60,348 nt of DNA. It comes from Nostoc sp. TH1S01 (GTDB lineage: Bacteria; Cyanobacteriota; Cyanobacteriia; Cyanobacteriales; Nostocaceae). This document shows, one piece after another, positions 1 through 60,348 of this stretch (positions are counted from its first letter, which is position 1; each line of letters starts with the position of its first letter). The stretch spans positions 1 through 60,348 of the forward strand of contig JAGKSW010000023.1 in assembly GCA_018993265.1 (NCBI GenBank), given 5' to 3'. The notes beneath the pieces are model-generated. The model was not told the origin of the DNA. It was given only the letters and a program-made list of their open reading frames with translations, and searched no databases. The position numbers were made by a program, and so were the translations under genes.

Positions 1-64
1 CTTTTTTTGCCCTTTTTTTTGATGTGGCTGTAAAGCTTATGGGGTATGGGCTTTAGGCTATAGT

Positions 65-961
65 ATGTTTGAAAGTGATTCGAGCAGTAATAAAGTCGTG
101 AATAAAGTTGGTGTTTTACCGCCTTGGCTAGTGTTAGAGCCGCTATTGCGTAGCTGGTTGTTGGAAGATATTGGTCGGGGCGATCGCACCACCAATCCCC
201 TCCTGAATCCAAGTTTGACGCTAGGAACAGCAAAATGGATAGCGAAAGCACCAGGAATAATTGCTGGCTTACCAGTTGCAGCAAGAGTATTTCAGCTTTT
301 GAATGAAAAAACTAGCTTTACGACTATTGTTACTGACGGGGAATTTTGTGAACCGGGACAAGTAATAGCTGAAATTCATGGCTCATTAGATGCACTACTC
401 ATGGGGGAACGAGTAGCACTTAACTTAGCTATGCGTTTGAGTGGAATTGCCACTTTAACTCATAAATATATAGAGAAAATAGCTGATTTCCCTGCTCAGT
501 TTGTGGATACGCGCAAAACCACACCAGGCTTAAGACTCCTAGAAAAGTACGCAACATCTGTAGGAGGTGCAATCAATCACCGTATGGGGTTGGATGATGC
601 CGTTATGATTAAGGACAATCATATTGCTGCGGCTGGTGGGATTGGAGAAGCAATTACCCGTATTCGTTCTCAAATACCTTATCCTTTGACGATAGAAGTA
701 GAAACAGAAACTATAGAGCAGGTAAAAGAAGCTTTAGAGTATCAAGCTGATATCATCATGTTGGATAATATGGCTCTGGATATGATTCGTGAGGCTGTGT
801 CTCTGATTCGTCAGCAAAACAATCTAGTAAAAATCGAAGCTTCAGGCAACGTAACTTTAGACAATATTTGTGAGTTAGCTGCGACTGGTGTTGATTATAT
901 TTCTAGTAGTGCGCCGATCACTCAGTCGAAGTGGTTGGATTTGAGCATGAAAATCGTTTGA
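65..961 (+). CDS. nadC: Quinolinate phosphoribosyltransferase (nicotinate-nucleotide pyrophosphorylase)
   Basis: This 298-residue protein should convert quinolinate and PRPP to nicotinate mononucleotide, CO2 and pyrophosphate in cytosolic de novo NAD synthesis. The length fits the family. Visible motifs are the N-terminal 'EDIGRGDRTT', the PRPP/quinolinate-binding stretch 'DTRKTTPGLR' near residue 150 followed by 'KYATSVGGAINHR' and 'KDNHI', the barrel motif 'VEVE'-like 'IEVETET', 'IMLDNM' and 'EASGNV'. The C-terminal 'SSSAPITQS' replaces the more usual 'SxGALTHS', a mild divergence. The start is the ATG at 65; no strong Shine-Dalgarno is seen. It stands alone, followed directly by a hairpin terminator. 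Confidence 0.93.
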   Translation: MFESDSSSNKVVNKVGVLPPWLVLEPLLRSWLLEDIGRGDRTTNPLLNPSLTLGTAKWIAKAPGIIAGLPVAARVFQLLNEKTSFTTIVTDGEFCEPGQVIAEIHGSLDALLMGERVALNLAMRLSGIATLTHKYIEKIADFPAQFVDTRKTTPGLRLLEKYATSVGGAINHRMGLDDAVMIKDNHIAAAGGIGEAITRIRSQIPYPLTIEVETETIEQVKEALEYQADIIMLDNMALDMIREAVSLIRQQNNLVKIEASGNVTLDNICELAATGVDYISSSAPITQSKWLDLSMKIV

Positions 962-964
962 TCA

Positions 965-1020
965 CAGTCCTGACGCAAGTATCACAGATTGCTATTACGG
1001 TGATACTTGCATCAGGACTG
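965..1020 (+). terminator. Hairpin terminator after nadC
   Basis: Arms 965-985 and 1000-1020 are complementary over 21 bp with one C-A mismatch and a 14-nt loop. They begin 4 bases after the nadC stop and are followed by 'CTTGTATTTT', a weak T-rich run. I infer an intrinsic terminator or mRNA 3' stabiliser. Confidence 0.7.
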
Positions 1021-1202
1021 CTTGTATTTTCATTGTGTTTCTCTAATTGATAGCGGCTGTATTCAGCCGTCAGGAGTGAGCTTGGAAATTTGTTATTTTT
1101 AAGTATTTATAACTATTGCATATTTCTTAAATCAGAATTATTCTGACTTACATAAGCGAAATTTAATTAACCGCCTGTACATAAACTGCTGAAGAGGTAA
1201 AT

Positions 1203-1751
1203 ATGGCTGTTATCGAAAGAGTTCCTGATGTTATATTTAAAACCCGTGTGCGTGACGAGTCTGTGCCTGGGCCAAACCCTTACCGTTGGCAAGACCGCAC
1301 TACTCAAGATATTTTCGGTGGCAAACGTGTTGTAGTTTTCTCTTTACCTGGAGCTTTTACTCCTACCTGTTCCACATCGCATCTGCCACGCTATGAAGAA
1401 CTATATGATCAATTTAAAGCTTTAGGCATTGATGAAATAATTTGTATATCTGTAAATGATGCCTTTGTGATGTTCCAATGGGGTAAGCAACAAGGCGCAA
1501 AAAACGTATTTTTACTTCCTGATGGTAATGGCGAGTTTACTCGCAAAATGGGTATGTTAGTAGATAAGTCTAATCTAGGCTTTGGGATGCGTTCTTGGCG
1601 CTACTCAATGGTGGTTGATGATGGCAAAATTGAAAAGATTTTCATTGAACCAGGGTTTTTAGATAACTGTCCCACCGATCCTTTTGAAGTTTCAGATGCA
1701 GATACAATGCTGGCTTACCTGAAAGAAGTTAAGACACCTGTAACTGCCTAA
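1203..1751 (+). CDS. Type II peroxiredoxin (thiol peroxidase)
   Basis: A 182-residue cytosolic peroxidase of the Prx5/PrxII type, which reduces H2O2 and organic peroxides using thiol donors. The motif 'PGAFTPTCS' places the peroxidatic cysteine at residue 56, and a second cysteine lies at residue 81 in 'IICISVND', the 25-residue spacing expected for a PrxII resolving cysteine. Arg in '[10 protein letters not shown]' fits the active-site arginine region. 'GAAGAGG' lies shortly before the ATG at 1203. The glutathione reductase gene follows 94 bases downstream on the same strand, so a glutathione/glutaredoxin-fed reduction cycle is a reasonable inference. Confidence 0.9.
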
Positions 1752-1757
1752 ATACAA

Positions 1758-1826
1758 TAATTCGTAGTTGATAATTCGTAATTCGTAATTGTTACTTTAA
1801 TTACGAGTTACGAATTACGCATTAGT
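1758..1826. repeat. Short tandem repeats 'AATTCGTAATTCGTAATT' with inverted copy
   Basis: The spacer between the peroxiredoxin and glutathione reductase genes contains repeated 'TTCGTAA' words, then an inverted copy ('TTACGAGTTACGAATTACG'). It can fold into a long AT-rich hairpin. Such degenerate short repeats are common in Nostocales intergenic DNA. It may act as a partial transcription barrier between the two genes, which is inference. Confidence 0.7.
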
Positions 1827-1845
1827 AATTATTCATGGGGGAGAC

Positions 1846-3198
1846 ATGAGTTACGATTTTGATTTATTCGTAATTGGTGCAGGTTCTGGAGGAATTGCCA
1901 CTGCGAGAAGAGCGGCGGAATATGGCGCTAAAGTGGGAATTGCCGAGTTTGACAGACTAGGTGGAACCTGCGTTAATCGTGGCTGTGTTCCCAAAAAATT
2001 GATGGTTTATGCTTCTCATTTTCCTGATGTATTTGCAGAATCTCAAGGGTATGGCTGGAGTCCTGTTGAGAGTACTTTAGATTGGGAAAAGATGATTACG
2101 GTGGTGAACAATGAAGTGAACCGCCTGAATGGAATTTACCAAAGAATGTTGGATAACTCCAAAGTTGAGGTGTTGCAGGGATATGGGAAATTTGTTGACC
2201 CTCATACTATTATTGTTGGGGAACGCCAAGTCACCGCAGAAAAAGTACTAATTGCTGTGGGTGGAAAACCTGTTAGACCAAATATTTTGGGAATTGAACA
2301 CGCGATTACTTCTGATGATATTTTTCACCTAAAAGAACAACCCAAGCGCGTCGTAATTTTAGGTGGAGGTTATATTGGTTGCGAATTTGCCTGTATTTTA
2401 AATGGTTTAGGTAGTGAAGTTACACAGGTAATTCGTGGAGATAAGATTTTACGTGGTTTTGATGAAGATATCCGCAGCGAAATTCAGCAGTCCATGATTA
2501 ACCACGGTATTAGGATTCTGAATAATATTGAACTAATTGCTATCGATAAGAGTGCAGAAGGTGTAAAAGTCACAGTCAAAGGTAATGGAGATACTGAGGA
2601 AACAGTAGTTGCTGATGCTGTGAGTTTAGCGGCTGTTGGTCGCAAACCTAATACCCAACATCTTGGTTTAGAAAATACCAAAGTGCAGCATCGAGATGGG
2701 GCAATTATTGTAGATGAGTACAGTCGCACCCATGAAGAAAATATCTATGCAGTGGGAGATTGTACAAATAAAATTAATTTGACTCCCGTTGCGATTAATG
2801 AAGGTCGGGCATTGGCAGATACGGTGTTTGGTGGTAAATCTCGAATCATGAGTTATGCAAATGTGCCGACAGCTATTTTTACCAAGCCGGAAGCTGCAAC
2901 TGTTGGTTTAACGGAAGCGGAAGCGAGAGAAAAATACGGTGATGCGGTGAAAATTTATAAATCGCGCTTTCGCCCAATGTATTACACTCTGACAGGTAAA
3001 GATGAAAAAACCTTGATGAAACTGATCGTTGATCAGAATACTGATAAGGTAGTAGGAGCGCACATGGTGGGGAATAGTGCGGCTGAGATTATTCAAGGAG
3101 TAGCGATCGCTGTTAAGATGGGTGCTACCAAAGCTGATTTTGATGCAACTGTCGGTATTCATCCCACTTCGGCTGAAGAATTTGTGACTATGCGTTAA
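1846..3198 (+). CDS. gor: Glutathione-disulfide reductase
   Basis: A 450-residue flavoprotein that reduces GSSG with NADPH. The N-terminal FAD fingerprint 'VIGAGSGG' is at residues 9-16, the redox disulfide 'GGTCVNRGCVPKK' gives Cys42 and Cys47, the second dinucleotide fold 'ILGGGYIGCEFA' is near residue 170, the FAD-binding 'YAVGD' near 302, and the catalytic 'GIHPTSAEE' histidine near the C-terminus. Nearly all features match the class I disulfide reductase family; the choice of glutathione over trypanothione or mycothione rests on length and organism. 'GGGGGAGAC' just before the ATG at 1846 is a good ribosome site. The gene pairs with the upstream peroxiredoxin. Confidence 0.93.
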   Translation: MSYDFDLFVIGAGSGGIATARRAAEYGAKVGIAEFDRLGGTCVNRGCVPKKLMVYASHFPDVFAESQGYGWSPVESTLDWEKMITVVNNEVNRLNGIYQRMLDNSKVEVLQGYGKFVDPHTIIVGERQVTAEKVLIAVGGKPVRPNILGIEHAITSDDIFHLKEQPKRVVILGGGYIGCEFACILNGLGSEVTQVIRGDKILRGFDEDIRSEIQQSMINHGIRILNNIELIAIDKSAEGVKVTVKGNGDTEETVVADAVSLAAVGRKPNTQHLGLENTKVQHRDGAIIVDEYSRTHEENIYAVGDCTNKINLTPVAINEGRALADTVFGGKSRIMSYANVPTAIFTKPEAATVGLTEAEAREKYGDAVKIYKSRFRPMYYTLTGKDEKTLMKLIVDQNTDKVVGAHMVGNSAAEIIQGVAIAVKMGATKADFDATVGIHPTSAEEFVTMR

Positions 3199-3343
3199 AA
3201 ATCTCTGAGGTTGAGCAAGTGTTTGGCTGTAATACCTATCAAGCTTGCTCAACCCAGTTTGATTTTGGACAAGTACTATTCAGATTAAACATTCAATGTA
3301 TAATTGCTGAGAATTTAGTGTATTTACTAGTTAAAACTATTAA

Positions 3344-3607
3344 ATGATTACTGTTTCACCAGAGGAAATTGCTCAGTTTCGCAGCCAGTTGGCGAATAAT
3401 CAAGATGCCTTTGATGCTCTTGATCTCATTGAGCGGCGTAATGGAAATTTGGACACAGCAGCTAAAATATTGGCAATCAGGGCTGGTTATGAACCATCCA
3501 GAAAATCAAATATTTTGGACGAATTATTAGAAAAATCCCGCAAGATAATCTGCAAAGAAGAGTTTAGAGATGAATTGGCAGCAGGGATAATACCTATTGT
3601 TATATAA
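3344..3607 (+). CDS. Small hypothetical protein (87 aa)
   Basis: I do not recognise this family. The 87-residue product is soluble, mixed helical and acidic at the start, with 'EEIAQFRSQLANNQDAFDALDLIERRNG' written here only as its segments EEIAQFR, DAFDALDLIE and NLDTAAKILAIRAG. It has no signal peptide or membrane segment. The codon use resembles neighbouring genes, it starts with ATG in an AT-rich leader and ends just before a perfect hairpin terminator, all of which support a real gene. No function can be stated. Confidence 0.6.
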   Translation: MITVSPEEIAQFRSQLANNQDAFDALDLIERRNGNLDTAAKILAIRAGYEPSRKSNILDELLEKSRKIICKEEFRDELAAGIIPIVI

Positions 3608-3611
3608 CCGT

Positions 3612-3659
3612 TGGCAACTACACTTGCTAATCCTGGAGGATTAGCAAGTGTAGTTGCCA
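3612..3659. terminator. Perfect 23-bp bidirectional hairpin terminator
   Basis: Positions 3612-3634 and 3637-3659 are perfectly complementary over 23 bp with a 2-base centre (GG). It lies 5 bases after the small ORF ending at 3607 and about 55 bases before the 3' end of the convergent TPR-CHAT gene, so it can terminate transcription from both sides. Confidence 0.8.
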
Positions 3660-3714
3660 TTTATGCTTTTAAAATAGGGGTAAAAAAATTTTGCCAGGTT
3701 CCCGATTCTAAATC

Positions 3715-6700
3715 TTAAATTCCTGTGGCGGTAAAAGCTGCCCAATAGAAAGGATTTTTAAAAGGATATGGGTTACGATTCTTAGCCTGTAATAAATATT
3801 CCTCAGCAAATATCTGCTCATCTTCTTCAAGTTGATCAAAAATTTCTGCAATTTGTGGCTGATATTTAACCAATAGTGTTTCAAATTCTTCTGTGGTTAA
3901 ATTGCGTAACCATTCCTGCGCTTGATTGAGTGCAAGGGAGACATTATTTAATGTTTGCAGATTTTCATGGAATTTCATCATCAAAAATGCTGTAGATAAG
4001 TCACTAACAGTCCACAAACTACTGACTACAGCTTTACTACCTGCTAATAGAAAACCGCTAGGTAAACCAATATATTCATCGCTGGTATTTAGAAAATCAA
4101 TCAATCCAGTTTCGCACGCGGAAAGGGTAACGAGGCGACAATTTCCTAATTTAAGAGCGAAGATTTTATCTAAGGTAAGACATTTTTCTAAATCGTGTGT
4201 TTCCCCTGCTCGTACATTTAGATAACGTTCGGAGTCTGGTTTTGTTGGTGTGTCTACGACTGGTGCATTTGCTAAAATTAAAGCTGATTTACTGGGATTT
4301 ATTAAGTTAAAATAGCCGTGACAGCTAAAGTGGGCGCAGTGATAAATGTTTAAGTCAGAATTATTAATTGCTGTGAGTGTTGCTGCTGTTTTTTTCAGGA
4401 CGTTGGCAGGATTAAAGTAGTTTTGAATAACTTGTACTTCTAAATCAGTGTAATTCAGGTCTTTTGTGGGATTTTGAATTGCAAATAGAGATTTAAAATC
4501 AGGGCGTTGTCGCTGTTGTACCTGTTGTAGTATTTGACAACTGGGTGCATAGCTCACACCACCAGCAAATAAATCCAGAAGACAACGCGAATTTTCAGAA
4601 TTTTGATTTACTGGAATTGCGTGAAGGGGGAATACATGCAGGAACTGATGGGGAATTAAGATGAGTTTATTGCAGTGCTTTGGTATCTGGGTTAATATTT
4701 CATCAATGTGCAGAATCGAGGCTAATTCTTGGAGTGATTCTCCTAAGCTATTAAGCCATTTGTCTTTTTTAGTGTAGTAATTCTCCAAATATTGAACTGC
4801 CCAATTCCTCAAAGCTTGTTGATCTTCTGGTTGGGATTGCCAAACATTTACCTCTCCTTGTTTTGTGACAATAAACGCCAGAGTTTTATCGTCGAGAATA
4901 TACCACTCGATAATGGCTGTATGCTCATCCAAAGAACCTTTGAAGGAGTCGAATTTGAAACCAACGGGTAAGTATTGGTTTTGCAATTCATTACGCTGGT
5001 TTTGCAACTGTTGTAGATGTTGTGCAAGGACTGTTGGATTTTTTGCTTTGCCATTTTGGATGTTATATTGTCCTACGGCTATTTCATCCCTGTATTTTTC
5101 TAATTGAGTGAATACTTTTGAAGGAAAGACGGTTTTAGAATAACGTTCGAGAATTTGTTCAACTAAATTGCGGGTTTTACTACGTTCAACATATTCAATT
5201 GCTTCCGTTTTCTTATCTAATTTCAGACAAACTTCTACCATGTAGCTATAAATTTGGTTAAACTCTTCCGCTTGTTTACGCTTGCTTTCTTCTCCAGATA
5301 CTATTTCTTCCCGTAAAGATTCTATAGTGGCAATGGCAGACTCAAAAGTATTGTAAGCTGTGGGAAACTGGTTTGCGTTTTGGTAAGCAATCCCCAGTAG
5401 CGACAAAGTATTTGCATAATTATGAGGCAAAGCTTCTTTGGTGTATACAGTTAAAGCCTCCTCACAAGCAGCGATCACTTTTTCGATGTTATTTGCCCTG
5501 TCTATTTCAATTTTCTCCCTGTAGACAGTAGCAAGATTAATTTGCGTTTGTGCCCAATTAAGAGGTAAATCTTTTTTGGTGCATACAGTTAAAGCCTCCT
5601 CACAAGCAGCGATCGCCTGTTCGATGTTATCTGCCCTGTCTCCTTCAATTCTATCCCTGTAGGCAATTGCGAGATTATTTTGCGTTCCTACCCAATTAAG
5701 AGGAAAATTTTTTTTAGTGCATACAGTTAAAACCTCCTTACAAGCAGCGATCGCCTGTTCGATGTTATCTGCCCTGTCTCCTTCAATTCTATCCCTGTAG
5801 GCAGCAGCGAGATTATTTTGCGTTCCTACCCAATTAAAAGGAAAATTTTCTTTAGTGTATACAGTTAAAGCCTCCTCACAAGCAGCGATCGCTTTTTCGA
5901 TGTTATCTGCCCTGTCTCCTTTAATTCTCTTCTTGTAAGCATTTGCGAGATTATTTTGCGTTTGTGCCCAATTAAGAGGTAAATCTTTTTTGGGGTATAC
6001 AGTTAAAGCCTCCTCACAAGCAGCGATCGCTTTTTCGATGTTATCTGCCCTGTCTCCTTTGATTCTATAGCTGTAGGCAATTGCGAGATTATTTTGTATT
6101 GCTGGCAAATTTTCTTTGGTGCATACAGTTAAAGCCTCCTCACAAGCAGTGATCGCTTTTTCGATGTTATCTGCCCTGTCTCCTTCAATTCTATCCGTGT
6201 AGGCAGCAGCGAGATTATTTTGCGTTACTACCCAATTAAGAGGAAAATTTTCTTTAGTGTATACACTTAAAGCCTCCTCACAAGCAGCGATCGCTTTTTC
6301 GATGTTATCTGCCCTGTCTCCTTTAATTCTATTGCTGTAGGCAGCAACGAGATTAGTTTGTATTGCTGCCCAATTAAGAGGCAAATCTTCTTTGGTGTGG
6401 ACTGTCAATGCGGCTTTATAACCAGTAATGGCAATTTCTATATTGGTGGCTTTGTCACCCAAGGGGAATTGCGCTATTAAACTGCTAAAATTACAAACGA
6501 CTTGTGCTAGTAGGTTTTTCACCTCATCTGCTGCCGCTTCCCCAGGTAGGTTTTTCATTTCATTTGCTGCCGTTTCCCCAAGTAGGTTTTTCATTTCATT
6601 TGCTGCCGTTTCCCCAAGTCTATTTGTCACCCAAAGGCGGAATTTTGTCCCAAAACGGTGGAATATTTCTGCAAACACACCATCAAGTTTGTCTGTATTT

Positions 6701-7053
6701 TTCGCCAGCAAAGGGTAAATTACCTGGGGATTACATTCACTGTCTGCGGTTGCTTGTATTACCTCCATCAAAAGGTAATATGCTTGTCTCTGCTCCTCAC
6801 TCAGAGATTGCAAATCTATTTGAGTATCTGGATTTAATTCTTCCCGTAGTTGCATTGCCATATTTTGCAACCTATTTGCTGTATTCTCATCTCCATGTTG
6901 AGAACACATCTGTGCTACTTCTTCTAACTTTTGCACCAAGCCAGCATCAAGTAAATCTTCGTGTGCGGCTAAAATCTTTGGTGCTTTACTACTGGGGGCA
7001 TCTAACAGACTGCGAATGAGGTTGAAATAAGCTTGCTGACGCTTTTCGTTCAT
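3715..7053 (-). CDS. TPR-repeat protein with C-terminal CHAT (caspase-like) domain
   Basis: This 1112-residue protein has a helical N-terminus (1-150), three 12-residue repeats of 'LLGETAANEMKN', eight tetratricopeptide-like repeats of about 46 residues (roughly 195-540) sharing 'GDRADNIEKAIAACEEALTV', a helical linker, and a CHAT domain (about 740-1112). CHAT domains are clan CD cysteine-protease folds; the expected catalytic pair is visible as His in 'AHFSCHG' (~909) and Cys in 'LSACETG' (~979), so it is probably active. The TPR part should bind a partner or substrate. No recognisable partner gene is adjacent. It starts at the ATG at 7053. The role (signalling protease, cell-death effector, or HetF-like developmental factor) cannot be decided from sequence alone. 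Confidence 0.85.
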   Translation of the reverse strand: MNEKRQQAYFNLIRSLLDAPSSKAPKILAAHEDLLDAGLVQKLEEVAQMCSQHGDENTANRLQNMAMQLREELNPDTQIDLQSLSEEQRQAYYLLMEVIQATADSECNPQVIYPLLAKNTDKLDGVFAEIFHRFGTKFRLWVTNRLGETAANEMKNLLGETAANEMKNLPGEAAADEVKNLLAQVVCNFSSLIAQFPLGDKATNIEIAITGYKAALTVHTKEDLPLNWAAIQTNLVAAYSNRIKGDRADNIEKAIAACEEALSVYTKENFPLNWVVTQNNLAAAYTDRIEGDRADNIEKAITACEEALTVCTKENLPAIQNNLAIAYSYRIKGDRADNIEKAIAACEEALTVYPKKDLPLNWAQTQNNLANAYKKRIKGDRADNIEKAIAACEEALTVYTKENFPFNWVGTQNNLAAAYRDRIEGDRADNIEQAIAACKEVLTVCTKKNFPLNWVGTQNNLAIAYRDRIEGDRADNIEQAIAACEEALTVCTKKDLPLNWAQTQINLATVYREKIEIDRANNIEKVIAACEEALTVYTKEALPHNYANTLSLLGIAYQNANQFPTAYNTFESAIATIESLREEIVSGEESKRKQAEEFNQIYSYMVEVCLKLDKKTEAIEYVERSKTRNLVEQILERYSKTVFPSKVFTQLEKYRDEIAVGQYNIQNGKAKNPTVLAQHLQQLQNQRNELQNQYLPVGFKFDSFKGSLDEHTAIIEWYILDDKTLAFIVTKQGEVNVWQSQPEDQQALRNWAVQYLENYYTKKDKWLNSLGESLQELASILHIDEILTQIPKHCNKLILIPHQFLHVFPLHAIPVNQNSENSRCLLDLFAGGVSYAPSCQILQQVQQRQRPDFKSLFAIQNPTKDLNYTDLEVQVIQNYFNPANVLKKTAATLTAINNSDLNIYHCAHFSCHGYFNLINPSKSALILANAPVVDTPTKPDSERYLNVRAGETHDLEKCLTLDKIFALKLGNCRLVTLSACETGLIDFLNTSDEYIGLPSGFLLAGSKAVVSSLWTVSDLSTAFLMMKFHENLQTLNNVSLALNQAQEWLRNLTTEEFETLLVKYQPQIAEIFDQLEEDEQIFAEEYLLQAKNRNPYPFKNPFYWAAFTATGI
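5440..6470 (-). repeat. Near-identical ~138-bp tandem repeats inside the TPR-CHAT gene
   Basis: About eight repeats encode the motif GDRADNIE(K/Q)AI..CEEAL. Most units are 46 codons; one has lost four codons around 'LPLNW'. Several units differ at only a few positions at DNA level and many carry an in-frame GCGATCGC. This points to recent unit duplication or gene conversion. Confidence 0.85.
6510..6617 (-). repeat. Three 36-bp direct repeats inside the TPR-CHAT gene
   Basis: Units start at 6510, 6546 and 6582, period 36 bp exactly, each encoding a version of (L/P)GE(T/A)AA(N/D)E(M/V)KNL. Units two and three are almost identical. They form a short repeated amphipathic helix before the TPR block. 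Confidence 0.85.
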
Positions 7054-7708
7054 GGATTAGGGTGTGAAATGCAACTAGATCATAAGCAAAATTCAATACC
7101 AACGCCCTAAATTCCAGAAAAGTGTAGAATTTCATCACAGGTAATACGTTTCTGACAATAAAAGAACCTTGTGAATGAGTAATTTTTACTTGTGAAAAGA
7201 TAATATACTGATTTTACGATCGCTACTCTTGTAGTAAAAATATTTTGATGTTTCTTTGTTAGAAAAGACTTAATGCGATCGCCGAACAATATTTAGCATT
7301 TAGCGATCGCTTATCTTTATTTTAATTTTAGGTACTGCAATACGATAATTGGGTACTCCAATACGATATTTGGGTACTCAAAAATGATACTTGCAGGTTT
7401 GCTAACGCAATATGTTGAGTTTTGCTATCGTTTCATCCAATCTAAGCCTGATGTTGCTGTACTGAGATTTGAGTTAGTCTAGTCTGCATCTTTGTTCTTA
7501 TTTAGCCACAAATAATAAAATATTATACACAGTACAAGTGCTATAAAAAATCCTCTAATTGTCTTAATGATGAGGAAAAATTTGCTAACAATATTTTTAC
7601 TTTATTAATTTAATAAGTATAAAAATATACTTTGCTATAAAGAGATAAGAAAGGCGATCACACGCATTTTTGATTTTGTGCTGTTGAGTAGCGATCGCAA
7701 TTAAATTT
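7054..7708. other. 655-bp gene-free stretch upstream of the TPR-CHAT gene
   Basis: AT-rich, with four GATCG/HIP1-like sites and the three phased 21-bp repeats at 7331-7393. The short ORFs in it have no protein-like composition. It must contain the promoter of the minus-strand TPR-CHAT gene, but I cannot place it confidently. Confidence 0.6.
7331..7393. repeat. Three 21-bp direct repeats in exact phase
   Basis: Units at 7331-7351, 7352-7372 and 7373-7393 share GGTACT-n-(C/A)AA-(T/A)-A(C/T)GATA-nn-TTG with no spacer. The first two are almost identical and the third is more diverged. A 21-bp period places each unit on the same DNA face. They lie about 280-340 bases upstream of the TPR-CHAT start and 315 bases beyond the GNAT stop. 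A protein-binding array is possible; this is inference. Confidence 0.75.
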
Positions 7709-8227
7709 TTAGCTAACTTGTCTCAATTGCCACGCTTCTTGGTTGAGTGCGTAGTACACCACGTCTACGTTATAGAAGTGGGCATTTTTTTCGTATTTCA
7801 TGCCAACTTTTTGAATGACACGTACTGAGGCGATGTTTTCTGGATGAGCGATCGCTACTATACGATTTAATTTAGCTTCTGCAAACCCATAATTTATGGT
7901 TGCGGTGGCGGCTTCCGTGCCAATTCCCATATTCCAATAAGATTTGTCAAACACGTAACCCAGTTCCACTTCTGGGGTATTTTCTAAAAAACCTAGCCCG
8001 CAACGCCCAATCAGTTTACCGTTATCTTTGTGAACTACTGCCCACATCCCAAAATTATGTTGTTGCCAATGCTGGATATGTTTGTGTAAGCTGGCTTGTG
8101 TCTGTTCCTTATTTCGTGGAGAGAGGTATTTCATGACTTCTGTATCACTGTATATTCGGCACAGATCATCAAAGTCATCTGTGACGAAGCGTCTTAACCG
8201 CAGTCTGGGAGTTTCTATTTCTGACAT
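7709..8227 (-). CDS. GNAT-family N-acetyltransferase (RimJ/RimL-like)
   Basis: A 172-residue acetyl-CoA-dependent acetyltransferase of the Acetyltransf_3 group, which includes ribosomal-protein N-terminal acetylases. It opens with the typical 'IETPRLRLRRF', has 'VELGYVFDKSYWNMGIGTEA' (only the core: GYVFDKSYWNMGIGTEA), where the pyrophosphate-binding loop 'MGIGTEA' corresponds to motif A, and ends with 'NIASVRVIQKVGMKYE', the motif-B region. The substrate cannot be deduced. The gene is divergent from the ABC exporter at 8310, 82 bases away, and stands alone on its strand. Confidence 0.88.
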   Translation of the reverse strand: MSEIETPRLRLRRFVTDDFDDLCRIYSDTEVMKYLSPRNKEQTQASLHKHIQHWQQHNFGMWAVVHKDNGKLIGRCGLGFLENTPEVELGYVFDKSYWNMGIGTEAATATINYGFAEAKLNRIVAIAHPENIASVRVIQKVGMKYEKNAHFYNVDVVYYALNQEAWQLRQVS

Positions 8228-8309
8228 ATCATTAAACTTCAGGTGTGGATGCTACATTAAATAAGCGTGTTTTCCCAGTGCAAAATAAAATTAATTTTAT
8301 GCTCCCATT

Positions 8310-10190
8310 ATGAGCATCTACCAATCCCTCAAAAAATCTTACAGAAGAGACCGTTGGCGTAGCAATGACTGGCGATTATTTTTACGTTTAGTTCCCTATG
8401 CCCGTCGTCATATTAAATTGCTGGCTTTGGCAATACTATTCCTTGTACCAATCGCTCTTGCTAATGCTATACAACCATTACTGATTGGGCAAGCTATTTC
8501 TCTGATTCGCAATGAACCAAGCACTTATGAGTTTCTCAGGAATATTCCGCCGCGGCAAGGGATAAATCTCCTGGAAAGCTTTATATTGATTGCTATTGTC
8601 ACTCGATTATTTTTCACAAGTATTCAGGGTTATCTACTACAGAAATTAGGACAAAACATCACCGCCTCAATTCGCCAAGACTTGTTCAAGCATGTCACAT
8701 CTTTAGCAGTCCGCTTTTTTGACCGTACACCCGTAGGTAAATTAATTACCAGACTCACCAGCGATGTAGAAATTTTGGGAGATGTATTTTCCACTGGAGC
8801 CATTGGCATAGTCTCCGATATATTTTCTATGGTGGTGATTATTGGGATTATGTTGTCTATTCAGTGGCAACTGGCTTGTTTGCTACTATTAATCTTGCTA
8901 CCAATTACTTGGTTGATTATTTACTTTCAGCAACAGTATCGCAAAGCTAATTACATAGCGCGGGATGAATTATCCTTGTTAAATTCCCAGCTACAAGAAA
9001 ATATTGTTGGGATTAATGTAGTGCAGTTGTTTCGGCGGGAAAAAATTAATGCAGAGTTATTTCGCACCGTCAACACTCGCTACATTGGCCAAATGGATCA
9101 AACCATATTTTATGATTCGGCGGTGTCAGCTACTTTAGAATGGATTGGTTTAGTAGCGATCGCTGGTGTATTGTGGATGGGTGGTTGGTTGCTTTTAGAA
9201 CAAAACTTGACATTTGGCGTATTGTCTGCTTTTGTTTTGTATGCCCAGCGATTATTTGACCCATTGCGAGATTTTGCGGAGAAATTTACCGTTATTCAAG
9301 CTGGCTTTACTGCTATTGAACGAATTAACGATATTTTAGATGAACCAATAGAAATCCGCGATCGTAATAATCAACGCTTCTCAGTGTTTGATCATAGCTT
9401 CGGTTACATAGACGAAATCATTGCTGAGATGGAAGCACAAAACTTCAATTCTGCACCAGAATTAGGAGAAATTCGCTTTGAACATGTCTGGTTTGCTTAC
9501 AAAGACGATGATTTTGTCATCAAAGATTTAGACTTTGTAATTCGTCCTGGTGAAAAAATCGCATTAGTCGGCCCTACAGGTGCAGGTAAAAGTTCCATTA
9601 TTCGGCTTTTGTGTCGTCTTTATGAACCCACCCAAGGACGGATTTTAATTGATGGGGTTGATATTCGAGAAGTCCCCCAGGCGGACTTACGCCGCTATAT
9701 GGCTGTGATTTTACAAGAAGGCTTTTTATTTGCTGGCGATGTCAAAAGTAACATCACTCTTGGAGATAGGTACACATTCGATGAAATTCAGTTAGCTGCA
9801 CAAAACACCAACATTGCTCAGTTTATTGAAGAACTACCTCAAGGCTATAACACTCAATTGCGAGAACGTGGTACAAATCTTTCTAGTGGACAAAAACAAT
9901 TGTTAGCTTTTGCCCGTGCTGCTATTCGTAACCCTCAAATTCTCGTATTAGATGAAGCTACGGCTAGCTTAGATGTGAATACAGAAGCTTTAGTTCAGCA
10001 GGCACTCAATGAACTATTAGTAAGACGTACTGCTATTATTATTGCTCACCGCTTATCTACAATTCGCAACGTAGATCGCATCTTTGTTCTCAAGCGGGGT
10101 GAATTAATTGAACAAGGTAGCCATGAAGAACTGCTGCAACAAGGAGGAATGTATGCAACCTTACACAACTTACAGATGTTAGGAACTTAA
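8310..10190 (+). CDS. ABC exporter, fused membrane and ATPase domains (MsbA/MDR-like)
   Basis: A 626-residue half-transporter expected to dimerise in the inner membrane. Residues ~30-330 hold six hydrophobic segments of an exporter fold, including 'LLALAILFLVPIALANAI' and 'GIVSDIFSMVVIIGIML'. The ATPase domain (~385-620) shows Walker A 'GPTGAGKSS' near 420, signature 'LSSGQKQ' near 523, Walker B 'ILVLDEATASLD' near 545 and the switch 'AHRLST'. About 35 residues between the membrane and ATPase domains ('FSVFDHSFGYIDEII...') form an insertion that I see as unusual but conserved-looking. Substrate (lipid, peptide or drug) is unknown. Start ATG at 8310. Confidence 0.92.
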   Translation: MSIYQSLKKSYRRDRWRSNDWRLFLRLVPYARRHIKLLALAILFLVPIALANAIQPLLIGQAISLIRNEPSTYEFLRNIPPRQGINLLESFILIAIVTRLFFTSIQGYLLQKLGQNITASIRQDLFKHVTSLAVRFFDRTPVGKLITRLTSDVEILGDVFSTGAIGIVSDIFSMVVIIGIMLSIQWQLACLLLLILLPITWLIIYFQQQYRKANYIARDELSLLNSQLQENIVGINVVQLFRREKINAELFRTVNTRYIGQMDQTIFYDSAVSATLEWIGLVAIAGVLWMGGWLLLEQNLTFGVLSAFVLYAQRLFDPLRDFAEKFTVIQAGFTAIERINDILDEPIEIRDRNNQRFSVFDHSFGYIDEIIAEMEAQNFNSAPELGEIRFEHVWFAYKDDDFVIKDLDFVIRPGEKIALVGPTGAGKSSIIRLLCRLYEPTQGRILIDGVDIREVPQADLRRYMAVILQEGFLFAGDVKSNITLGDRYTFDEIQLAAQNTNIAQFIEELPQGYNTQLRERGTNLSSGQKQLLAFARAAIRNPQILVLDEATASLDVNTEALVQQALNELLVRRTAIIIAHRLSTIRNVDRIFVLKRGELIEQGSHEELLQQGGMYATLHNLQMLGT

Positions 10191-10202
10191 TCTTATAATT
10201 CA

Positions 10203-10231
10203 GTAGAGTGGGGATTATAAAGCCACTCTAC
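10203..10231. terminator. Hairpin terminator between convergent genes
   Basis: A 9-bp perfect stem, GTAGAGTGG (10203-10211) with CCACTCTAC (10223-10231), loop 11 nt, lies 13 bases after the ABC exporter stop and is followed by an AT-rich run. It sits between two convergent genes. Confidence 0.6.
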
Positions 10232-10322
10232 ATGATTATTTATTTGATTATTAAAAAGGATATTATTAACTCAGTTTGCCTCAATCAAAATAATTATTGG
10301 TAGATGATTAACCCTGCAATAA

Positions 10323-11300
10323 TTATTTAGCCAAAGTAACCATCTTGGTGGATGTGAGCCAGACATTAGCTATAGCATATTTCACTAATACTGACTCTTT
10401 GTTAGAACTGCAAGCACTTCTGAGTTTTACAGACTTATCACTATCCTGAATCAGTTTAGCCTGATAGGTATACAAAGAACCATCAGGGCTTTCACAACTA
10501 ATTTCACCAAGAAATGTGTGATTATCTAAACTCTGTTCCAGGATTTTGCCAGCAACTTTGTAATTAAACCAATCCCATCCATGATGTAAAATGAGTTCTC
10601 GTTCCAAAACTTGTAACTGAGTTGGTAAAATTCCCCACCCTCGATAAACTTTTTCTAAGCAGTGAATATCACCAGTACGGGTTAATATTGCTCTCAATGT
10701 TTCTTGATCAAGAACACCATAATATCTACCTTCTGGTAAGTCAATAGCTGTAGGTGCAAAGCGATGTCCGCCAAAATGGCTTGACTTCCACAAGCGCACA
10801 TTATCTAATTGCAAATCAGTGATAGTATGAGCAGCATGGAAGTAGAAAGGATTGCCATATCTAGCACAACATTTATCATGACTACCATGAGTACACACTA
10901 AAATATCTCTGGTTGCGTCTGTGTATACTTGATAATCAGTAGTGCTATGTGCTAACCATTTTTTGACAACGCCTGCGACTAATTCTATATTTGGTAAGTG
11001 AAATTCGTATTTGCAGTATCCATGACTTAATCCCTGTTTCTTTTGATAAATTAACAGAGTTGTCTCGTCGGCTTTATGTGATACATCATTCGCAATTAAA
11101 AGAAATCTAATTGGTAGTTTTGCACAAGTAATTTCTTCTACTAACAGTTGTAAGTTCTTAGGAACCCATCGAGAATTAAAAGCTTCTGTAGTCCAAGGTG
11201 GTGGACACTCAACTAAAATATATGTTTCGTAATTGGTAGCACTACCAATCAAATCTTCTCCTACTTGTCTTGCATGGTCAGAACAAAAAAAGGTATTCAT
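10323..11300 (-). CDS. Sucrase/ferredoxin-like (thioredoxin-fold 2Fe-2S) family protein
   Basis: A 325-residue protein of the Suc_Fer-like family, a thioredoxin-like ferredoxin fold. The diagnostic stretch is 'CTHGSHDKCCARYG' near residue 150, followed by 'WKSSHFGGHRFAPTA', which is typical of the family, and 'LPEGRYYGVLD'. The N-terminal 'FFCSDHARQVGEDLIGSA' is also family-like. The name comes from an early report and does not prove sucrase activity; a redox or iron-sulfur role is more likely. Members occur widely in cyanobacteria. It is monocistronic here, convergent with the ABC exporter gene. Confidence 0.82.
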   Translation of the reverse strand: MNTFFCSDHARQVGEDLIGSATNYETYILVECPPPWTTEAFNSRWVPKNLQLLVEEITCAKLPIRFLLIANDVSHKADETTLLIYQKKQGLSHGYCKYEFHLPNIELVAGVVKKWLAHSTTDYQVYTDATRDILVCTHGSHDKCCARYGNPFYFHAAHTITDLQLDNVRLWKSSHFGGHRFAPTAIDLPEGRYYGVLDQETLRAILTRTGDIHCLEKVYRGWGILPTQLQVLERELILHHGWDWFNYKVAGKILEQSLDNHTFLGEISCESPDGSLYTYQAKLIQDSDKSVKLRSACSSNKESVLVKYAIANVWLTSTKMVTLAK

Positions 11301-12051
11301 CGAACTTATCTCATTTGTTAGCTTTACAGATGATGGAGGCGTAAATAAAATTGTGTTGATGATAACAATTTCTGCATCTTAAAAAGATAAACAGAAATAA
11401 TGTGCATTTAGGGCTTAAAAGCAAACTGCCACTTTATAACATCATTTCTAGGCAAAAACTGTCTAATTAATAATATCTCCACAATATTGTCAGCCAAATT
11501 CCAAAAAGTTACTGCTGTACTTTTCAGGTATAACCGTAAATTTTTAGTTAAATTATGACTATGGCAGGTGTAAAAGAGTAGTGGCTTGTCCTCAGACACA
11601 GTTTCTTTGGGTGTGTTAAACCGTTCTGGGAAGTAGCTAGTTTGTAAACTTTTAATTTTAATAAACATATTGCAAATATTTCTCAATAACTTGTTAAAAA
11701 ATATATAAAAAAATCTTATATGTAAAAAATTATACTGTATTTAGCTCAACTTATAGTCTAAGCCGCATAATTTAACCCCACGGGATCTGTCTTGACTGTA
11801 ACTGAGGCTGATAAAGAATGCAAGTTTTTGAGATGATTGATTGCATTTACCTCCATCTATCAGTTTACGACAGTAAGCTCAACTCTTAATCCAAGAGCTT
11901 GTAGTTTAACTATCAAGATTTTCAATATAGTTGATAAATACTGTCAACTATCTCTAGTAATAGATGCTGAACTAACTTCCCAGTCAAATAGCCTAGGAAG
12001 TTGGGCTACATCTATGGGGTAGTCGTTAGGATATGTAAATATAGGGAACCA
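11301..12051. other. Gene-poor 750-bp stretch
   Basis: Contains two short ORFs (92 codons at 11408-11686 minus, 61 codons at 11837-12022 plus) with no recognisable domains, low-complexity composition and no clear ribosome site; I do not call them as genes. A small hairpin AACTTCC/GGAAGTT lies at about 11974-12002. Otherwise I see nothing definite. Confidence 0.5.
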
Positions 12052-12231
12052 TTACCCAGACACATTTCGTAGTTTTCTCAGGATGAAAGTTTCAAACAAA
12101 ATTTGCAAACCCAAGATAATAAAGTAACAACCAAGCACAGCCAACACAATGCCATGTTTTTACCTTACACCCCACAGCAGCATAATTGGCAGTGGTAGTA
12201 GTACACCTACAATTTGCTGGCATTTTTTCAT
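12052..12231 (-). pseudogene. Small two-helix membrane protein broken by a stop codon
   Basis: Reading the minus strand from the ATG at 12231, 23 codons ('MKKCQQIVGVLLPLPIMLL' then WGVR) end in TAA at 12162-12160, and the same frame continues for 35 codons with 'HGIVLAVLGCYFIILGLQIL' and a basic tail FILRKLRNVSG before a TAA at 12054-12052. Both halves are strongly hydrophobic, as expected for two membrane helices of one ~58-residue protein. The simplest reading is a small membrane protein gene inactivated by a nonsense change. It lies just downstream of dedA on the same strand. Confidence 0.5.
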
Positions 12232-12299
12232 CCCCAACTGACTATCCCAATAACAAATGTGGCTATGTCTAAAAAATTCATATCCATCCAGTAGTATTT

Positions 12300-12902
12300 T
12301 TATTTTTTAGCTCTGTTTTCTTGCACTAAATGCACAATGGAAGGTACTAAAGAAATCACAATAATGATTCCAATTATTGGCAACAAATATTTATCGACTT
12401 GTTCAGCAGGTAAAGTTTTTCCTAAGAAGAAGCCTAACAAAGTCATCCCTACAGTCCAAACTAAACCCCCAATGAGATTGTAAAACATAAAAGTTCGATA
12501 GTGCATAGCACCTAATCCAGCGACAATGGGGGCAAAAGTTCGCACTATCGGGACAAACCTAGCCAAAACAATAGTTTTTTTGCCATGTTTTTGATAGAAT
12601 TTCTGCGTTTTAACTACATGTTTTTTATGAAAAAATAACGAATCTTCTTTCTGAAACAATTTTCTACCAAATTTATGGCCTGTGGTGTAGCCAATATTGT
12701 CGCCTAAAACTGCACAGATAAACGCACCAATAATTAAAATCCAAATATTTAACAAATGTTGAGAAGCAACAAATCCGGCTGTAAACAATAAACTATCACC
12801 TGGTAGGAAAAAACCAATAAGTAATCCTGATTCAGCAAAAATAATTGCCCAGACTCCAAAGTAGCCGATAGATTTAATTAATTCTGGTAAATCAAAATGC
12901 AT
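12300..12902 (-). CDS. DedA-family membrane protein (VTT/SNARE-associated domain)
   Basis: A 200-residue integral membrane protein of the DedA superfamily, whose members flip undecaprenyl-phosphate or phospholipids across the membrane. Seen are 'FAESGLLIGFFLPGDSLLF', with the conserved acidic residue near 24 and the re-entrant GDS loop, the conserved 'RFVPIVRTFAPIVAG' near residue 115-130, and a C-terminal hydrophobic helix. Both halves of the fold are complete and the length is standard. Start ATG at 12902. The next gene on this strand is only the broken small ORF downstream. The exact lipid substrate is not deducible. Confidence 0.92.
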   Translation of the reverse strand: MHFDLPELIKSIGYFGVWAIIFAESGLLIGFFLPGDSLLFTAGFVASQHLLNIWILIIGAFICAVLGDNIGYTTGHKFGRKLFQKEDSLFFHKKHVVKTQKFYQKHGKKTIVLARFVPIVRTFAPIVAGLGAMHYRTFMFYNLIGGLVWTVGMTLLGFFLGKTLPAEQVDKYLLPIIGIIIVISLVPSIVHLVQENRAKK

Positions 12903-13026
12903 AAAATCTCACTTTCTCAAGAATAAGCATTAAATATCTTAGCGTTCAGCAATATTGCTGCATGATTAATATTATGAAGTTTGTGTAAGTTGATAAATTA
13001 TTGGTGTAATAGATGTTAGGGCGAAG

Positions 13027-13809
13027 ATGAACAGATATTGGAAATTAATCCGACTATTTTGGACTACCTCTATAGCAGCAGAGATGGAGTATCGGCTGAA
13101 CTTTGTAGTCGCTACCCTCACTAGCTTGGGTAATTTAGGCGGTAGTATTTTTGGCTTGTTCTTGTTTTATCGCACTGGTTACACTTTTGCTGGCTGGTCA
13201 TGGGAAGCAGCTTTGGTTGTGCTGGGAATTTTTACCATCCTGCAAGGTTTTTCCGAGACATTTTTGGCTCCTAACTTAAATAAAATTGTGAGTCATGTGC
13301 AGATAGGGACTTTAGATTTTGTACTCCTCAAACCTATCCGCAGTCAATTTTGGCTATCTACTCATACTCTGTCGCCGTGGGGATTACCGGATCTAATTTT
13401 GGGTATTCTGATCATTGGCTATGCAGGCCAGCGTCTAGGGTTGAGAATACACAATTATCTGCTGAGTGCTGTACCTTTATTATTTGGTTTAGTAATTCTT
13501 TATAGCTTGTGGTTTATGCTGGGAGCCACTAGCATCTGGTTTGTGAAAATTTACAACGTTACAGAAGTACTGCGGGGTTTGTTGGAGGCTGGTAGATATC
13601 CAATGGTTGCTTACCCCGCAGCTTATCGTTTTTTCTTTACCTTTGTAGTACCAGTAACTTTTTTAACTACTGTGCCAGCAGAAGCTATGCTGGGTCGAGT
13701 GCAATTTACTTGGTTGATAGGTGCGATGGTGTTAGCAATTGTCTTATTTTGGCTGTCTACCAAGTTTTGGCGGTTTGCTTTGCGTTTTTATACTAGTGCT
13801 TCGAGTTAG
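13027..13809 (+). CDS. ABC-2 family transporter permease (DUF990-like)
   Basis: A 260-residue membrane protein with about six hydrophobic segments and the sequence style of the ABC-2 permease group once called DUF990: 'EYRLNFVVATLTSLGNL' at the N-terminus, 'GTLDFVLLKPI' near residue 97 and 'YNVTEVLRGLLEAGRYPM' near 180. These proteins pair with a separate ATPase and usually a second permease; neither is adjacent, so the partners must be encoded elsewhere. The exported substrate is unknown. It ends 8 bases from the convergent carotenoid oxygenase gene. 'AGGGCGAAG' precedes the ATG at 13027. Confidence 0.85.
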   Translation: MNRYWKLIRLFWTTSIAAEMEYRLNFVVATLTSLGNLGGSIFGLFLFYRTGYTFAGWSWEAALVVLGIFTILQGFSETFLAPNLNKIVSHVQIGTLDFVLLKPIRSQFWLSTHTLSPWGLPDLILGILIIGYAGQRLGLRIHNYLLSAVPLLFGLVILYSLWFMLGATSIWFVKIYNVTEVLRGLLEAGRYPMVAYPAAYRFFFTFVVPVTFLTTVPAEAMLGRVQFTWLIGAMVLAIVLFWLSTKFWRFALRFYTSASS

Positions 13810-13817
13810 AGTCGAGG

Positions 13818-15260
13818 CTATTTTGATGAGGCTGCTTTCCAAGTACCGTGGAAACTGGGGGGGATAACGCTGGGTAAACCTAATTTGCAAACTGGTTCTG
13901 CGTCCAAGCGATCGCTATCAAATATCCAAACTTCGCTAGTATGAGAATTGCCATCATAGACAACAGTGAGTACCCAACTTTGTTGCGAGTTATGAATATC
14001 TTGAACAGGTAGCGGTTCTGAAGGATAACGATTTTCGCCCAAGTTGGCTTCGGTGAGGGTGTTGGTATTGTGATCAAAGCGGGCGATCGCATTTAATAAT
14101 TCTTGACTAATATCTGTATTTTGACGAAATAAACTCATATAGGTGTAACGCGAGTTCTGCCCGATGTTTTGCGGTGGTACATTGGGAAACTCACCAGTCC
14201 GGTCTAATAAAGTTTCAATTTTTGTAACTTTGCCAGTTTGGGGTTGCAGCACGACTCGCGTCAATGTATTTTCAGCAGCTGTATGAGTTTTTTCAGTCGC
14301 AACTTCTTGAAGATACTGGTTAGTTTGAAAGTCGTTATAGCGAGTAAAATCTACAATTACCGCACCGCTATAATCAACATAACCATTAGCAAAATGCCAT
14401 TGATACCAAGGTTCAGTTTCTCCGTGACTGACCAAAGATAAAGTTTCGCGGTCAATTACTAAAATTTGCGTGCCTAATTCTGGTCGCCACTTGAGTGCAT
14501 CACTATAACTGCTGGTTCCCAAAATTACAGGTAACAAATTCAACCGCACGGCTGGAATAAAAAATACAAGATATTGCCCTGCGATGATAAAATCGTGAAC
14601 TAACGGTACACCCGTTAATTGGAACTTAGCTTTTTGAATAATTTTGCCAGTCCAATCACTTTTGTAAACATTCAGCGTGGCATTTAACCCCGGACTCACG
14701 CCAAAGTTAAAAATTTCCTGAGTTTTCAAATCAACTTTCGGGTGAGCAGAATAGAATAATCCTTGCTTTAAACTGCCTAAATTATCTAAACCTTGAGTTT
14801 CGAGGGTTGCTAAATCAAGTGTGTGGGGATGTCCACCTTCCCAAAGTGCTAATAGTTTATCTGGTAAAGCCAACACAGAAGTATTAGCAGCATTTTTCAC
14901 TGGTTTGCGCCATTGATGCCAAATAGGCCCTGGTGCTGTCATGCCATAATTGCCGTAAAGCAATTTACCTGCGGCGGTTTCTGCTTGATAACCCGCAGTC
15001 TGCACATAGCGATAAACTCCACTAGCTCCAGCAGCATTAAAATTAACAGCGAGAATTGCTCCATCACCATCAAACCAATGTCCTATATGGATATTGCCAC
15101 GTTCTAATCGCGCCGGGCCATTGCGGTAAAGTGTGCCGCGTAAGCCTTCTGGGATTTTGCCAGAGAGAATTGGCAATGGTGTGAGAGGAAATTCCTTTGC
15201 AGGTTTAGATATTGCGTTCGCCCAGGCTTTTTTGGTTGATGTTTGATTTATTGTCTGCAT
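13818..15260 (-). CDS. Carotenoid cleavage oxygenase (RPE65/apocarotenoid oxygenase family)
   Basis: A 480-residue non-heme Fe(II) dioxygenase that cleaves carotenoids or apocarotenoids. The seven-bladed propeller family is recognised by 'PEGLRGTLYRNGPA' near residue 37, 'HWFDGDGAI' near 62, and the four iron-binding histidines in 'SAHPKVD' (~174), 'LVHDFII' (~222), 'WHFANGY' (~288) and 'SFHGTW' (~471). All four are present, so it should be active. Nostoc species carry several paralogs with different cleavage positions; I cannot assign which this is. No signal peptide. It may help supply or dispose of apocarotenoids such as retinal. Confidence 0.9.
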   Translation of the reverse strand: MQTINQTSTKKAWANAISKPAKEFPLTPLPILSGKIPEGLRGTLYRNGPARLERGNIHIGHWFDGDGAILAVNFNAAGASGVYRYVQTAGYQAETAAGKLLYGNYGMTAPGPIWHQWRKPVKNAANTSVLALPDKLLALWEGGHPHTLDLATLETQGLDNLGSLKQGLFYSAHPKVDLKTQEIFNFGVSPGLNATLNVYKSDWTGKIIQKAKFQLTGVPLVHDFIIAGQYLVFFIPAVRLNLLPVILGTSSYSDALKWRPELGTQILVIDRETLSLVSHGETEPWYQWHFANGYVDYSGAVIVDFTRYNDFQTNQYLQEVATEKTHTAAENTLTRVVLQPQTGKVTKIETLLDRTGEFPNVPPQNIGQNSRYTYMSLFRQNTDISQELLNAIARFDHNTNTLTEANLGENRYPSEPLPVQDIHNSQQSWVLTVVYDGNSHTSEVWIFDSDRLDAEPVCKLGLPSVIPPSFHGTWKAASSK

Positions 15261-15452
15261 ATAAAATTGCTAAGAATTTAACACCAGTTCAATACAGTTT
15301 TTCCTCTCTGTCTTAATAAAGCTTAACGAATATCTGGCTACATCTATATTTCAATACTCCCCTTGATTGAGAGGATTTTGTAACCACGGAAGGATGCCAA
15401 ATTGGCTCTCAACTACACAAGCTAGAATTAGACGTTAACTTGATAATGGAAA

Positions 15453-15830
15453 ATGCCCCACATTCTACTTGTAGATGATGAAGCAGCCCTGTGTGACAGT
15501 CTCAGCTACACACTGCAAAAAGAAGGCTACACCGTGACGACAGCGGCGGATGGGCATAGTGCAATCAAACAGTTCCATAAACAAGTACCTGATGTCATTT
15601 TGCTCGATATTATGCTGCCAGAAGTGAGCGGAATGGAAGTTTGCTGGCGAATTCGGGCTTTTTCTGACGTACCTATAGTTATGCTCACGGCTAAGGATCA
15701 AGATATAGATAAAATTTGGGGTTTGGAAGCAGGTGCGGATGATTATGTCACTAAGCCATTCAATACCCGCGAATTACTAGCACGGATTAAAGCTGTGCTG
15801 CGCCGTCGTTCTGGAGAACAGCCTTTATGA
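15453..15830 (+). CDS. Single-domain response regulator, OmpR-type receiver without output domain
   Basis: A 125-residue receiver with the acidic pair 'VDDE' at the start, phospho-acceptor Asp in '[11 protein letters not shown]' (~51), 'MLTAKD' and the conserved Lys in 'YVTKPFN'. The sequence runs through '[14 protein letters not shown]', which in OmpR-family regulators leads into the winged-helix DNA-binding domain, but here it stops six codons later. The stop overlaps the ATG of the histidine kinase gene (ATGA), so the two are translationally coupled. The output must therefore be through protein contact, unless the gene was shortened by mutation; no wHTH remains are visible in the kinase frame. 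Confidence 0.88.
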
Positions 15831-17248
15831 AAGGCTGGATACCGCAGATAAAATCAAATACAATTCATGCCAAGCTGTTAGCCACTTATCTCATGTTGAC
15901 AGCTTTTGGTACGTCACTCATGGCTGGTTATATCCTGTGGTCGTTCCATGCTTACTTTATGCGGACACGAGAAGTAGATTTGGAAAACTGGACGAGTGCT
16001 TTAGGTGAAAGTGTTGCAGATGCGCTGGAAGAAAAGGATATATCACGGGTAAAAATACTCGTACAACGCTATGGCGCACCCCAAACTGTGACGCTGCGTG
16101 TATTTGATGGTAAAGGCAGACTAATAGCGACTTCTGACCCAAAATTAGACGCACAAGTTACAGATTGGTATAAAGTTCCGGGAATACAACAAGCTTTGCA
16201 AAATTCTGCCGCACAGGGAGTTGCTAAGGGAGTTTTAACTAACGAAGACCGCCTCTATATTGCTAGGCCAATTGCGCGTCGTCATCAATTGTTGGGTGTA
16301 CTGCGAATGTCAATTACGCTGGAACAGTTTCAGCGTCAATTTGTCAGGGTGATTTGGAGTGTGTTAGGAACTCTAGCAGTAACTATTTTGCTATGTGCGC
16401 TAATTAGTAGTCGCTTTGCACGCAGTCTCTCGAAACCGATTGAGATTATGCGTAACTTTGCGATTCGTATGGGTAGCGGTCACTTTGGGGACAAGTTGAT
16501 TATTCAGCAAAACAATGAGTTAGATCAGTTAGCCGCAGAACTAAACCGGATGAGTGAACGGTTAGCTTCTTTAGACCAAGAACGCCGAGTGTTTTTAGCG
16601 AATGTTTCCCACGAATTACGTACACCGATTAGTAATGTGCAGGTAACAGTTGATGCACTCAAAGGTGGTGCTTACGAAGAAGCACAATTGCGCGATCGCT
16701 TTTTTCAAACTATTGAAAATGAAACTAAACGTTTATCACGCTTAATTCATGACTTGCTAGATTTAGGACGTTTGGAAGCAGGAGTCACGGAGTTAGAAAA
16801 GCAAGCAATTTCTTTGCGGGGATTAATTAACCGTGCTGTGAATGCAGTGGAACCCCGAATGCAAGCGGCGGGTGTAACTGTGCAGGTGAATGTGGCTGAA
16901 CTCCAAATCCAGGGCGACCAAGAGCGATTGTTACAGGCAATTCTCAATTTATTAGATAATGCTATTAAACACTCAGGCTCCAATTCGCAAGTGTTTATCT
17001 CTGGCTACAGCCAAGGCAAAAACGCCATTATTCAAATTCAAGACCAAGGTAGGGGCATTAGCGACACGGATTTACCCCGAATTTTTGAGCAATTTTACAC
17101 CACAGATCCTTCCCGCAAAGGTAACGGGAACGGATTGGGACTAGCGATCGCTAAACGCATTATTGAAGCTCACAAAGGTAGTATCACTGCTAGTAGCCCT
17201 CCTAATCAAGGTGCAATTTTTACTATTAGCTTGCCTCTGCAAGTGTAA
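15827..17248 (+). CDS. Membrane sensor histidine kinase (HAMP-HisKA-HATPase)
   Basis: A 473-residue kinase. A first membrane helix near residues 17-40, an extracytoplasmic sensor region of about 130 residues, a second helix near 178-198, HAMP (~200-250), the H-box '[10 protein letters not shown]' near 263, and an HATPase domain with the N-box '[10 protein letters not shown]', 'DQGRGIS' and '[13 protein letters not shown]'. It should autophosphorylate on the H-box His and pass phosphate to the coupled receiver encoded just upstream. The stimulus is unknown. Start ATG at 15827 overlaps the stop of the regulator gene by 4 bases. Confidence 0.92.
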
Positions 17249-17582
17249 ATTTGAGACTGGGGAATAGCTGAATGTGCTTATATAGCAATTCTGAGTTAAG
17301 TGAGGTACATAAACAATACTTTTTAACGCAGAGGAATGCAGAGGAAAACGCAGAGTTACGCAGAGTTTTTGACAAAATATAAAATTAGTAAGTGGGTACG
17401 GTTATTGCGATCGCTCTTTGTTATAAAACCGAACCTACAGCCAGATTATCTTGAGCTAAGGTGTAATCAAGAAGCTTGAGATTAGGCTTTGTAGATGCAA
17501 AAAATTTAACTATTACTGACCAATAAATAAGGCTCTAATTAAGCTTCATTATCCCAAATATTGCATTTTAGGGGTGACAGAC
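17249..17582. other. Spacer with CGCAGAG repeats, leader of hsp20
   Basis: Contains degenerate direct repeats of 'ACGCAGAGG' at about 17318-17367, a motif repeated elsewhere in the window (43407, 54390), and one GCGATCGC. No CIRCE element (TTAGCACTC-N9-GAGTGCTAA) is seen before the small heat-shock gene. 'AGGGG' at 17570-17574 is a strong ribosome site for the ATG at 17583. Confidence 0.6.
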
Positions 17583-18050
17583 ATGGCACTTATTCGTTGG
17601 GAACCGTTTCGTGATATTGAACGCTTAGAACCATTCCGAGAACTGGAAACTCTACAGCGGCAAATGAATCGTCTGTTTGATAGACTAGCACCTACAGACG
17701 GTGGTGAAAGAACTGCATTTAATTTTGTACCTGCTGCTGAAATTGAAGAAACAGACGATGCAATTCATCTCCGGCTAGAAGTACCAGGACTAGATGCAAA
17801 AGATATCAATGTAGAAGTTACACCAGAAGCAGTTTCTATTAGTGGTGAGCGTAAATCGGAAACTAAAACAGAAGAAAAAGGTATCAGTCGCTCTGAATTT
17901 CGTTATGGCAGATTTCAAAGAATAATTCCGTTACCTTCTTTAGTCCAAAATGACAAAGTAGAAGCTGAATATAAAGATGGTATTCTCCGGTTAACTTTGC
18001 CGAAATCGGAAGCTGAAAAACAAAAAGTTGTGAAGGTTAATATCGGTTAA
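17583..18050 (+). CDS. hspA: Small heat-shock protein Hsp20/alpha-crystallin
   Basis: A 155-residue ATP-independent holdase chaperone. The N-terminus 'MALIRWEPFRDIE' is characteristic of cyanobacterial HspA. The alpha-crystallin domain (~45-140) has 'LRLEVPGLDAKDINVEV', 'SISGERKSE' and the ending 'YKDGILRLTLPK', and the C-terminal tail carries V-x-V/I ('VKVNIG') for oligomer contacts. I choose ATG 17583 rather than the in-frame GTG at 17574, because 'AGGGG' at 17570-17574 is 8 bases before the ATG and would overlap the GTG. It is monocistronic. It should protect membranes and phycobilisomes during heat or light stress, as known for this family. Confidence 0.93.
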   Translation: MALIRWEPFRDIERLEPFRELETLQRQMNRLFDRLAPTDGGERTAFNFVPAAEIEETDDAIHLRLEVPGLDAKDINVEVTPEAVSISGERKSETKTEEKGISRSEFRYGRFQRIIPLPSLVQNDKVEAEYKDGILRLTLPKSEAEKQKVVKVNIG

Positions 18051-18255
18051 CGTCCTCAAAGATAAAACAGGACTTACTCCTCAAGGTTAGAGTGTCATAG
18101 GTATAGGGGTGTAGGGGTGTGGATGTGCCAAACCTTTATACCTCATACTTTTATCTGCTTACCCAAACTCTTGATTGTGATATTTCTAGCTTTGAAGGCC
18201 GCACATCAAATCAACAATTTGAGATTAACTAAATAAACATTATTAAATGTAAGAT

Positions 18256-18341
18256 GTCATGGCGAGGAACGAAGCAATCTCAGTCTATGGGATTGCTACT
18301 CTTCGAGAAGGCTTTCGCCTACGTCGTTCCTCCTCGCAATG
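18256..18341. repeat. Dispersed inverted-repeat element 'ATGGCGAGGAACGA'
   Basis: The left arm near 18258-18272 reappears inverted near 18325-18341 ('CGTTCCTCCTCGCAATG'), and an inner pair GCAATC (18274-18279) / GATTGC (18291-18296) is nested inside. Elements with this sequence are common in cyanobacterial intergenic DNA. The rest of 18051-18507 is AT-rich and otherwise unremarkable, apart from 'GGGGTGTAGGGGTGT' short repeats near 18105. Confidence 0.65.
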
Positions 18342-18507
18342 AAAGAGCATATTATATTTATTTAAGTCCATCTACTTAATATTTATTAATATAAAATTGT
18401 ATTGCTGGATACATATTGCTACATAAAATTAAATCTCAAGATAGACGATTTAATAATTCATACAACAATAAAATATGTACTGTTGTTTGACTGCTACCTG
18501 AAGGCAG

Positions 18508-18756
18508 ATGCAGTATGTTTTTCCAGCAGTGAAATCGAGCAATACCGCCTTGCTTAGACACACAAGAGCAAGTAAACTGATGCGTGAACTTATACGGTTT
18601 ACTCCTGAGCAACGATTAGCTGCGTTCGTATTTGCATCTTTTATAAGAAATTGTAGAAGAAATCAGCATCAGCAATTAGATTTATTGGCGATCGCATCTC
18701 AGCGACAAATCAACCTCTACGCGCAAGAGTGTGCAACAGTGGAGCTAAAACCGTGA
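18508..18756 (+). CDS. Small hypothetical protein (82 aa) coupled to hybrid kinase
   Basis: I do not recognise the family. The 82-residue product is basic and helical ('ELIRFTPEQRLAAFVFASF', 'RNCRRNQHQQLDLLAIASQ'), without signal peptide. It includes an in-frame GCGATCGC and its TGA (18754-18756) overlaps the GTG at 18753 that opens the kinase frame, a GTGA arrangement that suggests translational coupling. That coupling is my main reason to call it a gene. It could be a cofactor of the kinase or merely a leader ORF. Confidence 0.5.
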   Translation: MQYVFPAVKSSNTALLRHTRASKLMRELIRFTPEQRLAAFVFASFIRNCRRNQHQQLDLLAIASQRQINLYAQECATVELKP

Positions 18757-21700
18757 ATCATCCCATGAAGGTAAACATTTCTGAGGATGTCTTTGCGGGC
18801 GGTGGAGAGATGGGTTCACTGATGCGATCGCTTGATTGGTCGCAAACTTTGTTAGGTTCAGCATCAACATGGGCGCAAAGTTTAAAAACTGCTGTCAGCA
18901 TTATTTTGAACTCTCATTACCCGATGTTCATTTGGTGGGGTAGAGAATATGCAAATATCTACAACGATGCTTACCGTCCGATTCTTGGCGCTAGTAAACA
19001 TCCGCAATTTTTAGGACAGTCGGCTAAAGTTTGTTGGGCAGAAGTTTGGGATGTTGTTGGGCCTTTAGCCGACAGCGTTTTAAATACAGGTCAGCCTACT
19101 TGGTCAGAGAATCTGCAACTGCTTATGGATCGCTATGGCTACCTGGAAGAAACTTATTTTACCTTTTCCTACAGTCCAATTCGAGATGAAACCGGGGGTG
19201 TGGGGGGAGTTTTTTGTGCGGTTATTGAAACCACGGAAAAGGTAATTGGCGAACGTCGTCTCCGCACACTCAGAGAATTAGCCTCTAACACTGCACCAGC
19301 CAAAACAGTAGCCGCAGCTTACAGTATTGTGGCTGAAACCCTAGCTCAAAATTTGGCAGACATTCCTTTTGCTTTACTTTATCAAGTAGAAGGTGGTGGT
19401 ACACAAGCACGCTTGGTAGGGACATCTGGCATAATTGCCGGAACTTGTGTAACTCCTGAGCAAATTGACTTGACGCAAGAAGATGATTTTTGGCAGCTGG
19501 CACAAGTGAAGCAGACCAAGCAAGCTAAGATGATTGAGCATTTGCCGGAAGAAATTGGCATAAATTCTGCTTCATCAGCTTTAATTATCCCCATTGCTCA
19601 ATCAGGTAAGCCAGAACTAGCGACGATAGTTGTACTTGGCATTAGTCGGCAACGGGCGTTTGATGATGAATACCAAGGATTTTTTGATTTAGTCGTCAAT
19701 AATATTGCCACAGCGATCGCTAATGCGGATGCTTACGAAGCAGAACGCCAACGGGCCGAAGCTTTAGCAGAAATAGACAGAGCAAAAACAACGTTTTTTA
19801 GTAACATTACCCATGAATTTCGCACACCCTTGTCGTTGATGTTGGGGCCATTAGAAGAAGCTTTAACTAATCCTCAAGGGCCTGTGCCGAGCGATCGCCA
19901 TAAACTCGAAACTGCCCATCGTAATTCTCTGCGCTTACTCAAGCTAGTTAATACTTTACTCGACTTTTCCCGCATTGAAGCCGGACGAATACAAGCCCAT
20001 TACCAACCAACCGACTTAGCCAGCTTCACCGCAGATTTAGCTGGTGTCTTTCGGTCAGCCATTGAACAAGCAGGTATACGCTATTTAGTCAACTGTCCGC
20101 CCTTGCCAGAAGCAATCTATGTTGACCACCAAATGTGGGAAAAAATAGTACTGAACTTGCTTTCCAACGCTTTTAAATTTACCTTTACAGGAGAAATTTG
20201 TTTGGACTTGCGCTATTGCCAAGATCATATTGAACTAGAACTGCGGGACACAGGTACAGGGATTCCGGCTGCTGAATTACCTCGTATATTTGAACGATTT
20301 CATCGCGTCCCAGCCGCAAAAGGACGCACCTTTGAAGGTTCAGGTATTGGACTGGCGTTAGTGCAAGAACTAGTCAAACTGCATCAAGGCGAAATTACAG
20401 TTAGTAGTATTGTTGATCAAGGCACTAGTTTCATTGTCTCTATTCCTACTGGATACGAGCATTTACCAAGCGATCGCATATCTGAAATTGCCACCACATC
20501 TTCACCACCCACAATTGAAGCAAGTGCGACTTATCTTGCCGAAGCACTGCGCTGGCTACCCCAAGAAGAGACTAGGAACTGGGGACTAGAGGCTAGGGAA
20601 AATACTTCTCACCCCCAACCTCCAACCTCTTCTAGCCTCCAGCCTCTAGCCTCTAGCCCCTCTTTTGCTCGGATTCTCTTAGTTGACGATAATGCAGATA
20701 TGCGCGACTATGTACAGCGTTTATTAAGTCTGCGGTATAAAGTAGAAACAGCAGCCGATGGAGTAGCGGCCTTAGAATCTATTCGCCAAAAAAAGCCAGA
20801 TATTTTAATTACAGATATTATGATGCCGAAACTCGACGGTTTTGGCTTGTTACGAGAACTAAGGGCTAACCCTGATACCAGAACTTTGCCAATTATTCTA
20901 CTTTCTGCCCGTGCGGAAGAAGAATCTTGTGTTGCGGCATTAACCAACGGTGCAGACGATTATTTAATTAAGCCTTTCTCGGCCAAGGAACTGTTAGCGC
21001 GGGTTGATGCTAACCTAAAAATGGCACAAATCCGCCAAGAAGTTGCTAACTATGAGCAGCGATTACGCCTGGAAGCAGAATCAGCCCGTAATCAAATTGC
21101 TACCATTCTAGAAAGTATTACTGATGCTTTTGTCGCTTTTGACCACGAATGGCGTTACACCTACGTGAATGAACAAGCTACAAGGCTGTTGCAAAAAACC
21201 CGTGAACAATTGCTAGGTAAGCATGTTTGGCAAGAAGTGTTTCCGGAAATAGTCGGAATGCTGAGTTATCACGAACTGCATCGGGCTATGAATGAACAAA
21301 TTGCTGTTGTTGTAGAAGAATTTGTTCAGCCTTTAGGCAAGTGGCTAGAAATTCATGCTTATCCTTCACCTGATGGACTGGCGATTTATTTTCGAGACAT
21401 CACAGAACGAAAACGCTCAGAGTTAGCACTACATCAAAGCGAAGAACGCTATCGTTCACTAGTAGCTGCAAGCTCAGCAGTGGTCTGGATTACTGATGCT
21501 CTGGGTGAATTTATTGATGTACAGCCATCTTGGGAAGAATACACAGGCCAAAGTTGGCATGAGTATGCTGGCTGGGGTTGGTTGCAAATGATTCACCCAG
21601 ATGATCGAGAACGAGTTCAGCAACAATGGCAACAAGCACTAACTCAAAAAACATACTACGAAACAGAAGCACGATTGTGGCATCATCTCACGAGTGAATA

Positions 21701-22970
21701 TCGTTATATGATTGCGCGGGGAGTACCTGTGTTAAATCCCGATGGTTCAGTCCGAGAATGGATTGGCACAGACACCGATATTCACGATCGCAAGCAAGTT
21801 GAAGCCGAACGTAATAGCTTACTGTGTCGTGAACAAGCCGCCCGCACCCAAGCAGAAGAAGCAAACCGTGTCAAAGATGAATTTTTAGCCATTCTCTCTC
21901 ACGAACTACGTTCTCCCCTTAACCCGATATTAGGTTGGTCAAGATTACTACAAACACAAAAATTAAATCCCACCAAAACTGCCGAAGCTTTAGCAACTAT
22001 CGAGCGCAATGCTAAATTACAAACTCAACTAATAGATGATTTATTAGATGTCTCGCGGATATTGCGCGGCAAACTCAACTTAAATGTCGCGCCAGTAGAT
22101 TTATTATTTATTATTGAGTCGGCAATGGAAACAATGCAAACTGCTGCTGTTGCCAAATCAATTGTGATTCAAACTAACTTAGAGCAAGTAGGACAAGTTG
22201 CAGGGGATTCGGCGCGTTTACAGCAGATAGTTTGGAATTTACTTTCTAATGCCATTAAATTCACTCCAGACAATGGGCGTGTGTCAATTGATTTACAAAA
22301 AGTTGGCAAATATGCCCAAATTACGGTAAGTGATACTGGCAAAGGTATTGAACCAGAGTTTTTGCCATTCGTTTTTGACTATTTCCGCCAAGCTGATGCT
22401 TCGATCACCCGGAAATTTGGTGGCTTAGGGTTAGGATTGGCGATCGTGCGGCACTTAGTAGAATTACATGGTGGTACAGTCAATGCGGCTAGTCTTGGTG
22501 AAGAACTGGGAGCAACTTTTACAGTGATGTTGCCCTTATTGCCTGTGCAGTCACAAAAGCTTCAGGAAAATAAATCTAGTCATCTAGAGTTGGATTTAAC
22601 AGGCGTGCGAGTTTTGGTTGTGGAGGATGATCTCGACTCCCGTGAATTTCTAGTTTTTGTCTTAGAACAGTATGGTGCCACAGTTATCGCCGTTGCAAAT
22701 GCTGCCACAGGCTTTGGAATCTTGCCAGAATTTCAACCAGATATATTAATTAGCGATATTGGAATGCCTATGGAAGATGGCTACAGTTTGATTCGTCGAA
22801 TTAGAAAACTACCAGCCAAGCAAGGAGGGAAAATTCCCGCGATCGCTCTTACCGCCTATGCTAAAACTGAAGACAGTCAGCAAGCATTAGCCGCCGGCTT
22901 TCAAACACACCTGCCTAAACCGATTGAACCAACATTGTTAGCCACGGCGATTATTAATTTGCTGGGTTGA
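18753..22970 (+). CDS. Giant hybrid histidine kinase: PAS-GAF-HK-REC-PAS-PAS-HK-REC
   Basis: About 1405 residues with two complete kinase cores. Order: PAS-like sensor (~20-150, 'PMFIWWGREYANIYNDAYRP'), GAF (~170-340), HisKA1 with H-box 'ITHEFRTPLS' (~352), HATPase1 ('NLLSNAFKFT', 'GSGIGLALV'), a low-complexity linker (~606-636), receiver 1 ('LLVDDN', Asp in 'LITDIMMPK' ~687), PAS (~780), PAS/PAC (~895-1010), HisKA2 'LSHELRSPLN' (~1048), HATPase2 ('NLLSNAIKFT', 'GLGLGLAIVRH') and receiver 2 (Asp in 'ISDIGMPM' ~1334). All phospho-residues are intact. No membrane helices, so cytosolic. GTG 18753 is preferred because it overlaps the upstream stop; ATG 18765 is the alternative. Confidence 0.9.
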   Translation: MNHPMKVNISEDVFAGGGEMGSLMRSLDWSQTLLGSASTWAQSLKTAVSIILNSHYPMFIWWGREYANIYNDAYRPILGASKHPQFLGQSAKVCWAEVWDVVGPLADSVLNTGQPTWSENLQLLMDRYGYLEETYFTFSYSPIRDETGGVGGVFCAVIETTEKVIGERRLRTLRELASNTAPAKTVAAAYSIVAETLAQNLADIPFALLYQVEGGGTQARLVGTSGIIAGTCVTPEQIDLTQEDDFWQLAQVKQTKQAKMIEHLPEEIGINSASSALIIPIAQSGKPELATIVVLGISRQRAFDDEYQGFFDLVVNNIATAIANADAYEAERQRAEALAEIDRAKTTFFSNITHEFRTPLSLMLGPLEEALTNPQGPVPSDRHKLETAHRNSLRLLKLVNTLLDFSRIEAGRIQAHYQPTDLASFTADLAGVFRSAIEQAGIRYLVNCPPLPEAIYVDHQMWEKIVLNLLSNAFKFTFTGEICLDLRYCQDHIELELRDTGTGIPAAELPRIFERFHRVPAAKGRTFEGSGIGLALVQELVKLHQGEITVSSIVDQGTSFIVSIPTGYEHLPSDRISEIATTSSPPTIEASATYLAEALRWLPQEETRNWGLEARENTSHPQPPTSSSLQPLASSPSFARILLVDDNADMRDYVQRLLSLRYKVETAADGVAALESIRQKKPDILITDIMMPKLDGFGLLRELRANPDTRTLPIILLSARAEEESCVAALTNGADDYLIKPFSAKELLARVDANLKMAQIRQEVANYEQRLRLEAESARNQIATILESITDAFVAFDHEWRYTYVNEQATRLLQKTREQLLGKHVWQEVFPEIVGMLSYHELHRAMNEQIAVVVEEFVQPLGKWLEIHAYPSPDGLAIYFRDITERKRSELALHQSEERYRSLVAASSAVVWITDALGEFIDVQPSWEEYTGQSWHEYAGWGWLQMIHPDDRERVQQQWQQALTQKTYYETEARLWHHLTSEYRYMIARGVPVLNPDGSVREWIGTDTDIHDRKQVEAERNSLLCREQAARTQAEEANRVKDEFLAILSHELRSPLNPILGWSRLLQTQKLNPTKTAEALATIERNAKLQTQLIDDLLDVSRILRGKLNLNVAPVDLLFIIESAMETMQTAAVAKSIVIQTNLEQVGQVAGDSARLQQIVWNLLSNAIKFTPDNGRVSIDLQKVGKYAQITVSDTGKGIEPEFLPFVFDYFRQADASITRKFGGLGLGLAIVRHLVELHGGTVNAASLGEELGATFTVMLPLLPVQSQKLQENKSSHLELDLTGVRVLVVEDDLDSREFLVFVLEQYGATVIAVANAATGFGILPEFQPDILISDIGMPMEDGYSLIRRIRKLPAKQGGKIPAIALTAYAKTEDSQQALAAGFQTHLPKPIEPTLLATAIINLLG
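20570..20660 (+). repeat. Intergenic-type CTAGAGGCTAG repeats translated as kinase linker
   Basis: The codons between HATPase1 and receiver 1 consist of 'GACTAGAGGCTAGG' and then 'CCTCTTCTAGCCTCCAG', 'CCTCTAGCCTCTAGCCCC'. The same words fill non-coding spacers at about 27955, 37268-37325, 37385-37415 and 57690. They encode a Pro/Ser-rich flexible linker. Confidence 0.8.
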
Positions 22971-22974
22971 CAAC

Positions 22975-23127
22975 TCACCGCCCTAAAAGTGCAGTGATTC
23001 TTGGGCTGAATCTTGCCTCCACCAACAATGTTGATTTTGGTCTTACAGTCTCATGTCGAGTCCGAAACACATCTCCCGATATGCCCCACTTATGGACTAC
23101 TCCCCAAGCGTAACTTTCCTTGTGTCC
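22975..23127 (-). pseudogene. C-terminal remnant of IS605-type TnpB
   Basis: The minus strand from 23127 gives 50 codons without a stop, beginning 'GHKESYAWG' and continuing with 'GISGDVFRTRHETVRP' to a TGA at 22977-22975. The GHxExxAxG pattern is what I know from the extreme C-terminus of cyanobacterial TnpB proteins. The zinc-finger and RuvC catalytic parts are absent. The remnant abuts the hybrid kinase stop at 22970. Confidence is moderate because the part is short and no search was run. Confidence 0.5.
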
Positions 23128-23320
23128 CAAGGTAGTTTATTCAATTTCTATTTGCGTCCTTGCAGTTTGGATTTACTTTTACACCATTGACTGTTAGGAA
23201 TTTCAGGATCACGGAGTAGGACGTTTTACCTGTTTCCTCATCGTTCCTGCGGTCATCGACCTATTAGTATTTTACCATACAAAGTCGCCCTTCTAGGGCG
23301 AGGTTTTAAACCCAATTTTT
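22975..23320 (-). mobile_element. Internally deleted IS200/IS605-family element
   Basis: The TnpB tail at the low end is joined, over about 190 bp, to a sequence with the hairpin TCGCCCT-TCT-AGGGCGA (23285-23301) next to 'GTTTAAAACCTCGCCC' (minus strand), the kind of subterminal imperfect palindrome used as IS605 ends, and to 'ATGAGGAAACAGGT', which resembles a gene start. The transposase body is missing, leaving a non-autonomous or dead derivative. Confidence 0.5.
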
Positions 23321-23333
23321 CGATAACCGAATC

Positions 23334-23631
23334 ATATCGTGTCCGGTAAAAGACTTATCATATAGACCGCAGGGGGCAGGGAGCTTTCTAGCAGGGGGAA
23401 GAAGAGTTTTGTTTTTCTGCACAGATGTGCTGAATCATCACTAGACCTCTTGCACGAATGTTATAAAACACGAATTTTAAGTTTCGCGCAAAGGCAAGGC
23501 AGCGCGTTGGGCGGCTTTGCCGACTTGAAGCGACTGCCGCGCAAAGACGCAAAGAGTAACAGAAAATTCGCTTGTTTAGTAGGCATAATCTGATTTATGC
23601 AAAAGGTCTATTGATTTGCCGGACATGATAT
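23334..23631. mobile_element. Nested MITE-like element with two pairs of inverted repeats
   Basis: Outer ends ATATCGTGTCCGGTAAA (23334-23350) and its inverse at 23615-23631 match at 15 of 17 positions. Inner ends AGACCTCTTGCACGAAT (23443-23459) and its inverse at 23593-23609 match at 14 of 17. The interior has repeats of CGCAAAG / GCGCAAAGAC and no ORF. Two short non-autonomous elements, one inserted inside the other, is the simplest reading. Confidence 0.55.
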
Positions 23632-23765
23632 AACAAAGCATCCCGCGTATGTAAAGAAGTAAAAAGTTGCATCAAGTGGAGTGCAAAGAAGCTGATTAAT
23701 CAACCTTGTCGCCATCCAAAATCCAACACAGTATTACCCCCCTACATACGCGTGAAACGAATAAA

Positions 23766-25976
23766 TTACACTGCTATCATTTCTGGTTCTGGCTGTATTA
23801 CAGACAAATTACCAAAAAAATCGTAGTGATCTAAGGCTTCTAAAATTCCCCAAGCATAGCAGCCTTGAGCAAAGTAAATTTGAGGATAGCCGCGTAACTT
23901 GTGAATTTCTTTGCTGTAGTTACCGACGACAACTGCCAAAGTATTCCCAGTTAACATCGATTCATCATTACCAGATGCACCTGCGACTAAAAACTGTTTC
24001 ACAGGTAATCCCCATTTCAAAGCAACATAGCGCAGTGCATCTCCTTTAGAAGCCCGAAATGGCAACAAGTCAAGATACATATTGTGGCTAAAAATTCCTT
24101 TGACTGGGAGTTGTTGCTGACGCAGATGACGAATAATTTCGCGGAAATGTGGTGCTTTGTCAGCATCAACAAAGTAGCTAATTTTAAACTTACCTTGAGT
24201 GTCTGGTGGCTGTAATTCCAGTCCAGGAATATCTTTCATCGCCTCCCTAATTTCTGTTGGATGCCAATTGTAGCTGATGTGTTTTTGCCAACTTGTGTCT
24301 GTTACGATTTTGGGGCCGTAGTAAATTTCGCTACCTGCGGAAGTGATCAGCAAATCTGGCATCGGAAATTCCCATTCCTCCAACATATTTAAGGTACTTC
24401 GGAGGTTGCGGCCTGTAGCAATTCCCACACCAGTTGTACGACCTTCCTCACGAATCCGCTGAATCAACTGGTGCAGTGCTTCTTGGTCGCCTAATAAGGT
24501 ATTGTCGATTTCGGAAATCAGGAAGCGATCGGCGGTTGGGAGATGGTTTGTCTCAGGGATTTTCCATTCTGGGCGATCGCTTGTGGGAAATTCTCGCACC
24601 GGAGAGAGTAAAGACTGCACTTTCTGTTGGGGAAATAGCCGCACTTTCTCTAAATATTGTTCTACATGACTTTCCCAAGAGAACGCTTGACGCACATTCT
24701 CCAAGCCATTGCTAGACCAGCGTTGCCATTGTTCGGTATCTGTTAAAGCTCGATACAAGGCTTTTTGAATGTCTTGGATATCTAGCGGATCAATCAATAA
24801 GCCATTTTGACAAGCGCCAATAATATCCCTTGGCCCGCCATCACAGGTAGCAATAATTGGCACACCGCAAGCAGTCGCTTCAATCAGCGTCAGTCCAAAT
24901 GGTTCTGTGAGTGCGGGATTAATAAACACTCCACCCGTTTTTGCTGTCAGGCGATATAAATCCGGCACATCATCAGAAACATGGTGTTTCGGATAAGCTA
25001 CATGGCCATACAGGTCATAGCGATCGATTAATTGAAAGATTTCGGCAAATACCTGACGTGGCCCAGATTCCATCGTTGAAATGTCTTCTCGTTGTCCTAA
25101 AACAATGACGAGATTAGCCAACTCACGTAGTTTGGGATCTTCCCCGAAGGCTTTGATTAGCCGACTGACGTTTTTGCGAATCGCTGGCCGAGAAATTGCC
25201 GTAATCATCGGCTTTTCTGGCTCTTTGAGAAATCGCTGCAATTGCTGGTAAATTGGGGGTTTTGACCAATCTGCGGGGGCTGGATAAAACTTTTCTAAAG
25301 TTACCCCAGGTGGAATGACCACCATTCTTTCCGGTTGATATTGGTCGTAGACGCTGTACTGTTCCTCAATTTCTTGATTTGTACTCGCAATCACTAAGGC
25401 TGCACCACCAAGGGTAATTTCTTCTGCTTCAATCCGAGTACTAATATGAAAGTGATCTTCAATAGCTTCTAGCTTGGTTCCTTGTTCGAGTAATCGTTGC
25501 TGCTTGACTCGTCCTAGGGAATGACCTGTGTGTACTAGTGGCGTTCCCAACCAACCAGCAACTCGACAACCAACATATCCCGCATCAGCGTAGTGGGTAT
25601 GAATCACGTTAGGAATTTTGCCAACTTTGCGGATATGTCTGAGCAATTCATCCGCAAAGGTATCTAAATGCGGCCAGAGAACTTCTTTGCGGAGATAGCG
25701 ACGTGGGCCACAAGCGAGGCGAATAATTTGGGCTTTGTCTGAGAGAATTTCTACAGGTTTGGCGTAGTCGGAACTGACTTTGGGGTCGTCTATTAAACGT
25801 GTTACCAAGTCAACTCTTTCTACTTGGGGATGTTTGGCTAAGGTACAGGCCAGTTCAACTACATATTTTGTTTGTCCACCTGTGTCAGCATCTCTACCTA
25901 ATTCGAGATTTTTGCCTCTAATTAAGCCATGAACACTAACTAGTAGAATATACAACCCTGAACTATGTGATATCAT
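23766..25976 (-). CDS. spsA: Sucrose-phosphate synthase with degenerate phosphatase-like domain
   Basis: A 736-residue cytosolic enzyme that makes sucrose 6-phosphate from UDP- or ADP-glucose and fructose 6-phosphate. Residues ~8-460 are a GT4 glycosyltransferase: 'SVHGLIRGKNLELGRDADTG' at the start, 'HTHYADAGYVG', 'HTGHSLGRVK', 'AISRPAIRKNVSRLI' and 'NPALTEPFGLTLIEA'. Residues ~480-710 look like sucrose-phosphate phosphatase (HAD), but the DxDxT nucleophile motif reads 'SEIDNTLLG' (~488), with Glu for the first Asp, so phosphatase activity is unlikely. 'GAGGAAG' just before the ATG at 25976 is a good ribosome site. It serves osmotic, salt or desiccation protection and, in Nostocales, carbon export to heterocysts. 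Confidence 0.9.
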   Translation of the reverse strand: MISHSSGLYILLVSVHGLIRGKNLELGRDADTGGQTKYVVELACTLAKHPQVERVDLVTRLIDDPKVSSDYAKPVEILSDKAQIIRLACGPRRYLRKEVLWPHLDTFADELLRHIRKVGKIPNVIHTHYADAGYVGCRVAGWLGTPLVHTGHSLGRVKQQRLLEQGTKLEAIEDHFHISTRIEAEEITLGGAALVIASTNQEIEEQYSVYDQYQPERMVVIPPGVTLEKFYPAPADWSKPPIYQQLQRFLKEPEKPMITAISRPAIRKNVSRLIKAFGEDPKLRELANLVIVLGQREDISTMESGPRQVFAEIFQLIDRYDLYGHVAYPKHHVSDDVPDLYRLTAKTGGVFINPALTEPFGLTLIEATACGVPIIATCDGGPRDIIGACQNGLLIDPLDIQDIQKALYRALTDTEQWQRWSSNGLENVRQAFSWESHVEQYLEKVRLFPQQKVQSLLSPVREFPTSDRPEWKIPETNHLPTADRFLISEIDNTLLGDQEALHQLIQRIREEGRTTGVGIATGRNLRSTLNMLEEWEFPMPDLLITSAGSEIYYGPKIVTDTSWQKHISYNWHPTEIREAMKDIPGLELQPPDTQGKFKISYFVDADKAPHFREIIRHLRQQQLPVKGIFSHNMYLDLLPFRASKGDALRYVALKWGLPVKQFLVAGASGNDESMLTGNTLAVVVGNYSKEIHKLRGYPQIYFAQGCYAWGILEALDHYDFFGNLSVIQPEPEMIAV

Positions 25977-26478
25977 GTCTTCCTCTGTGGTTGATTGTAG
26001 ATAGGTAATGCTATAGTTCGCCTGATGAAGTTTTAATTTGTTGGGAGAGTTAAAGACAAAACATCTATCATTGGGTAGCCTAATTCAAACTTGTAATACT
26101 TATTTTCCCTGAAGATGGACTTATTAAAAAATTCCCTGCCAAGAAAAAGGTATTGCGTTTTTTTGCTACCCAAATTTTTCACCAACTGATGTGGCGAAAA
26201 AATCAATTAATGTGCAAGGTTATAGAAAATTTAGTATGAATGATTACAAAATTAAACAGTGATATATGCTTTGTCTTGGGTAAATCAACCAACGGGCTTT
26301 TATATAGGAAAGTGCATCACTCCTTGAATACGCTATAAAAATTGGCGGTACAAAAAAAGCATGGTACTTTGTATTTTTCCAAGAAAGATTATACGATGAT
26401 GAAATTTTGTCGTCGTCTCCTTTAGGGACTATTTAGTTAAGAAAACAGATAACCATTTTCTATAAAAATCATCCCAAA
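25977..26478. other. 502-bp divergent promoter region of spsA and murF
   Basis: Holds the start regions of both divergent genes. A GTA-N8-TAC word (NtcA-like) occurs at 26234-26247 about 258 bases from the spsA start and 245 from the murF start, but no well-placed -10 box follows it. I see no other clear element. Confidence 0.4.
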
Positions 26479-27846
26479 ATGTCTATGTCTTGGTCTTCTA
26501 CCTTATCCCAACTGCTGCAAGTTCTCTCAGCTCAATCTATCAACTTATCGGATGCTGCTTTAGGTCAAGTTAGTAGTGGTATCCAAACAGATACTCGGAT
26601 TCTTCAGCCTGGCGAAGTATTTCTGGCGTTACGTGGTGAAAAGTTTGATGGACATGATTTTATCCCAACGGCGATCGCTAAAGGTGCGTTGGCAGCAATT
26701 GTCGATTTTGACTACAAAAACTCAGAATTTCCGGTTTTACAAGTAAAAAACACTTTAGAAGCTTATCAACAAATTGGTCGCTGGTGGCGCGATCGCTTTG
26801 AGATCCCGGTGATTGGGGTAACGGGTTCTGTGGGCAAAACTACAACCAAAGAATTAATCACGGCGGTTTTATCCACCCAAGGAAAAGTTCATAAAACATT
26901 CGGCAATTTCAATAATGAAATTGGTGTGCCAAAAACTCTCCTGGAATTAAATACAGAACATAATTATGCTGTGATTGAAATGGCGATGCGGGGTAGAGGT
27001 CAAATTGCTGAACTCACCCACATTACTCGACCAACTATTGGCGTAATTACTAACGTTGGCACAGCGCATATTGAGTTACTAGGGTCAGAGGAAGCGATCG
27101 CACAGGCAAAATGCGAATTACTCGCCAAAATGCCCAAAGATAGTGTGGCAATTTTGAATTACGACAATCCGTTATTAATTGCCACAGCTAAAAAAGTCTG
27201 GTCAGGAGAAGTTTTAACTTATGGTTTATCTGGTGGCGATATCCAGGGAAACTTGATTGATACTGAAACTATAGAAGTTGCCGGGGTGAAATTACCTCTA
27301 CCTTTGGTTGGTCGTCATAATGCGACGAATTTTTTAGCAGCTTTAGCTGTGGCTAAGGTTTTAGGCATTAATTGGTCAACTTTAACTGAGGGTGTGGCGG
27401 TGGATATGCCGACCGGGCGATCGCAACGTTATGCTTTACCCAATGATGTTATATTGTTAGATGAGACTTATAATGCTGCACCAGAAGCTATGTTAGCAGC
27501 ATTGCAGTTACTTGCAGACACTCCCGGTAAGCGCAAAATTGCTGTATTAGGAGCGATGAAAGAATTAGGAGAGCGATCGCCGCAATTACACCAAAAAGTC
27601 GGTGAAACAGTCCGTAATTTGCATTTAGATGGTTTACTAGTTTTGGTAGACGGACAAGATGCCGAAGCGATCGCTAAAAGTGCCGCAGGTATTCCTTCTG
27701 AGTGCTTTGCTAGTCACGGTGATTTAGTCGCGCGACTGAAGACTTTTATTCAACCAGGCGATCGGATTTTATTTAAAGCCGCCCATTCTGTAGGCTTAGA
27801 CCGGGTTGTCAATCAACTGCGAGCAGAATTTATGACTAAGTGCTGA
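26479..27846 (+). CDS. murF: UDP-N-acetylmuramoyl-tripeptide--D-alanyl-D-alanine ligase
   Basis: A 455-residue cytosolic ATP-dependent ligase that adds D-Ala-D-Ala to the UDP-MurNAc tripeptide in peptidoglycan synthesis. The N-terminal UDP-binding domain has 'SSGIQTDTRILQPGEVFLAL', the central domain has the P-loop 'GVTGSVGKTTTKE' near residue 113, 'FNNEIGVPKTLL' and 'MAMRGRGQIAEL', and the C-terminal domain has 'LLDETYNAAPEAMLAAL' and 'LGAMKELGE'. Length and order match the family. It is monocistronic in this window, divergent from spsA. The start is the ATG at 26479; the second ATG two codons on is possible. Confidence 0.95.
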   Translation: MSMSWSSTLSQLLQVLSAQSINLSDAALGQVSSGIQTDTRILQPGEVFLALRGEKFDGHDFIPTAIAKGALAAIVDFDYKNSEFPVLQVKNTLEAYQQIGRWWRDRFEIPVIGVTGSVGKTTTKELITAVLSTQGKVHKTFGNFNNEIGVPKTLLELNTEHNYAVIEMAMRGRGQIAELTHITRPTIGVITNVGTAHIELLGSEEAIAQAKCELLAKMPKDSVAILNYDNPLLIATAKKVWSGEVLTYGLSGGDIQGNLIDTETIEVAGVKLPLPLVGRHNATNFLAALAVAKVLGINWSTLTEGVAVDMPTGRSQRYALPNDVILLDETYNAAPEAMLAALQLLADTPGKRKIAVLGAMKELGERSPQLHQKVGETVRNLHLDGLLVLVDGQDAEAIAKSAAGIPSECFASHGDLVARLKTFIQPGDRILFKAAHSVGLDRVVNQLRAEFMTKC

Positions 27847-27989
27847 GTGCTGAGTTTTGATACCAAGTTGCAGTCAAAGATAGTAACCTGGGGTGGGAGT
27901 AGGGAGTAGGAATACTATTTCTGAAAGCAACTTAATATGAATCAAAATACTAATCTCTAACCCCTAACCTCTAGTCTCTAGCCCCAAAT
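27847..27989. repeat. Short tandem repeats between convergent murF and GGDEF/EAL genes
   Basis: Contains 'AGTGCTGAG', 'GGGAGTAGGGAGTAGG' and 'CTCTAACCCCTAACC' words, then 'CTCTAGTCTCTAGCCCC', members of the heptanucleotide-like repeat family that recurs throughout the window. No terminator hairpin with a U-tract is obvious. Confidence 0.65.
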
Positions 27990-30830
27990 TTAATTGAAAG
28001 AAAAAGGAACTGGTCGAGCCACGCCGTAACCTTGGGCATAATTTATCCCAAGGTTTTGAATTACTTTTAAAATGTCGTTGTTTTCCACAAACTCAGCAAT
28101 AGTTTGAATTCCCATTATTTGACCAATTTTATTGATAGCATCTACCATTGCTAAATCAATTGGCTCTTCTACAATATGCTTGACAAAACTGCCATCAATT
28201 TTTAAATAATCAACTGGTAAATTTTTGAGATAAGCAAAAGAAGACATTCCACTGCCAAAATCATCTAAGGCGAAGCAGCAACCAAATTCTTTGAGTGCGC
28301 GAATAAACCCAGCCGCTTTACCTAAGTTTTTAATAGCGACAGTTTCGGTAATTTCAAAGCAAATGGCTTCTGGGGGAATTTGGTGTAATGTAAACTGGTC
28401 ACATACAAAATCAATAAATTGGTCATCATTAATACTCGCACCAGAAAGGTTGATGGTATATAAACAGCCAGGGGAGGATTCCAATAATGAACAATGATGT
28501 TGTTGAACATCTACGCATTGCGCTAGATGAGCAAAAAATGTGTGAATCACCCAACGGTCAATCGTTTGCATCAGATTGTAGCGTTCAGCAGCCGGAATAA
28601 ACGCCATTGGGGAAACCAACTTACCCGTTTCATCAATCAGTCGTAAGAGAATTTCGTAATGCGTTGTTTCTGAGTCGCTGTTAGTAACGGGAACAATGGA
28701 TTGATAATAAAGCCGGAAACGATTGTCGTCTAGTGCTTGTGTAATTCTTCCTACCCATTGCATTTCCCCATGTTGTCTAGCTAACTCCAAATCATCAGCT
28801 TGATAAATATGAACACGATTACGTCCTTGGTTTTTGGCAACATAGCAAGCTGCATCAGCCGCACTTAAGGCACTATTCATCGTTGGAGTATCAGCGTTGA
28901 GCGCAACTAAGCCAATGCTGATGCTGAGATTAAAAACTTTATCTTGTTTCCAGAAATAGCGAAATTTTTGAGTGTTTTCCCGTAAGGTATTGGCAATTAA
29001 TACTGCACTTTCTAGAGAACAGTTGTTTAAGATAATGCCAAATTCATCTCCACCTAAACGTGCGAGGGTGTCACAGGAAGGTATATATGTTTGAAACAAA
29101 TTAGCAACTTCACACAATAGTTCATCACCAGCAACGTGACCGCAAGTATCATTGACAATTTTGAACTGGTCTAAATCTACATAACACAATGCATGTTGTT
29201 CTGTACCAGCTTGAGCGTTGGTCACAGCTTGGGTGAGGCGGTGTTCAAACTCGCGTCTGTTCACCAGTCCCGTTAAGCTATCGTGAGTTGCTTGCCAAGA
29301 TAATAAACGCGACATATTGCGGCTTTGGGTAACGTCATGAAACACTACCACAACCCCAATAATTTGACCGTCTTTGGTACGAATTGGTGCGGCTGAGTCT
29401 TCAATGGACAACTCTTGACCGTTACGGGTAATCAGCACAGTCTGATTGGCTAAACCAACAATCTCACCAGAATGCAAGACTCGTTCGATGGGATTTTGTG
29501 CAGGTTCGCGGGTAATCTCATGAATAATTTGAAAGACTTCTGTTAACGGTTTACCTATTGCTTCGCTTAAACTCCAACCAGTCAAGGCTTGAGCCACGGG
29601 ATTGAGATATTTAATCAAACCTGTAGCATCAGTGGTTATTACTCCATCCCCAATCGATTGCAATGTTACTAAAGCTAGTTCTTTTTCTTCAAAAAGAGCT
29701 TGTTCGATAATTTGGCGCTCCGCAATTTCCCTTTGTAACTGTTCTAGAGTCTTCAATAACTCGTTTGTGCGGCGAGTCACTCTTTGTTCTAACTCTTCAT
29801 TGGCTTTTCTCAGGGCGATTTGCGATCGCCGTCGCTGATGATCAATAATGTTGAGCGATCGGGCATTTTTCCAAATCAACGCTGCAAAGACAATAATATT
29901 CAAAATACTTAAAATACATAGTCCAAATTCCGCAGTATAAATCTCCATCCGAAACCCAATCAGCACTAGCCAGCAGATGGCTGGCGGAAATAAAATTGCC
30001 GCTGGTAATAAATTCCTCGCCATCATCCCGCCTGCATTTTTATTAGTAACTACAATCATTAACCCACGGTTTGGACAGGCAAATAAAATGCCAAAGATTA
30101 GCAATATAAACGCAACTGCTGTGTGTATTGCTATTGATGTTAATGAGCCAAATTTATAAAAATATGCATTGCCATATATGTAGCCTAAAAGTCCCATTCC
30201 GGCAATGAAAAACGCTACTATTGCAAATAACTGTGCTATTAGATATTTAGGTTGAGCCAAACTCAACAGTAGCAAGCTTAAACCCAGTAATAAAAAAATC
30301 ACCGCAGTATGAACAGCCATCCGACCAGGAGCAACATCTCCCAAAGGATCTATGCTGGTCTTAAATAAAATTTGATCAATTCCCAGGTCTATGTTGAAGA
30401 CATACTGAATCAATGTCAACAGACCAATTAGAAAAACCAAAACAGCGCAGATTTGAGCCGCACGAAGTGTTGCACCACTTTGGATTTTAGATTTAAGATT
30501 TTGGATTGAGAATTGCTGTCTGTATCTAGGTTCTATCAATTCATTTGTTTCAATAGTATTCGATTGGTAATGCCATAGCCATAAAGACATTCCTCCTAAC
30601 ATCAAGCAGATAGCAGTGTTGGCTTTCATCGCTACCCATCCCGGCATAATGCTCTTCAGCACTGCTATGTCTTTCATCCATCCCACAATCACACAACAGC
30701 CAATTAAAATGACTGCAATACTAGTTTTTTGTGAATAAGACTGGAGTAGAGCATTTAGCGAGGAAGACTGATAACGAGACTGAACATGATGAATAGTCAT
30801 AGCTTGTCTCTCATAACTAGCAAATGTCAT
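27990..30830 (-). CDS. Membrane-bound PAS-GGDEF-EAL cyclic-di-GMP protein
   Basis: A 946-residue protein. The N-terminal ~330 residues hold about eight hydrophobic segments, an uncharacterised membrane sensor; a coiled coil ('RKANEELEQRVTRRTNELL') leads to a PAS domain (~385-500), then GGDEF with an intact 'RLGGDEFG' (~592) and EAL with 'YEILLRL' (~726), 'CFEITET' and 'LDDFGSGMSSFAYL' (~857). Both the cyclase and the phosphodiesterase halves keep their signature residues, so either activity is possible; often one dominates. It should control motility or adhesion through c-di-GMP. Start ATG 30830; an internal ATG ten codons in (30800) is an alternative. Confidence 0.9.
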   Translation of the reverse strand: MTFASYERQAMTIHHVQSRYQSSSLNALLQSYSQKTSIAVILIGCCVIVGWMKDIAVLKSIMPGWVAMKANTAICLMLGGMSLWLWHYQSNTIETNELIEPRYRQQFSIQNLKSKIQSGATLRAAQICAVLVFLIGLLTLIQYVFNIDLGIDQILFKTSIDPLGDVAPGRMAVHTAVIFLLLGLSLLLLSLAQPKYLIAQLFAIVAFFIAGMGLLGYIYGNAYFYKFGSLTSIAIHTAVAFILLIFGILFACPNRGLMIVVTNKNAGGMMARNLLPAAILFPPAICWLVLIGFRMEIYTAEFGLCILSILNIIVFAALIWKNARSLNIIDHQRRRSQIALRKANEELEQRVTRRTNELLKTLEQLQREIAERQIIEQALFEEKELALVTLQSIGDGVITTDATGLIKYLNPVAQALTGWSLSEAIGKPLTEVFQIIHEITREPAQNPIERVLHSGEIVGLANQTVLITRNGQELSIEDSAAPIRTKDGQIIGVVVVFHDVTQSRNMSRLLSWQATHDSLTGLVNRREFEHRLTQAVTNAQAGTEQHALCYVDLDQFKIVNDTCGHVAGDELLCEVANLFQTYIPSCDTLARLGGDEFGIILNNCSLESAVLIANTLRENTQKFRYFWKQDKVFNLSISIGLVALNADTPTMNSALSAADAACYVAKNQGRNRVHIYQADDLELARQHGEMQWVGRITQALDDNRFRLYYQSIVPVTNSDSETTHYEILLRLIDETGKLVSPMAFIPAAERYNLMQTIDRWVIHTFFAHLAQCVDVQQHHCSLLESSPGCLYTINLSGASINDDQFIDFVCDQFTLHQIPPEAICFEITETVAIKNLGKAAGFIRALKEFGCCFALDDFGSGMSSFAYLKNLPVDYLKIDGSFVKHIVEEPIDLAMVDAINKIGQIMGIQTIAEFVENNDILKVIQNLGINYAQGYGVARPVPFSFN

Positions 30831-31485
30831 GCTATCTGCTAGTTTGACATGAAAAAAGATATGTGAAAGTATAAAATTTTTTAAGCTAACAAAAGCTTTA
30901 AGCTAATAAAATTTGTGTTTTTTTGAACCTAGAATTGTTGAGCTTTCTAAGTATACCAATACTAATTGATTAATAATCTACTACTTTAGATAGAAGAAAA
31001 AGCGCACTTGTTTGGAAGTTTTTGAATCCGACTGTAATTACTTACTGTACACTTATCTAAGTACAAAATCAAATATATTAAGTTCATGTGTGTTTATAGC
31101 AATCAAAGTTGATTTATGAACTTACTCGTGAAGGTAGGGAACGGAGAACAGAAACTGTACTAATTTTCTGGCAAAAATCAAATACGAGTCTTATAGATTG
31201 CACATTCTCTAGTTGAGACTGTCAATCAATTTTTGATTTTGGATTTTAGATTAACCCCATACACGCCACTTGAGGGCAGTTGCTACAACGGAGGAACCCT
31301 GCAACGTACTGCCTCCTTTATGCCAGGGAAGTATTTCACTGTAGTAGCTTATGAATGCAGGGCAATCAATTTTGGATGAGTGGAGTTTAGATTAACCAAA
31401 AGTAATCCAAAATCTAAAATCTAAAATTCGGTCATTTTCCCCTTTCCTTTTGTAAATAAAAATGGCTAATGACTAATCTTAATAA

Positions 31486-31509
31486 AAAAAGTCCGCTAAA
31501 GCGGACTAA
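31486..31509 (-). terminator. Intrinsic terminator, minus strand (AGTCCGC hairpin)
   Basis: AGTCCGC (31492-31498) pairs with GCGGACT (31503-31509), loop TAAA, and seven A's at 31486-31492 give a U-tract on the minus strand. The nearest minus-strand protein gene ends about 560 bases upstream, so it may end a small RNA. Confidence 0.75.
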
Positions 31510-31672
31510 CCATAAGGGCTAATTGTTACTTGTATGGGCAACAAATATGTCAGATGGCATTTTTATTATTTCTAATTTGAACCAATAAATCAAGGTTTAT
31601 AAATTATTTTTTGGACATAATTGCTATAGTGATTTTTTCTTTGTATCTGGACAAAAACAGATAATTTAATTC

Positions 31673-31697
31673 AAAAAAAAGTCCGCGTGAGCGGACT
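31673..31697 (-). terminator. Intrinsic terminator, minus strand (second AGTCCGC hairpin)
   Basis: AGTCCGC (31680-31686) pairs with GCGGACT (31691-31697), loop GTGA, with eight A's at 31673-31680 giving a U-tract on the minus strand. It lies 373 bases beyond the TPR gene stop at 32070, far for a simple gene terminator. Confidence 0.75.
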
Positions 31698-32069
31698 ACG
31701 GACATTGGATAAGGTTAGGTTGTCACCAAGATCGCTTACTCTTTATGAGAGTTATATTTATTCTTATCTACATCATTTGAAAAATCAAGTCTTATAAAAG
31801 AAAAGTTTAGACATAAGTCCTGATATTCAGTCTCTGACTTATTTGATATTATTGTTATCTAAAAATTAAAATAATAAATTATTGAATTAACAAATTCTTC
31901 TAGTACAGGCAATATAAAATAAATAGGAGTTAGGATATTTGTTTGTAACCTCTGCAAATACAAGCATAAAAGATTTGGATTTATACCCAAAGAAAGATGA
32001 AATGATGCAAGCGAACAATATGTGTATTAAAAGTGAATGACAGAGGGTGAAATAAAATATTTGTTGTAA

Positions 32070-33341
32070 TTATCTACCGCGATCGCGTTCTAAATCCTCA
32101 ATCACTCTTTGCAGATACCACTCATCTGATCTGCCTGGATAATCATCTTGTTTTTGGTCAATTAATCGTTGAGCAATTTCCCAATAACCGCCAACTAAGC
32201 GCAAAAGTTTTTGCCGGAGTAAATTATATTTTTGCTTTTTAGATTCTGGATAAGCTGTTTGAATTTTTTGCAGACTGTCTAAAACCTGTTGGTAATTATC
32301 CCAGTCTTCTTGTTCACAAAAAATACTAGCGGCGCGTTGATAATCAGCAACAGCACTTTGCATTTCTTCGAGTAATGTATAAGCAATGCCACGATTGTAG
32401 TAAGCTTGGGCATCATCAGAGTTAATTTGCAGGGCTTGGGTATAATCTTGAATTGCCCCTAGATAATTACCCATTGCTCGGTAGACATTGCCTCTAGCAA
32501 TATATATCAAAGCATCTTCTGGCTGCATTTGCAGTGCTTGGTTAAAATCTGCGATCGCACCTTGATGATCTCCTAACGAAGCACGGGCTTTACCTCGGTT
32601 ACGATAGACAATCGCATCTTGAAACTTCAGTAACAGTGCTTGGTTAAAATCTGCGATCGCCTCACGATAATTTCCCATTTTGCAGCGTACCACACCCCGA
32701 CAGCAATAAGCTTGAGCATCTTGAGGATCAGCTTGCAATACCCAGTTTAAATCTGCGATCGCTTCTTTGGTATCTCCTTTTTCGGCTTTGTCTAATAGTT
32801 GCGTAAAATAATCTTTCGTAGAGATAATCGTTGTAGTTACGGGATTTTGGGGTTGCACTGCTGGTTTAGCTGGCGGTTGTAGCTGTTTAATTTTTTCCAG
32901 ACAGAGACGACAATTTTCCTTATCGTTTTGCTGTAAGTATAATTCTGCGGCTGTTTTAAAACTAGCGATCGCATCTTGAATAAGTCCCTGTTTACGTCGC
33001 ACTATTCCCCGCAAACTATAAGCTGCGGCATAATTCCCTCGCAGATGAATCGCCCGTTCCACATCATCCAACGCACCAGGGAAATTTTTCAGCACCACCC
33101 GCGCCAATGCACGACTATAGTAAGCTTCTACAAATTTTGAGTCTATTTTTAAGGCTTCAGTATAATCGGAAACTGCCGGGAGAATTTGTCCTAAATCATA
33201 ATATGCCAAACCTCTGTGCAGATAAGCCTCAGCATCAAATGGCGCAACCTGGATAACTTGACTAAAATCTGCGATCGCACCAGCATAATCTTTTTGCTTG
33301 GCTTTTTCTAGCCCCTGAAAATAGAGTTCATGATGATTCAT
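32070..33341 (-). CDS. Tetratricopeptide-repeat protein
   Basis: A 423-residue soluble protein made almost entirely of TPR units of 34 residues: four at the N-terminus (e.g. 'AYLHRGLAYYDLGQILPAVSDY') and five in the middle ('AYCCRGVVRCKMGNYREAIADFNQ', shown here only as the core RGVVRCKMGNYREAIADFNQ), separated by a Pro-rich linker near residue 155-165. The repeats match the TPR consensus W-LG-Y-A-F-A-P. The C-terminal ~60 residues are not TPR. Such proteins are scaffolds; no partner is indicated. It lies downstream of frp on the same strand, 166 bases apart, so co-transcription is possible but unproven. Confidence 0.88.
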   Translation of the reverse strand: MNHHELYFQGLEKAKQKDYAGAIADFSQVIQVAPFDAEAYLHRGLAYYDLGQILPAVSDYTEALKIDSKFVEAYYSRALARVVLKNFPGALDDVERAIHLRGNYAAAYSLRGIVRRKQGLIQDAIASFKTAAELYLQQNDKENCRLCLEKIKQLQPPAKPAVQPQNPVTTTIISTKDYFTQLLDKAEKGDTKEAIADLNWVLQADPQDAQAYCCRGVVRCKMGNYREAIADFNQALLLKFQDAIVYRNRGKARASLGDHQGAIADFNQALQMQPEDALIYIARGNVYRAMGNYLGAIQDYTQALQINSDDAQAYYNRGIAYTLLEEMQSAVADYQRAASIFCEQEDWDNYQQVLDSLQKIQTAYPESKKQKYNLLRQKLLRLVGGYWEIAQRLIDQKQDDYPGRSDEWYLQRVIEDLERDRGR

Positions 33342-33507
33342 AATTGGTAATTTATAGGTGTATGTTGCATCTGCCTACCGTAACTCCTATCTTGCACCAT
33401 ATTAAAAGCTGCGTTGCGGAATTTCATCAAAGTGCTGCTACAAAAGAAATGCAGCAGAAAACATCTCTGTCTGTCTGCTGCTATCAAGTATAAAGCTGGT
33501 TCACTTT

Positions 33508-33834
33508 TTACATCCGAGTCATAACGGCTACTTTGGTCAACTTATCTTTTTCCAGTCCTTGTAGTTCATCAAGATGTAGCCAGCCCTCTTTGATCAACCT
33601 AGCAAAGACAAAGATGAGAACTGAATATCTGTAGTCGTATTTACCATCTATTTCATGCCTTCTGGCACTTAAGAAATCATGTAACTGCCACATTTCATCA
33701 GCCTGCGTCATCATACTGGATCTTTGCTGAACTTCTTGGATTACAGCCTCAATTTCTCGCTGATATGCTTTCTCAAAAGCTTGTTTAGCTATTTCTTCCT
33801 CGGTCTTAGACCATTCAATTTCACTCACTTGCAT
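33508..33834 (-). CDS. frp: Fluorescence recovery protein
   Basis: A 108-residue helical dimer that detaches the active red orange-carotenoid protein from the phycobilisome and speeds its return to the orange form, ending photoprotective quenching. The diagnostic core is 'WQLHDFLSARRHEIDGKYDY' (about residues 49-68), containing the Trp, His, Asp and Arg known to contact OCP, followed by 'SVLIFVFARLIKEGWL'. Length matches the family. It lies 266 bases downstream of ocp in the same direction, the usual arrangement for OCP1-type proteins, and has a spacer long enough for its own promoter. Confidence 0.95.
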   Translation of the reverse strand: MQVSEIEWSKTEEEIAKQAFEKAYQREIEAVIQEVQQRSSMMTQADEMWQLHDFLSARRHEIDGKYDYRYSVLIFVFARLIKEGWLHLDELQGLEKDKLTKVAVMTRM

Positions 33835-34006
33835 TCCGAACCTTAAAATTTATGCGTTTAATGATTTTATCAACCGGTCATTTGCGGCAAAAAATATGAG
33901 CGCCCTTGACTAGAGAGCGCCCACACAATCATTCAAGGTATATTCATAATCTTGCACCAAGCGACTGAAGTCATGGCTACACGAACAAAACCCTTGATTT
34001 GAGGTT

Positions 34007-34024
34007 AGTCCGCGTAGGCGGACT
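34007..34024. repeat. Third copy of AGTCCGC hairpin, in ocp-frp spacer
   Basis: AGTCCGC (34007-34013) pairs with GCGGACT (34018-34024), loop GTAG, followed by 'TCGTTTTT' on the plus strand. It is the same stem as the hairpins at 31492 and 31680 with another loop. Here the T-run is on the plus strand, so it does not end ocp in the expected way. A dispersed hairpin repeat is the best label. The direct repeat GAGCGCCC also occurs twice near 33900-33925. Confidence 0.65.
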
Positions 34025-34100
34025 TCGTTTTTATAGCCGCGAATTCCATTCGTCGGGGCTAGGTGCAAGATATGTGTATAGTTATTAGCTGGTAATTCTT

Positions 34101-35060
34101 CTAGCGAACTAAATTTAATAGTTCTTTAGGAGATGCCAGCAAATCAATTGCTACGAAGAAAATTTTACCTTTAGGATTAATTAAAAATCGCCAAGCCATA
34201 TTCATCCCGACACTAGCACCAAACCAAGGAGTTTGGACTTTACCTGTAACTTTGATTTGGGTGTAACCTTCTTCTGCTGGTTCAGAAACACCTCTTTCTG
34301 GAAGCAATTTGAGGTTTTGACATTCTTCATTGAAAAATCGCAGAATCGCATCTCTACCAACAATTGGTCTTTGGAAAGGAGGTTGCAGGGCTGCATCAGG
34401 TGCGAACAAATCAATTAATGCCCCAAAATCATTGGCATTAAGGTTGTCCATATAACTCAGCACTGTTTCATTTGTAATGCCTTCAATGGTGACTTTAGTA
34501 CGTTGCGACACATCCTTTGGTGCAACAACAGGTTCAGAAACTCTGGTATAGTCACCCAACTTGTTGGGGTCAAATCCCATATCAACTACAGAATTGCGTA
34601 AGACAGTAATTTGTTGTCCCTGATCTAGTTCTCTAACTGCTTGCAGTACTGCTGAAGCATTCGCAGAAAGCTGGTAACCAGCAGGAATTGGAGCAACAAT
34701 ACCTTGATCCATCCATACCCCAAGTTGATACCAGAACCCTAGTTTGATGTTTGCCGACCAAGTAGCATAGGTACGACAAATAGGTGTATCAGCATTGTTG
34801 GCTAAATCGCACATAACCTGACTTTGCTCAGGAAAAGTCATTTCCCGAATTTGATTAAGAGTTGCTTCGGCAAACTGCATACGAGCAGCGCCTGGAGCAG
34901 CAACAGTAATTGTTTTACCCATTTCTAAATAAGCAAACCAAGTCCATGCCAGCTGATCTTCCGCACTGAGTTGCTTAAATCTAGCAATTGTGGCTGGTAC
35001 TGCATCAGCAGATAGGGTTTCTGGGAAAATACCACGAGCCGAGTCAATTGTAATTGCCAT
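34101..35060 (-). CDS. ocp: Orange carotenoid protein (OCP1-type)
   Basis: A 319-residue water-soluble carotenoid protein that, on blue-green light, turns red and quenches phycobilisome energy. The N-terminal all-helical domain has Trp41 and Tyr44 ('WTWFAYLEMG'), Asn104, Trp110 and Arg155, the salt-bridge residue for domain closure; the C-terminal NTF2-like domain (~190-315) has the keto-carotenoid hydrogen-bonding pair at Tyr203 and Trp290 (two positions shifted from the usual 201/288). All functional residues are present. I choose the ATG at 35060 ('MAITIDSARGIF') over the longer frame from 35099, because it gives the standard length and has AGG 11 bases upstream. An adjacent frp supports the OCP1 class. 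Confidence 0.97.
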   Translation of the reverse strand: MAITIDSARGIFPETLSADAVPATIARFKQLSAEDQLAWTWFAYLEMGKTITVAAPGAARMQFAEATLNQIREMTFPEQSQVMCDLANNADTPICRTYATWSANIKLGFWYQLGVWMDQGIVAPIPAGYQLSANASAVLQAVRELDQGQQITVLRNSVVDMGFDPNKLGDYTRVSEPVVAPKDVSQRTKVTIEGITNETVLSYMDNLNANDFGALIDLFAPDAALQPPFQRPIVGRDAILRFFNEECQNLKLLPERGVSEPAEEGYTQIKVTGKVQTPWFGASVGMNMAWRFLINPKGKIFFVAIDLLASPKELLNLVR

Positions 35061-35351
35061 ATTTACACACCTAATCTTAATCGTATTTACAACTAGCAAA
35101 AGGACGCAGGCAAGAGCGTTTGGACGTTCAAGCTTCAGCGACCTGTTATAAAAATATCACAAAAATTAATAAATATTTACAAATTTTAATGAGCATTGCA
35201 AAATACACCTCCAGCTTGGTGGAGAAAGGCAAAAGTTAAAAGAGCTAGAGTGTTGAGTAATCTTTCTCTACTCAGCACCTTCTTTGTACACACAAGTCAA
35301 AAATTTTCATCCACATACCGCCTAGAACTAAAGTTCCAGGCTCATAGCTAA

Positions 35352-35405
35352 AGTCCACTCAAGTGGACTGGAAGACATATGTTGTTGAGTCATCTTGAGA
35401 TGACT
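35352..35405. terminator. Two adjacent 8-bp perfect hairpins after the REC-GAF kinase
   Basis: AGTCCACT-CA-AGTGGACT (35352-35369) and AGTCATCT-TG-AGATGACT (35388-35405) lie between the kinase stop at 35441 and the ocp start at 35060. They likely terminate the minus-strand light-signalling transcript or insulate ocp; neither is followed by a clear U-tract. The rest of 35061-35440 is AT-rich leader DNA of ocp in which I cannot pick a promoter. Confidence 0.5.
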
Positions 35406-35440
35406 TGCGCTATAAGATTCGGAATTCATTGCGAGGTATG

Positions 35441-37168
35441 TCAATAATTAGAATGCTGCTTTGGCAATCTAACTGTAACTTTAGTACCCTGTCCCACTTG
35501 ACTAGATAAAGTAATATTCCCACCATGTAACTCTACACAAGCTTTAGTAATTACTAAGCCCAAACCTGTTCCTGGTATGGTGTCAACATTACTACCCCGA
35601 CTAAAAGATTTGAACAAATTTTCTTGATCTGCAAGAGGAATACCAATACCTTCGTCTTGAATTTCTATAAAGATTTCTGATTCTTTACCATTTAGATAAA
35701 CTGTTACATTGCCGCCTGCTGGCGAATACTTGATGGCATTGGATAATAAATTTAAAAGTATTTGCCGCAAAAGTCCGCGATCGCCCCAAAAGTTTTGATG
35801 ATTACCTGTCACCTGTAAAATGATTTCATGGCGATTGTCTAATATTTCTTGCTGTTCGGCAATCAACTCAGAAATAAACTGCACTAAGTCTAAAGGTTGT
35901 GGTTTAAATTTGGTTTTATCGAGTTCTAATTGATGAACCGATAGCATATCATCCACTAGTTTAGACATGTGCCTTGCTTTTTGCTCAATAATTTGTAAAA
36001 AGCGATTTTTTTTCGCCTCGTCCAAATTTTCGCCGTGTTGTTTGATGGTTGATGCAGCCGCCAAAATCGAAGCTAAAGGTGTGCGGTATTCGTGAGAAAC
36101 TGTAGTAACGATTTGAGATTTAAAGCTGTTGAGTTGCTTTTCTTTGACAAGTGCGGCTTGAGTCATCGCCAACAGTTCCGCCTGTTGAATTGCGATCGCC
36201 AACTGTACCGATACTTGATTGAGAATTTCTACTTCATCAGCTGGCCATAGTCTATCTTGAGAACTGGGTTCGGCAATTAAAAAACCCCAAAGTTTGGGAT
36301 TGGGGTGATTATTATTACTAACATTAATCGGAACTACTAAATTAGCATGAGTATTTAATTGCTCTTGTTTGTGAAAGCAAAAATGACTCAAACTCGCTTC
36401 ATAGACACGAGAAATTCTGCGTCTATGTCGCCATTGATGATTTTCACCCAGATTACTATAGGCAACAACTAAACTTTTTTGTCTACGTGCAGTCGTACTG
36501 TGGGCTACTTGTGTGGTGACAAAGTGAGTTTCTGATTGATGGTAAATATCTGAAAGGTGATCATATATTTGTTCTGTTTCCCCAGATGAGGCGACTATCT
36601 TACCACCCATATCAGAGGTAAACTGATAGATAATCACGCGATCGCACTTCAAAAGTTGCTGTACTTCCACTACAGCCGTATGCAAAATTTCTTCTAAATT
36701 TAAAGACTGGCGAATCCGTAGTGCTGTTGTCGCAATTAAACGTTGTCGTTCTTGAGTTTTGCTAAGTTTAACTTTCAGACAAGATTGCTTAATGGCATTA
36801 CGAACTGCTAATTGTAATATATCTAACTGGAGGTGCTTTTTTACTAAATAATCATGAGCGCCACTCTTCATTGCCTGCACTGCAACAGCTTCATCACCAC
36901 GCCCTGTCAACATAATAATAGAAGCAGGCGTTTCACCCTGACAATTTTGCAAGCGTTCTAGCAAATCTAACCCACTCATATCAGGTAGGCAAAAATCTAG
37001 CAGAATTACATCGCAATGAATTGATTGGCATAACGCCAATCCTTCTTCCGCAGAATCTGCCTCGAATATCTGATATGAATTTTGAGGATCTTTTAATAGG
37101 TATCTACGATAAACTTTCCGATCCTCGGCACAATCATCAATGATGAGTAGCGTCCAGGTGTGCGGCAT
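35441..37168 (-). CDS. Histidine kinase with N-terminal receiver and GAF (REC-GAF-HisKA-HATPase)
   Basis: A 575-residue cytosolic kinase. Receiver (~5-125) with 'LLIIDDCAED', phospho-Asp in 'VILLDFCLPD' (~57) and Lys in 'LVKKHL'; GAF (~150-335), where 'CDRVIIYQFTSDMGG' resembles cyanobacterial bilin or signalling GAF domains but I see no bilin-binding Cys in the usual position; HisKA with 'VSHEYRTPLA' (~360) and HATPase with 'NLLSNAIKYS' and 'GTGLGLVITKA'. It lies downstream of a phytochrome and an Rcp-like regulator on the same strand (247 bases after the latter), so it may receive phosphate in a light-signalling relay; the long spacer with repeats makes separate transcription possible. Confidence 0.9.
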   Translation of the reverse strand: MPHTWTLLIIDDCAEDRKVYRRYLLKDPQNSYQIFEADSAEEGLALCQSIHCDVILLDFCLPDMSGLDLLERLQNCQGETPASIIMLTGRGDEAVAVQAMKSGAHDYLVKKHLQLDILQLAVRNAIKQSCLKVKLSKTQERQRLIATTALRIRQSLNLEEILHTAVVEVQQLLKCDRVIIYQFTSDMGGKIVASSGETEQIYDHLSDIYHQSETHFVTTQVAHSTTARRQKSLVVAYSNLGENHQWRHRRRISRVYEASLSHFCFHKQEQLNTHANLVVPINVSNNNHPNPKLWGFLIAEPSSQDRLWPADEVEILNQVSVQLAIAIQQAELLAMTQAALVKEKQLNSFKSQIVTTVSHEYRTPLASILAAASTIKQHGENLDEAKKNRFLQIIEQKARHMSKLVDDMLSVHQLELDKTKFKPQPLDLVQFISELIAEQQEILDNRHEIILQVTGNHQNFWGDRGLLRQILLNLLSNAIKYSPAGGNVTVYLNGKESEIFIEIQDEGIGIPLADQENLFKSFSRGSNVDTIPGTGLGLVITKACVELHGGNITLSSQVGQGTKVTVRLPKQHSNY

Positions 37169-37267
37169 ATTCAGAAATAGGGAGAATGTTTACACTCCTT
37201 CATTTAGCATCCCATACTGACAGCAATTATTAATTAATTATTACAAAAATATAAATTAAATATTAAA

Positions 37268-37415
37268 TTTAAGGGGTTAGAGGCTAGAGGCTAGAGATTA
37301 GAGGTTAGAGATTAGAGTTTAGGGATGAGAGGTTAGAAAAGTAAAGTGGACAAAATTTGTCCAGCGACCTTATCCAGAGGACTTTCTAGTCCCTAGCCTC
37401 TAACCCCTAACCTCT
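37268..37415. repeat. CTAGAGGCTAGAGATTAG short tandem repeats
   Basis: Dense tandem copies of GGTTAGAG / GGCTAGAG in one orientation (37268-37335), then the inverted version 'CCTAGCCTCTAACCCCTAACC' shortened here to CCTAGCCTCTAACCCC (37390-37415). They can form a large hairpin between two minus-strand genes. Same family as the coding repeats at 20570-20660. Confidence 0.75.
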
Positions 37416-37889
37416 CTAATCTGTAGGCGGTACAGTATTCCTCTCCAACCAATACTCAACAAATGCTTGAACTGTTTTTTGCAGTTCTTGAGCATCCATT
37501 GGCTTGACTAAATAGCCATTGGCTCCTTTTTGGTAGCAAAATTCAATGTCTTTGGGGTTGGATGATGTGGTAAAAACCACAATGGGGATTTTCTTTAAAC
37601 TGATGTCTTGCTTGAGCCGTTCTAAAATGTCACGGCCGTCAATCCCTGGTAAATTCAGGTCAAGCAAAATCACCGAAGGCTTCGGTATGGTGTTAGGGTT
37701 TTGGGAATTCTCTTCTGGACAAAGGAAGTCCAAAACCTCATCCCCATTTGTACATCTATATATGGGGTTCTGGACAGCCAACCGCCGCATTAGGCGTTGC
37801 AACATTTTAAAGTCTTCATTGCTATCCTCAACAACCAACAGAGGTTTGTTAAGTTTTTTCGTCATCAGAGATTTTAAAAAATGTAACAA
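37416..37889 (-). CDS. Rcp1-like response regulator
   Basis: A 157-residue single-domain receiver of the phytochrome-partner (Rcp1/RcpA) type, with the acidic cluster 'VVEDSNEDF', phospho-Asp in 'VILLDLNLPGIDG' (~85), 'VFTTSSNPKDI' and Lys in 'YLVKPMD'. The longer loop after beta-3 ('CPEENSQNPNTIPKP') is typical of Rcp1. It lies 21 bases downstream of the phytochrome kinase gene, the classic cph1-rcp1 arrangement, so it should accept phosphate from it. No DNA-binding domain. The first in-frame ATG (37889) and a second at 37865 are both possible starts. Confidence 0.9.
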   Translation of the reverse strand: MLHFLKSLMTKKLNKPLLVVEDSNEDFKMLQRLMRRLAVQNPIYRCTNGDEVLDFLCPEENSQNPNTIPKPSVILLDLNLPGIDGRDILERLKQDISLKKIPIVVFTTSSNPKDIEFCYQKGANGYLVKPMDAQELQKTVQAFVEYWLERNTVPPTD

Positions 37890-37910
37890 AAATTTTTTAA
37901 ATATCTTAAA

Positions 37911-40166
37911 CTATTGTCCCAACGTAAAATAAAACGTAGAACCTTTACCTACACTAGATTCCACCCAAATTTGACCACCGTGTAACTCAACAATTTTTTT
38001 AGAAATGGCGAGTCCTGCGCCTGTACCACCGCCATACTTTTCTTGAGAGTGCAGCCGCTTAAAGAGACGAAAGATGGTTTGGTAATGATGCGCTTGAATG
38101 CCAATACCGTTATCTTTGACGTAAAAAACCGGAAATGATATGATTTTTCGGAAATTATGTGATTCTTGCTGAGTGATAAAGCCAATTTCAATTAATGGTT
38201 GTGGTTTATCGTTATATTTCAAGGCATTAATTATCAAATTAGTAAAAACTTCGTTGACTAATACCGGGTCACATTGAACTGTTGGTAAAGGCCGAGGAAT
38301 GTCAATATTCAGTTGCGCTTCCTGACGACTAGCATTGATGACATCAATTACTTGATTTAGCAGTTCATTAAAATCAGTCAGTTGGAGATGTAATTCTGTT
38401 TGACCTAATTGCGAGAGACGCAACAGAGAATTAATCAGAGTTTCCATCCGCACAGACAAAGCAAGTATAGTCTGTAAGTAATCCACTCCATCTTCATCTA
38501 AGATTTGGGCATAATCTTCGATTAAAATTGTCGAGAAATTATAAATACCGCGCAAAGGTTCTTTCAAGTCGTGAGAAGCTGCATAAGCAAAAGAAGCAAG
38601 TTCTTGGTTACTGCGTTCTAATTCTTGGTTGATTTTAGCTAACTCTTCTGCTTTAGAAAGAACAATGCCAACAATTGCCCCCTTTAAAGCCCAAGCATTA
38701 TCAATCTCACACTGTTTCCAAGGTAGAGATGTTAGTTGTACTATTTCTTGCCACTTTTCAAAAGATGTGCGCGGATACAGAGTAATACTACCATCTGTAT
38801 TGGTCTGAATTGATTCATTGGGATTACCTGCCCAATTAATAGTTTGCACAACTTCGGGACGAAACCACAAAATATAGTAACGCTGGACTTGAGAAATACG
38901 TAACAAAAGCAATCCACTAGCAGTATTTTTAAATTGAATAGCTTCTGGGTAAAGTTTCGGGAGAGAATTAGTGGCAAATATGCGTTCACTAACTTGATTA
39001 TCTACCCAAGTAATTAATTTCCGTACCTGTTCTATATCTGGCGTTGCACCTACTAGCGTAATTTCATGATCTAAACATACCGCCGCCCCGGTGGCATTAA
39101 CGAGGGCAAGTAAACTGGGCTGCGGTTTAATTAAAGCATCAATAAAATTATCTGCTTGAGAAATTAACTCAACAAATTCAGCTTGGAGAGATTTGAGTCT
39201 AACTTCGTAGTCTAATTCTGAGTGAATAACTTTATGTCCTAGCTCTAAAGACACAATCTGTCCCAAAAATTCACAGATTTTCCGCACTTCGTAAGTTAGA
39301 TACTTTGGTGTTTGATGATGACAGGAAATTAACCCCCACAACTGCTGATTTTTAATTAAAGCAATCACCAAAATGGCAGCTACGCCCATATTTTGATGAT
39401 AGGTAATACAGCATGGATCTACACTCCGCAATACCGACCAAGTTAAATCAAGGGGTGTAGCTGGGTCTTGGGAAATTAACTGTACAGGTTGGGCTGTAAA
39501 ATCGGGGATAAATCTTTGTAAGCACTGGGTATATAGCTGTCTGACTGGTGTGGGGATATCTGTAGCGGGAAAGTGAAGTCCCAAATAAGAGGATAAATCT
39601 TCTCGTTTAGCTTCTGCAACTACTGAACCTGCGCCTTGTTCATCAAATTGATAGACCATCACGCGGTCAAAAGCAGTAATTTGGCGATATTCTGCGGCTA
39701 CTAAATGCAAAAATTCTGCTAAGTTTGAGGTATTTTGCAAATGTGCGATCGCTTCACTCACCAAAGTATGAAAACCGAAAAAACTGATATCTTCATCACT
39801 GTTTTTTGGTTCTAGTTCCAAAATTACCGCATTGCTTGTCCGATGAGCAATCCCATCAAAGTATTGTTCTCCACTGTTCGTTGTGATTGGTATTTTTAAA
39901 GTTGTGACACTGCCAAGTTTTTTCTCTAAGCATTGTTTAATAGTTGTTACCTGCGGAGTCGCCAGTAAACAACTCAGGGGTTGACCGAGTAAGTCTTGAG
40001 GTTGTTTATCTAAATAAGTCGCAGTGTTGTTGCTGACTTGCCAAATCTCTAATTCAGCATTCAAAGCCAGTAATAAACCATGAGGCTGTATCGACCCAGA
40101 AAGATGAATCGGTTGGTCATGGCTGTTCTCAGAAGTAGGTTGAGCAGTGATGTCTTCAGGACTCAT
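37911..40166 (-). CDS. Cyanobacterial phytochrome histidine kinase (PAS-GAF-PHY-HisKA-HATPase)
   Basis: About 751 residues. PAS-like domain opening with 'IHLSGSIQPHGLLL', GAF with the knot motif 'PATDIPTPVRQLY', PHY with the tongue 'YPRTSFEKWQ', then HisKA 'SHDLKEPLRGIYN' and HATPase 'GGTGAGLAISKKIV'. The bilin region reads 'DPCCITYHQNMG' (~251): the first Cys aligns with the Cph1 chromophore Cys, while the usual next His is also Cys. No bacteriophytochrome-type N-terminal Cys precedes 'IQPHG'. So a Cph1-type red/far-red sensor is expected, with an altered pocket. The ATG at 40166 is preferred to a GTG at 40202. Confidence 0.88.
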   Translation of the reverse strand: MSPEDITAQPTSENSHDQPIHLSGSIQPHGLLLALNAELEIWQVSNNTATYLDKQPQDLLGQPLSCLLATPQVTTIKQCLEKKLGSVTTLKIPITTNSGEQYFDGIAHRTSNAVILELEPKNSDEDISFFGFHTLVSEAIAHLQNTSNLAEFLHLVAAEYRQITAFDRVMVYQFDEQGAGSVVAEAKREDLSSYLGLHFPATDIPTPVRQLYTQCLQRFIPDFTAQPVQLISQDPATPLDLTWSVLRSVDPCCITYHQNMGVAAILVIALIKNQQLWGLISCHHQTPKYLTYEVRKICEFLGQIVSLELGHKVIHSELDYEVRLKSLQAEFVELISQADNFIDALIKPQPSLLALVNATGAAVCLDHEITLVGATPDIEQVRKLITWVDNQVSERIFATNSLPKLYPEAIQFKNTASGLLLLRISQVQRYYILWFRPEVVQTINWAGNPNESIQTNTDGSITLYPRTSFEKWQEIVQLTSLPWKQCEIDNAWALKGAIVGIVLSKAEELAKINQELERSNQELASFAYAASHDLKEPLRGIYNFSTILIEDYAQILDEDGVDYLQTILALSVRMETLINSLLRLSQLGQTELHLQLTDFNELLNQVIDVINASRQEAQLNIDIPRPLPTVQCDPVLVNEVFTNLIINALKYNDKPQPLIEIGFITQQESHNFRKIISFPVFYVKDNGIGIQAHHYQTIFRLFKRLHSQEKYGGGTGAGLAISKKIVELHGGQIWVESSVGKGSTFYFTLGQ

Positions 40167-40563
40167 GGTGGAATAGATAAAGTTTAACTGATGACAATGC
40201 ACTAAGTTGCAGATATGAATTATTCTGCCTTGCTCTTGTGGCTGATTTGTAGAAACTTATGAGTTGCTGACATCTGCATAGTTTCTAGCACCCAATAAAG
40301 AGTGATACAAAAGTTACCTAGATTTTTTATACGTTTTTTATTTAATTTTGCTTAAACCACCAAAGCGAGCATTGGCAAATATTATGAAGTTTGTTTATTT
40401 TATTTTTACTGAATTTATTTAAGTACTTGTCGGTATTAATTTTGACGTTATAATTGAGCGGTAAAGTTTACCAATGGAGTGTGTGCATTTTGATAAAGTA
40501 ACACCAGCCTTGAAAAAACAAATTTGCTATTAACAACTTTTTCTTTCAGACAAGGCATTTTGT
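40167..40563. other. ~400-bp divergent spacer upstream of the phytochrome gene
   Basis: AT-rich leader shared by the phytochrome gene (minus) and the small secreted protein gene (plus). I see no repeats, hairpin with U-tract or convincing operator. Confidence 0.4.
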
Positions 40564-40977
40564 ATGAAGCGTAAAAATTTTTTAGCTATTCTAACGACGA
40601 CTGCATTTTCCATCATATCTTTACCTGCGATCGCCCAAGCAGAAACGTCATTTCAAACACCTTCTGGAAATATTCACTGCTTAATTGCAGATGAAAGCAT
40701 TCGTTGTGATGTTTTACAAATTACTGGGAGGATTCCACCCCAACCGAAAGACTGTGAATTAGACTGGGGTCACGCATTTATTATCGATTCACGGGGTGGT
40801 GGTTATCGGGGTTGTTATGGTGATACCGTAGTAGATGCAAACAGTCCTATTTTGCAATATGGTAAAACATTGCGTTATCAAGGTTTTGTCTGCACATCCA
40901 GAAGAACAGGCTTAACTTGCATTAACCGCGATAAAAGAGGTTGGGAACTGAGCCGAGAGCAACAAAGATTCTTTTAA
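40564..40977 (+). CDS. Small secreted conserved-type protein with signal peptide
   Basis: A 137-residue protein with a clear Sec signal: basic start 'MKRKN', hydrophobic core and the cleavage site 'AIAQA' before ETSF at about residue 27. The mature part begins 'FQTPSGNIHCLI' and has six cysteines (in HCLI, RCDV, DCEL, GCYG, VCTS, TCIN), suggesting three disulfides in the periplasm. It resembles a family of small exported proteins known from cyanobacteria and actinobacteria (DUF6636-like) of unknown function. The start ATG 40564 follows 'TTTTGT' with no obvious Shine-Dalgarno. It is monocistronic. Confidence 0.8.
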   Translation: MKRKNFLAILTTTAFSIISLPAIAQAETSFQTPSGNIHCLIADESIRCDVLQITGRIPPQPKDCELDWGHAFIIDSRGGGYRGCYGDTVVDANSPILQYGKTLRYQGFVCTSRRTGLTCINRDKRGWELSREQQRFF

Positions 40978-41307
40978 AATATCAGGATTAGGTTGAGTGC
41001 GATCGCAATTAATCAAGCAAGTTAATTTCTGATTCTGAATCTTCAACTTGTCAAACAACTATCAGCTATATTTTTTTATATAAAAAGCTGGGGAATTGAA
41101 CTTAGTCATTTCCCCATCTCGACAATAAATTAAGGTTGGGAAGGCAAAATACAAAAATTCTGTTCAAAGTCTATAAAGTAGAACGGTGTAAATAAACCGA
41201 AGTATGTAACGAAAAGTAAAGTTGCCTAAAACCCTCTTTTCTTCTGCCTTCTGCCCTCTGCCTCCTGCCTTGTCATAACGACAATTTTTAACATCGACCT
41301 ACTAAAT
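40978..41307. other. 330-bp spacer with CTGCCTTCTGCC repeats
   Basis: Between convergent genes. Holds one GCGATCGC, AT-rich DNA and at 41233-41270 tandem 'TTCTGCCTTCTGCCCTCTGC' -type heptamers (TCTGCCT). No terminator with a clear U-tract is seen. Confidence 0.55.
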
Positions 41308-41991
41308 TCATTCTGTAAATAATGATTCAGTTAGCAAGCTAGGCGAGGTCAACACAAAAACATCTCTAATGCCTAACCCATGAGTTTGTGGTTTGATGGG
41401 AGTAGTGAAATGGAAAAATTCGTGGTCGTTAACTAATAAGAGTTCCCCAGGATTAAGGACTTTGCTAAAAACTGGCTTTTCTTTTTTAGCTGTATATAAA
41501 TGTGTTTCTCCACCTTGAATGTTTTCTCTAGCCACAGAGAATATCCCGATAAAATCAGTCCCATCTTGATGGATACCTTCAGGTGCGGGATTCCCCATAT
41601 TTTCAGCCGAACAGATAGTTCTAATTTGATGAACTCCTATTTCAGCTTCTGGGTGTAGTTTACAAGAATCACTAAACGCTAAAACCATCTTTTTAAAGAT
41701 ATCAAGCTCAATGATTCCATCTTCTAATTCAGAAAATTCTCTTTTAATATCTCCCAATAAAGGATTGTATGCTTTACTTTGGAAGAGGTAGCCATGAGGG
41801 AGTTTAATTAATTGATCTCCAGAAACAGTAAACCGAGATAATCTTCTTAAACGATAATTGCCTTTGATATAAGGATCAACTGGCAAATTATTAAAGAATG
41901 GCTCAAAACCTTCTGGATTAATTGAATTTACCTTTCTTAAGGTGAACAGAAAGGCATATTCTAACTCTGTTGATTCCCATACTTTTTGCAT
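41308..41991 (-). CDS. 2-oxoglutarate/Fe(II)-dependent dioxygenase, IDO-like (PF10014 type)
   Basis: A 227-residue protein with a facial-triad pattern: 'GIHQDGTDFIGIF' supplies His and Asp (~140-142) and 'VNDHEFFHFTTPI' supplies the distal His, followed by Arg in 'GLGIRDVFV' for 2-oxoglutarate. The family includes amino-acid hydroxylases such as isoleucine 4-dioxygenase; 'RRLSRF' and 'GNPAPEG' upstream also match that group as I remember it. The substrate here is unknown, a free amino acid being plausible. Start ATG 41991. A hairpin lies in its leader. It is not in an obvious operon. Confidence 0.8.
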   Translation of the reverse strand: MQKVWESTELEYAFLFTLRKVNSINPEGFEPFFNNLPVDPYIKGNYRLRRLSRFTVSGDQLIKLPHGYLFQSKAYNPLLGDIKREFSELEDGIIELDIFKKMVLAFSDSCKLHPEAEIGVHQIRTICSAENMGNPAPEGIHQDGTDFIGIFSVARENIQGGETHLYTAKKEKPVFSKVLNPGELLLVNDHEFFHFTTPIKPQTHGLGIRDVFVLTSPSLLTESLFTE

Positions 41992-42037
41992 AGGATTTAC
42001 CTGCTTATTAGGTTTAAATCCTCCGCTATTTTTCTTT

Positions 42038-42059
42038 CTCGGAGGCTTATATCTCCGAG
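42038..42059 (-). promoter_or_regulatory. Leader hairpin upstream of the dioxygenase gene
   Basis: CTCGGAG (42038-42044) pairs with CTCCGAG (42053-42059), loop 8 nt, about 47 bases before the dioxygenase ATG on the minus strand. No long U-tract follows, so a translational or stability role is as likely as attenuation. Confidence 0.4.
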
Positions 42060-42310
42060 TATATGCTACTTTTTATTAAAATGTCGTTAAATTGACTACA
42101 GAAATTGACAATTTGTGATAAAGAAATAACTTTACGAAAAAATCATCCAAGCTTTTGAAGAACTACAGGACTTACGCACAAAGTTTCTCTGTTAAGAATG
42201 GGTGTAAGGGTGTGAGGGTGTAATACCAATTTGAAAAATGATGGCGATAATAGGCATTTTTGGACTAGCGGACTAACAGAAAAATCTGTAGACTACAGTA
42301 AATTTATTCA

Positions 42311-42451
42311 CTAAATTCCACCGATGAATATCGCTAAGTACAGCCTGAGAGCGGTGGTTGCAGTATTAGCGATCGCATGAGTAATTACCATCCCAGCTAA
42401 ACTAATAATCGATAAAATTTTACGCCCAAAGCGATCAGAAAGTTTACCTGG
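42311..42451 (-). pseudogene. Remnant of a major facilitator superfamily transporter
   Basis: Minus-strand translation from 42451 gives 46 codons starting PGKLSDRFGRKIL, the MFS motif A (GxLSDRFGRK) between helices 2 and 3, then a hydrophobic stretch 'SIISLAGMVITHAIANTA' and 'LRLYLAIFIGGI', as in helices 3-4 of drug-efflux (TetA-like) transporters. It ends in TAG at 42313-42311. No start and no other part of a transporter is present nearby, so this is a dead fragment directly upstream of the channel gene. Confidence 0.75.
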
Positions 42452-42460
42452 TCAAATCCG

Positions 42461-43375
42461 ATGAAATTTCAACTCAAGAGACTTGTACGGAAGCAAAGAC
42501 AGGGTTCACAACCAATAGTTCATCTCAAGTATCGCAATGGTAATGTCGAGATTATGGGTTTAGGTGTCTGGTACTCTTACTGGCGCGATCCTTACCATTT
42601 ACTGCTGACAATTCCTTGGACTGGATTTGTCAGTTTAATTTGTGCTTTTTATGTAGCTATTAATACTCTGTTTGCTTTGGCTTATTTACTAGGCGGAGAT
42701 TGCATTGCTAATGCTCGTCCAGGTTCTTTTTTAGATGTTTTTTTCTTTAGTGTTCAAACCTTGGCATCTATTGGTTACGGCGCAATGTATCCGAAGACAA
42801 ATTATGCCAATATCATTGTGACTATTGAAGCGATCGTTGGTGTGATGGGAATTGCAGTGATGACGGGGTTGGCCTTTGCCCGGTTTTCTCGGCCAACAGC
42901 CCGTGTCATCTTTAGCCGCGTAGCTGTGATTGTTCCCTATGATGGAGAGCCAACTCTCATGTTTCGCACGGCTAATCAGCGACGCAATTTAATTTTAGAA
43001 GCGCAGATGCGGGTTTACCTGATGCGTGATGAAGTAACCGCCGAAGGTGAGTTTATGCGTCGTATCTATGATCTCAAACTGTTGCGGCAGCAAACTCCTG
43101 GCTTTGCTTTAAGTTGGTCAGTTATGCACGTAATTGATGAGTCTAGCCCTTTATACGGTATGACTCCAGAATCTTTAATCCAAACTAATTGTGTATTGAT
43201 GATCTCTTTAACTGGCATTGATGAAACAGTGGCACAAGTTGTTCATGCACGTCATAGCTATGGGACTAATGAGATTTTATGGAATCATCGATTTGTCGAT
43301 ATACTGCACCATACATCAGATGGACATCGTTACATCGACTACAACCATTTCCATGATGTTCAGCCTTTGGAGTAA
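42461..43375 (+). CDS. KirBac-like inward-rectifier potassium channel
   Basis: A 304-residue channel subunit. Two membrane helices (~48-75 and ~125-150) flank a pore loop with selectivity filter 'SIGYGAMYPKT' (~102); TIGYG/TVGYG is more usual, so the first filter position is Ser. The cytoplasmic C-terminus has the Kir immunoglobulin-like domain, with 'RVAVIVPYDGEPTLMFRTAN' (RVAV...MFRTAN), 'LKLLRQQTPGFALSWSVMH' and 'HVIDESSPLYGMTPE', the standard KirBac sequence markers. It should assemble as a tetramer in the inner membrane for K+ flux. The ATG at 42461 starts within the remnant of an MFS gene; no clear ribosome site. Confidence 0.92.
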   Translation: MKFQLKRLVRKQRQGSQPIVHLKYRNGNVEIMGLGVWYSYWRDPYHLLLTIPWTGFVSLICAFYVAINTLFALAYLLGGDCIANARPGSFLDVFFFSVQTLASIGYGAMYPKTNYANIIVTIEAIVGVMGIAVMTGLAFARFSRPTARVIFSRVAVIVPYDGEPTLMFRTANQRRNLILEAQMRVYLMRDEVTAEGEFMRRIYDLKLLRQQTPGFALSWSVMHVIDESSPLYGMTPESLIQTNCVLMISLTGIDETVAQVVHARHSYGTNEILWNHRFVDILHHTSDGHRYIDYNHFHDVQPLE

Positions 43376-43449
43376 AGCCGAGTACTATAGCTTTTCCAAC
43401 TTAGAAGTTAGCGCAGAGGAACACAAAGTTTTTTGTTAAAAATGATATA

Positions 43450-43728
43450 TTATTGTTGAGAATTGTTTACATCTAGTGTGGCTTTTGTGATTTCTAGTTG
43501 TTTTTTTGCACGTTTTAATTGTTTCCACAAAGCCTTGATTTGCTCGTAAGCTTCTTCTGGCGAAAGTTTGCCGTTAGTTTGCAGGTTACTAATGTAGCTA
43601 ACTCTTTGAGCAAACTCTTGTAAATTAGCATTAAATACTAGGTATTCTGGTTTGAACTGACCATAATAGCAACTGCGAGGATAAAGAAAGTCAGAGAGAT
43701 TAGATAGAAAATCTGATTGCTCTGTCAT
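43450..43728 (-). CDS. Conserved-type cyanobacterial hypothetical protein (DUF7219-like)
   Basis: A 92-residue soluble protein with the N-terminal 'DFLYPRSCYYGQFKPEYLVF' followed by a helical, coiled-coil-like half 'EEAYEQIKALWKQLKRAKKQ'. I recall this pattern (YPRSxYYGxFxPExLxFNANLQEF) from small proteins found across cyanobacteria, listed as an uncharacterised family. No function can be assigned. It is convergent with the channel gene and has an ATG start at 43728. Confidence 0.75.
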   Translation of the reverse strand: MTEQSDFLSNLSDFLYPRSCYYGQFKPEYLVFNANLQEFAQRVSYISNLQTNGKLSPEEAYEQIKALWKQLKRAKKQLEITKATLDVNNSQQ

Positions 43729-44309
43729 AACTATTTGAATTTTGAGAATTTAATAAAAAACCAGCAGATGAGAAACTTTAGCACATAATGTGTAAAGACA
43801 AAGTAAGCATAGATACAGGTATCCTGAATCATCAGATGATGCTATCTATCTGAAGAATAAGACTGTGCCGCACTTATACCAATAAAGTTGGTATTACCAT
43901 TATACTAACTGAGTCTAAAAAAATGTAGCTAAATTAACTTTTTGTGACTAAAACTAATGCTAAAGGCTGATAAAACATGATACATCCGCCAAAATAAGAA
44001 TTTTCGGTAAATTGTACATGTACCTAACAGGGTATTTACAGTCTATTATGCAACTCGTATCAGTTAGAAACTAGTAGTTTTTCTCCTGAATGTTGATTTC
44101 AGATCCCCGACTTCTAGAAAAAGTCGGGGATCTAGTAACCGAGCAAAATTAAAGAAATAACGCGATGTGCAACTTATTTTTACAACCCCTCTCCAAACCT
44201 CTCGCCGAAGCGGAGAGAGGCTTTGAATCTTGCTCACCTTCCCTTGTAGGGAAGGGGTTGGGGGTTAGGTTTGAGATAAAGTTGGACACGGTGTGAAATA
44301 CTTTCAAAT
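43729..44309. other. 580-bp spacer with three hairpin repeats, downstream of the chemotaxis operon
   Basis: Contains TACCAAT/ATTGGTA-type inverted words near 43876-43895; a perfect 13-bp hairpin AGATCCCCGACTT / AAGTCGGGGATCT at 44101-44133, which is a probable terminator or dispersed repeat; and at 44185-44275 a larger imperfect inverted repeat ('AACCCCTCTCCAAACC' against 'GGTTGGGGGTTAGGTT', with inner CTCTCGCC/GGAGAGAG and CCTTCCC/GGGAAGG hairpins). All are typical dispersed cyanobacterial repeats. No ORF. Confidence 0.65.
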
Positions 44310-47300
44310 TCAGTTAGAAGCTGCGCTTTCTGCTACATTACCGATAAGTTGCTCTAGAGTGCGGAGTAATTCTTGCTCGTTGTAAGGTTTGGAAAAATAG
44401 GCTCTAGCACCTAGTTGCATCGCTAGTTGTCGGTGTTTATCGCTACTGCGCGAAGTTAGCATAGCAACGGGGATATTTTTTAAGCCACCATTGTTTTTGA
44501 CTTTGCCTAAAAATCCATAACCGTCAAGGCGAGGCATTTCTATATCACAAATGACGGCGGCAATTTGTAAGCCTGTTTCTAATTTTTCTAAAGCATCTTG
44601 ACCATCTTTTGCTTGTTCTACTTGATAGCCACCTTTTTCTAGAGTCAATGCTAAGAAACGGCGGACATTAATTGAGTCATCAATGATTAAAATTTTGCCT
44701 TTTGGCTTAGGAGGTAAGGCTGCTAGTTTTTCACTGTCAACGAACAAAAATGGTGTTTTTAATCTGACTGAGGGTAATTGGTTGTTTTTCGGGGTATTTT
44801 GATTGGTAGCAATCCAATAGAGTAATTCGTTAGCACTCACTAAGGCTACGACTCGACCATCACCGAGAATTGTGCAGTTACTAAAGCCTTCTGGTAGGGG
44901 TATATTGCCTTCAACTTGACGGATGGCTACTTCTTGTTCACCCCAGCAACGGTCTACTTGGATAGCGACGGTTTGATTGTTACCTTTAACTATTAAGACG
45001 CTGCTGGCGTTAATGGCGGCGGGAGTTTCCAGTTCGGGACTGTCGTAACGTGGACAATTAAATTGCAGATATTGTCCCAGGCGAATCAAAGGTACCATTG
45101 TGCCTTGCCAGTTTAGGACTTCGCTACCTCCCATTGAAATAATGCGATCGCTTTGGAGTAAAAATATTTCAGATACCACATCGGTGGGAAATGCCAGCAA
45201 TATTTTACCCGTTTCGATTAACAGCACTCTGGCCACAGAAAGAGTAAACGGTACTGATAAGGTGAAGGTCGTCCCAACGCCTGGTTCAGTATCGACTGTG
45301 ATATCACCGCGCACGAGTTTTAAATTGTTGCGAACCACATCCATACCTACGCCACGGCCAGATAAGGCGGTGACTTTTTCAGAGGTGCTGAACCCTGGTT
45401 CAAAAATTAGCGAAAGTAGTTCATCATCACTGGCACTTTCTAATAGCGAACTATCTAACCCCATTGCTAAGGCGCGAGAACGAATTTTTTCTAAAGAAAT
45501 TCCTCGTCCATCATCGCGCATGGTAATCATAGTCCGATTGCTGCGGTGAGTGGCTTGAATTTCGATTAATCCTTGTTCTGGTTTGCCTAAGCTGCGGCGC
45601 GTGGCTGGTTCTTCAATACCATGATCAAAAGCATTTCTTAATAAGTGCATTAAAGGGTCATTTAATGCTTCTAAAATGCTGCGTTCAATTAATGTATTAC
45701 CACCTTCAATTTTTAGCTGCACATTTTTGCCATACTCTACATTTAAGTCGCGGATGGCTCTTGGAAAACGCTCAACTAATTCGGAGATTGGCCGCATCCG
45801 CACTTGATTGAGTTTCGTTTGCAGTTGTTTGGATGTTTTGTTTAATTTGCGAGCGATTTGGTCAGCATCATCAACACTTAATTGAATATCTGTGGAGACT
45901 TCTTGCACCTGGACAATAGTTTCGACTACATCTTGCGATCGCAAATTAATTTCTTCGAGTGAGTGCTGAGTCACCGAAGTTTGCTCAACGGGGGGAACCC
46001 CCGCACGCAACTTCTCGCTGAGTGCTGTTAGCGGTAGCGGGGCGTTTAGCCCGTGCTGAGTTGAATAAGTTTCTTCTATTTCTGCTGAGTTCTCCAGCGA
46101 TACTCCAATTTCATGATTTTGCCGCGCATTTAAGGATAGCACTCTGTTATATGCCATCCGTAACTCTTGATTTTCTCTATCCAGAGTTTGCACTCTCTGG
46201 CTGAGATTTCGTGCGAGTTTACGTAATTTTTCTAATTGAGAATGTAGACCATTTCTTTGAACGATGAGTTCGCTAAACAAATCGTTAATTTGCTCTAGGT
46301 GTCTACTAGGAACTCGGACTGTATTTTCAGAATGTTCACGGTCTTTGCCATTAGTAATTGGTTCGTTTTTATGTTCAGCAATAATTGTGTTGATTTCTGG
46401 TAAGCTGACAGAATTAATGCTCTGATTAATCTCTGCTTCTAAAGGTATAAAATTACTAACAGATATGTCTTCTTCTTGCTTAACGATAGGTATTTCTACT
46501 AATTCTATTTCTTGGTTAACACCGTTATCTGTAGCGAGGAATTGTGCAATGGCTTCTGCGGTTGACAGTGGCTCAATTTGGTTATAAGTGGTTGGAGAAT
46601 TAACTAAATTCAGTTCAATTGCTCTCGGTAAACTATCGAGTTGATTGGTTAAGACTAAAGCTTGCGCTCGCCGCCATGTTTGCAATGCTATCTGAGCAAT
46701 TTCCGAGACGCGTTCTGGTGCAGCAGATTCTATAGTTTGTTTAATAGAATCACACAGTTGGGTAAATGCTGACAATTGCAACATTTCTCCTAAACCGCCT
46801 AATTCCGCCGCCATAATAGCAACTTCTTCTTGCAAACAAGGTTTTTGACTATCAGCCAACACAGATTCTAAACGTTGCAAACAACCTTCTACTTCGGTTT
46901 CAAATAATAAAGGAATAATACTTTGCCCATCTTCTGGGGACAACATGGTTGTCACATCTTCCGGAGTGGGATCACCTAAACGTTGATGTAGCTCGTCAAA
47001 AACGGGGTAACAAAAACTAGTTAACCATTGCTCTTCTATGACACTTTGTGTAGATAGCAAATCCACAATCTGACGCATCCAATCAATTGCCGAAAGCAGT
47101 AAACTTTGCAATTGTTGGTCAATTTCTAGAGAAGTTTTTCTAGTTTTGAGAACCTTAAAAGCATCTTCTAAACGGTGTGCTAAATCACTTAGCACCCGAA
47201 ATCCCATCATCGCTGCGCCACCTTTAATTGAGTGGGCAGCGCGGAGTGCGCCATTAATTTTTTCTAAATCTATGCGATGGCTGGTATCGATTTCCAGCAA

Positions 47301-47381
47301 GACTCCCTCTAAAGTATTGAGGTAATCTGTCGCTTCTTCCAGAAATTGCATCTGGATTTCTAATTCTTTATCTGGTGACAT
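44310..47381 (-). CDS. hmpE: CheA-type hybrid histidine kinase of a motility chemosensory system
   Basis: A 1023-residue kinase. Hpt domain with 'RAAHSIKGGAAMMG' (His ~50), a second helical Hpt-like region, a dimerisation helix bundle (~345-405), the CheA HATPase core with 'HLLRNAFDHGIEEPA' and 'GRGISLEKIR', 'SGRGVGMDVV', a CheW-like domain (~690-840) and a C-terminal receiver (~890-1010, 'ILIIDDSINVRR', Asp in 'VICDIEMPR'). It should form arrays with the MCP and CheW encoded upstream. The order PatA-CheY-CheW-MCP-CheA matches the Nostoc hmp and Synechocystis pil operons for type IV pilus motility; which paralog this is cannot be fixed. Linker 439-472 is repeat-derived. Confidence 0.88.
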   Translation of the reverse strand: MSPDKELEIQMQFLEEATDYLNTLEGVLLEIDTSHRIDLEKINGALRAAHSIKGGAAMMGFRVLSDLAHRLEDAFKVLKTRKTSLEIDQQLQSLLLSAIDWMRQIVDLLSTQSVIEEQWLTSFCYPVFDELHQRLGDPTPEDVTTMLSPEDGQSIIPLLFETEVEGCLQRLESVLADSQKPCLQEEVAIMAAELGGLGEMLQLSAFTQLCDSIKQTIESAAPERVSEIAQIALQTWRRAQALVLTNQLDSLPRAIELNLVNSPTTYNQIEPLSTAEAIAQFLATDNGVNQEIELVEIPIVKQEEDISVSNFIPLEAEINQSINSVSLPEINTIIAEHKNEPITNGKDREHSENTVRVPSRHLEQINDLFSELIVQRNGLHSQLEKLRKLARNLSQRVQTLDRENQELRMAYNRVLSLNARQNHEIGVSLENSAEIEETYSTQHGLNAPLPLTALSEKLRAGVPPVEQTSVTQHSLEEINLRSQDVVETIVQVQEVSTDIQLSVDDADQIARKLNKTSKQLQTKLNQVRMRPISELVERFPRAIRDLNVEYGKNVQLKIEGGNTLIERSILEALNDPLMHLLRNAFDHGIEEPATRRSLGKPEQGLIEIQATHRSNRTMITMRDDGRGISLEKIRSRALAMGLDSSLLESASDDELLSLIFEPGFSTSEKVTALSGRGVGMDVVRNNLKLVRGDITVDTEPGVGTTFTLSVPFTLSVARVLLIETGKILLAFPTDVVSEIFLLQSDRIISMGGSEVLNWQGTMVPLIRLGQYLQFNCPRYDSPELETPAAINASSVLIVKGNNQTVAIQVDRCWGEQEVAIRQVEGNIPLPEGFSNCTILGDGRVVALVSANELLYWIATNQNTPKNNQLPSVRLKTPFLFVDSEKLAALPPKPKGKILIIDDSINVRRFLALTLEKGGYQVEQAKDGQDALEKLETGLQIAAVICDIEMPRLDGYGFLGKVKNNGGLKNIPVAMLTSRSSDKHRQLAMQLGARAYFSKPYNEQELLRTLEQLIGNVAESAASN
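45963..46065 (-). repeat. Dispersed repeat translated within CheA linker
   Basis: Two copies of GAGTGCTGAGT / GAGTGCTGTTAG flank 'CGGGGGGAACCCCCGCACG' and 'GCGGTAGCGGGGCGTTTAGC', which I know as typical intergenic repeat words of Nostocales. Here they are in frame and encode 'LSEKLRAGVPPVEQTS' and neighbours between the second Hpt-like region and the kinase core. Confidence 0.65.
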
Positions 47382-47493
47382 TGTTTTTAATAATTAGTTA
47401 TTGGTCATTAGTCACTTGTACTGAGCGAAGCCGAAGTATTGGTTATTTGTCATTAGTCAACACAGGACAAAGGACAAATGACAAGTGACAAAA
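47382..47493. repeat. GTCATTAGTCA / GACAAATGAC repeats between MCP and CheA genes
   Basis: The 112-bp spacer is almost entirely short repeats: 'TTATTGGTCATTAGTCA', 'CTTGTACTGAGCGAAGCC', a second 'TTATTTGTCATTAGTCA' and the inverse 'GGACAAATGACAAGTGAC'. It can fold as a hairpin and could lower the level of the CheA part of the transcript. Confidence 0.65.
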
Positions 47494-49788
47494 TCAATTA
47501 ACTTTAAAAGTCTCAACAGTCTCTTGCAACTTATGAGAAATATCGACAGTTTGTTTAAGAGATTGGCAAACTGAGCTAGAAGAATCTCTTGTGCGTTGAG
47601 AAATCGCTGCGATTTCTTTCATTAACAAGCTAACAGTTTGCGATGTTTGCACTTGGGATGCGGTTGCAGAAGAAATAGACTGTACTAAAGAATCAATTTG
47701 ACGGGAAACATCGAAAATCTGTCCGAGATTTTGTTTGGCTTCTTCAACTACCCGCGCACCTTCACCAACTTGGGTAGTACCAATTTCTATCGCCTGAACA
47801 ACGGCGCTAGTTTCCCGTTGAATATTCTCGACAATTTGTTCGATTTCTTGGGTGGCTGCGGCGCTACGGGCTGCTAACTCACCTACTTCTTCGGCTACCA
47901 CAGCAAAACCTTGTCCTTCTTCACCAGCACGCGCGGCTTCGATACCTGCGTTGATGGCGAGTAAGTTGGTTTGCATAGCAATTTGATTAATTAAAGAGAC
48001 GACGCGAGAAATTTGTTGGGAAGACTCGCCTAAACGTTTAACTTTCTGGGCTGTTTCGCCGACAGTTTCTCTCAGAAACAGAATGTTCTGCACTGTTAAA
48101 TACATCGCTTCTTCACTCTTAGAAGCGTTTTGCGCGGCGTTATTCGCCACAGTGGCAGCTTGTTCGGCACTATTCGCAACCGCTTGCATGGAATTAGTCA
48201 TGTTATCAACAGCGTCCAAAGCGCGGTTAATTTCCTCGGCTTGCACCAGTGCTTCGTCTGCAAGTTGACGAATAGCTGTTTCGTTAGAGTTGATAGCGGT
48301 ATTGACTTGGGTGGCTGCTTGTTTAACTTGAGTGACAATATCCCGCAAACTTTCGACAATAGAGTTGAAAAAGTCAGCAACAGTGCCAATTTCGCCGTCT
48401 GTCACATCAGCGCGGACTGTTAAATCACCTCTAGCTGCACCTTCTATGTCATTGAGTAGTTCTAAGAGTTGCAGTTGTAAGGCTTCGTGTGTTGGGCGTT
48501 CATCTAGGGAATTTGACTGAATAATAGTTTTATTATGGGCAATTTCGGCTTTTTCGTTGACTAAAACCTGTAATTGAGCCGCCATATTATCAATATTGGC
48601 ACTCAATGCGCCTATCTCGTCTTCTCTTTCGGATGCGAGGCGAGTGTTAAGTTCACCTTGTCCGAGTTTAGCGACAGCAACTGTAGCATTGATGATTGGC
48701 TGTGTAGTACGTTTGGCTAACCAAGCTGCGATCGCTGCTACAATCAGTCCAATTAATCCTGTACCAATAGTTATAATCCACAACAATTGTTGTTGCGTGC
48801 CATATAAAATTGCCGCATCCGTAGTGAGTAAGACTTGCCAATTTAAATCAGATAAACCTGCAATTTTTGGTGCTGGGACGTAACTAATTAATTGCCGTTT
48901 ACGATGGCTTTGAGGAACGGTTGTGAGGGTAGCAATATTATTTGTGGCGAGAATTTTTGCTAAACCAGGGTACTCAGATTTGGCTTCTTTGCCTAATAAT
49001 TCTTGGCGTGAACTCAAGAAAACTTTGCCAGAATTATCTAGCACAGCATATTGATAACCATTAACAGCATAGTTTTTGATTCTTGCTTCTAAAGCTTTGG
49101 TCGGTAGACTGATTCTAACTACGCCTAAAGTTTTACCTGTGATTGTATTTTTAATCGGTGCAGCTAGATAAATATCAGTAGATTTTTTTGGGTGACTAAT
49201 AACCGCCGCATCTTTTTGCAGCGTTGCTTGAAAATAACTATTGTCTTTTTGGTTATCTACATGTTCCCCTGAAGATTGCACAATCACATTACCGTCAGTA
49301 TCGAAGACCGCAATATTACTATAATTTTGGTAATTTGTGAGAATTTTATCAAGTAATACTTGCTTTTCTTGAATATTAGTATTGCTGGCGAGGTTGCCAT
49401 TGGCAAATAAAGGCGAGTTTGCCAGTATTTGAATATCTCCATACCTATCGGACATAAAGCGGTTAATTTTATCAGTTAAATCAACAGCTTCAGCCGTTTG
49501 AGATTGGATAATTTGCTTGGTGAGGGATTTACTAGTTAAATGGTAGGCGATCGCACCCATGACTAAAGCTGGTATGGTACTGATAGCGATCGCTAAAATT
49601 GTTGCTTTTGTTTCTAAACTCAGCCGTTTTAAATACCCACCTAAATTAGGCTGCATTTCACTATCAGACTTGGCAGCCTTCCCACTATTATTTAGTTTGA
49701 TATTACTCTGAGAAAGTTTGGTAGATGCAATCAAAGAAGCACTATTTTTTCCATCACCAGTCTTAGCCGTGTCAGTTTTATTAAACAT
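47494..49788 (-). CDS. hmpD: Methyl-accepting chemotaxis protein with Cache sensor
   Basis: About 764 residues. A basic Ser/Asn-rich cytoplasmic N-terminus, TM1 (~55-77), an extracytoplasmic double-Cache-like sensor (~80-325, '[17 protein letters not shown]', '[13 protein letters not shown]', '[14 protein letters not shown]'), TM2 (~330-352, '[18 protein letters not shown]'), HAMP, and a signalling hairpin with the tip motif '[19 protein letters not shown]'. The tip differs from enteric MCPs as usual in PilJ/HmpD types. I prefer the ATG at 49788: AGGAG lies 9 bases before it, while the ATG at 49806 has none. Ligand unknown. It is the receptor of the five-gene operon. Confidence 0.9.
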
Positions 49789-49848
49789 CCTGCAATTCTC
49801 CTGCATTGGTAAACAAAAAATATTTAAAGTTATCTAATTACAAATAAC

Positions 49849-50346
49849 TTAATCACTGCGGAGAATAGAAGATTGCACAATTGCTTGTGCATCTAATACC
49901 AGCAATATTTCTTCTTGTTGCACAACACATCCACGTAAATAAGGAACTAAACTAGATGCTACTTGTCCAATTGGCGAATGAATATCATCAACTAGAATTT
50001 TAGTTGTCCCTTTAATTTCTTGCACAACTAAACCTAAAAGCAGTGATTCTACTTTAATCACGATGGCATTATACTGCTGCCTTCTTGTATCGATAGCTTC
50101 TAAATTGAGCATTCGGGGTAAATCAATGGCCCAAATTATGCGACTCCGCCAATTCATTAAGCCTAATATACATCCAGGCATATTCGGCATAGGAGTTACC
50201 GCTTCCACTGGCAAAATCACAGCCTCTTGAGTGTGATTCATTGCCAACATCGCCGCGGTTTGTTGATTTAGCTGAAACTTTAAATAACCGTCTCCTAATT
50301 TATTTTGAAGAGGTTTTTGAGCAAGTATAGTGTTGGAATTATTCAT
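49849..50346 (-). CDS. hmpC: CheW-like coupling protein
   Basis: A 165-residue CheW-domain protein that links the MCP to the CheA kinase. Seen are 'YLKFQLNQQTAAML', 'LPVEAVTPMPNMPGCILGLM' (the GxxNxRG region reads 'GLMNWRSRIIWAIDLPRML') and 'LGLVVQEIKGT'. It is 60 bases upstream of the MCP gene and 4 bases downstream of the CheY gene, so tightly operonic. Start ATG 50346. Confidence 0.88.
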   Translation of the reverse strand: MNNSNTILAQKPLQNKLGDGYLKFQLNQQTAAMLAMNHTQEAVILPVEAVTPMPNMPGCILGLMNWRSRIIWAIDLPRMLNLEAIDTRRQQYNAIVIKVESLLLGLVVQEIKGTTKILVDDIHSPIGQVASSLVPYLRGCVVQQEEILLVLDAQAIVQSSILRSD

Positions 50347-50350
50347 CGGT

Positions 50351-50728
50351 TTAAATCACCACTGATTTAATAGCTCTTAATAACTGTTCTCTGGTGTATG
50401 GCTTAGTAAGATAAACATCGGCTCCTTGTTTCATAGCCCACAATCTATCTATTTCCAGATTTTTTGAGCTACAAATAACTATTGGTAACTTTTGTGTTAC
50501 TGGATGTTTTTTTAATGAACGGCATAATTCAAAACCGCTCATTCCCGGCATGACAACATCAGTCACAATTGCATCGGGATTTTGCAAAATAGCTTGCTCT
50601 AACGCTTCTTTAGCACCAGTTGCCTTAATGACGTTATAGCCACTTTCTTTGAGATAATGGCTCATCAGTTCTAATTCGCTGGGCGAATCTTCAACAATTA
50701 AAATTGTGCCAACCAAAGTTAAACTCAC
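50351..50728 (-). CDS. hmpB: CheY-like single-domain response regulator
   Basis: A 125-residue receiver with 'LIVEDSPSE' at the start, phospho-Asp in 'AIVTDVVMPGMSG' (~57), 'ICSSKN' and Lys in 'VYLTKPYTR'. No output domain. It should be phosphorylated by the operon's CheA and act on the pilus motor or on polarity, as known for the PilH/HmpB type. Intergenic distance to the CheW gene is 4 bases, to the PatA-type gene 32 bases. Confidence 0.88.
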   Translation of the reverse strand: MSLTLVGTILIVEDSPSELELMSHYLKESGYNVIKATGAKEALEQAILQNPDAIVTDVVMPGMSGFELCRSLKKHPVTQKLPIVICSSKNLEIDRLWAMKQGADVYLTKPYTREQLLRAIKSVVI

Positions 50729-50760
50729 TCCTAATTCTCCTTATTGTAGGAAAGACAGTA

Positions 50761-51813
50761 TTATTTAATATGTTTAAACACAATTTTCAGTAATTCTGAT
50801 TGCGTAAAAGGCTTAGTCAAATAGCCAGATGATCTGACCATTTTTGCTTTAGCTCTATCAATAAATCCTGTCCTGCCAGTTACCATAATGATGGGTGTAT
50901 TTTTAAATGCTGAATGCCTGCGTAATAATGAACAAAGTTCATAACCATCTAAATTAGGCATTTCGACATCTAATAAAATCAAGTCAGGCTTACTGCGGAG
51001 AATCTGCATTAATGCCTTAACAGGATCATTAATTGTCACTACCGAAAAGGTATTTTCATCTAAAAATAGCTTGATAGAATTTAATACAGTTTGGCTATCA
51101 TCAATGCAGGCAACTGTATACAAGCTATTTCTTTCTAACTGCTTGATATTTTTATGATTACTATTTTCTCCAGAAGCAAAATTGCTATTTTTGGTTAAAG
51201 CCTTGTTATTAGACAATGAATTAATTGCAGGTAAAACTGGCGAACCCTTCGCAACATTCACTGGTTGCTGAACGTGGTAACGATGGCGTAATTGTCTTTG
51301 ACAATATTCCACTAGTAAACGCAAATCTAACTGACAGAATTTTGGTAATTCATTCCAGGAACTGTCAGGATAAAATTCGTAGGTTCCTTCTTTTAAAATT
51401 AAAAATGACTCCAGCACCTCTTTAGCTAATTCGTCTACTAAAGTAGCTGCTTGCATAGAACTGATGTAACGTTGCTCTACCAACCAACAAATTGCTTGGT
51501 AATCTGGATATGGTATTGATAAATTTTCATTGGCTGGTTCAAACATCAGTCGCATCTGTACGCGAGTAGCACTATTGAGAGTCGGAATATTCAGACTCAA
51601 GCGCCGCAACTGATTATCAAGTCGCTCAAACACCTTATCAGATGAAGAAGCATAAGTAAGTTTACCTTCGTCTAGATATATTGACCATGAGGTTGAACCA
51701 GCAAATACACGTAAGCACCCCGTAGCTCGCCGACTAGTTAGCTGTGCTAATAAAGATAGTGGATGTAGTTTTTGGATTAACCGATGACTACTCATAGGAG
51801 TTAGATTTTGCAT
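50761..51813 (-). CDS. hmpA: PatA-type response regulator (PATAN domain plus receiver)
   Basis: A 350-residue protein: a DUF4388/PATAN-like N-terminus (~10-120, 'LSLLAQLTSRRATGCLRVFAG' in part: LSLLAQLTSRRATGCLRV), a helical middle, and a C-terminal receiver (~228-350) with 'VACIDDSQTV', phospho-Asp in 'LILLDVEMPNLDG' (~278) and Lys in 'YLTKPFT'. PatA-type regulators act in Nostocales heterocyst patterning and, as PilG/HmpA, in type IV pilus motility. It is the first gene of the operon, and the ~800 bases upstream hold its promoter and then the small-RNA array. Start ATG 51813. Confidence 0.88.
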   Translation of the reverse strand: MQNLTPMSSHRLIQKLHPLSLLAQLTSRRATGCLRVFAGSTSWSIYLDEGKLTYASSSDKVFERLDNQLRRLSLNIPTLNSATRVQMRLMFEPANENLSIPYPDYQAICWLVEQRYISSMQAATLVDELAKEVLESFLILKEGTYEFYPDSSWNELPKFCQLDLRLLVEYCQRQLRHRYHVQQPVNVAKGSPVLPAINSLSNNKALTKNSNFASGENSNHKNIKQLERNSLYTVACIDDSQTVLNSIKLFLDENTFSVVTINDPVKALMQILRSKPDLILLDVEMPNLDGYELCSLLRRHSAFKNTPIIMVTGRTGFIDRAKAKMVRSSGYLTKPFTQSELLKIVFKHIK

Positions 51814-52620
51814 TTACTTCAGCTAAATTGAATACTTGTCATCTCAATTCGTACCTTGTTGAGTTACCATTCCCAGCAAAACTTAGTTTTTGCGTAAAAA
51901 ATACTACAAATACTTCAGATTAAGTTTGGGTTAGCGTAACTTTATGCTATGGATTTTGGCGTTTACATCTTATTTATATAAGTAATTAAAAGTTAAATTA
52001 ATTACTTGGATTGAAATTGATTAGCATAAGGATAAATAACTTCACAAATAGTAAAAATTAAAACGATCCCCTTGCCTGTCATCAACTTTTAGATAAGCAA
52101 ATCTGAAAGAATACTGCTAAATTAGCAAAATCTAACTAGATTTTTCTCAGTAGTTACACTTAAAAAAAATCAGCTTTGTCCAAACCAGATATAATGTAAT
52201 CTTTGGTTAAGTAAGATTACTGGAAATTTACATAAATTGATTAGATGCAATTAGTTCTAGCCTCTGTTTGTGCAATTGTCGATATCATTCCCACGGAAAA
52301 CGCAAACATGATTCTTCTTAATAAAACTTCAACTTATTTGCTCAAGGCATAGTAATATGAAGCTACATTTAAGTACTTCGAGAGTTGTTCGTAAATTCAC
52401 TTAGTATTACTTAGAGATAATTTTTGGGCAAGTTGTTTAAGTATAATTAATCTAGGTAGATGAAGGCTGGAGGCGATCGCTAGTTTTATCTAGGTAGTTA
52501 TCATCTAAAGTACACCCAAAAAACCTGTTTAAATTCTTTTGCACAGTTGTTGAGCTATATTTGCATTCACTTGCTCAACAGATAGGATAAGATTTAGTAA
52601 TAATGGAGCATGTTAAAAAT
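51814..52620. other. ~800-bp leader of the chemotaxis operon
   Basis: AT-rich non-coding DNA with a single GCGATCGC near 52477. No ORF and no repeat units; the small-RNA array starts just beyond. The long distance suggests a long 5' leader or complex promoter. No operator can be placed with confidence. Confidence 0.45.
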
Positions 52621-52623
52621 TGA

Positions 52624-52731
52624 CAAAAAAAGGCTTGGATCAGCCAAGCCTTTGTGTATACCAAGCATTTACTACACCAAGCTTAATTTATCCCAGGTCA
52701 TCCTTGAGTTCATCTTCCTAAAGGATGTATA
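52624..52731 (-). ncRNA. Array small RNA, unit A
   Basis: Minus strand: 5' motif TACATCCTTTAGGAAGATG (52729-52711), about 59 nt of body including GGGATAAATTAAGCTTGG and 'TGCTTGGTATACAC', then stem AGGCTTGG/CCAAGCCT (52651-52644 with 52638-52631), loop 5 nt, and a U-tract from A's at 52624-52631. The small reading frame after the motif ATG (14 codons) is not kept in other units, so it is not a peptide gene. Confidence 0.65.
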
Positions 52732-52854
52732 CAAATGATTTAATAACTGATAATAACAAAGTCACAATTGCTATTTTAATCTTTAAATAACCTCTTAATA
52801 AGATTAATATATGTCCAAAATTCTCAAGCTAAAATGTCTGTAACTTTTTATTTA

Positions 52855-52963
52855 CAAAAAAGGTTTGGTCGTTAGCCAAACCTTAAGAATTGCTGTGCTT
52901 AACAACGTACTAAATTAATTTATTACTTTTTAGTCATATAATTCATCTATCTTGAGGATGTAG
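52855..52963 (-). ncRNA. Array small RNA, unit B
   Basis: Minus strand: 5' motif CTACATCCTCAAGATAGATG (52963-52944), 59 nt body, stem AAGGTTTGG/CCAAACCTT (52884-52876 with 52868-52860) and a U-tract. Relative to unit A, GC pairs in the stem have become AU or shifted together, which keeps pairing. Confidence 0.6.
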
Positions 52964-53131
52964 CTAGATATCCTACAAATTGATATTAACGCCTGGTAAA
53001 AATAGACGATTTTTCTTAGAAAAAGAAAAGCACAAAATGACTGCAAAATCCATGAAAAAAATGTCCAAAAGATGAATAAATTCTGCAAGCATTGCCATCT
53101 AGATAATAGATTTACTGTCTGAAAAAACATG

Positions 53132-53232
53132 AAAAAGGCTTGGATTATTGTCCAAGCCCACATATACCAGGTGTTTACCATATCTAGATAATTTATCTCC
53201 TAATAAGATGTACTACATCTTCCTTTCAGTTG
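53132..53232 (-). ncRNA. Array small RNA, unit C
   Basis: Minus strand: 'CTGAAAGGAAGATG' ending at 53216, body with GGAGATAAATTATCTAG and 'CACCTGGTATATGTGG' (both resembling unit A), about 57 nt to the stem GGCTTGGA/TCCAAGCC (53158-53151 with 53144-53137) and a five-base U-tract. A palindrome AGATGTAGTACATCT overlaps the 5' motif. Confidence 0.6.
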
Positions 53233-53428
53233 TGTACAAAAATTTTAAACTATGATATGTGCCATTCATCAGTAAATATCAAAATTAAATTGATAATTTC
53301 AAGTAATTTAGCAGCTTGATAATCAAATTATTCTATCTTTAGTAATAAGCAAGATTAAATTTTAGTATAAAAATATTTGCAATTCCAATATATTAGATTT
53401 TAGTCAAGATTTATTTTTTATTTTTAAG

Positions 53429-53535
53429 AAAAAACCCTGGAACTAAAGCCAGGGTGAATACACGTTTTTCAGGCATTATGAGACAAAATATTAGCCTTGG
53501 AAATAATATATTTCACCTATCTACCGAAGGATAGA
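53429..53535 (-). ncRNA. Array small RNA, unit D
   Basis: Minus strand: 5' motif CTATCCTTCGGTAGATAGG (53534-53516), which itself forms a CTATC/GATAG hairpin, a 60-nt body, the stem ACCCTGG/CCAGGGT (53455-53449 with 53440-53434) and a U-tract from A's at 53429-53434. The stem sequence differs fully from unit A yet is still perfectly paired. Confidence 0.6.
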
Positions 53536-53599
53536 AAAAATTCAGCTTACCATCACGAGCATCATTGATCATCAGATGCTAATAATTTACATTTCAACA

Positions 53600-53702
53600 A
53601 AGAGACCCAGCTTATAGCTAGGTCTACATATACCAAGAGTTTACCACCTATGAATAGTTTAGGTATTCTACTACTTTAGGTCATCTACCAAAAGGCTGTA
53701 GC
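53600..53702 (-). ncRNA. Array small RNA, unit E
   Basis: Minus strand: 5' motif TACAGCCTTTTGGTAGATGA (53700-53681), 55-nt body with 'GGTAAACTCTTGGTATATG' close to units A and C, and a 9-bp stem with one C-A mismatch (53625-53603). The following 'CTCTTTGTTG' is a weak U-tract, so termination may be less efficient. A TATACT -10-like word lies about 20 bases before the motif. Confidence 0.55.
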
Positions 53703-54063
53703 TAAATTCATAAGTATATGATGGTTTACTATCATACTTAGTTTAATTACAAAAGATAGAGTATTCATTAAAACATTAAATATAATACAATGAGGCAACA
53801 CACAGATATATTAAATTCTTTAATTATGAATCAATATAGTCACCTGATACACATGACTTATGGTTAATGATGACACTGTAATATTCATAAGTTTGGTATT
53901 CATTTTTTTACTTAAACTGATATACTCTAAAACACAGATAGCTTGAACTAAACATCAAGCACCAGTAAAGTGTATTATATTTAGCTATTAATGAGAGGAT
54001 TTACCTTTAAAGGGCAAGGTATGCTTGAACAGGTAATTAATTTTTCACAACACTATAAATTAT

Positions 54064-54171
54064 AAAAAAGGTTTAGCACTGAGCTAAACCTCTGTAGAAA
54101 GCAGTTATTTGACACACCAGAATAAATTTAGACTGAGTTTATTAGTAGGGCATCTTCCTATAGTATGTAGT
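54064..54171 (-). ncRNA. Array small RNA, unit F
   Basis: Minus strand: 5' motif CTACATACTATAGGAAGATG (54170-54151), 59-nt body with 'TTCTGGTGTGTCAAATAAC', stem AGGTTTAG/CTAAACCT (54091-54084 with 54076-54069) and a six-base U-tract. It is the unit nearest to putA, 170 bases beyond the putA terminator. Confidence 0.6.
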
Positions 54172-54344
54172 CAAAAAGTTACTAGTGTGATAAAAATTTC
54201 TCCAGAGAAAACACATCTAAATATTGATGAATTAGTAGTAAGAGATAGTAAAGTACCATAAATAAACAAAATGGATAGAGCAAGTGCGATCGCTAATTTC
54301 TGGAAGTTCCTTATAGCAGAGTGCTGAGTATGAACTTAACAATA

Positions 54345-54377
54345 AAAAATCAGGTGAATATTACACACCTGATTTTT
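54345..54377. terminator. putA terminator hairpin
   Basis: A perfect 12-bp stem AAAAATCAGGTG (54345-54356) with CACCTGATTTTT (54366-54377), loop 9 nt, about 50 bases after the putA stop, with A/T runs on both sides. It works as an intrinsic terminator in either direction and separates putA from the small-RNA array. Confidence 0.8.
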
Positions 54378-54428
54378 ATGTTTTAAAACTCACGCAGAGG
54401 CGAAAAGGCGCGGAGAGTTTTTACGAGA

Positions 54429-57400
54429 TTACTCTGCGCCTTCAATGGGTGCAAAGCCCTGGCGTTGAATATTTTCTGTAATTGTGCGCGGTTCGAGGAA
54501 CTGTAGCAAGTAGTCAGGGCCGCCTGCTTTAGAACCTACGCCAGAAAGTTTGAAGCCGCCAAAGGGTTGCCGAGCTACGATCGCCCCTGTAATATTCCTA
54601 TTAATGTACAAGTTGCCGACTTCAAATTCTTCTTGGGCTTGCTGAATATGCGAAGGTGTACGCGAATACAACCCGCCAGTCAAGGCAAAATCTGTATTGT
54701 TGGCAACTTTTAATGCTTCAGCAAAATCCTTCACCTTAATTACAGCTAACACAGGGCCAAATATTTCTTGTTGGGCAATGATGCCATCGGCTGGCACTTC
54801 ACTGAAGATAACAGGGCCGATAAAATAACCTTGTTCTGGTGCGGCTAACTCTAGGGCTAACTTTGCTTCAGCCTTACCCTTTTCAATATACTCCCGGATG
54901 CGATCGCGGGCGTTAGCATCAATCACAGGCCCTACCTGCGTACTCGGTAACTCAGCCTCCCCAATATTCAAAGATTTTGTCGCCTCAACCAACCTCGCAA
55001 CAAAAGTATCGTAGATTGATTCGACAACCACCACCCGCGAACAAGCCGAGCATTTCTGCCCACTGTAACCAAAGGCTGACTGCACAACGCCCACAACCGC
55101 CTGATCTAAATCAGCACTTTCATCCACAATGATGGCATTCTTACCACCCATCTCTGCAATAACTCGCTTCATGTGCCTTTGCATAGGCTTCAGAGTAGCC
55201 GCCTCTGAATAAATGCGACAGCCCACTTCTTGAGAACCAGTAAAAGCAATTACATGAGTATCAGGGTGACTCACCAAATAAGCCCCAACTTGCGAACCCT
55301 TACCAGGGACGTATTGAAAAACACCTTGAGGAATTCCCGCCTCAACCAAAATCTCTGTGAGTTTGGCAGTAATAATCGAAGATGTTTCCGCAGGTTTCAG
55401 CAGCGTACAATTACCCGTAACCAAAGCAGCCACAGTCATTCCACAAGCGATCGCCAACGGGAAATTCCAAGGCGAAATTACCACCGCCACTCCTTTAGCT
55501 CGGTAGATATAACGGTTTGTTTCTCCAGGTACGTCATAATTAACACCTTGCTCCAACCGTTCCATCTCATCAGCATAGTAACGGCAAAAATCTATCGCCT
55601 CCGAAACCTCTGCGTCAGCCTCCTTAACAGGCTTACCCACCTCCAAAACTATCCAAGCCGACATCTCTGCACGGCGTTGTTCCAGCAAATCCGCCGCCTT
55701 ACGTAAAATATCAGCCCGTTGCTTCACAGGCGTTTTCCGCCACCCAGGAAACGCCGCCTTCGCCGCTTCCATCGCCTGTTGGGCCTGTTCCACACTAATC
55801 AATCCAACCTTACCAATCACCTCACTGTAATTAGAAGGATTAACCGAATCAATCACCTCCAGAGTATTCACATACTCCCCATTAATCAAAGGCAAATAAC
55901 TCTTGCCAAACTCCCGACGCACACCCTCAAAAGCCTGCGCCGCCTTTCGTCTTCTTTCCTCCTCAGCATAATCACTATCCGCCGCACCGAGGAATGATGG
56001 ATTATTAACCGCAGATGGACGCGGATGTACGCGGATGTCATCTGCGTCCGTCTGCGTTAATCTGCGGTTATTTTCTTCTTTGAATATGGGAGGTGCAAGC
56101 AACTCCTCCACAGGCCGATTCTCCAAATTCTGCCGCAAGAACGAACTATTAGCCGTATTCTCCAACAACCGCCGAATTAGATACGCCATCCCCGGTAACA
56201 ATTCCCCGTAAGGACAATAAACCCTAACTCGATAACCCTTATCAACCAAAGCCTTAGCAAGTTTATCCCCCATCCCGTACAAAACTTGCATTTCAAAACA
56301 ACGGCGGGGAACCTGCAAACTTTCAGCTATAGCAATTGCCCGTGCTTGCGATCGCACGTTATGACTACCAATGGCAGCATATACATATTGATGATTTTCC
56401 AGCAACAACTGGGTTATCGCTTCAAAGTTCGCATCTGTCGCCACTTTGTCATTGTAAACAGGCTGCGGCCAATGCTTCTGGGCTGCTTTGATAGTTTCCT
56501 GATCCCAATACGCACCCTTCACCAACCGAATAGTTAGCGGATATCCGCGCTGCTTCAACCAAGCAATCACATTTCTGGCATCTTGCTCACTATCACGCAA
56601 GTATGCTTGGATAGTGATCCCTATATCTGTGCGTTGGCGAAACTCATCTTCTAACAATAACTTTTGCAAAATATTTAGAGTTAAATCTTTATACGCATAC
56701 TGTTCCATATCAAAATGGATAGCTGCGCCTAACTCTTTGGCATAACGTAATAAATTACGAATGCGATCGCTAACTCTTTTTTCACTACCCTCAGCATCTA
56801 AAGGGTCAAATTGCGAATAAAACGCCGTTAATTTCACAGAAACTTGGACTTTTGGTAGTCTTTCACCGTCTGCTTCATCAATAGCCGGAACATGATTCCA
56901 ATTTTTAGATGCTTCTATTAATTGGGCAATTAATTCTTGATAGCGTTCTAAATAAGACTGCGCTTCGACTTCTGTAATTACAGCTTCACCTAGTAAATCA
57001 ATAGTGAACGCCATTTTTTCTTTCCGCAGGCGTTCAACTGTTTTGATGACTTGTTTAATATTTTCCCCAGAAATATATTTATGCGCTAAAGTTTCCACCG
57101 CAGTCGAGACAGTTGTTGCAGCCACTTGTCCCGGCATGGAATCGGGGTTAGCAAAATTTAACATCCCCTTCAAAGCGGCTGGCAATTCTACTGTTTCATC
57201 CCCTAAATATTCTTGTAAATGGGCGGCAATTTCTGGTTTACTGCGTAACGCTGGCAGAGTATCAATAAAGCGGAAAAGTTGCACCCGCAAACCCGGATTA
57301 CTCATTGCCCAAGCTAGTAATTTATCATCCCAGCGCATTTGGTCGCGCAAGGAAGCTAAAAACGAGCGATTTTCTTGGGTAGCTGTTAAGAGTTGTTTAG

Positions 57401-57452
57401 CAATTTCCTGGGTTTTAGGTTCGTAGATGCTTGTTTGTACTTGTAATACCAC
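54429..57452 (-). CDS. putA: Bifunctional proline dehydrogenase / L-glutamate-gamma-semialdehyde dehydrogenase
   Basis: A 1007-residue enzyme that oxidises proline to glutamate in two steps. Residues ~130-430 are the FAD proline dehydrogenase barrel ('KLTAFYSQFDPLD', 'IHFDMEQYAYKDLTL', 'RLVKGAYWDQE', 'EMQVLYGMGD', 'YCPYGELLPGMAYLIRRL'); ~510-985 are the NAD aldehyde dehydrogenase with 'VISPWNFPLAI', 'FTGSQEVG', Glu in 'AEMGGKNAIIV' (~768) and catalytic Cys in 'GQKCSACSR' (~800). No DNA-binding N-terminus as in enteric PutA. Linker 460-482 is repeat-derived. The start is GTG 57452 with AGGAG 10 bases upstream. In Nostocales this pathway feeds on arginine/cyanophycin-derived proline. Confidence 0.94.
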   Translation of the reverse strand: MVLQVQTSIYEPKTQEIAKQLLTATQENRSFLASLRDQMRWDDKLLAWAMSNPGLRVQLFRFIDTLPALRSKPEIAAHLQEYLGDETVELPAALKGMLNFANPDSMPGQVAATTVSTAVETLAHKYISGENIKQVIKTVERLRKEKMAFTIDLLGEAVITEVEAQSYLERYQELIAQLIEASKNWNHVPAIDEADGERLPKVQVSVKLTAFYSQFDPLDAEGSEKRVSDRIRNLLRYAKELGAAIHFDMEQYAYKDLTLNILQKLLLEDEFRQRTDIGITIQAYLRDSEQDARNVIAWLKQRGYPLTIRLVKGAYWDQETIKAAQKHWPQPVYNDKVATDANFEAITQLLLENHQYVYAAIGSHNVRSQARAIAIAESLQVPRRCFEMQVLYGMGDKLAKALVDKGYRVRVYCPYGELLPGMAYLIRRLLENTANSSFLRQNLENRPVEELLAPPIFKEENNRRLTQTDADDIRVHPRPSAVNNPSFLGAADSDYAEEERRRKAAQAFEGVRREFGKSYLPLINGEYVNTLEVIDSVNPSNYSEVIGKVGLISVEQAQQAMEAAKAAFPGWRKTPVKQRADILRKAADLLEQRRAEMSAWIVLEVGKPVKEADAEVSEAIDFCRYYADEMERLEQGVNYDVPGETNRYIYRAKGVAVVISPWNFPLAIACGMTVAALVTGNCTLLKPAETSSIITAKLTEILVEAGIPQGVFQYVPGKGSQVGAYLVSHPDTHVIAFTGSQEVGCRIYSEAATLKPMQRHMKRVIAEMGGKNAIIVDESADLDQAVVGVVQSAFGYSGQKCSACSRVVVVESIYDTFVARLVEATKSLNIGEAELPSTQVGPVIDANARDRIREYIEKGKAEAKLALELAAPEQGYFIGPVIFSEVPADGIIAQQEIFGPVLAVIKVKDFAEALKVANNTDFALTGGLYSRTPSHIQQAQEEFEVGNLYINRNITGAIVARQPFGGFKLSGVGSKAGGPDYLLQFLEPRTITENIQRQGFAPIEGAE
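56006..56070 (-). repeat. Inverted-repeat element translated between PutA domains
   Basis: Outer arms TAACCGCAGAT (56006-56016) / ATCTGCGGTTA (56060-56070) are perfect; inner arms GGACGCGGATG (56017-56027) / CATCTGCGTCC (56039-56049) have one mismatch. 'CGCGGATG' also repeats directly. In frame it encodes the segment around 'RRLTQTDADDIRVHPRPSAV', between the two enzymatic domains. Confidence 0.75.
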
Positions 57453-57471
57453 AGATAGTAATCTCCTTAAC

Positions 57472-57502
57472 AGTTATCAGTTATCAGTTATCAGTTATCA
57501 GT
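57472..57502. repeat. Heptamer tandem repeat (AGTTATC)4 in the putA leader
   Basis: Four perfect AGTTATC copies at 57472-57499 plus a partial AGT, immediately 5' of the putA ribosome site (AAGGAG at about 57463-57468). Such heptanucleotide arrays are known in filamentous cyanobacteria. Confidence 0.85.
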
Positions 57503-57923
57503 AAAGAATGAGGTGTTTATCTTTGGTGAAACACCACACCAATTGGTGGTAGGCGTTGGTGGCGGGTTTAAATCCCCCAGCATACGCCGTGATCACTGTT
57601 TACTGTTTTAATTTAAGGCATAGCTGATTGTGTTCAGTCTGCCTCTTCTATTGTGACTCTTGGATTTTGTTGCTACCAGATTTAGAGAGGCTAGAGGTTA
57701 GGGGCGAGGGGCTAGAGAGTGTAAAACAGTATTACGGTGCTAGGGGCTAGTATTTGTTCCTTAACACTCGGTTGAAATTCCCTAACCTATTACCCCCTTA
57801 GTCCCCCCTTATCAAGGGGGGAAACTGGAAAATCTATTCCCTCCCCTTTCCAAGGGGAGGGTTAGGGAGGGGTAAAAGTAGGCGGGGGGATCTTTTATTA
57901 ACTCCGCACTCATCAACTTAACA
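57503..57923. other. Repeat-rich spacer between divergent putA and the molybdopterin-fold lipoprotein
   Basis: Contains CTAGAGGTTAGGGG-type short repeats (57688-57760) and a strong hairpin CCCCCCTT-ATC-AAGGGGGG at 57803-57821 followed by related 'CCCCTTTCCAAGGGGAGGG' words (57842-57860), all dispersed repeats. Promoters of both genes must lie here but cannot be placed. Confidence 0.6.
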
Positions 57924-58949
57924 ATGTGGTTGCATCCCAATTTGTGGAAAAACTTAGCTTTAACACCTTTAGCGATCGCAGTTATCTGTCAGGGAGGTTG
58001 TACCAACCACCCAACAGATAAACAACTGGAAATATGGCGTACTGAAGCAATTGCACGCAATGCGGAAATTGTGGCAGATAACGCCAAAAAAGCACAGCAA
58101 AGTCAGTGGAATTTAGTTATTCAAGGTGAAACTGCTACTGGCAAATCTTTAAAGTTAAATTGGCAACAGTTACAAGCTTTAGCAACCAATCATGTAAAAA
58201 CGCTTGATCCGCTAGATATCCAGCATTCTAACGAAGTTTTTGATTTCCGTGGTGTACCTGTATCGGCACTGCTGGAAAAGTTTGCTGTAGCGCCTCATGT
58301 TACGGATATCACCTTTGTTTCCTTTGATTCTTACCAAACTACCATCAGCCTGAAAGATTTATGGCAATATCCGATTACTTTAGCGATCGCTAAAAATAAC
58401 AAACCAATTCCTCGCGCTCAAGGCGGGCCACTTTATTTGGTCTTTCCCTATACTCAGTACCCACAACTACAACAAAAGTATGACACAACAAATTGGGCGT
58501 TTTATGTCAGTCATATAATAGTCGGGACTGAACCAGTTACATTAAGTGTGGGGAAACATCAAGTCAACTTAGCTACCTTAGATAAATTACCGCAAGTTAC
58601 CTTAGAGCAAACTGTTGGTTATAGAATTGCTTGGCCTAGTGGCAAAGTCAAACTCTATGGAGTTAGGCTGCGGGATATTTTCTCTGATCTCAAAGAACCA
58701 TTACCTCAACAGGGAGGAGTAATGATTCGTGGTAAAGCACCGTTTTATGATGATGCTCCGGTGCGATTTTCTACCAAAGATTTATCTGAGTGCGATATTT
58801 TACTAGTCACTCGCTGGGGTGAAAGCCGCGAATTAATTCCCGCGAAGATGGGTGGCCCCCTAACTTTAGCTTTTAGTTCTCAATGTCCTGCGAGAATCAG
58901 CCAGTCGCGCTGGGTAACATTTGTAGAAGAATTAACTACTACACCATGA
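57924..58949 (+). CDS. Exported protein with molybdopterin-oxidoreductase (sulfite-oxidase-like) folds
   Basis: A 341-residue exported protein. A hydrophobic N-terminus ending 'AVICQGGC' near residue 27 may be a lipobox, with Gln at -3 making it weak. Two tandem regions (~45-195 and ~200-335) look like the oxidoreductase molybdopterin-binding fold: 'FDFRGVPVSALLEKFAV', 'RAQGGPLYLVFPY', 'WAFYVSHIIVG', then 'KLYGVRLRDIF' and 'IPAKMGGPLTLAF'. The Cys that binds molybdenum in sulfite oxidases is not in the expected context, so it may be a non-catalytic, ligand-sensing version. Its TGA overlaps the ATG of the adenylate cyclase gene, suggesting a periplasmic input for that cyclase (inference). Confidence 0.75.
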   Translation: MWLHPNLWKNLALTPLAIAVICQGGCTNHPTDKQLEIWRTEAIARNAEIVADNAKKAQQSQWNLVIQGETATGKSLKLNWQQLQALATNHVKTLDPLDIQHSNEVFDFRGVPVSALLEKFAVAPHVTDITFVSFDSYQTTISLKDLWQYPITLAIAKNNKPIPRAQGGPLYLVFPYTQYPQLQQKYDTTNWAFYVSHIIVGTEPVTLSVGKHQVNLATLDKLPQVTLEQTVGYRIAWPSGKVKLYGVRLRDIFSDLKEPLPQQGGVMIRGKAPFYDDAPVRFSTKDLSECDILLVTRWGESRELIPAKMGGPLTLAFSSQCPARISQSRWVTFVEELTTTP

Positions 58950-60348
58950 AATTATTTAGTTTCCGCTCGATTCGGACGCGAATCATGACTGCAACGACAT
59001 TATTAAATGTGGCGTTAGTAGGTGCAGTTGTTTTGGTATGGGCAAAAACTGAAAATACCCTTTACCGAGAGCAGAAATTAAATGAAGCTAGATTCTTGTC
59101 TAGGGTGTTGGGGACTTCTACCTTTGCTAATCACCTGGAAGAGCGCAACTGGAGTCAAATGCGCCTTAACTTAAATGTGATGTTGCGAGAAAACGCAGAT
59201 TTTGTTTATATTTTAGTGTCGGATGCGCGACTAGAAAACCAAATTATTGCCGCCTACCCAGAATATTTACAAGGTCAATACATCCCCGATATTGTGCCAC
59301 TAAAAGTAAGCAATGCAGCAGAGAAAGTATCGCAAAAGTCTAGCTCTATTGAGACATTTGCATTGGCAGATATTCACTTTGGCAATCATATCAGGGCTAA
59401 ACGTGGCGATCGCATCATCGAAGTTGCTTCCACCATTTACAGATTATCGGGTGAAAAAATCGGCACTTTACGCATAGGCGTTTCGCTGCACCAAGTTAAC
59501 CGTGCTGTAGCTCATGCGGTAAATCAAGCATTGATAGTCGGTGCTGTCGGACTTTTAGTTAGTTGGGTATTTGCCTATATTCTCGCTAGACGCTTAAGCA
59601 AACCCATTTGCCGTCTACAAACTAGTGCGGCTCAAATTGCGGCGGGAGATTTACAACATCGCGCAGAAATTACCAATGCTGATGAAATTGGTGCGTTAGC
59701 AAATTCGTTTAATGAAATGTCTGCTGCTTTGCAAAGTTCATTTAGTAAATTACAAAAGACTTTGGAATCTTTTGAATTATTTGTGCCGAATAAATTTATT
59801 TTAGCGATCGCACCCCAAGGCATCGAAAATATTGAAGTAGGTATCGCCGTCACTCGCCACATCACAATTTTATTTTGTGACATTCGCGGTTACACTTCTA
59901 TGTCAGAGATGATGACACCAATAGAAATATTTACATTCTTGAATGACTACCTCGCTTGTATTGGGCAAGTAATTGATCAAGCAGGTGGGTTTATTGATAA
60001 ATATATTGGCGATGCAGTCATGGCTTTGTTTGATGATGACAACACCGATGGCGCACTCAAAGCAGCAATTTCAATGCACCAGTCGTTAGAGAAGTTTAAT
60101 CAAGAACGTATCCAAAAAAATCTACCCAGAATTAATATTGGCATTGGTCTACATCGTGGTGAAGTAGTCATGGGTACAGTAGGATTTACTTGCCGCATTG
60201 ATTCTACAGTCATCGGTGATGCAGTGAATATTGCTTCACGCATTGAAGGCTTAACTAAGCAATATGGCTGCGAAATTTTAATCACTGAATCAGTGCTTGA
60301 GAGTTTATCTCAACCAGAATTATTCTCATTGAGATTGGTAGATAAAGC
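58946..60348 (+). CDS. Membrane adenylate cyclase, class III (partial, runs off the window)
   Basis: An open frame of 467 codons with no stop before the window end, so the 3' end is missing. It has TM1 (~15-35), an extracytoplasmic sensor (~40-190), TM2 (~192-212), HAMP (~213-265) and a class III cyclase domain starting ~300. Metal-binding Asp residues are in 'LFCDIRGYTSM' and 'DKYIGDAVMALF'; the Lys in 'FIDKYIGD' and Thr in 'DSTVIGDAVNIASRIEG' fit ATP (cAMP) specificity, and Asn and Arg of 'NIASRIE' are the transition-state residues. All catalytic residues are present. The ATGA overlap at 58946-58949 couples it to the upstream exported protein. Confidence 0.9.
   Translation, partial: MKLFSFRSIRTRIMTATTLLNVALVGAVVLVWAKTENTLYREQKLNEARFLSRVLGTSTFANHLEERNWSQMRLNLNVMLRENADFVYILVSDARLENQIIAAYPEYLQGQYIPDIVPLKVSNAAEKVSQKSSSIETFALADIHFGNHIRAKRGDRIIEVASTIYRLSGEKIGTLRIGVSLHQVNRAVAHAVNQALIVGAVGLLVSWVFAYILARRLSKPICRLQTSAAQIAAGDLQHRAEITNADEIGALANSFNEMSAALQSSFSKLQKTLESFELFVPNKFILAIAPQGIENIEVGIAVTRHITILFCDIRGYTSMSEMMTPIEIFTFLNDYLACIGQVIDQAGGFIDKYIGDAVMALFDDDNTDGALKAAISMHQSLEKFNQERIQKNLPRINIGIGLHRGEVVMGTVGFTCRIDSTVIGDAVNIASRIEGLTKQYGCEILITESVLESLSQPELFSLRLVDK

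Follow-up and report, generated by a model that had tools for sequence, protein, structure and literature searches.

The window analysed here is a 60,348-nt stretch of Nostoc sp. TH1S01 DNA in which six units occupy positions 54192-52624 on the minus strand, between putA and a chemotaxis operon, and are read in the order F, E, D, C, B, A (Table 1). An earlier sequence-only reading had proposed six such units, each with a hairpin and U-tract, and all were found at the positions that it gave, with a 3′ hairpin and a T-run in every unit, the latter weak in E. Its common 5′ motif stood in part: A, E and F fit, B is looser, and only weak versions occur in C (ACAACTGAAAGGAAGATG) and D (TTCTATCCTTCGGTAGATAG). 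A search of the window for CTACATCCTTTAGGAAGATG with up to three mismatches had A, E and F as its sole hits, and no hit arose in 100 shuffles. A single open reading frame of at least 80 aa, 83 aa long and overlapping unit C, lies within the array.

Table 1. Positions of the array features and the neighbouring genes in the window; promoters and RNAs are predictions.
Feature	Position	Strand	Details
putA (proline/P5C dehydrogenase), upstream	54429..57452	-	neighbour of array
Unit F promoter (predicted)	54125..54192	-	TATCA box 54192-54188; palindrome/GATG 54168-54151; -10 TAAATT 54130-54125
Unit F predicted sRNA, ~54 nt	54064..54117	-	core GTGTGTCAAATAACTGCTTTCTA + terminator; +1 estimated from -10 box, about ±3 nt
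Unit E promoter (predicted)	53656..53723	-	CATCA box; -10 TAAACT
Unit E predicted sRNA, ~50 nt	53599..53648	-	core GGTAAACTCTTGGTATAT + weak terminator
Unit D upstream motif and -10	53488..53536	-	TAATAT (53493-53488, by eye); off family geometry
Unit D predicted sRNA	53427..53480	-	ends by eye; core CATAATGCCTGAAAAACGTGTAT + terminator
Unit C promoter (predicted)	53190..53257	-	TATCA 53257-53253; -10 TAAATT 53195-53190
Unit C predicted sRNA, ~51 nt	53132..53182	-	core TATGGTAAACACCTGGTATAT + terminator
Unit B promoter (predicted)	52917..52985	-	TATCA 52985-52981; -10 TAAATT 52922-52917
Unit B predicted sRNA, ~54 nt	52856..52909	-	core TACGTTGTTAAGCACAGCAATT + terminator
Unit A promoter (predicted)	52685..52752	-	TATCA 52752-52748; -10 TAAATT 52690-52685
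Unit A predicted sRNA, ~53 nt	52625..52677	-	core GTGTAGTAAATGCTTGGTATAC + terminator
Chemotaxis operon, downstream	44310..51813	-	DUF4388-receiver protein, receiver protein, CheW, MCP, CheA; Pfam

Family range, unit order and neighbourhood

Units were collected from the window and 53 further stretches (L101-L153, of which L143 held none) with an iterated profile, which gave 201 hits including short opposite-strand terminator hits. Most counts below refer to the 161 units with at least 40 bits and enough flank, 11 of which are copies of the Rfam family RF02596 (cyano_het_sRNA). A family model, R1, was built from 137 diverse units. Searching relatives with R1 gave matches in 136/217 genomes of the window's own family (31/56 genera); in a class-wide sample 16/291 genomes matched, every one in that family. 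Both searches used strict filters, by which weak matches are lost. The 1.6-kb array DNA itself matched 36/100 related genomes, namely 36/60 of the own family and 0/40 of other families, and in more distant genomes single units were covered.

The paralogy that the sequence-only reading had proposed was borne out for A, B, C, E and F, which form one family by profile. A leave-genus-out profile of 108 units, from which the window and ten same-genus loci were excluded, detected A (90.5 bits), F (75.6), C (73.5), B (65.7) and E (52.2), together with three weak terminator hits on the plus strand of the window; it gave no hit at E ≤ 1 in ten shuffles or in the reversed window. Unit D was missed by this profile and reached 16 bits with R1, a model that holds the other five window units. 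Six loci of the genus, counting the window, share its own core and its TAATAT box, and D is conserved within the genus only.

The units fall into groups by their cores, and among classified units the order F-D-E-C-B-A-X held in 243/243 ordered pairs from 31 arrays; the count covers arrays of at least three units with unclassified units omitted, the rank order was written after the tree had been inspected, and same-genus arrays are not independent. Set and order are kept across many genera despite a changed neighbourhood. The chemotaxis operon, which the sequence-only reading had placed next to the array, does adjoin it in the window but is not a conserved context: it was seen beside the array in 6/52 other stretches with units, all six from the same genus (some stretches being short), and different genes flank the array in other genera. 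Because it so rarely adjoins the array, this operon says little about array function, and we regard it as a neighbour outside the system. Among the array loci compared, putA adjoins the array in the window only. Synteny with putA was dropped as a route to further arrays, as neither a motif scan nor the family profile found an array at 80 named putA loci (L002-L081), 70 of which had at least 4 kb downstream.

Two observations concern the surroundings. Where the window has putA, the eight same-genus stretches L101-L108 carry, upstream of the array, small genes that resemble phage-tail or contractile-injection parts in a reading of their proteins. L139, which comes from a genome of 3.8 Mb, has no array but two family units placed back to back, one per strand, at 6381 (-) and 6447 (+).

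Predicted promoters and RNAs

When the 161 units were anchored on GATG, conservation was found at TATCA, TTTG and YACATCC..GATG and ceased further upstream, an edge that is weak by itself since the unit-selecting profile starts 3-5 nt before TATCA. An independent check comes from RF02596, whose model excludes the upstream promoter region: all nine loci found by that model alone have both TATCA and AGATG, and the whole RF02596 set has them in 24/27 and 27/27 loci, respectively. TATCA lies 34 nt before the first G of the GATG motif and is followed, in sequence, by TTTG, YACATCC, the palindrome CCTATAGG and GGAAGATG. A TANNNT box stands 28 nt downstream of the motif's first G in 152/161 units, in line with the earlier proposal that each unit has its own promoter. 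It reads TAAATT in 124/161 units, and the common variants (TACATT, TAAAGT, TAAACT and TAGATT) change at positions 3 and 5 only. The distance from GATG to this box is 20 nt in 133 and 21 nt in 20 of the 161 units. Mean pairwise identity within six groups was 0.84-0.96 for GGAAGATG, 0.44-0.58 for the spacer, 0.81-0.97 for the -10 box and 0.60-0.99 for the core, whose onset lies ~6-7 nt past the -10 box.

This layout appears to be that of an activator-dependent promoter, with a -10 box and a palindrome centred near -42; if ATGAAC is the -35 region, the spacer between -10 and -35 would be 17 nt. The 20-nt "5′ motif" is accordingly most likely promoter DNA, comprising the palindrome ~42 nt upstream and the -35 region. 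Three observations count against this reading: the GATG block is conserved on a par with the -10 box, unit D departs from the family promoter geometry, and TAAATA stands in place of TANNNT at 5/27 RF02596 loci. The sequence-only reading had taken GGAAGAUG as a shared seed. It lies upstream of the -10 box and is probably not transcribed; since the -10 box, the poorly conserved spacer and the start of RF02596 all lie downstream of it, we do not retain it as a seed.

The RNAs are therefore predicted to be ~50-54 nt long rather than 100-109 nt, with estimates of 54 nt for F, 50 for E, 51 for C, 54 for B and 53 for A; the earlier figure of 100-109 nt holds as DNA spacing but is probably not the length of the RNA. 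In consensus folding the terminator helix was the sole conserved structure. Its stems, compared over 137 family units, have 98.5% of their cells paired and 104 cells changed on both sides, so the compensatory changes noticed earlier within the window extend through the family. Against 500 shuffles, covariation as high was reached in 0/500 for four of five measures and in 2/500 for the fifth. Whole-strand folding of units of 107-120 nt gave z-scores of only -1.0 to -1.9. The cores, ~20-25 nt, are private to each unit and near-invariant among orthologues.

An alternative, which we consider unlikely, is that RNAs of ~93-110 nt start at GGAAGATG from a promoter of the form TATCA-17-YACATC, carry GGAAGAUG as a seed and are perhaps cut at UAAAUUA to a 55-nt form. 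TATCA and YACATC are indeed conserved at a fixed separation of 17 nt, and GATG is nearly invariant (the 0.84-0.96 identity within groups given above). YACATC, however, makes a poor -10 box, and the 20 nt past GATG, fixed in length and barely conserved in sequence, look like promoter spacing rather than RNA. The RF02596 model, moreover, begins past TAAATT: its first letters, GGGAUG, fall exactly at the core, directly past the -10 box. A start at GGAAGATG with YACATC as the -10 box was our own first reading and was dropped once RF02596 had been found.

Relation to RF02596, NsiR1 and NsiR3

Comparison with Rfam, as the sequence-only reading had advised, gave no gathering-level match in the window. 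At a permissive threshold RF02596 matched F (27.8 bits), B (27.6) and A (23.6), with C, D and E unlisted; these window units lie below the cut-off of 35.7 bits. Three array-type units of relatives pass it (38.0, 36.8 and 36.8 bits), so that the border of RF02596 is blurred. Within the window's genome, a contig other than that of the window (G000:C125) has a full-length match of 81.2 bits. RF02596 exceeds the cut-off in 21/60 genomes, each of these belonging to the window's family. RF02596 has the same promoter block as the array units, which lies outside Rfam's model, as well as the same -10 position, place of the core and terminator. It differs in having one strong copy per genome among those searched and the core GGGATGTTGTTATGCACTGGATTTA; its core GGGAUGUUGUUAUGCACUGGAUUUAU is found in no array unit, each of which has another core.

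A second difference lies further upstream. The pattern GTAN8TAC, which we take to be the NtcA consensus, occurs at about -94 and at a fixed distance in 14/27 RF02596 loci (shuffles: mean 0.5, maximum 3); loci listed with this observation include L166, L160-L163 and L203. In the array units it is not above chance: 4/161 units have it 30-110 nt upstream of G0, two of these being RF02596 copies, and shuffles gave a mean of 3.5. The box at RF02596 loci and its absence from the array suggest that RF02596, as the single-copy member, may respond to nitrogen status and the array to the shared activator alone. A further relative in this genome (G000:C209:115398-115535; L175 ~1501-1612) has the core GATGTCTGCTTAAGCACTAGGACAT and no clear TATCA, and its group forms the last array unit in some genera.

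From the first G to the end of the hairpin, the RF02596 RNA measures 53 nt in 25/27 loci. For Nostoc PCC 7120, Brenes-Alvarez et al. (2016, PMC4734099) describe 4547237r, an RNA of 51 nt to the hairpin end; its 5′ end was mapped, and the RNA was confirmed by primer extension and Northern blots. Homologues are given there for 12/27 heterocystous genomes, exclusively in such genomes, and levels of the RNA seem to rise when nitrogen is lacking for long and when cultures are dense (PMC4734099). RF02596 is probably 4547237r, judged from length and distribution.

In organisation, the closest parallel is NsiR1, described as an array of ~60-nt sRNAs in which every copy has its own promoter and the targets differ in part, comprising 12 copies, 7 of them identical, with DIF1 promoters, upstream of hetF (PMC9045159). 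Both arrays consist of tandem copies on one strand with individual promoters, predicted in the present case, but the cores of the present array differ between groups and its order is conserved. With putA and the chemotaxis operon as flanks instead of hetF, the locus is not that of NsiR1, as had been noted from the sequence. TCCGGA, presumably the DIF1 letters, was found in 0/161 units and nowhere at 52600-54450 of the window. None of the CHAT-gene stretches examined could be recognised as the NsiR1 locus; the window itself has a large CHAT-domain gene at 3715-7053, with about seven internal 138-bp repeats at 5418-6398. NsiR3 reportedly regulates proline oxidase in Nostoc PCC 7120 and, like the array, is an sRNA of heterocystous cyanobacteria; putA happens to flank the present array. 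PMC3610870 gives NsiR3 a length of ~115 nt and its Nodularia homologue an NtcA site near -41, and in both respects it differs from the array units, which show no such box above chance.

In the titles and abstracts covered, an array of this kind was described for the group only in work on NsiR1. Judged by model score and core for RF02596, and by DIF1 promoter and location for NsiR1, the window units are members of neither; their layout resembles that of NsiR1, and their promoter and terminator link them to RF02596. The array would represent a well-conserved sRNA set for which we found no description, a new, ordered and apparently multi-output relative of RF02596 that is organised like NsiR1. 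RF02596, for which the literature covered gave no function, would then stand as the single-copy member beside a larger system related to it.

Proposed mechanism and target searches

We consider it likely that the array encodes separately transcribed, trans-acting sRNAs of ~50-54 nt with a shared type of activator-dependent promoter and different guide cores. Each unit would be transcribed from its own promoter, composed of TATCA at ~-74, TTTG at ~-55, the palindrome CATCCTATAGGAAGATG near -42 and TANNNT at -10. As the palindrome would occupy the place of a good -35 box, transcription is proposed to depend on one common, putative activator, and the units would consequently be expressed together. 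The RNA would begin with an unstructured core of ~20-25 nt that differs between units and end in an intrinsic terminator, and the most likely role of the cores would be base pairing with mRNAs that differ from unit to unit, so that one signal could reach several target sets. The array copies would thus have the switch in common but not the guide, and the array makes it possible to test directly whether sets of co-regulated sRNAs are maintained by bacteria as functional modules.

Base pairing is the least supported step, because the target searches found no target: the 60 genomes searched yielded no perfect and conserved complement to a core. An exact 15-mer of the RF02596 core occurred in 21/60 genomes, in each as the RNA itself, and a single genome had one further hit. 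For the A core, a 16-mer with at most one mismatch gave 15 scattered hits outside units in the 60 genomes versus 11 for the reversed control. A duplex of the E core with putA (-24.8 kcal/mol) was rejected, as it is not kept in relatives (median -16.0, n = 80). The A core has its best pairing at the putA start in 55/80 loci, with a median of -18.9 over 40 loci that none of 60 shuffled cores reached. We do not claim this pairing, the gene having been chosen by its place, the loci being non-independent and seven cores having been tried.

The invariance of ~20 nt exceeds the usual seed length and could reflect protein binding. It is improbable, in our judgement, that the RNAs are decoys which capture an RNA-binding protein or another RNA and do not pair with mRNAs, although the near-invariance, the partial similarity of the A, C and E cores and the failure to find a complementary target speak for it. 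By eye, one binding site could hardly accommodate cores as unlike as those of F, B, D and RF02596. Among 36 core-core duplexes only X-X (-24.6 kcal/mol) went beyond the lowest of 300 shuffles, and B-F and A-A fell within the lowest 5%.

That the units are genes for small peptides is very unlikely. Possible start codons are present in several cores (for example ATG CTT GGT in A, or ATG GTA AAC in both C and E), but the variable positions past the invariant part have no three-base rhythm: phase sums were 0.50/0.69/0.53 for F, 0.60/0.44/0.60 for A and 1.05/1.24/1.19 for E, and the uneven sums of B (0.73/0.93/0.03) and C (0.69/0.88/1.12) come from few columns. Least credible of all is that the array is a mobile or degenerate repeat of DNA that has no role as RNA. 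The varying neighbourhood might speak for this reading, but conserved order, private cores and covarying terminators are at odds with it. The check for a mobile-repeat match found none in phage and plasmid records, and no R1 unit lies in the nine viral stretches whose sequence includes a core in common with A or C.

Returning to the separately transcribed sRNAs, we regard as possible, though on balance doubtful, a stronger version in which one activator governs about six sRNAs in fixed order with non-overlapping guide cores, their single-copy relatives and little else, forming an RNA regulon. If this were true, Nostocaceae would own a multi-output RNA switch. When this genome was searched for the palindrome with up to three mismatches, 12 places matched, versus 7 for the reversed control; the search does not pick up units B-E. 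Of the 12, four belong to RNAs of the family, namely A, F and two that occur as single copies. At the other eight the rest of the promoter is absent by eye.

Two short repeats were also noted in the window, TTATCAG in five tandem copies at 57467-57502, just upstream of the putA start, and the heptamer GGTTAGA in nine copies at 37275-37337.
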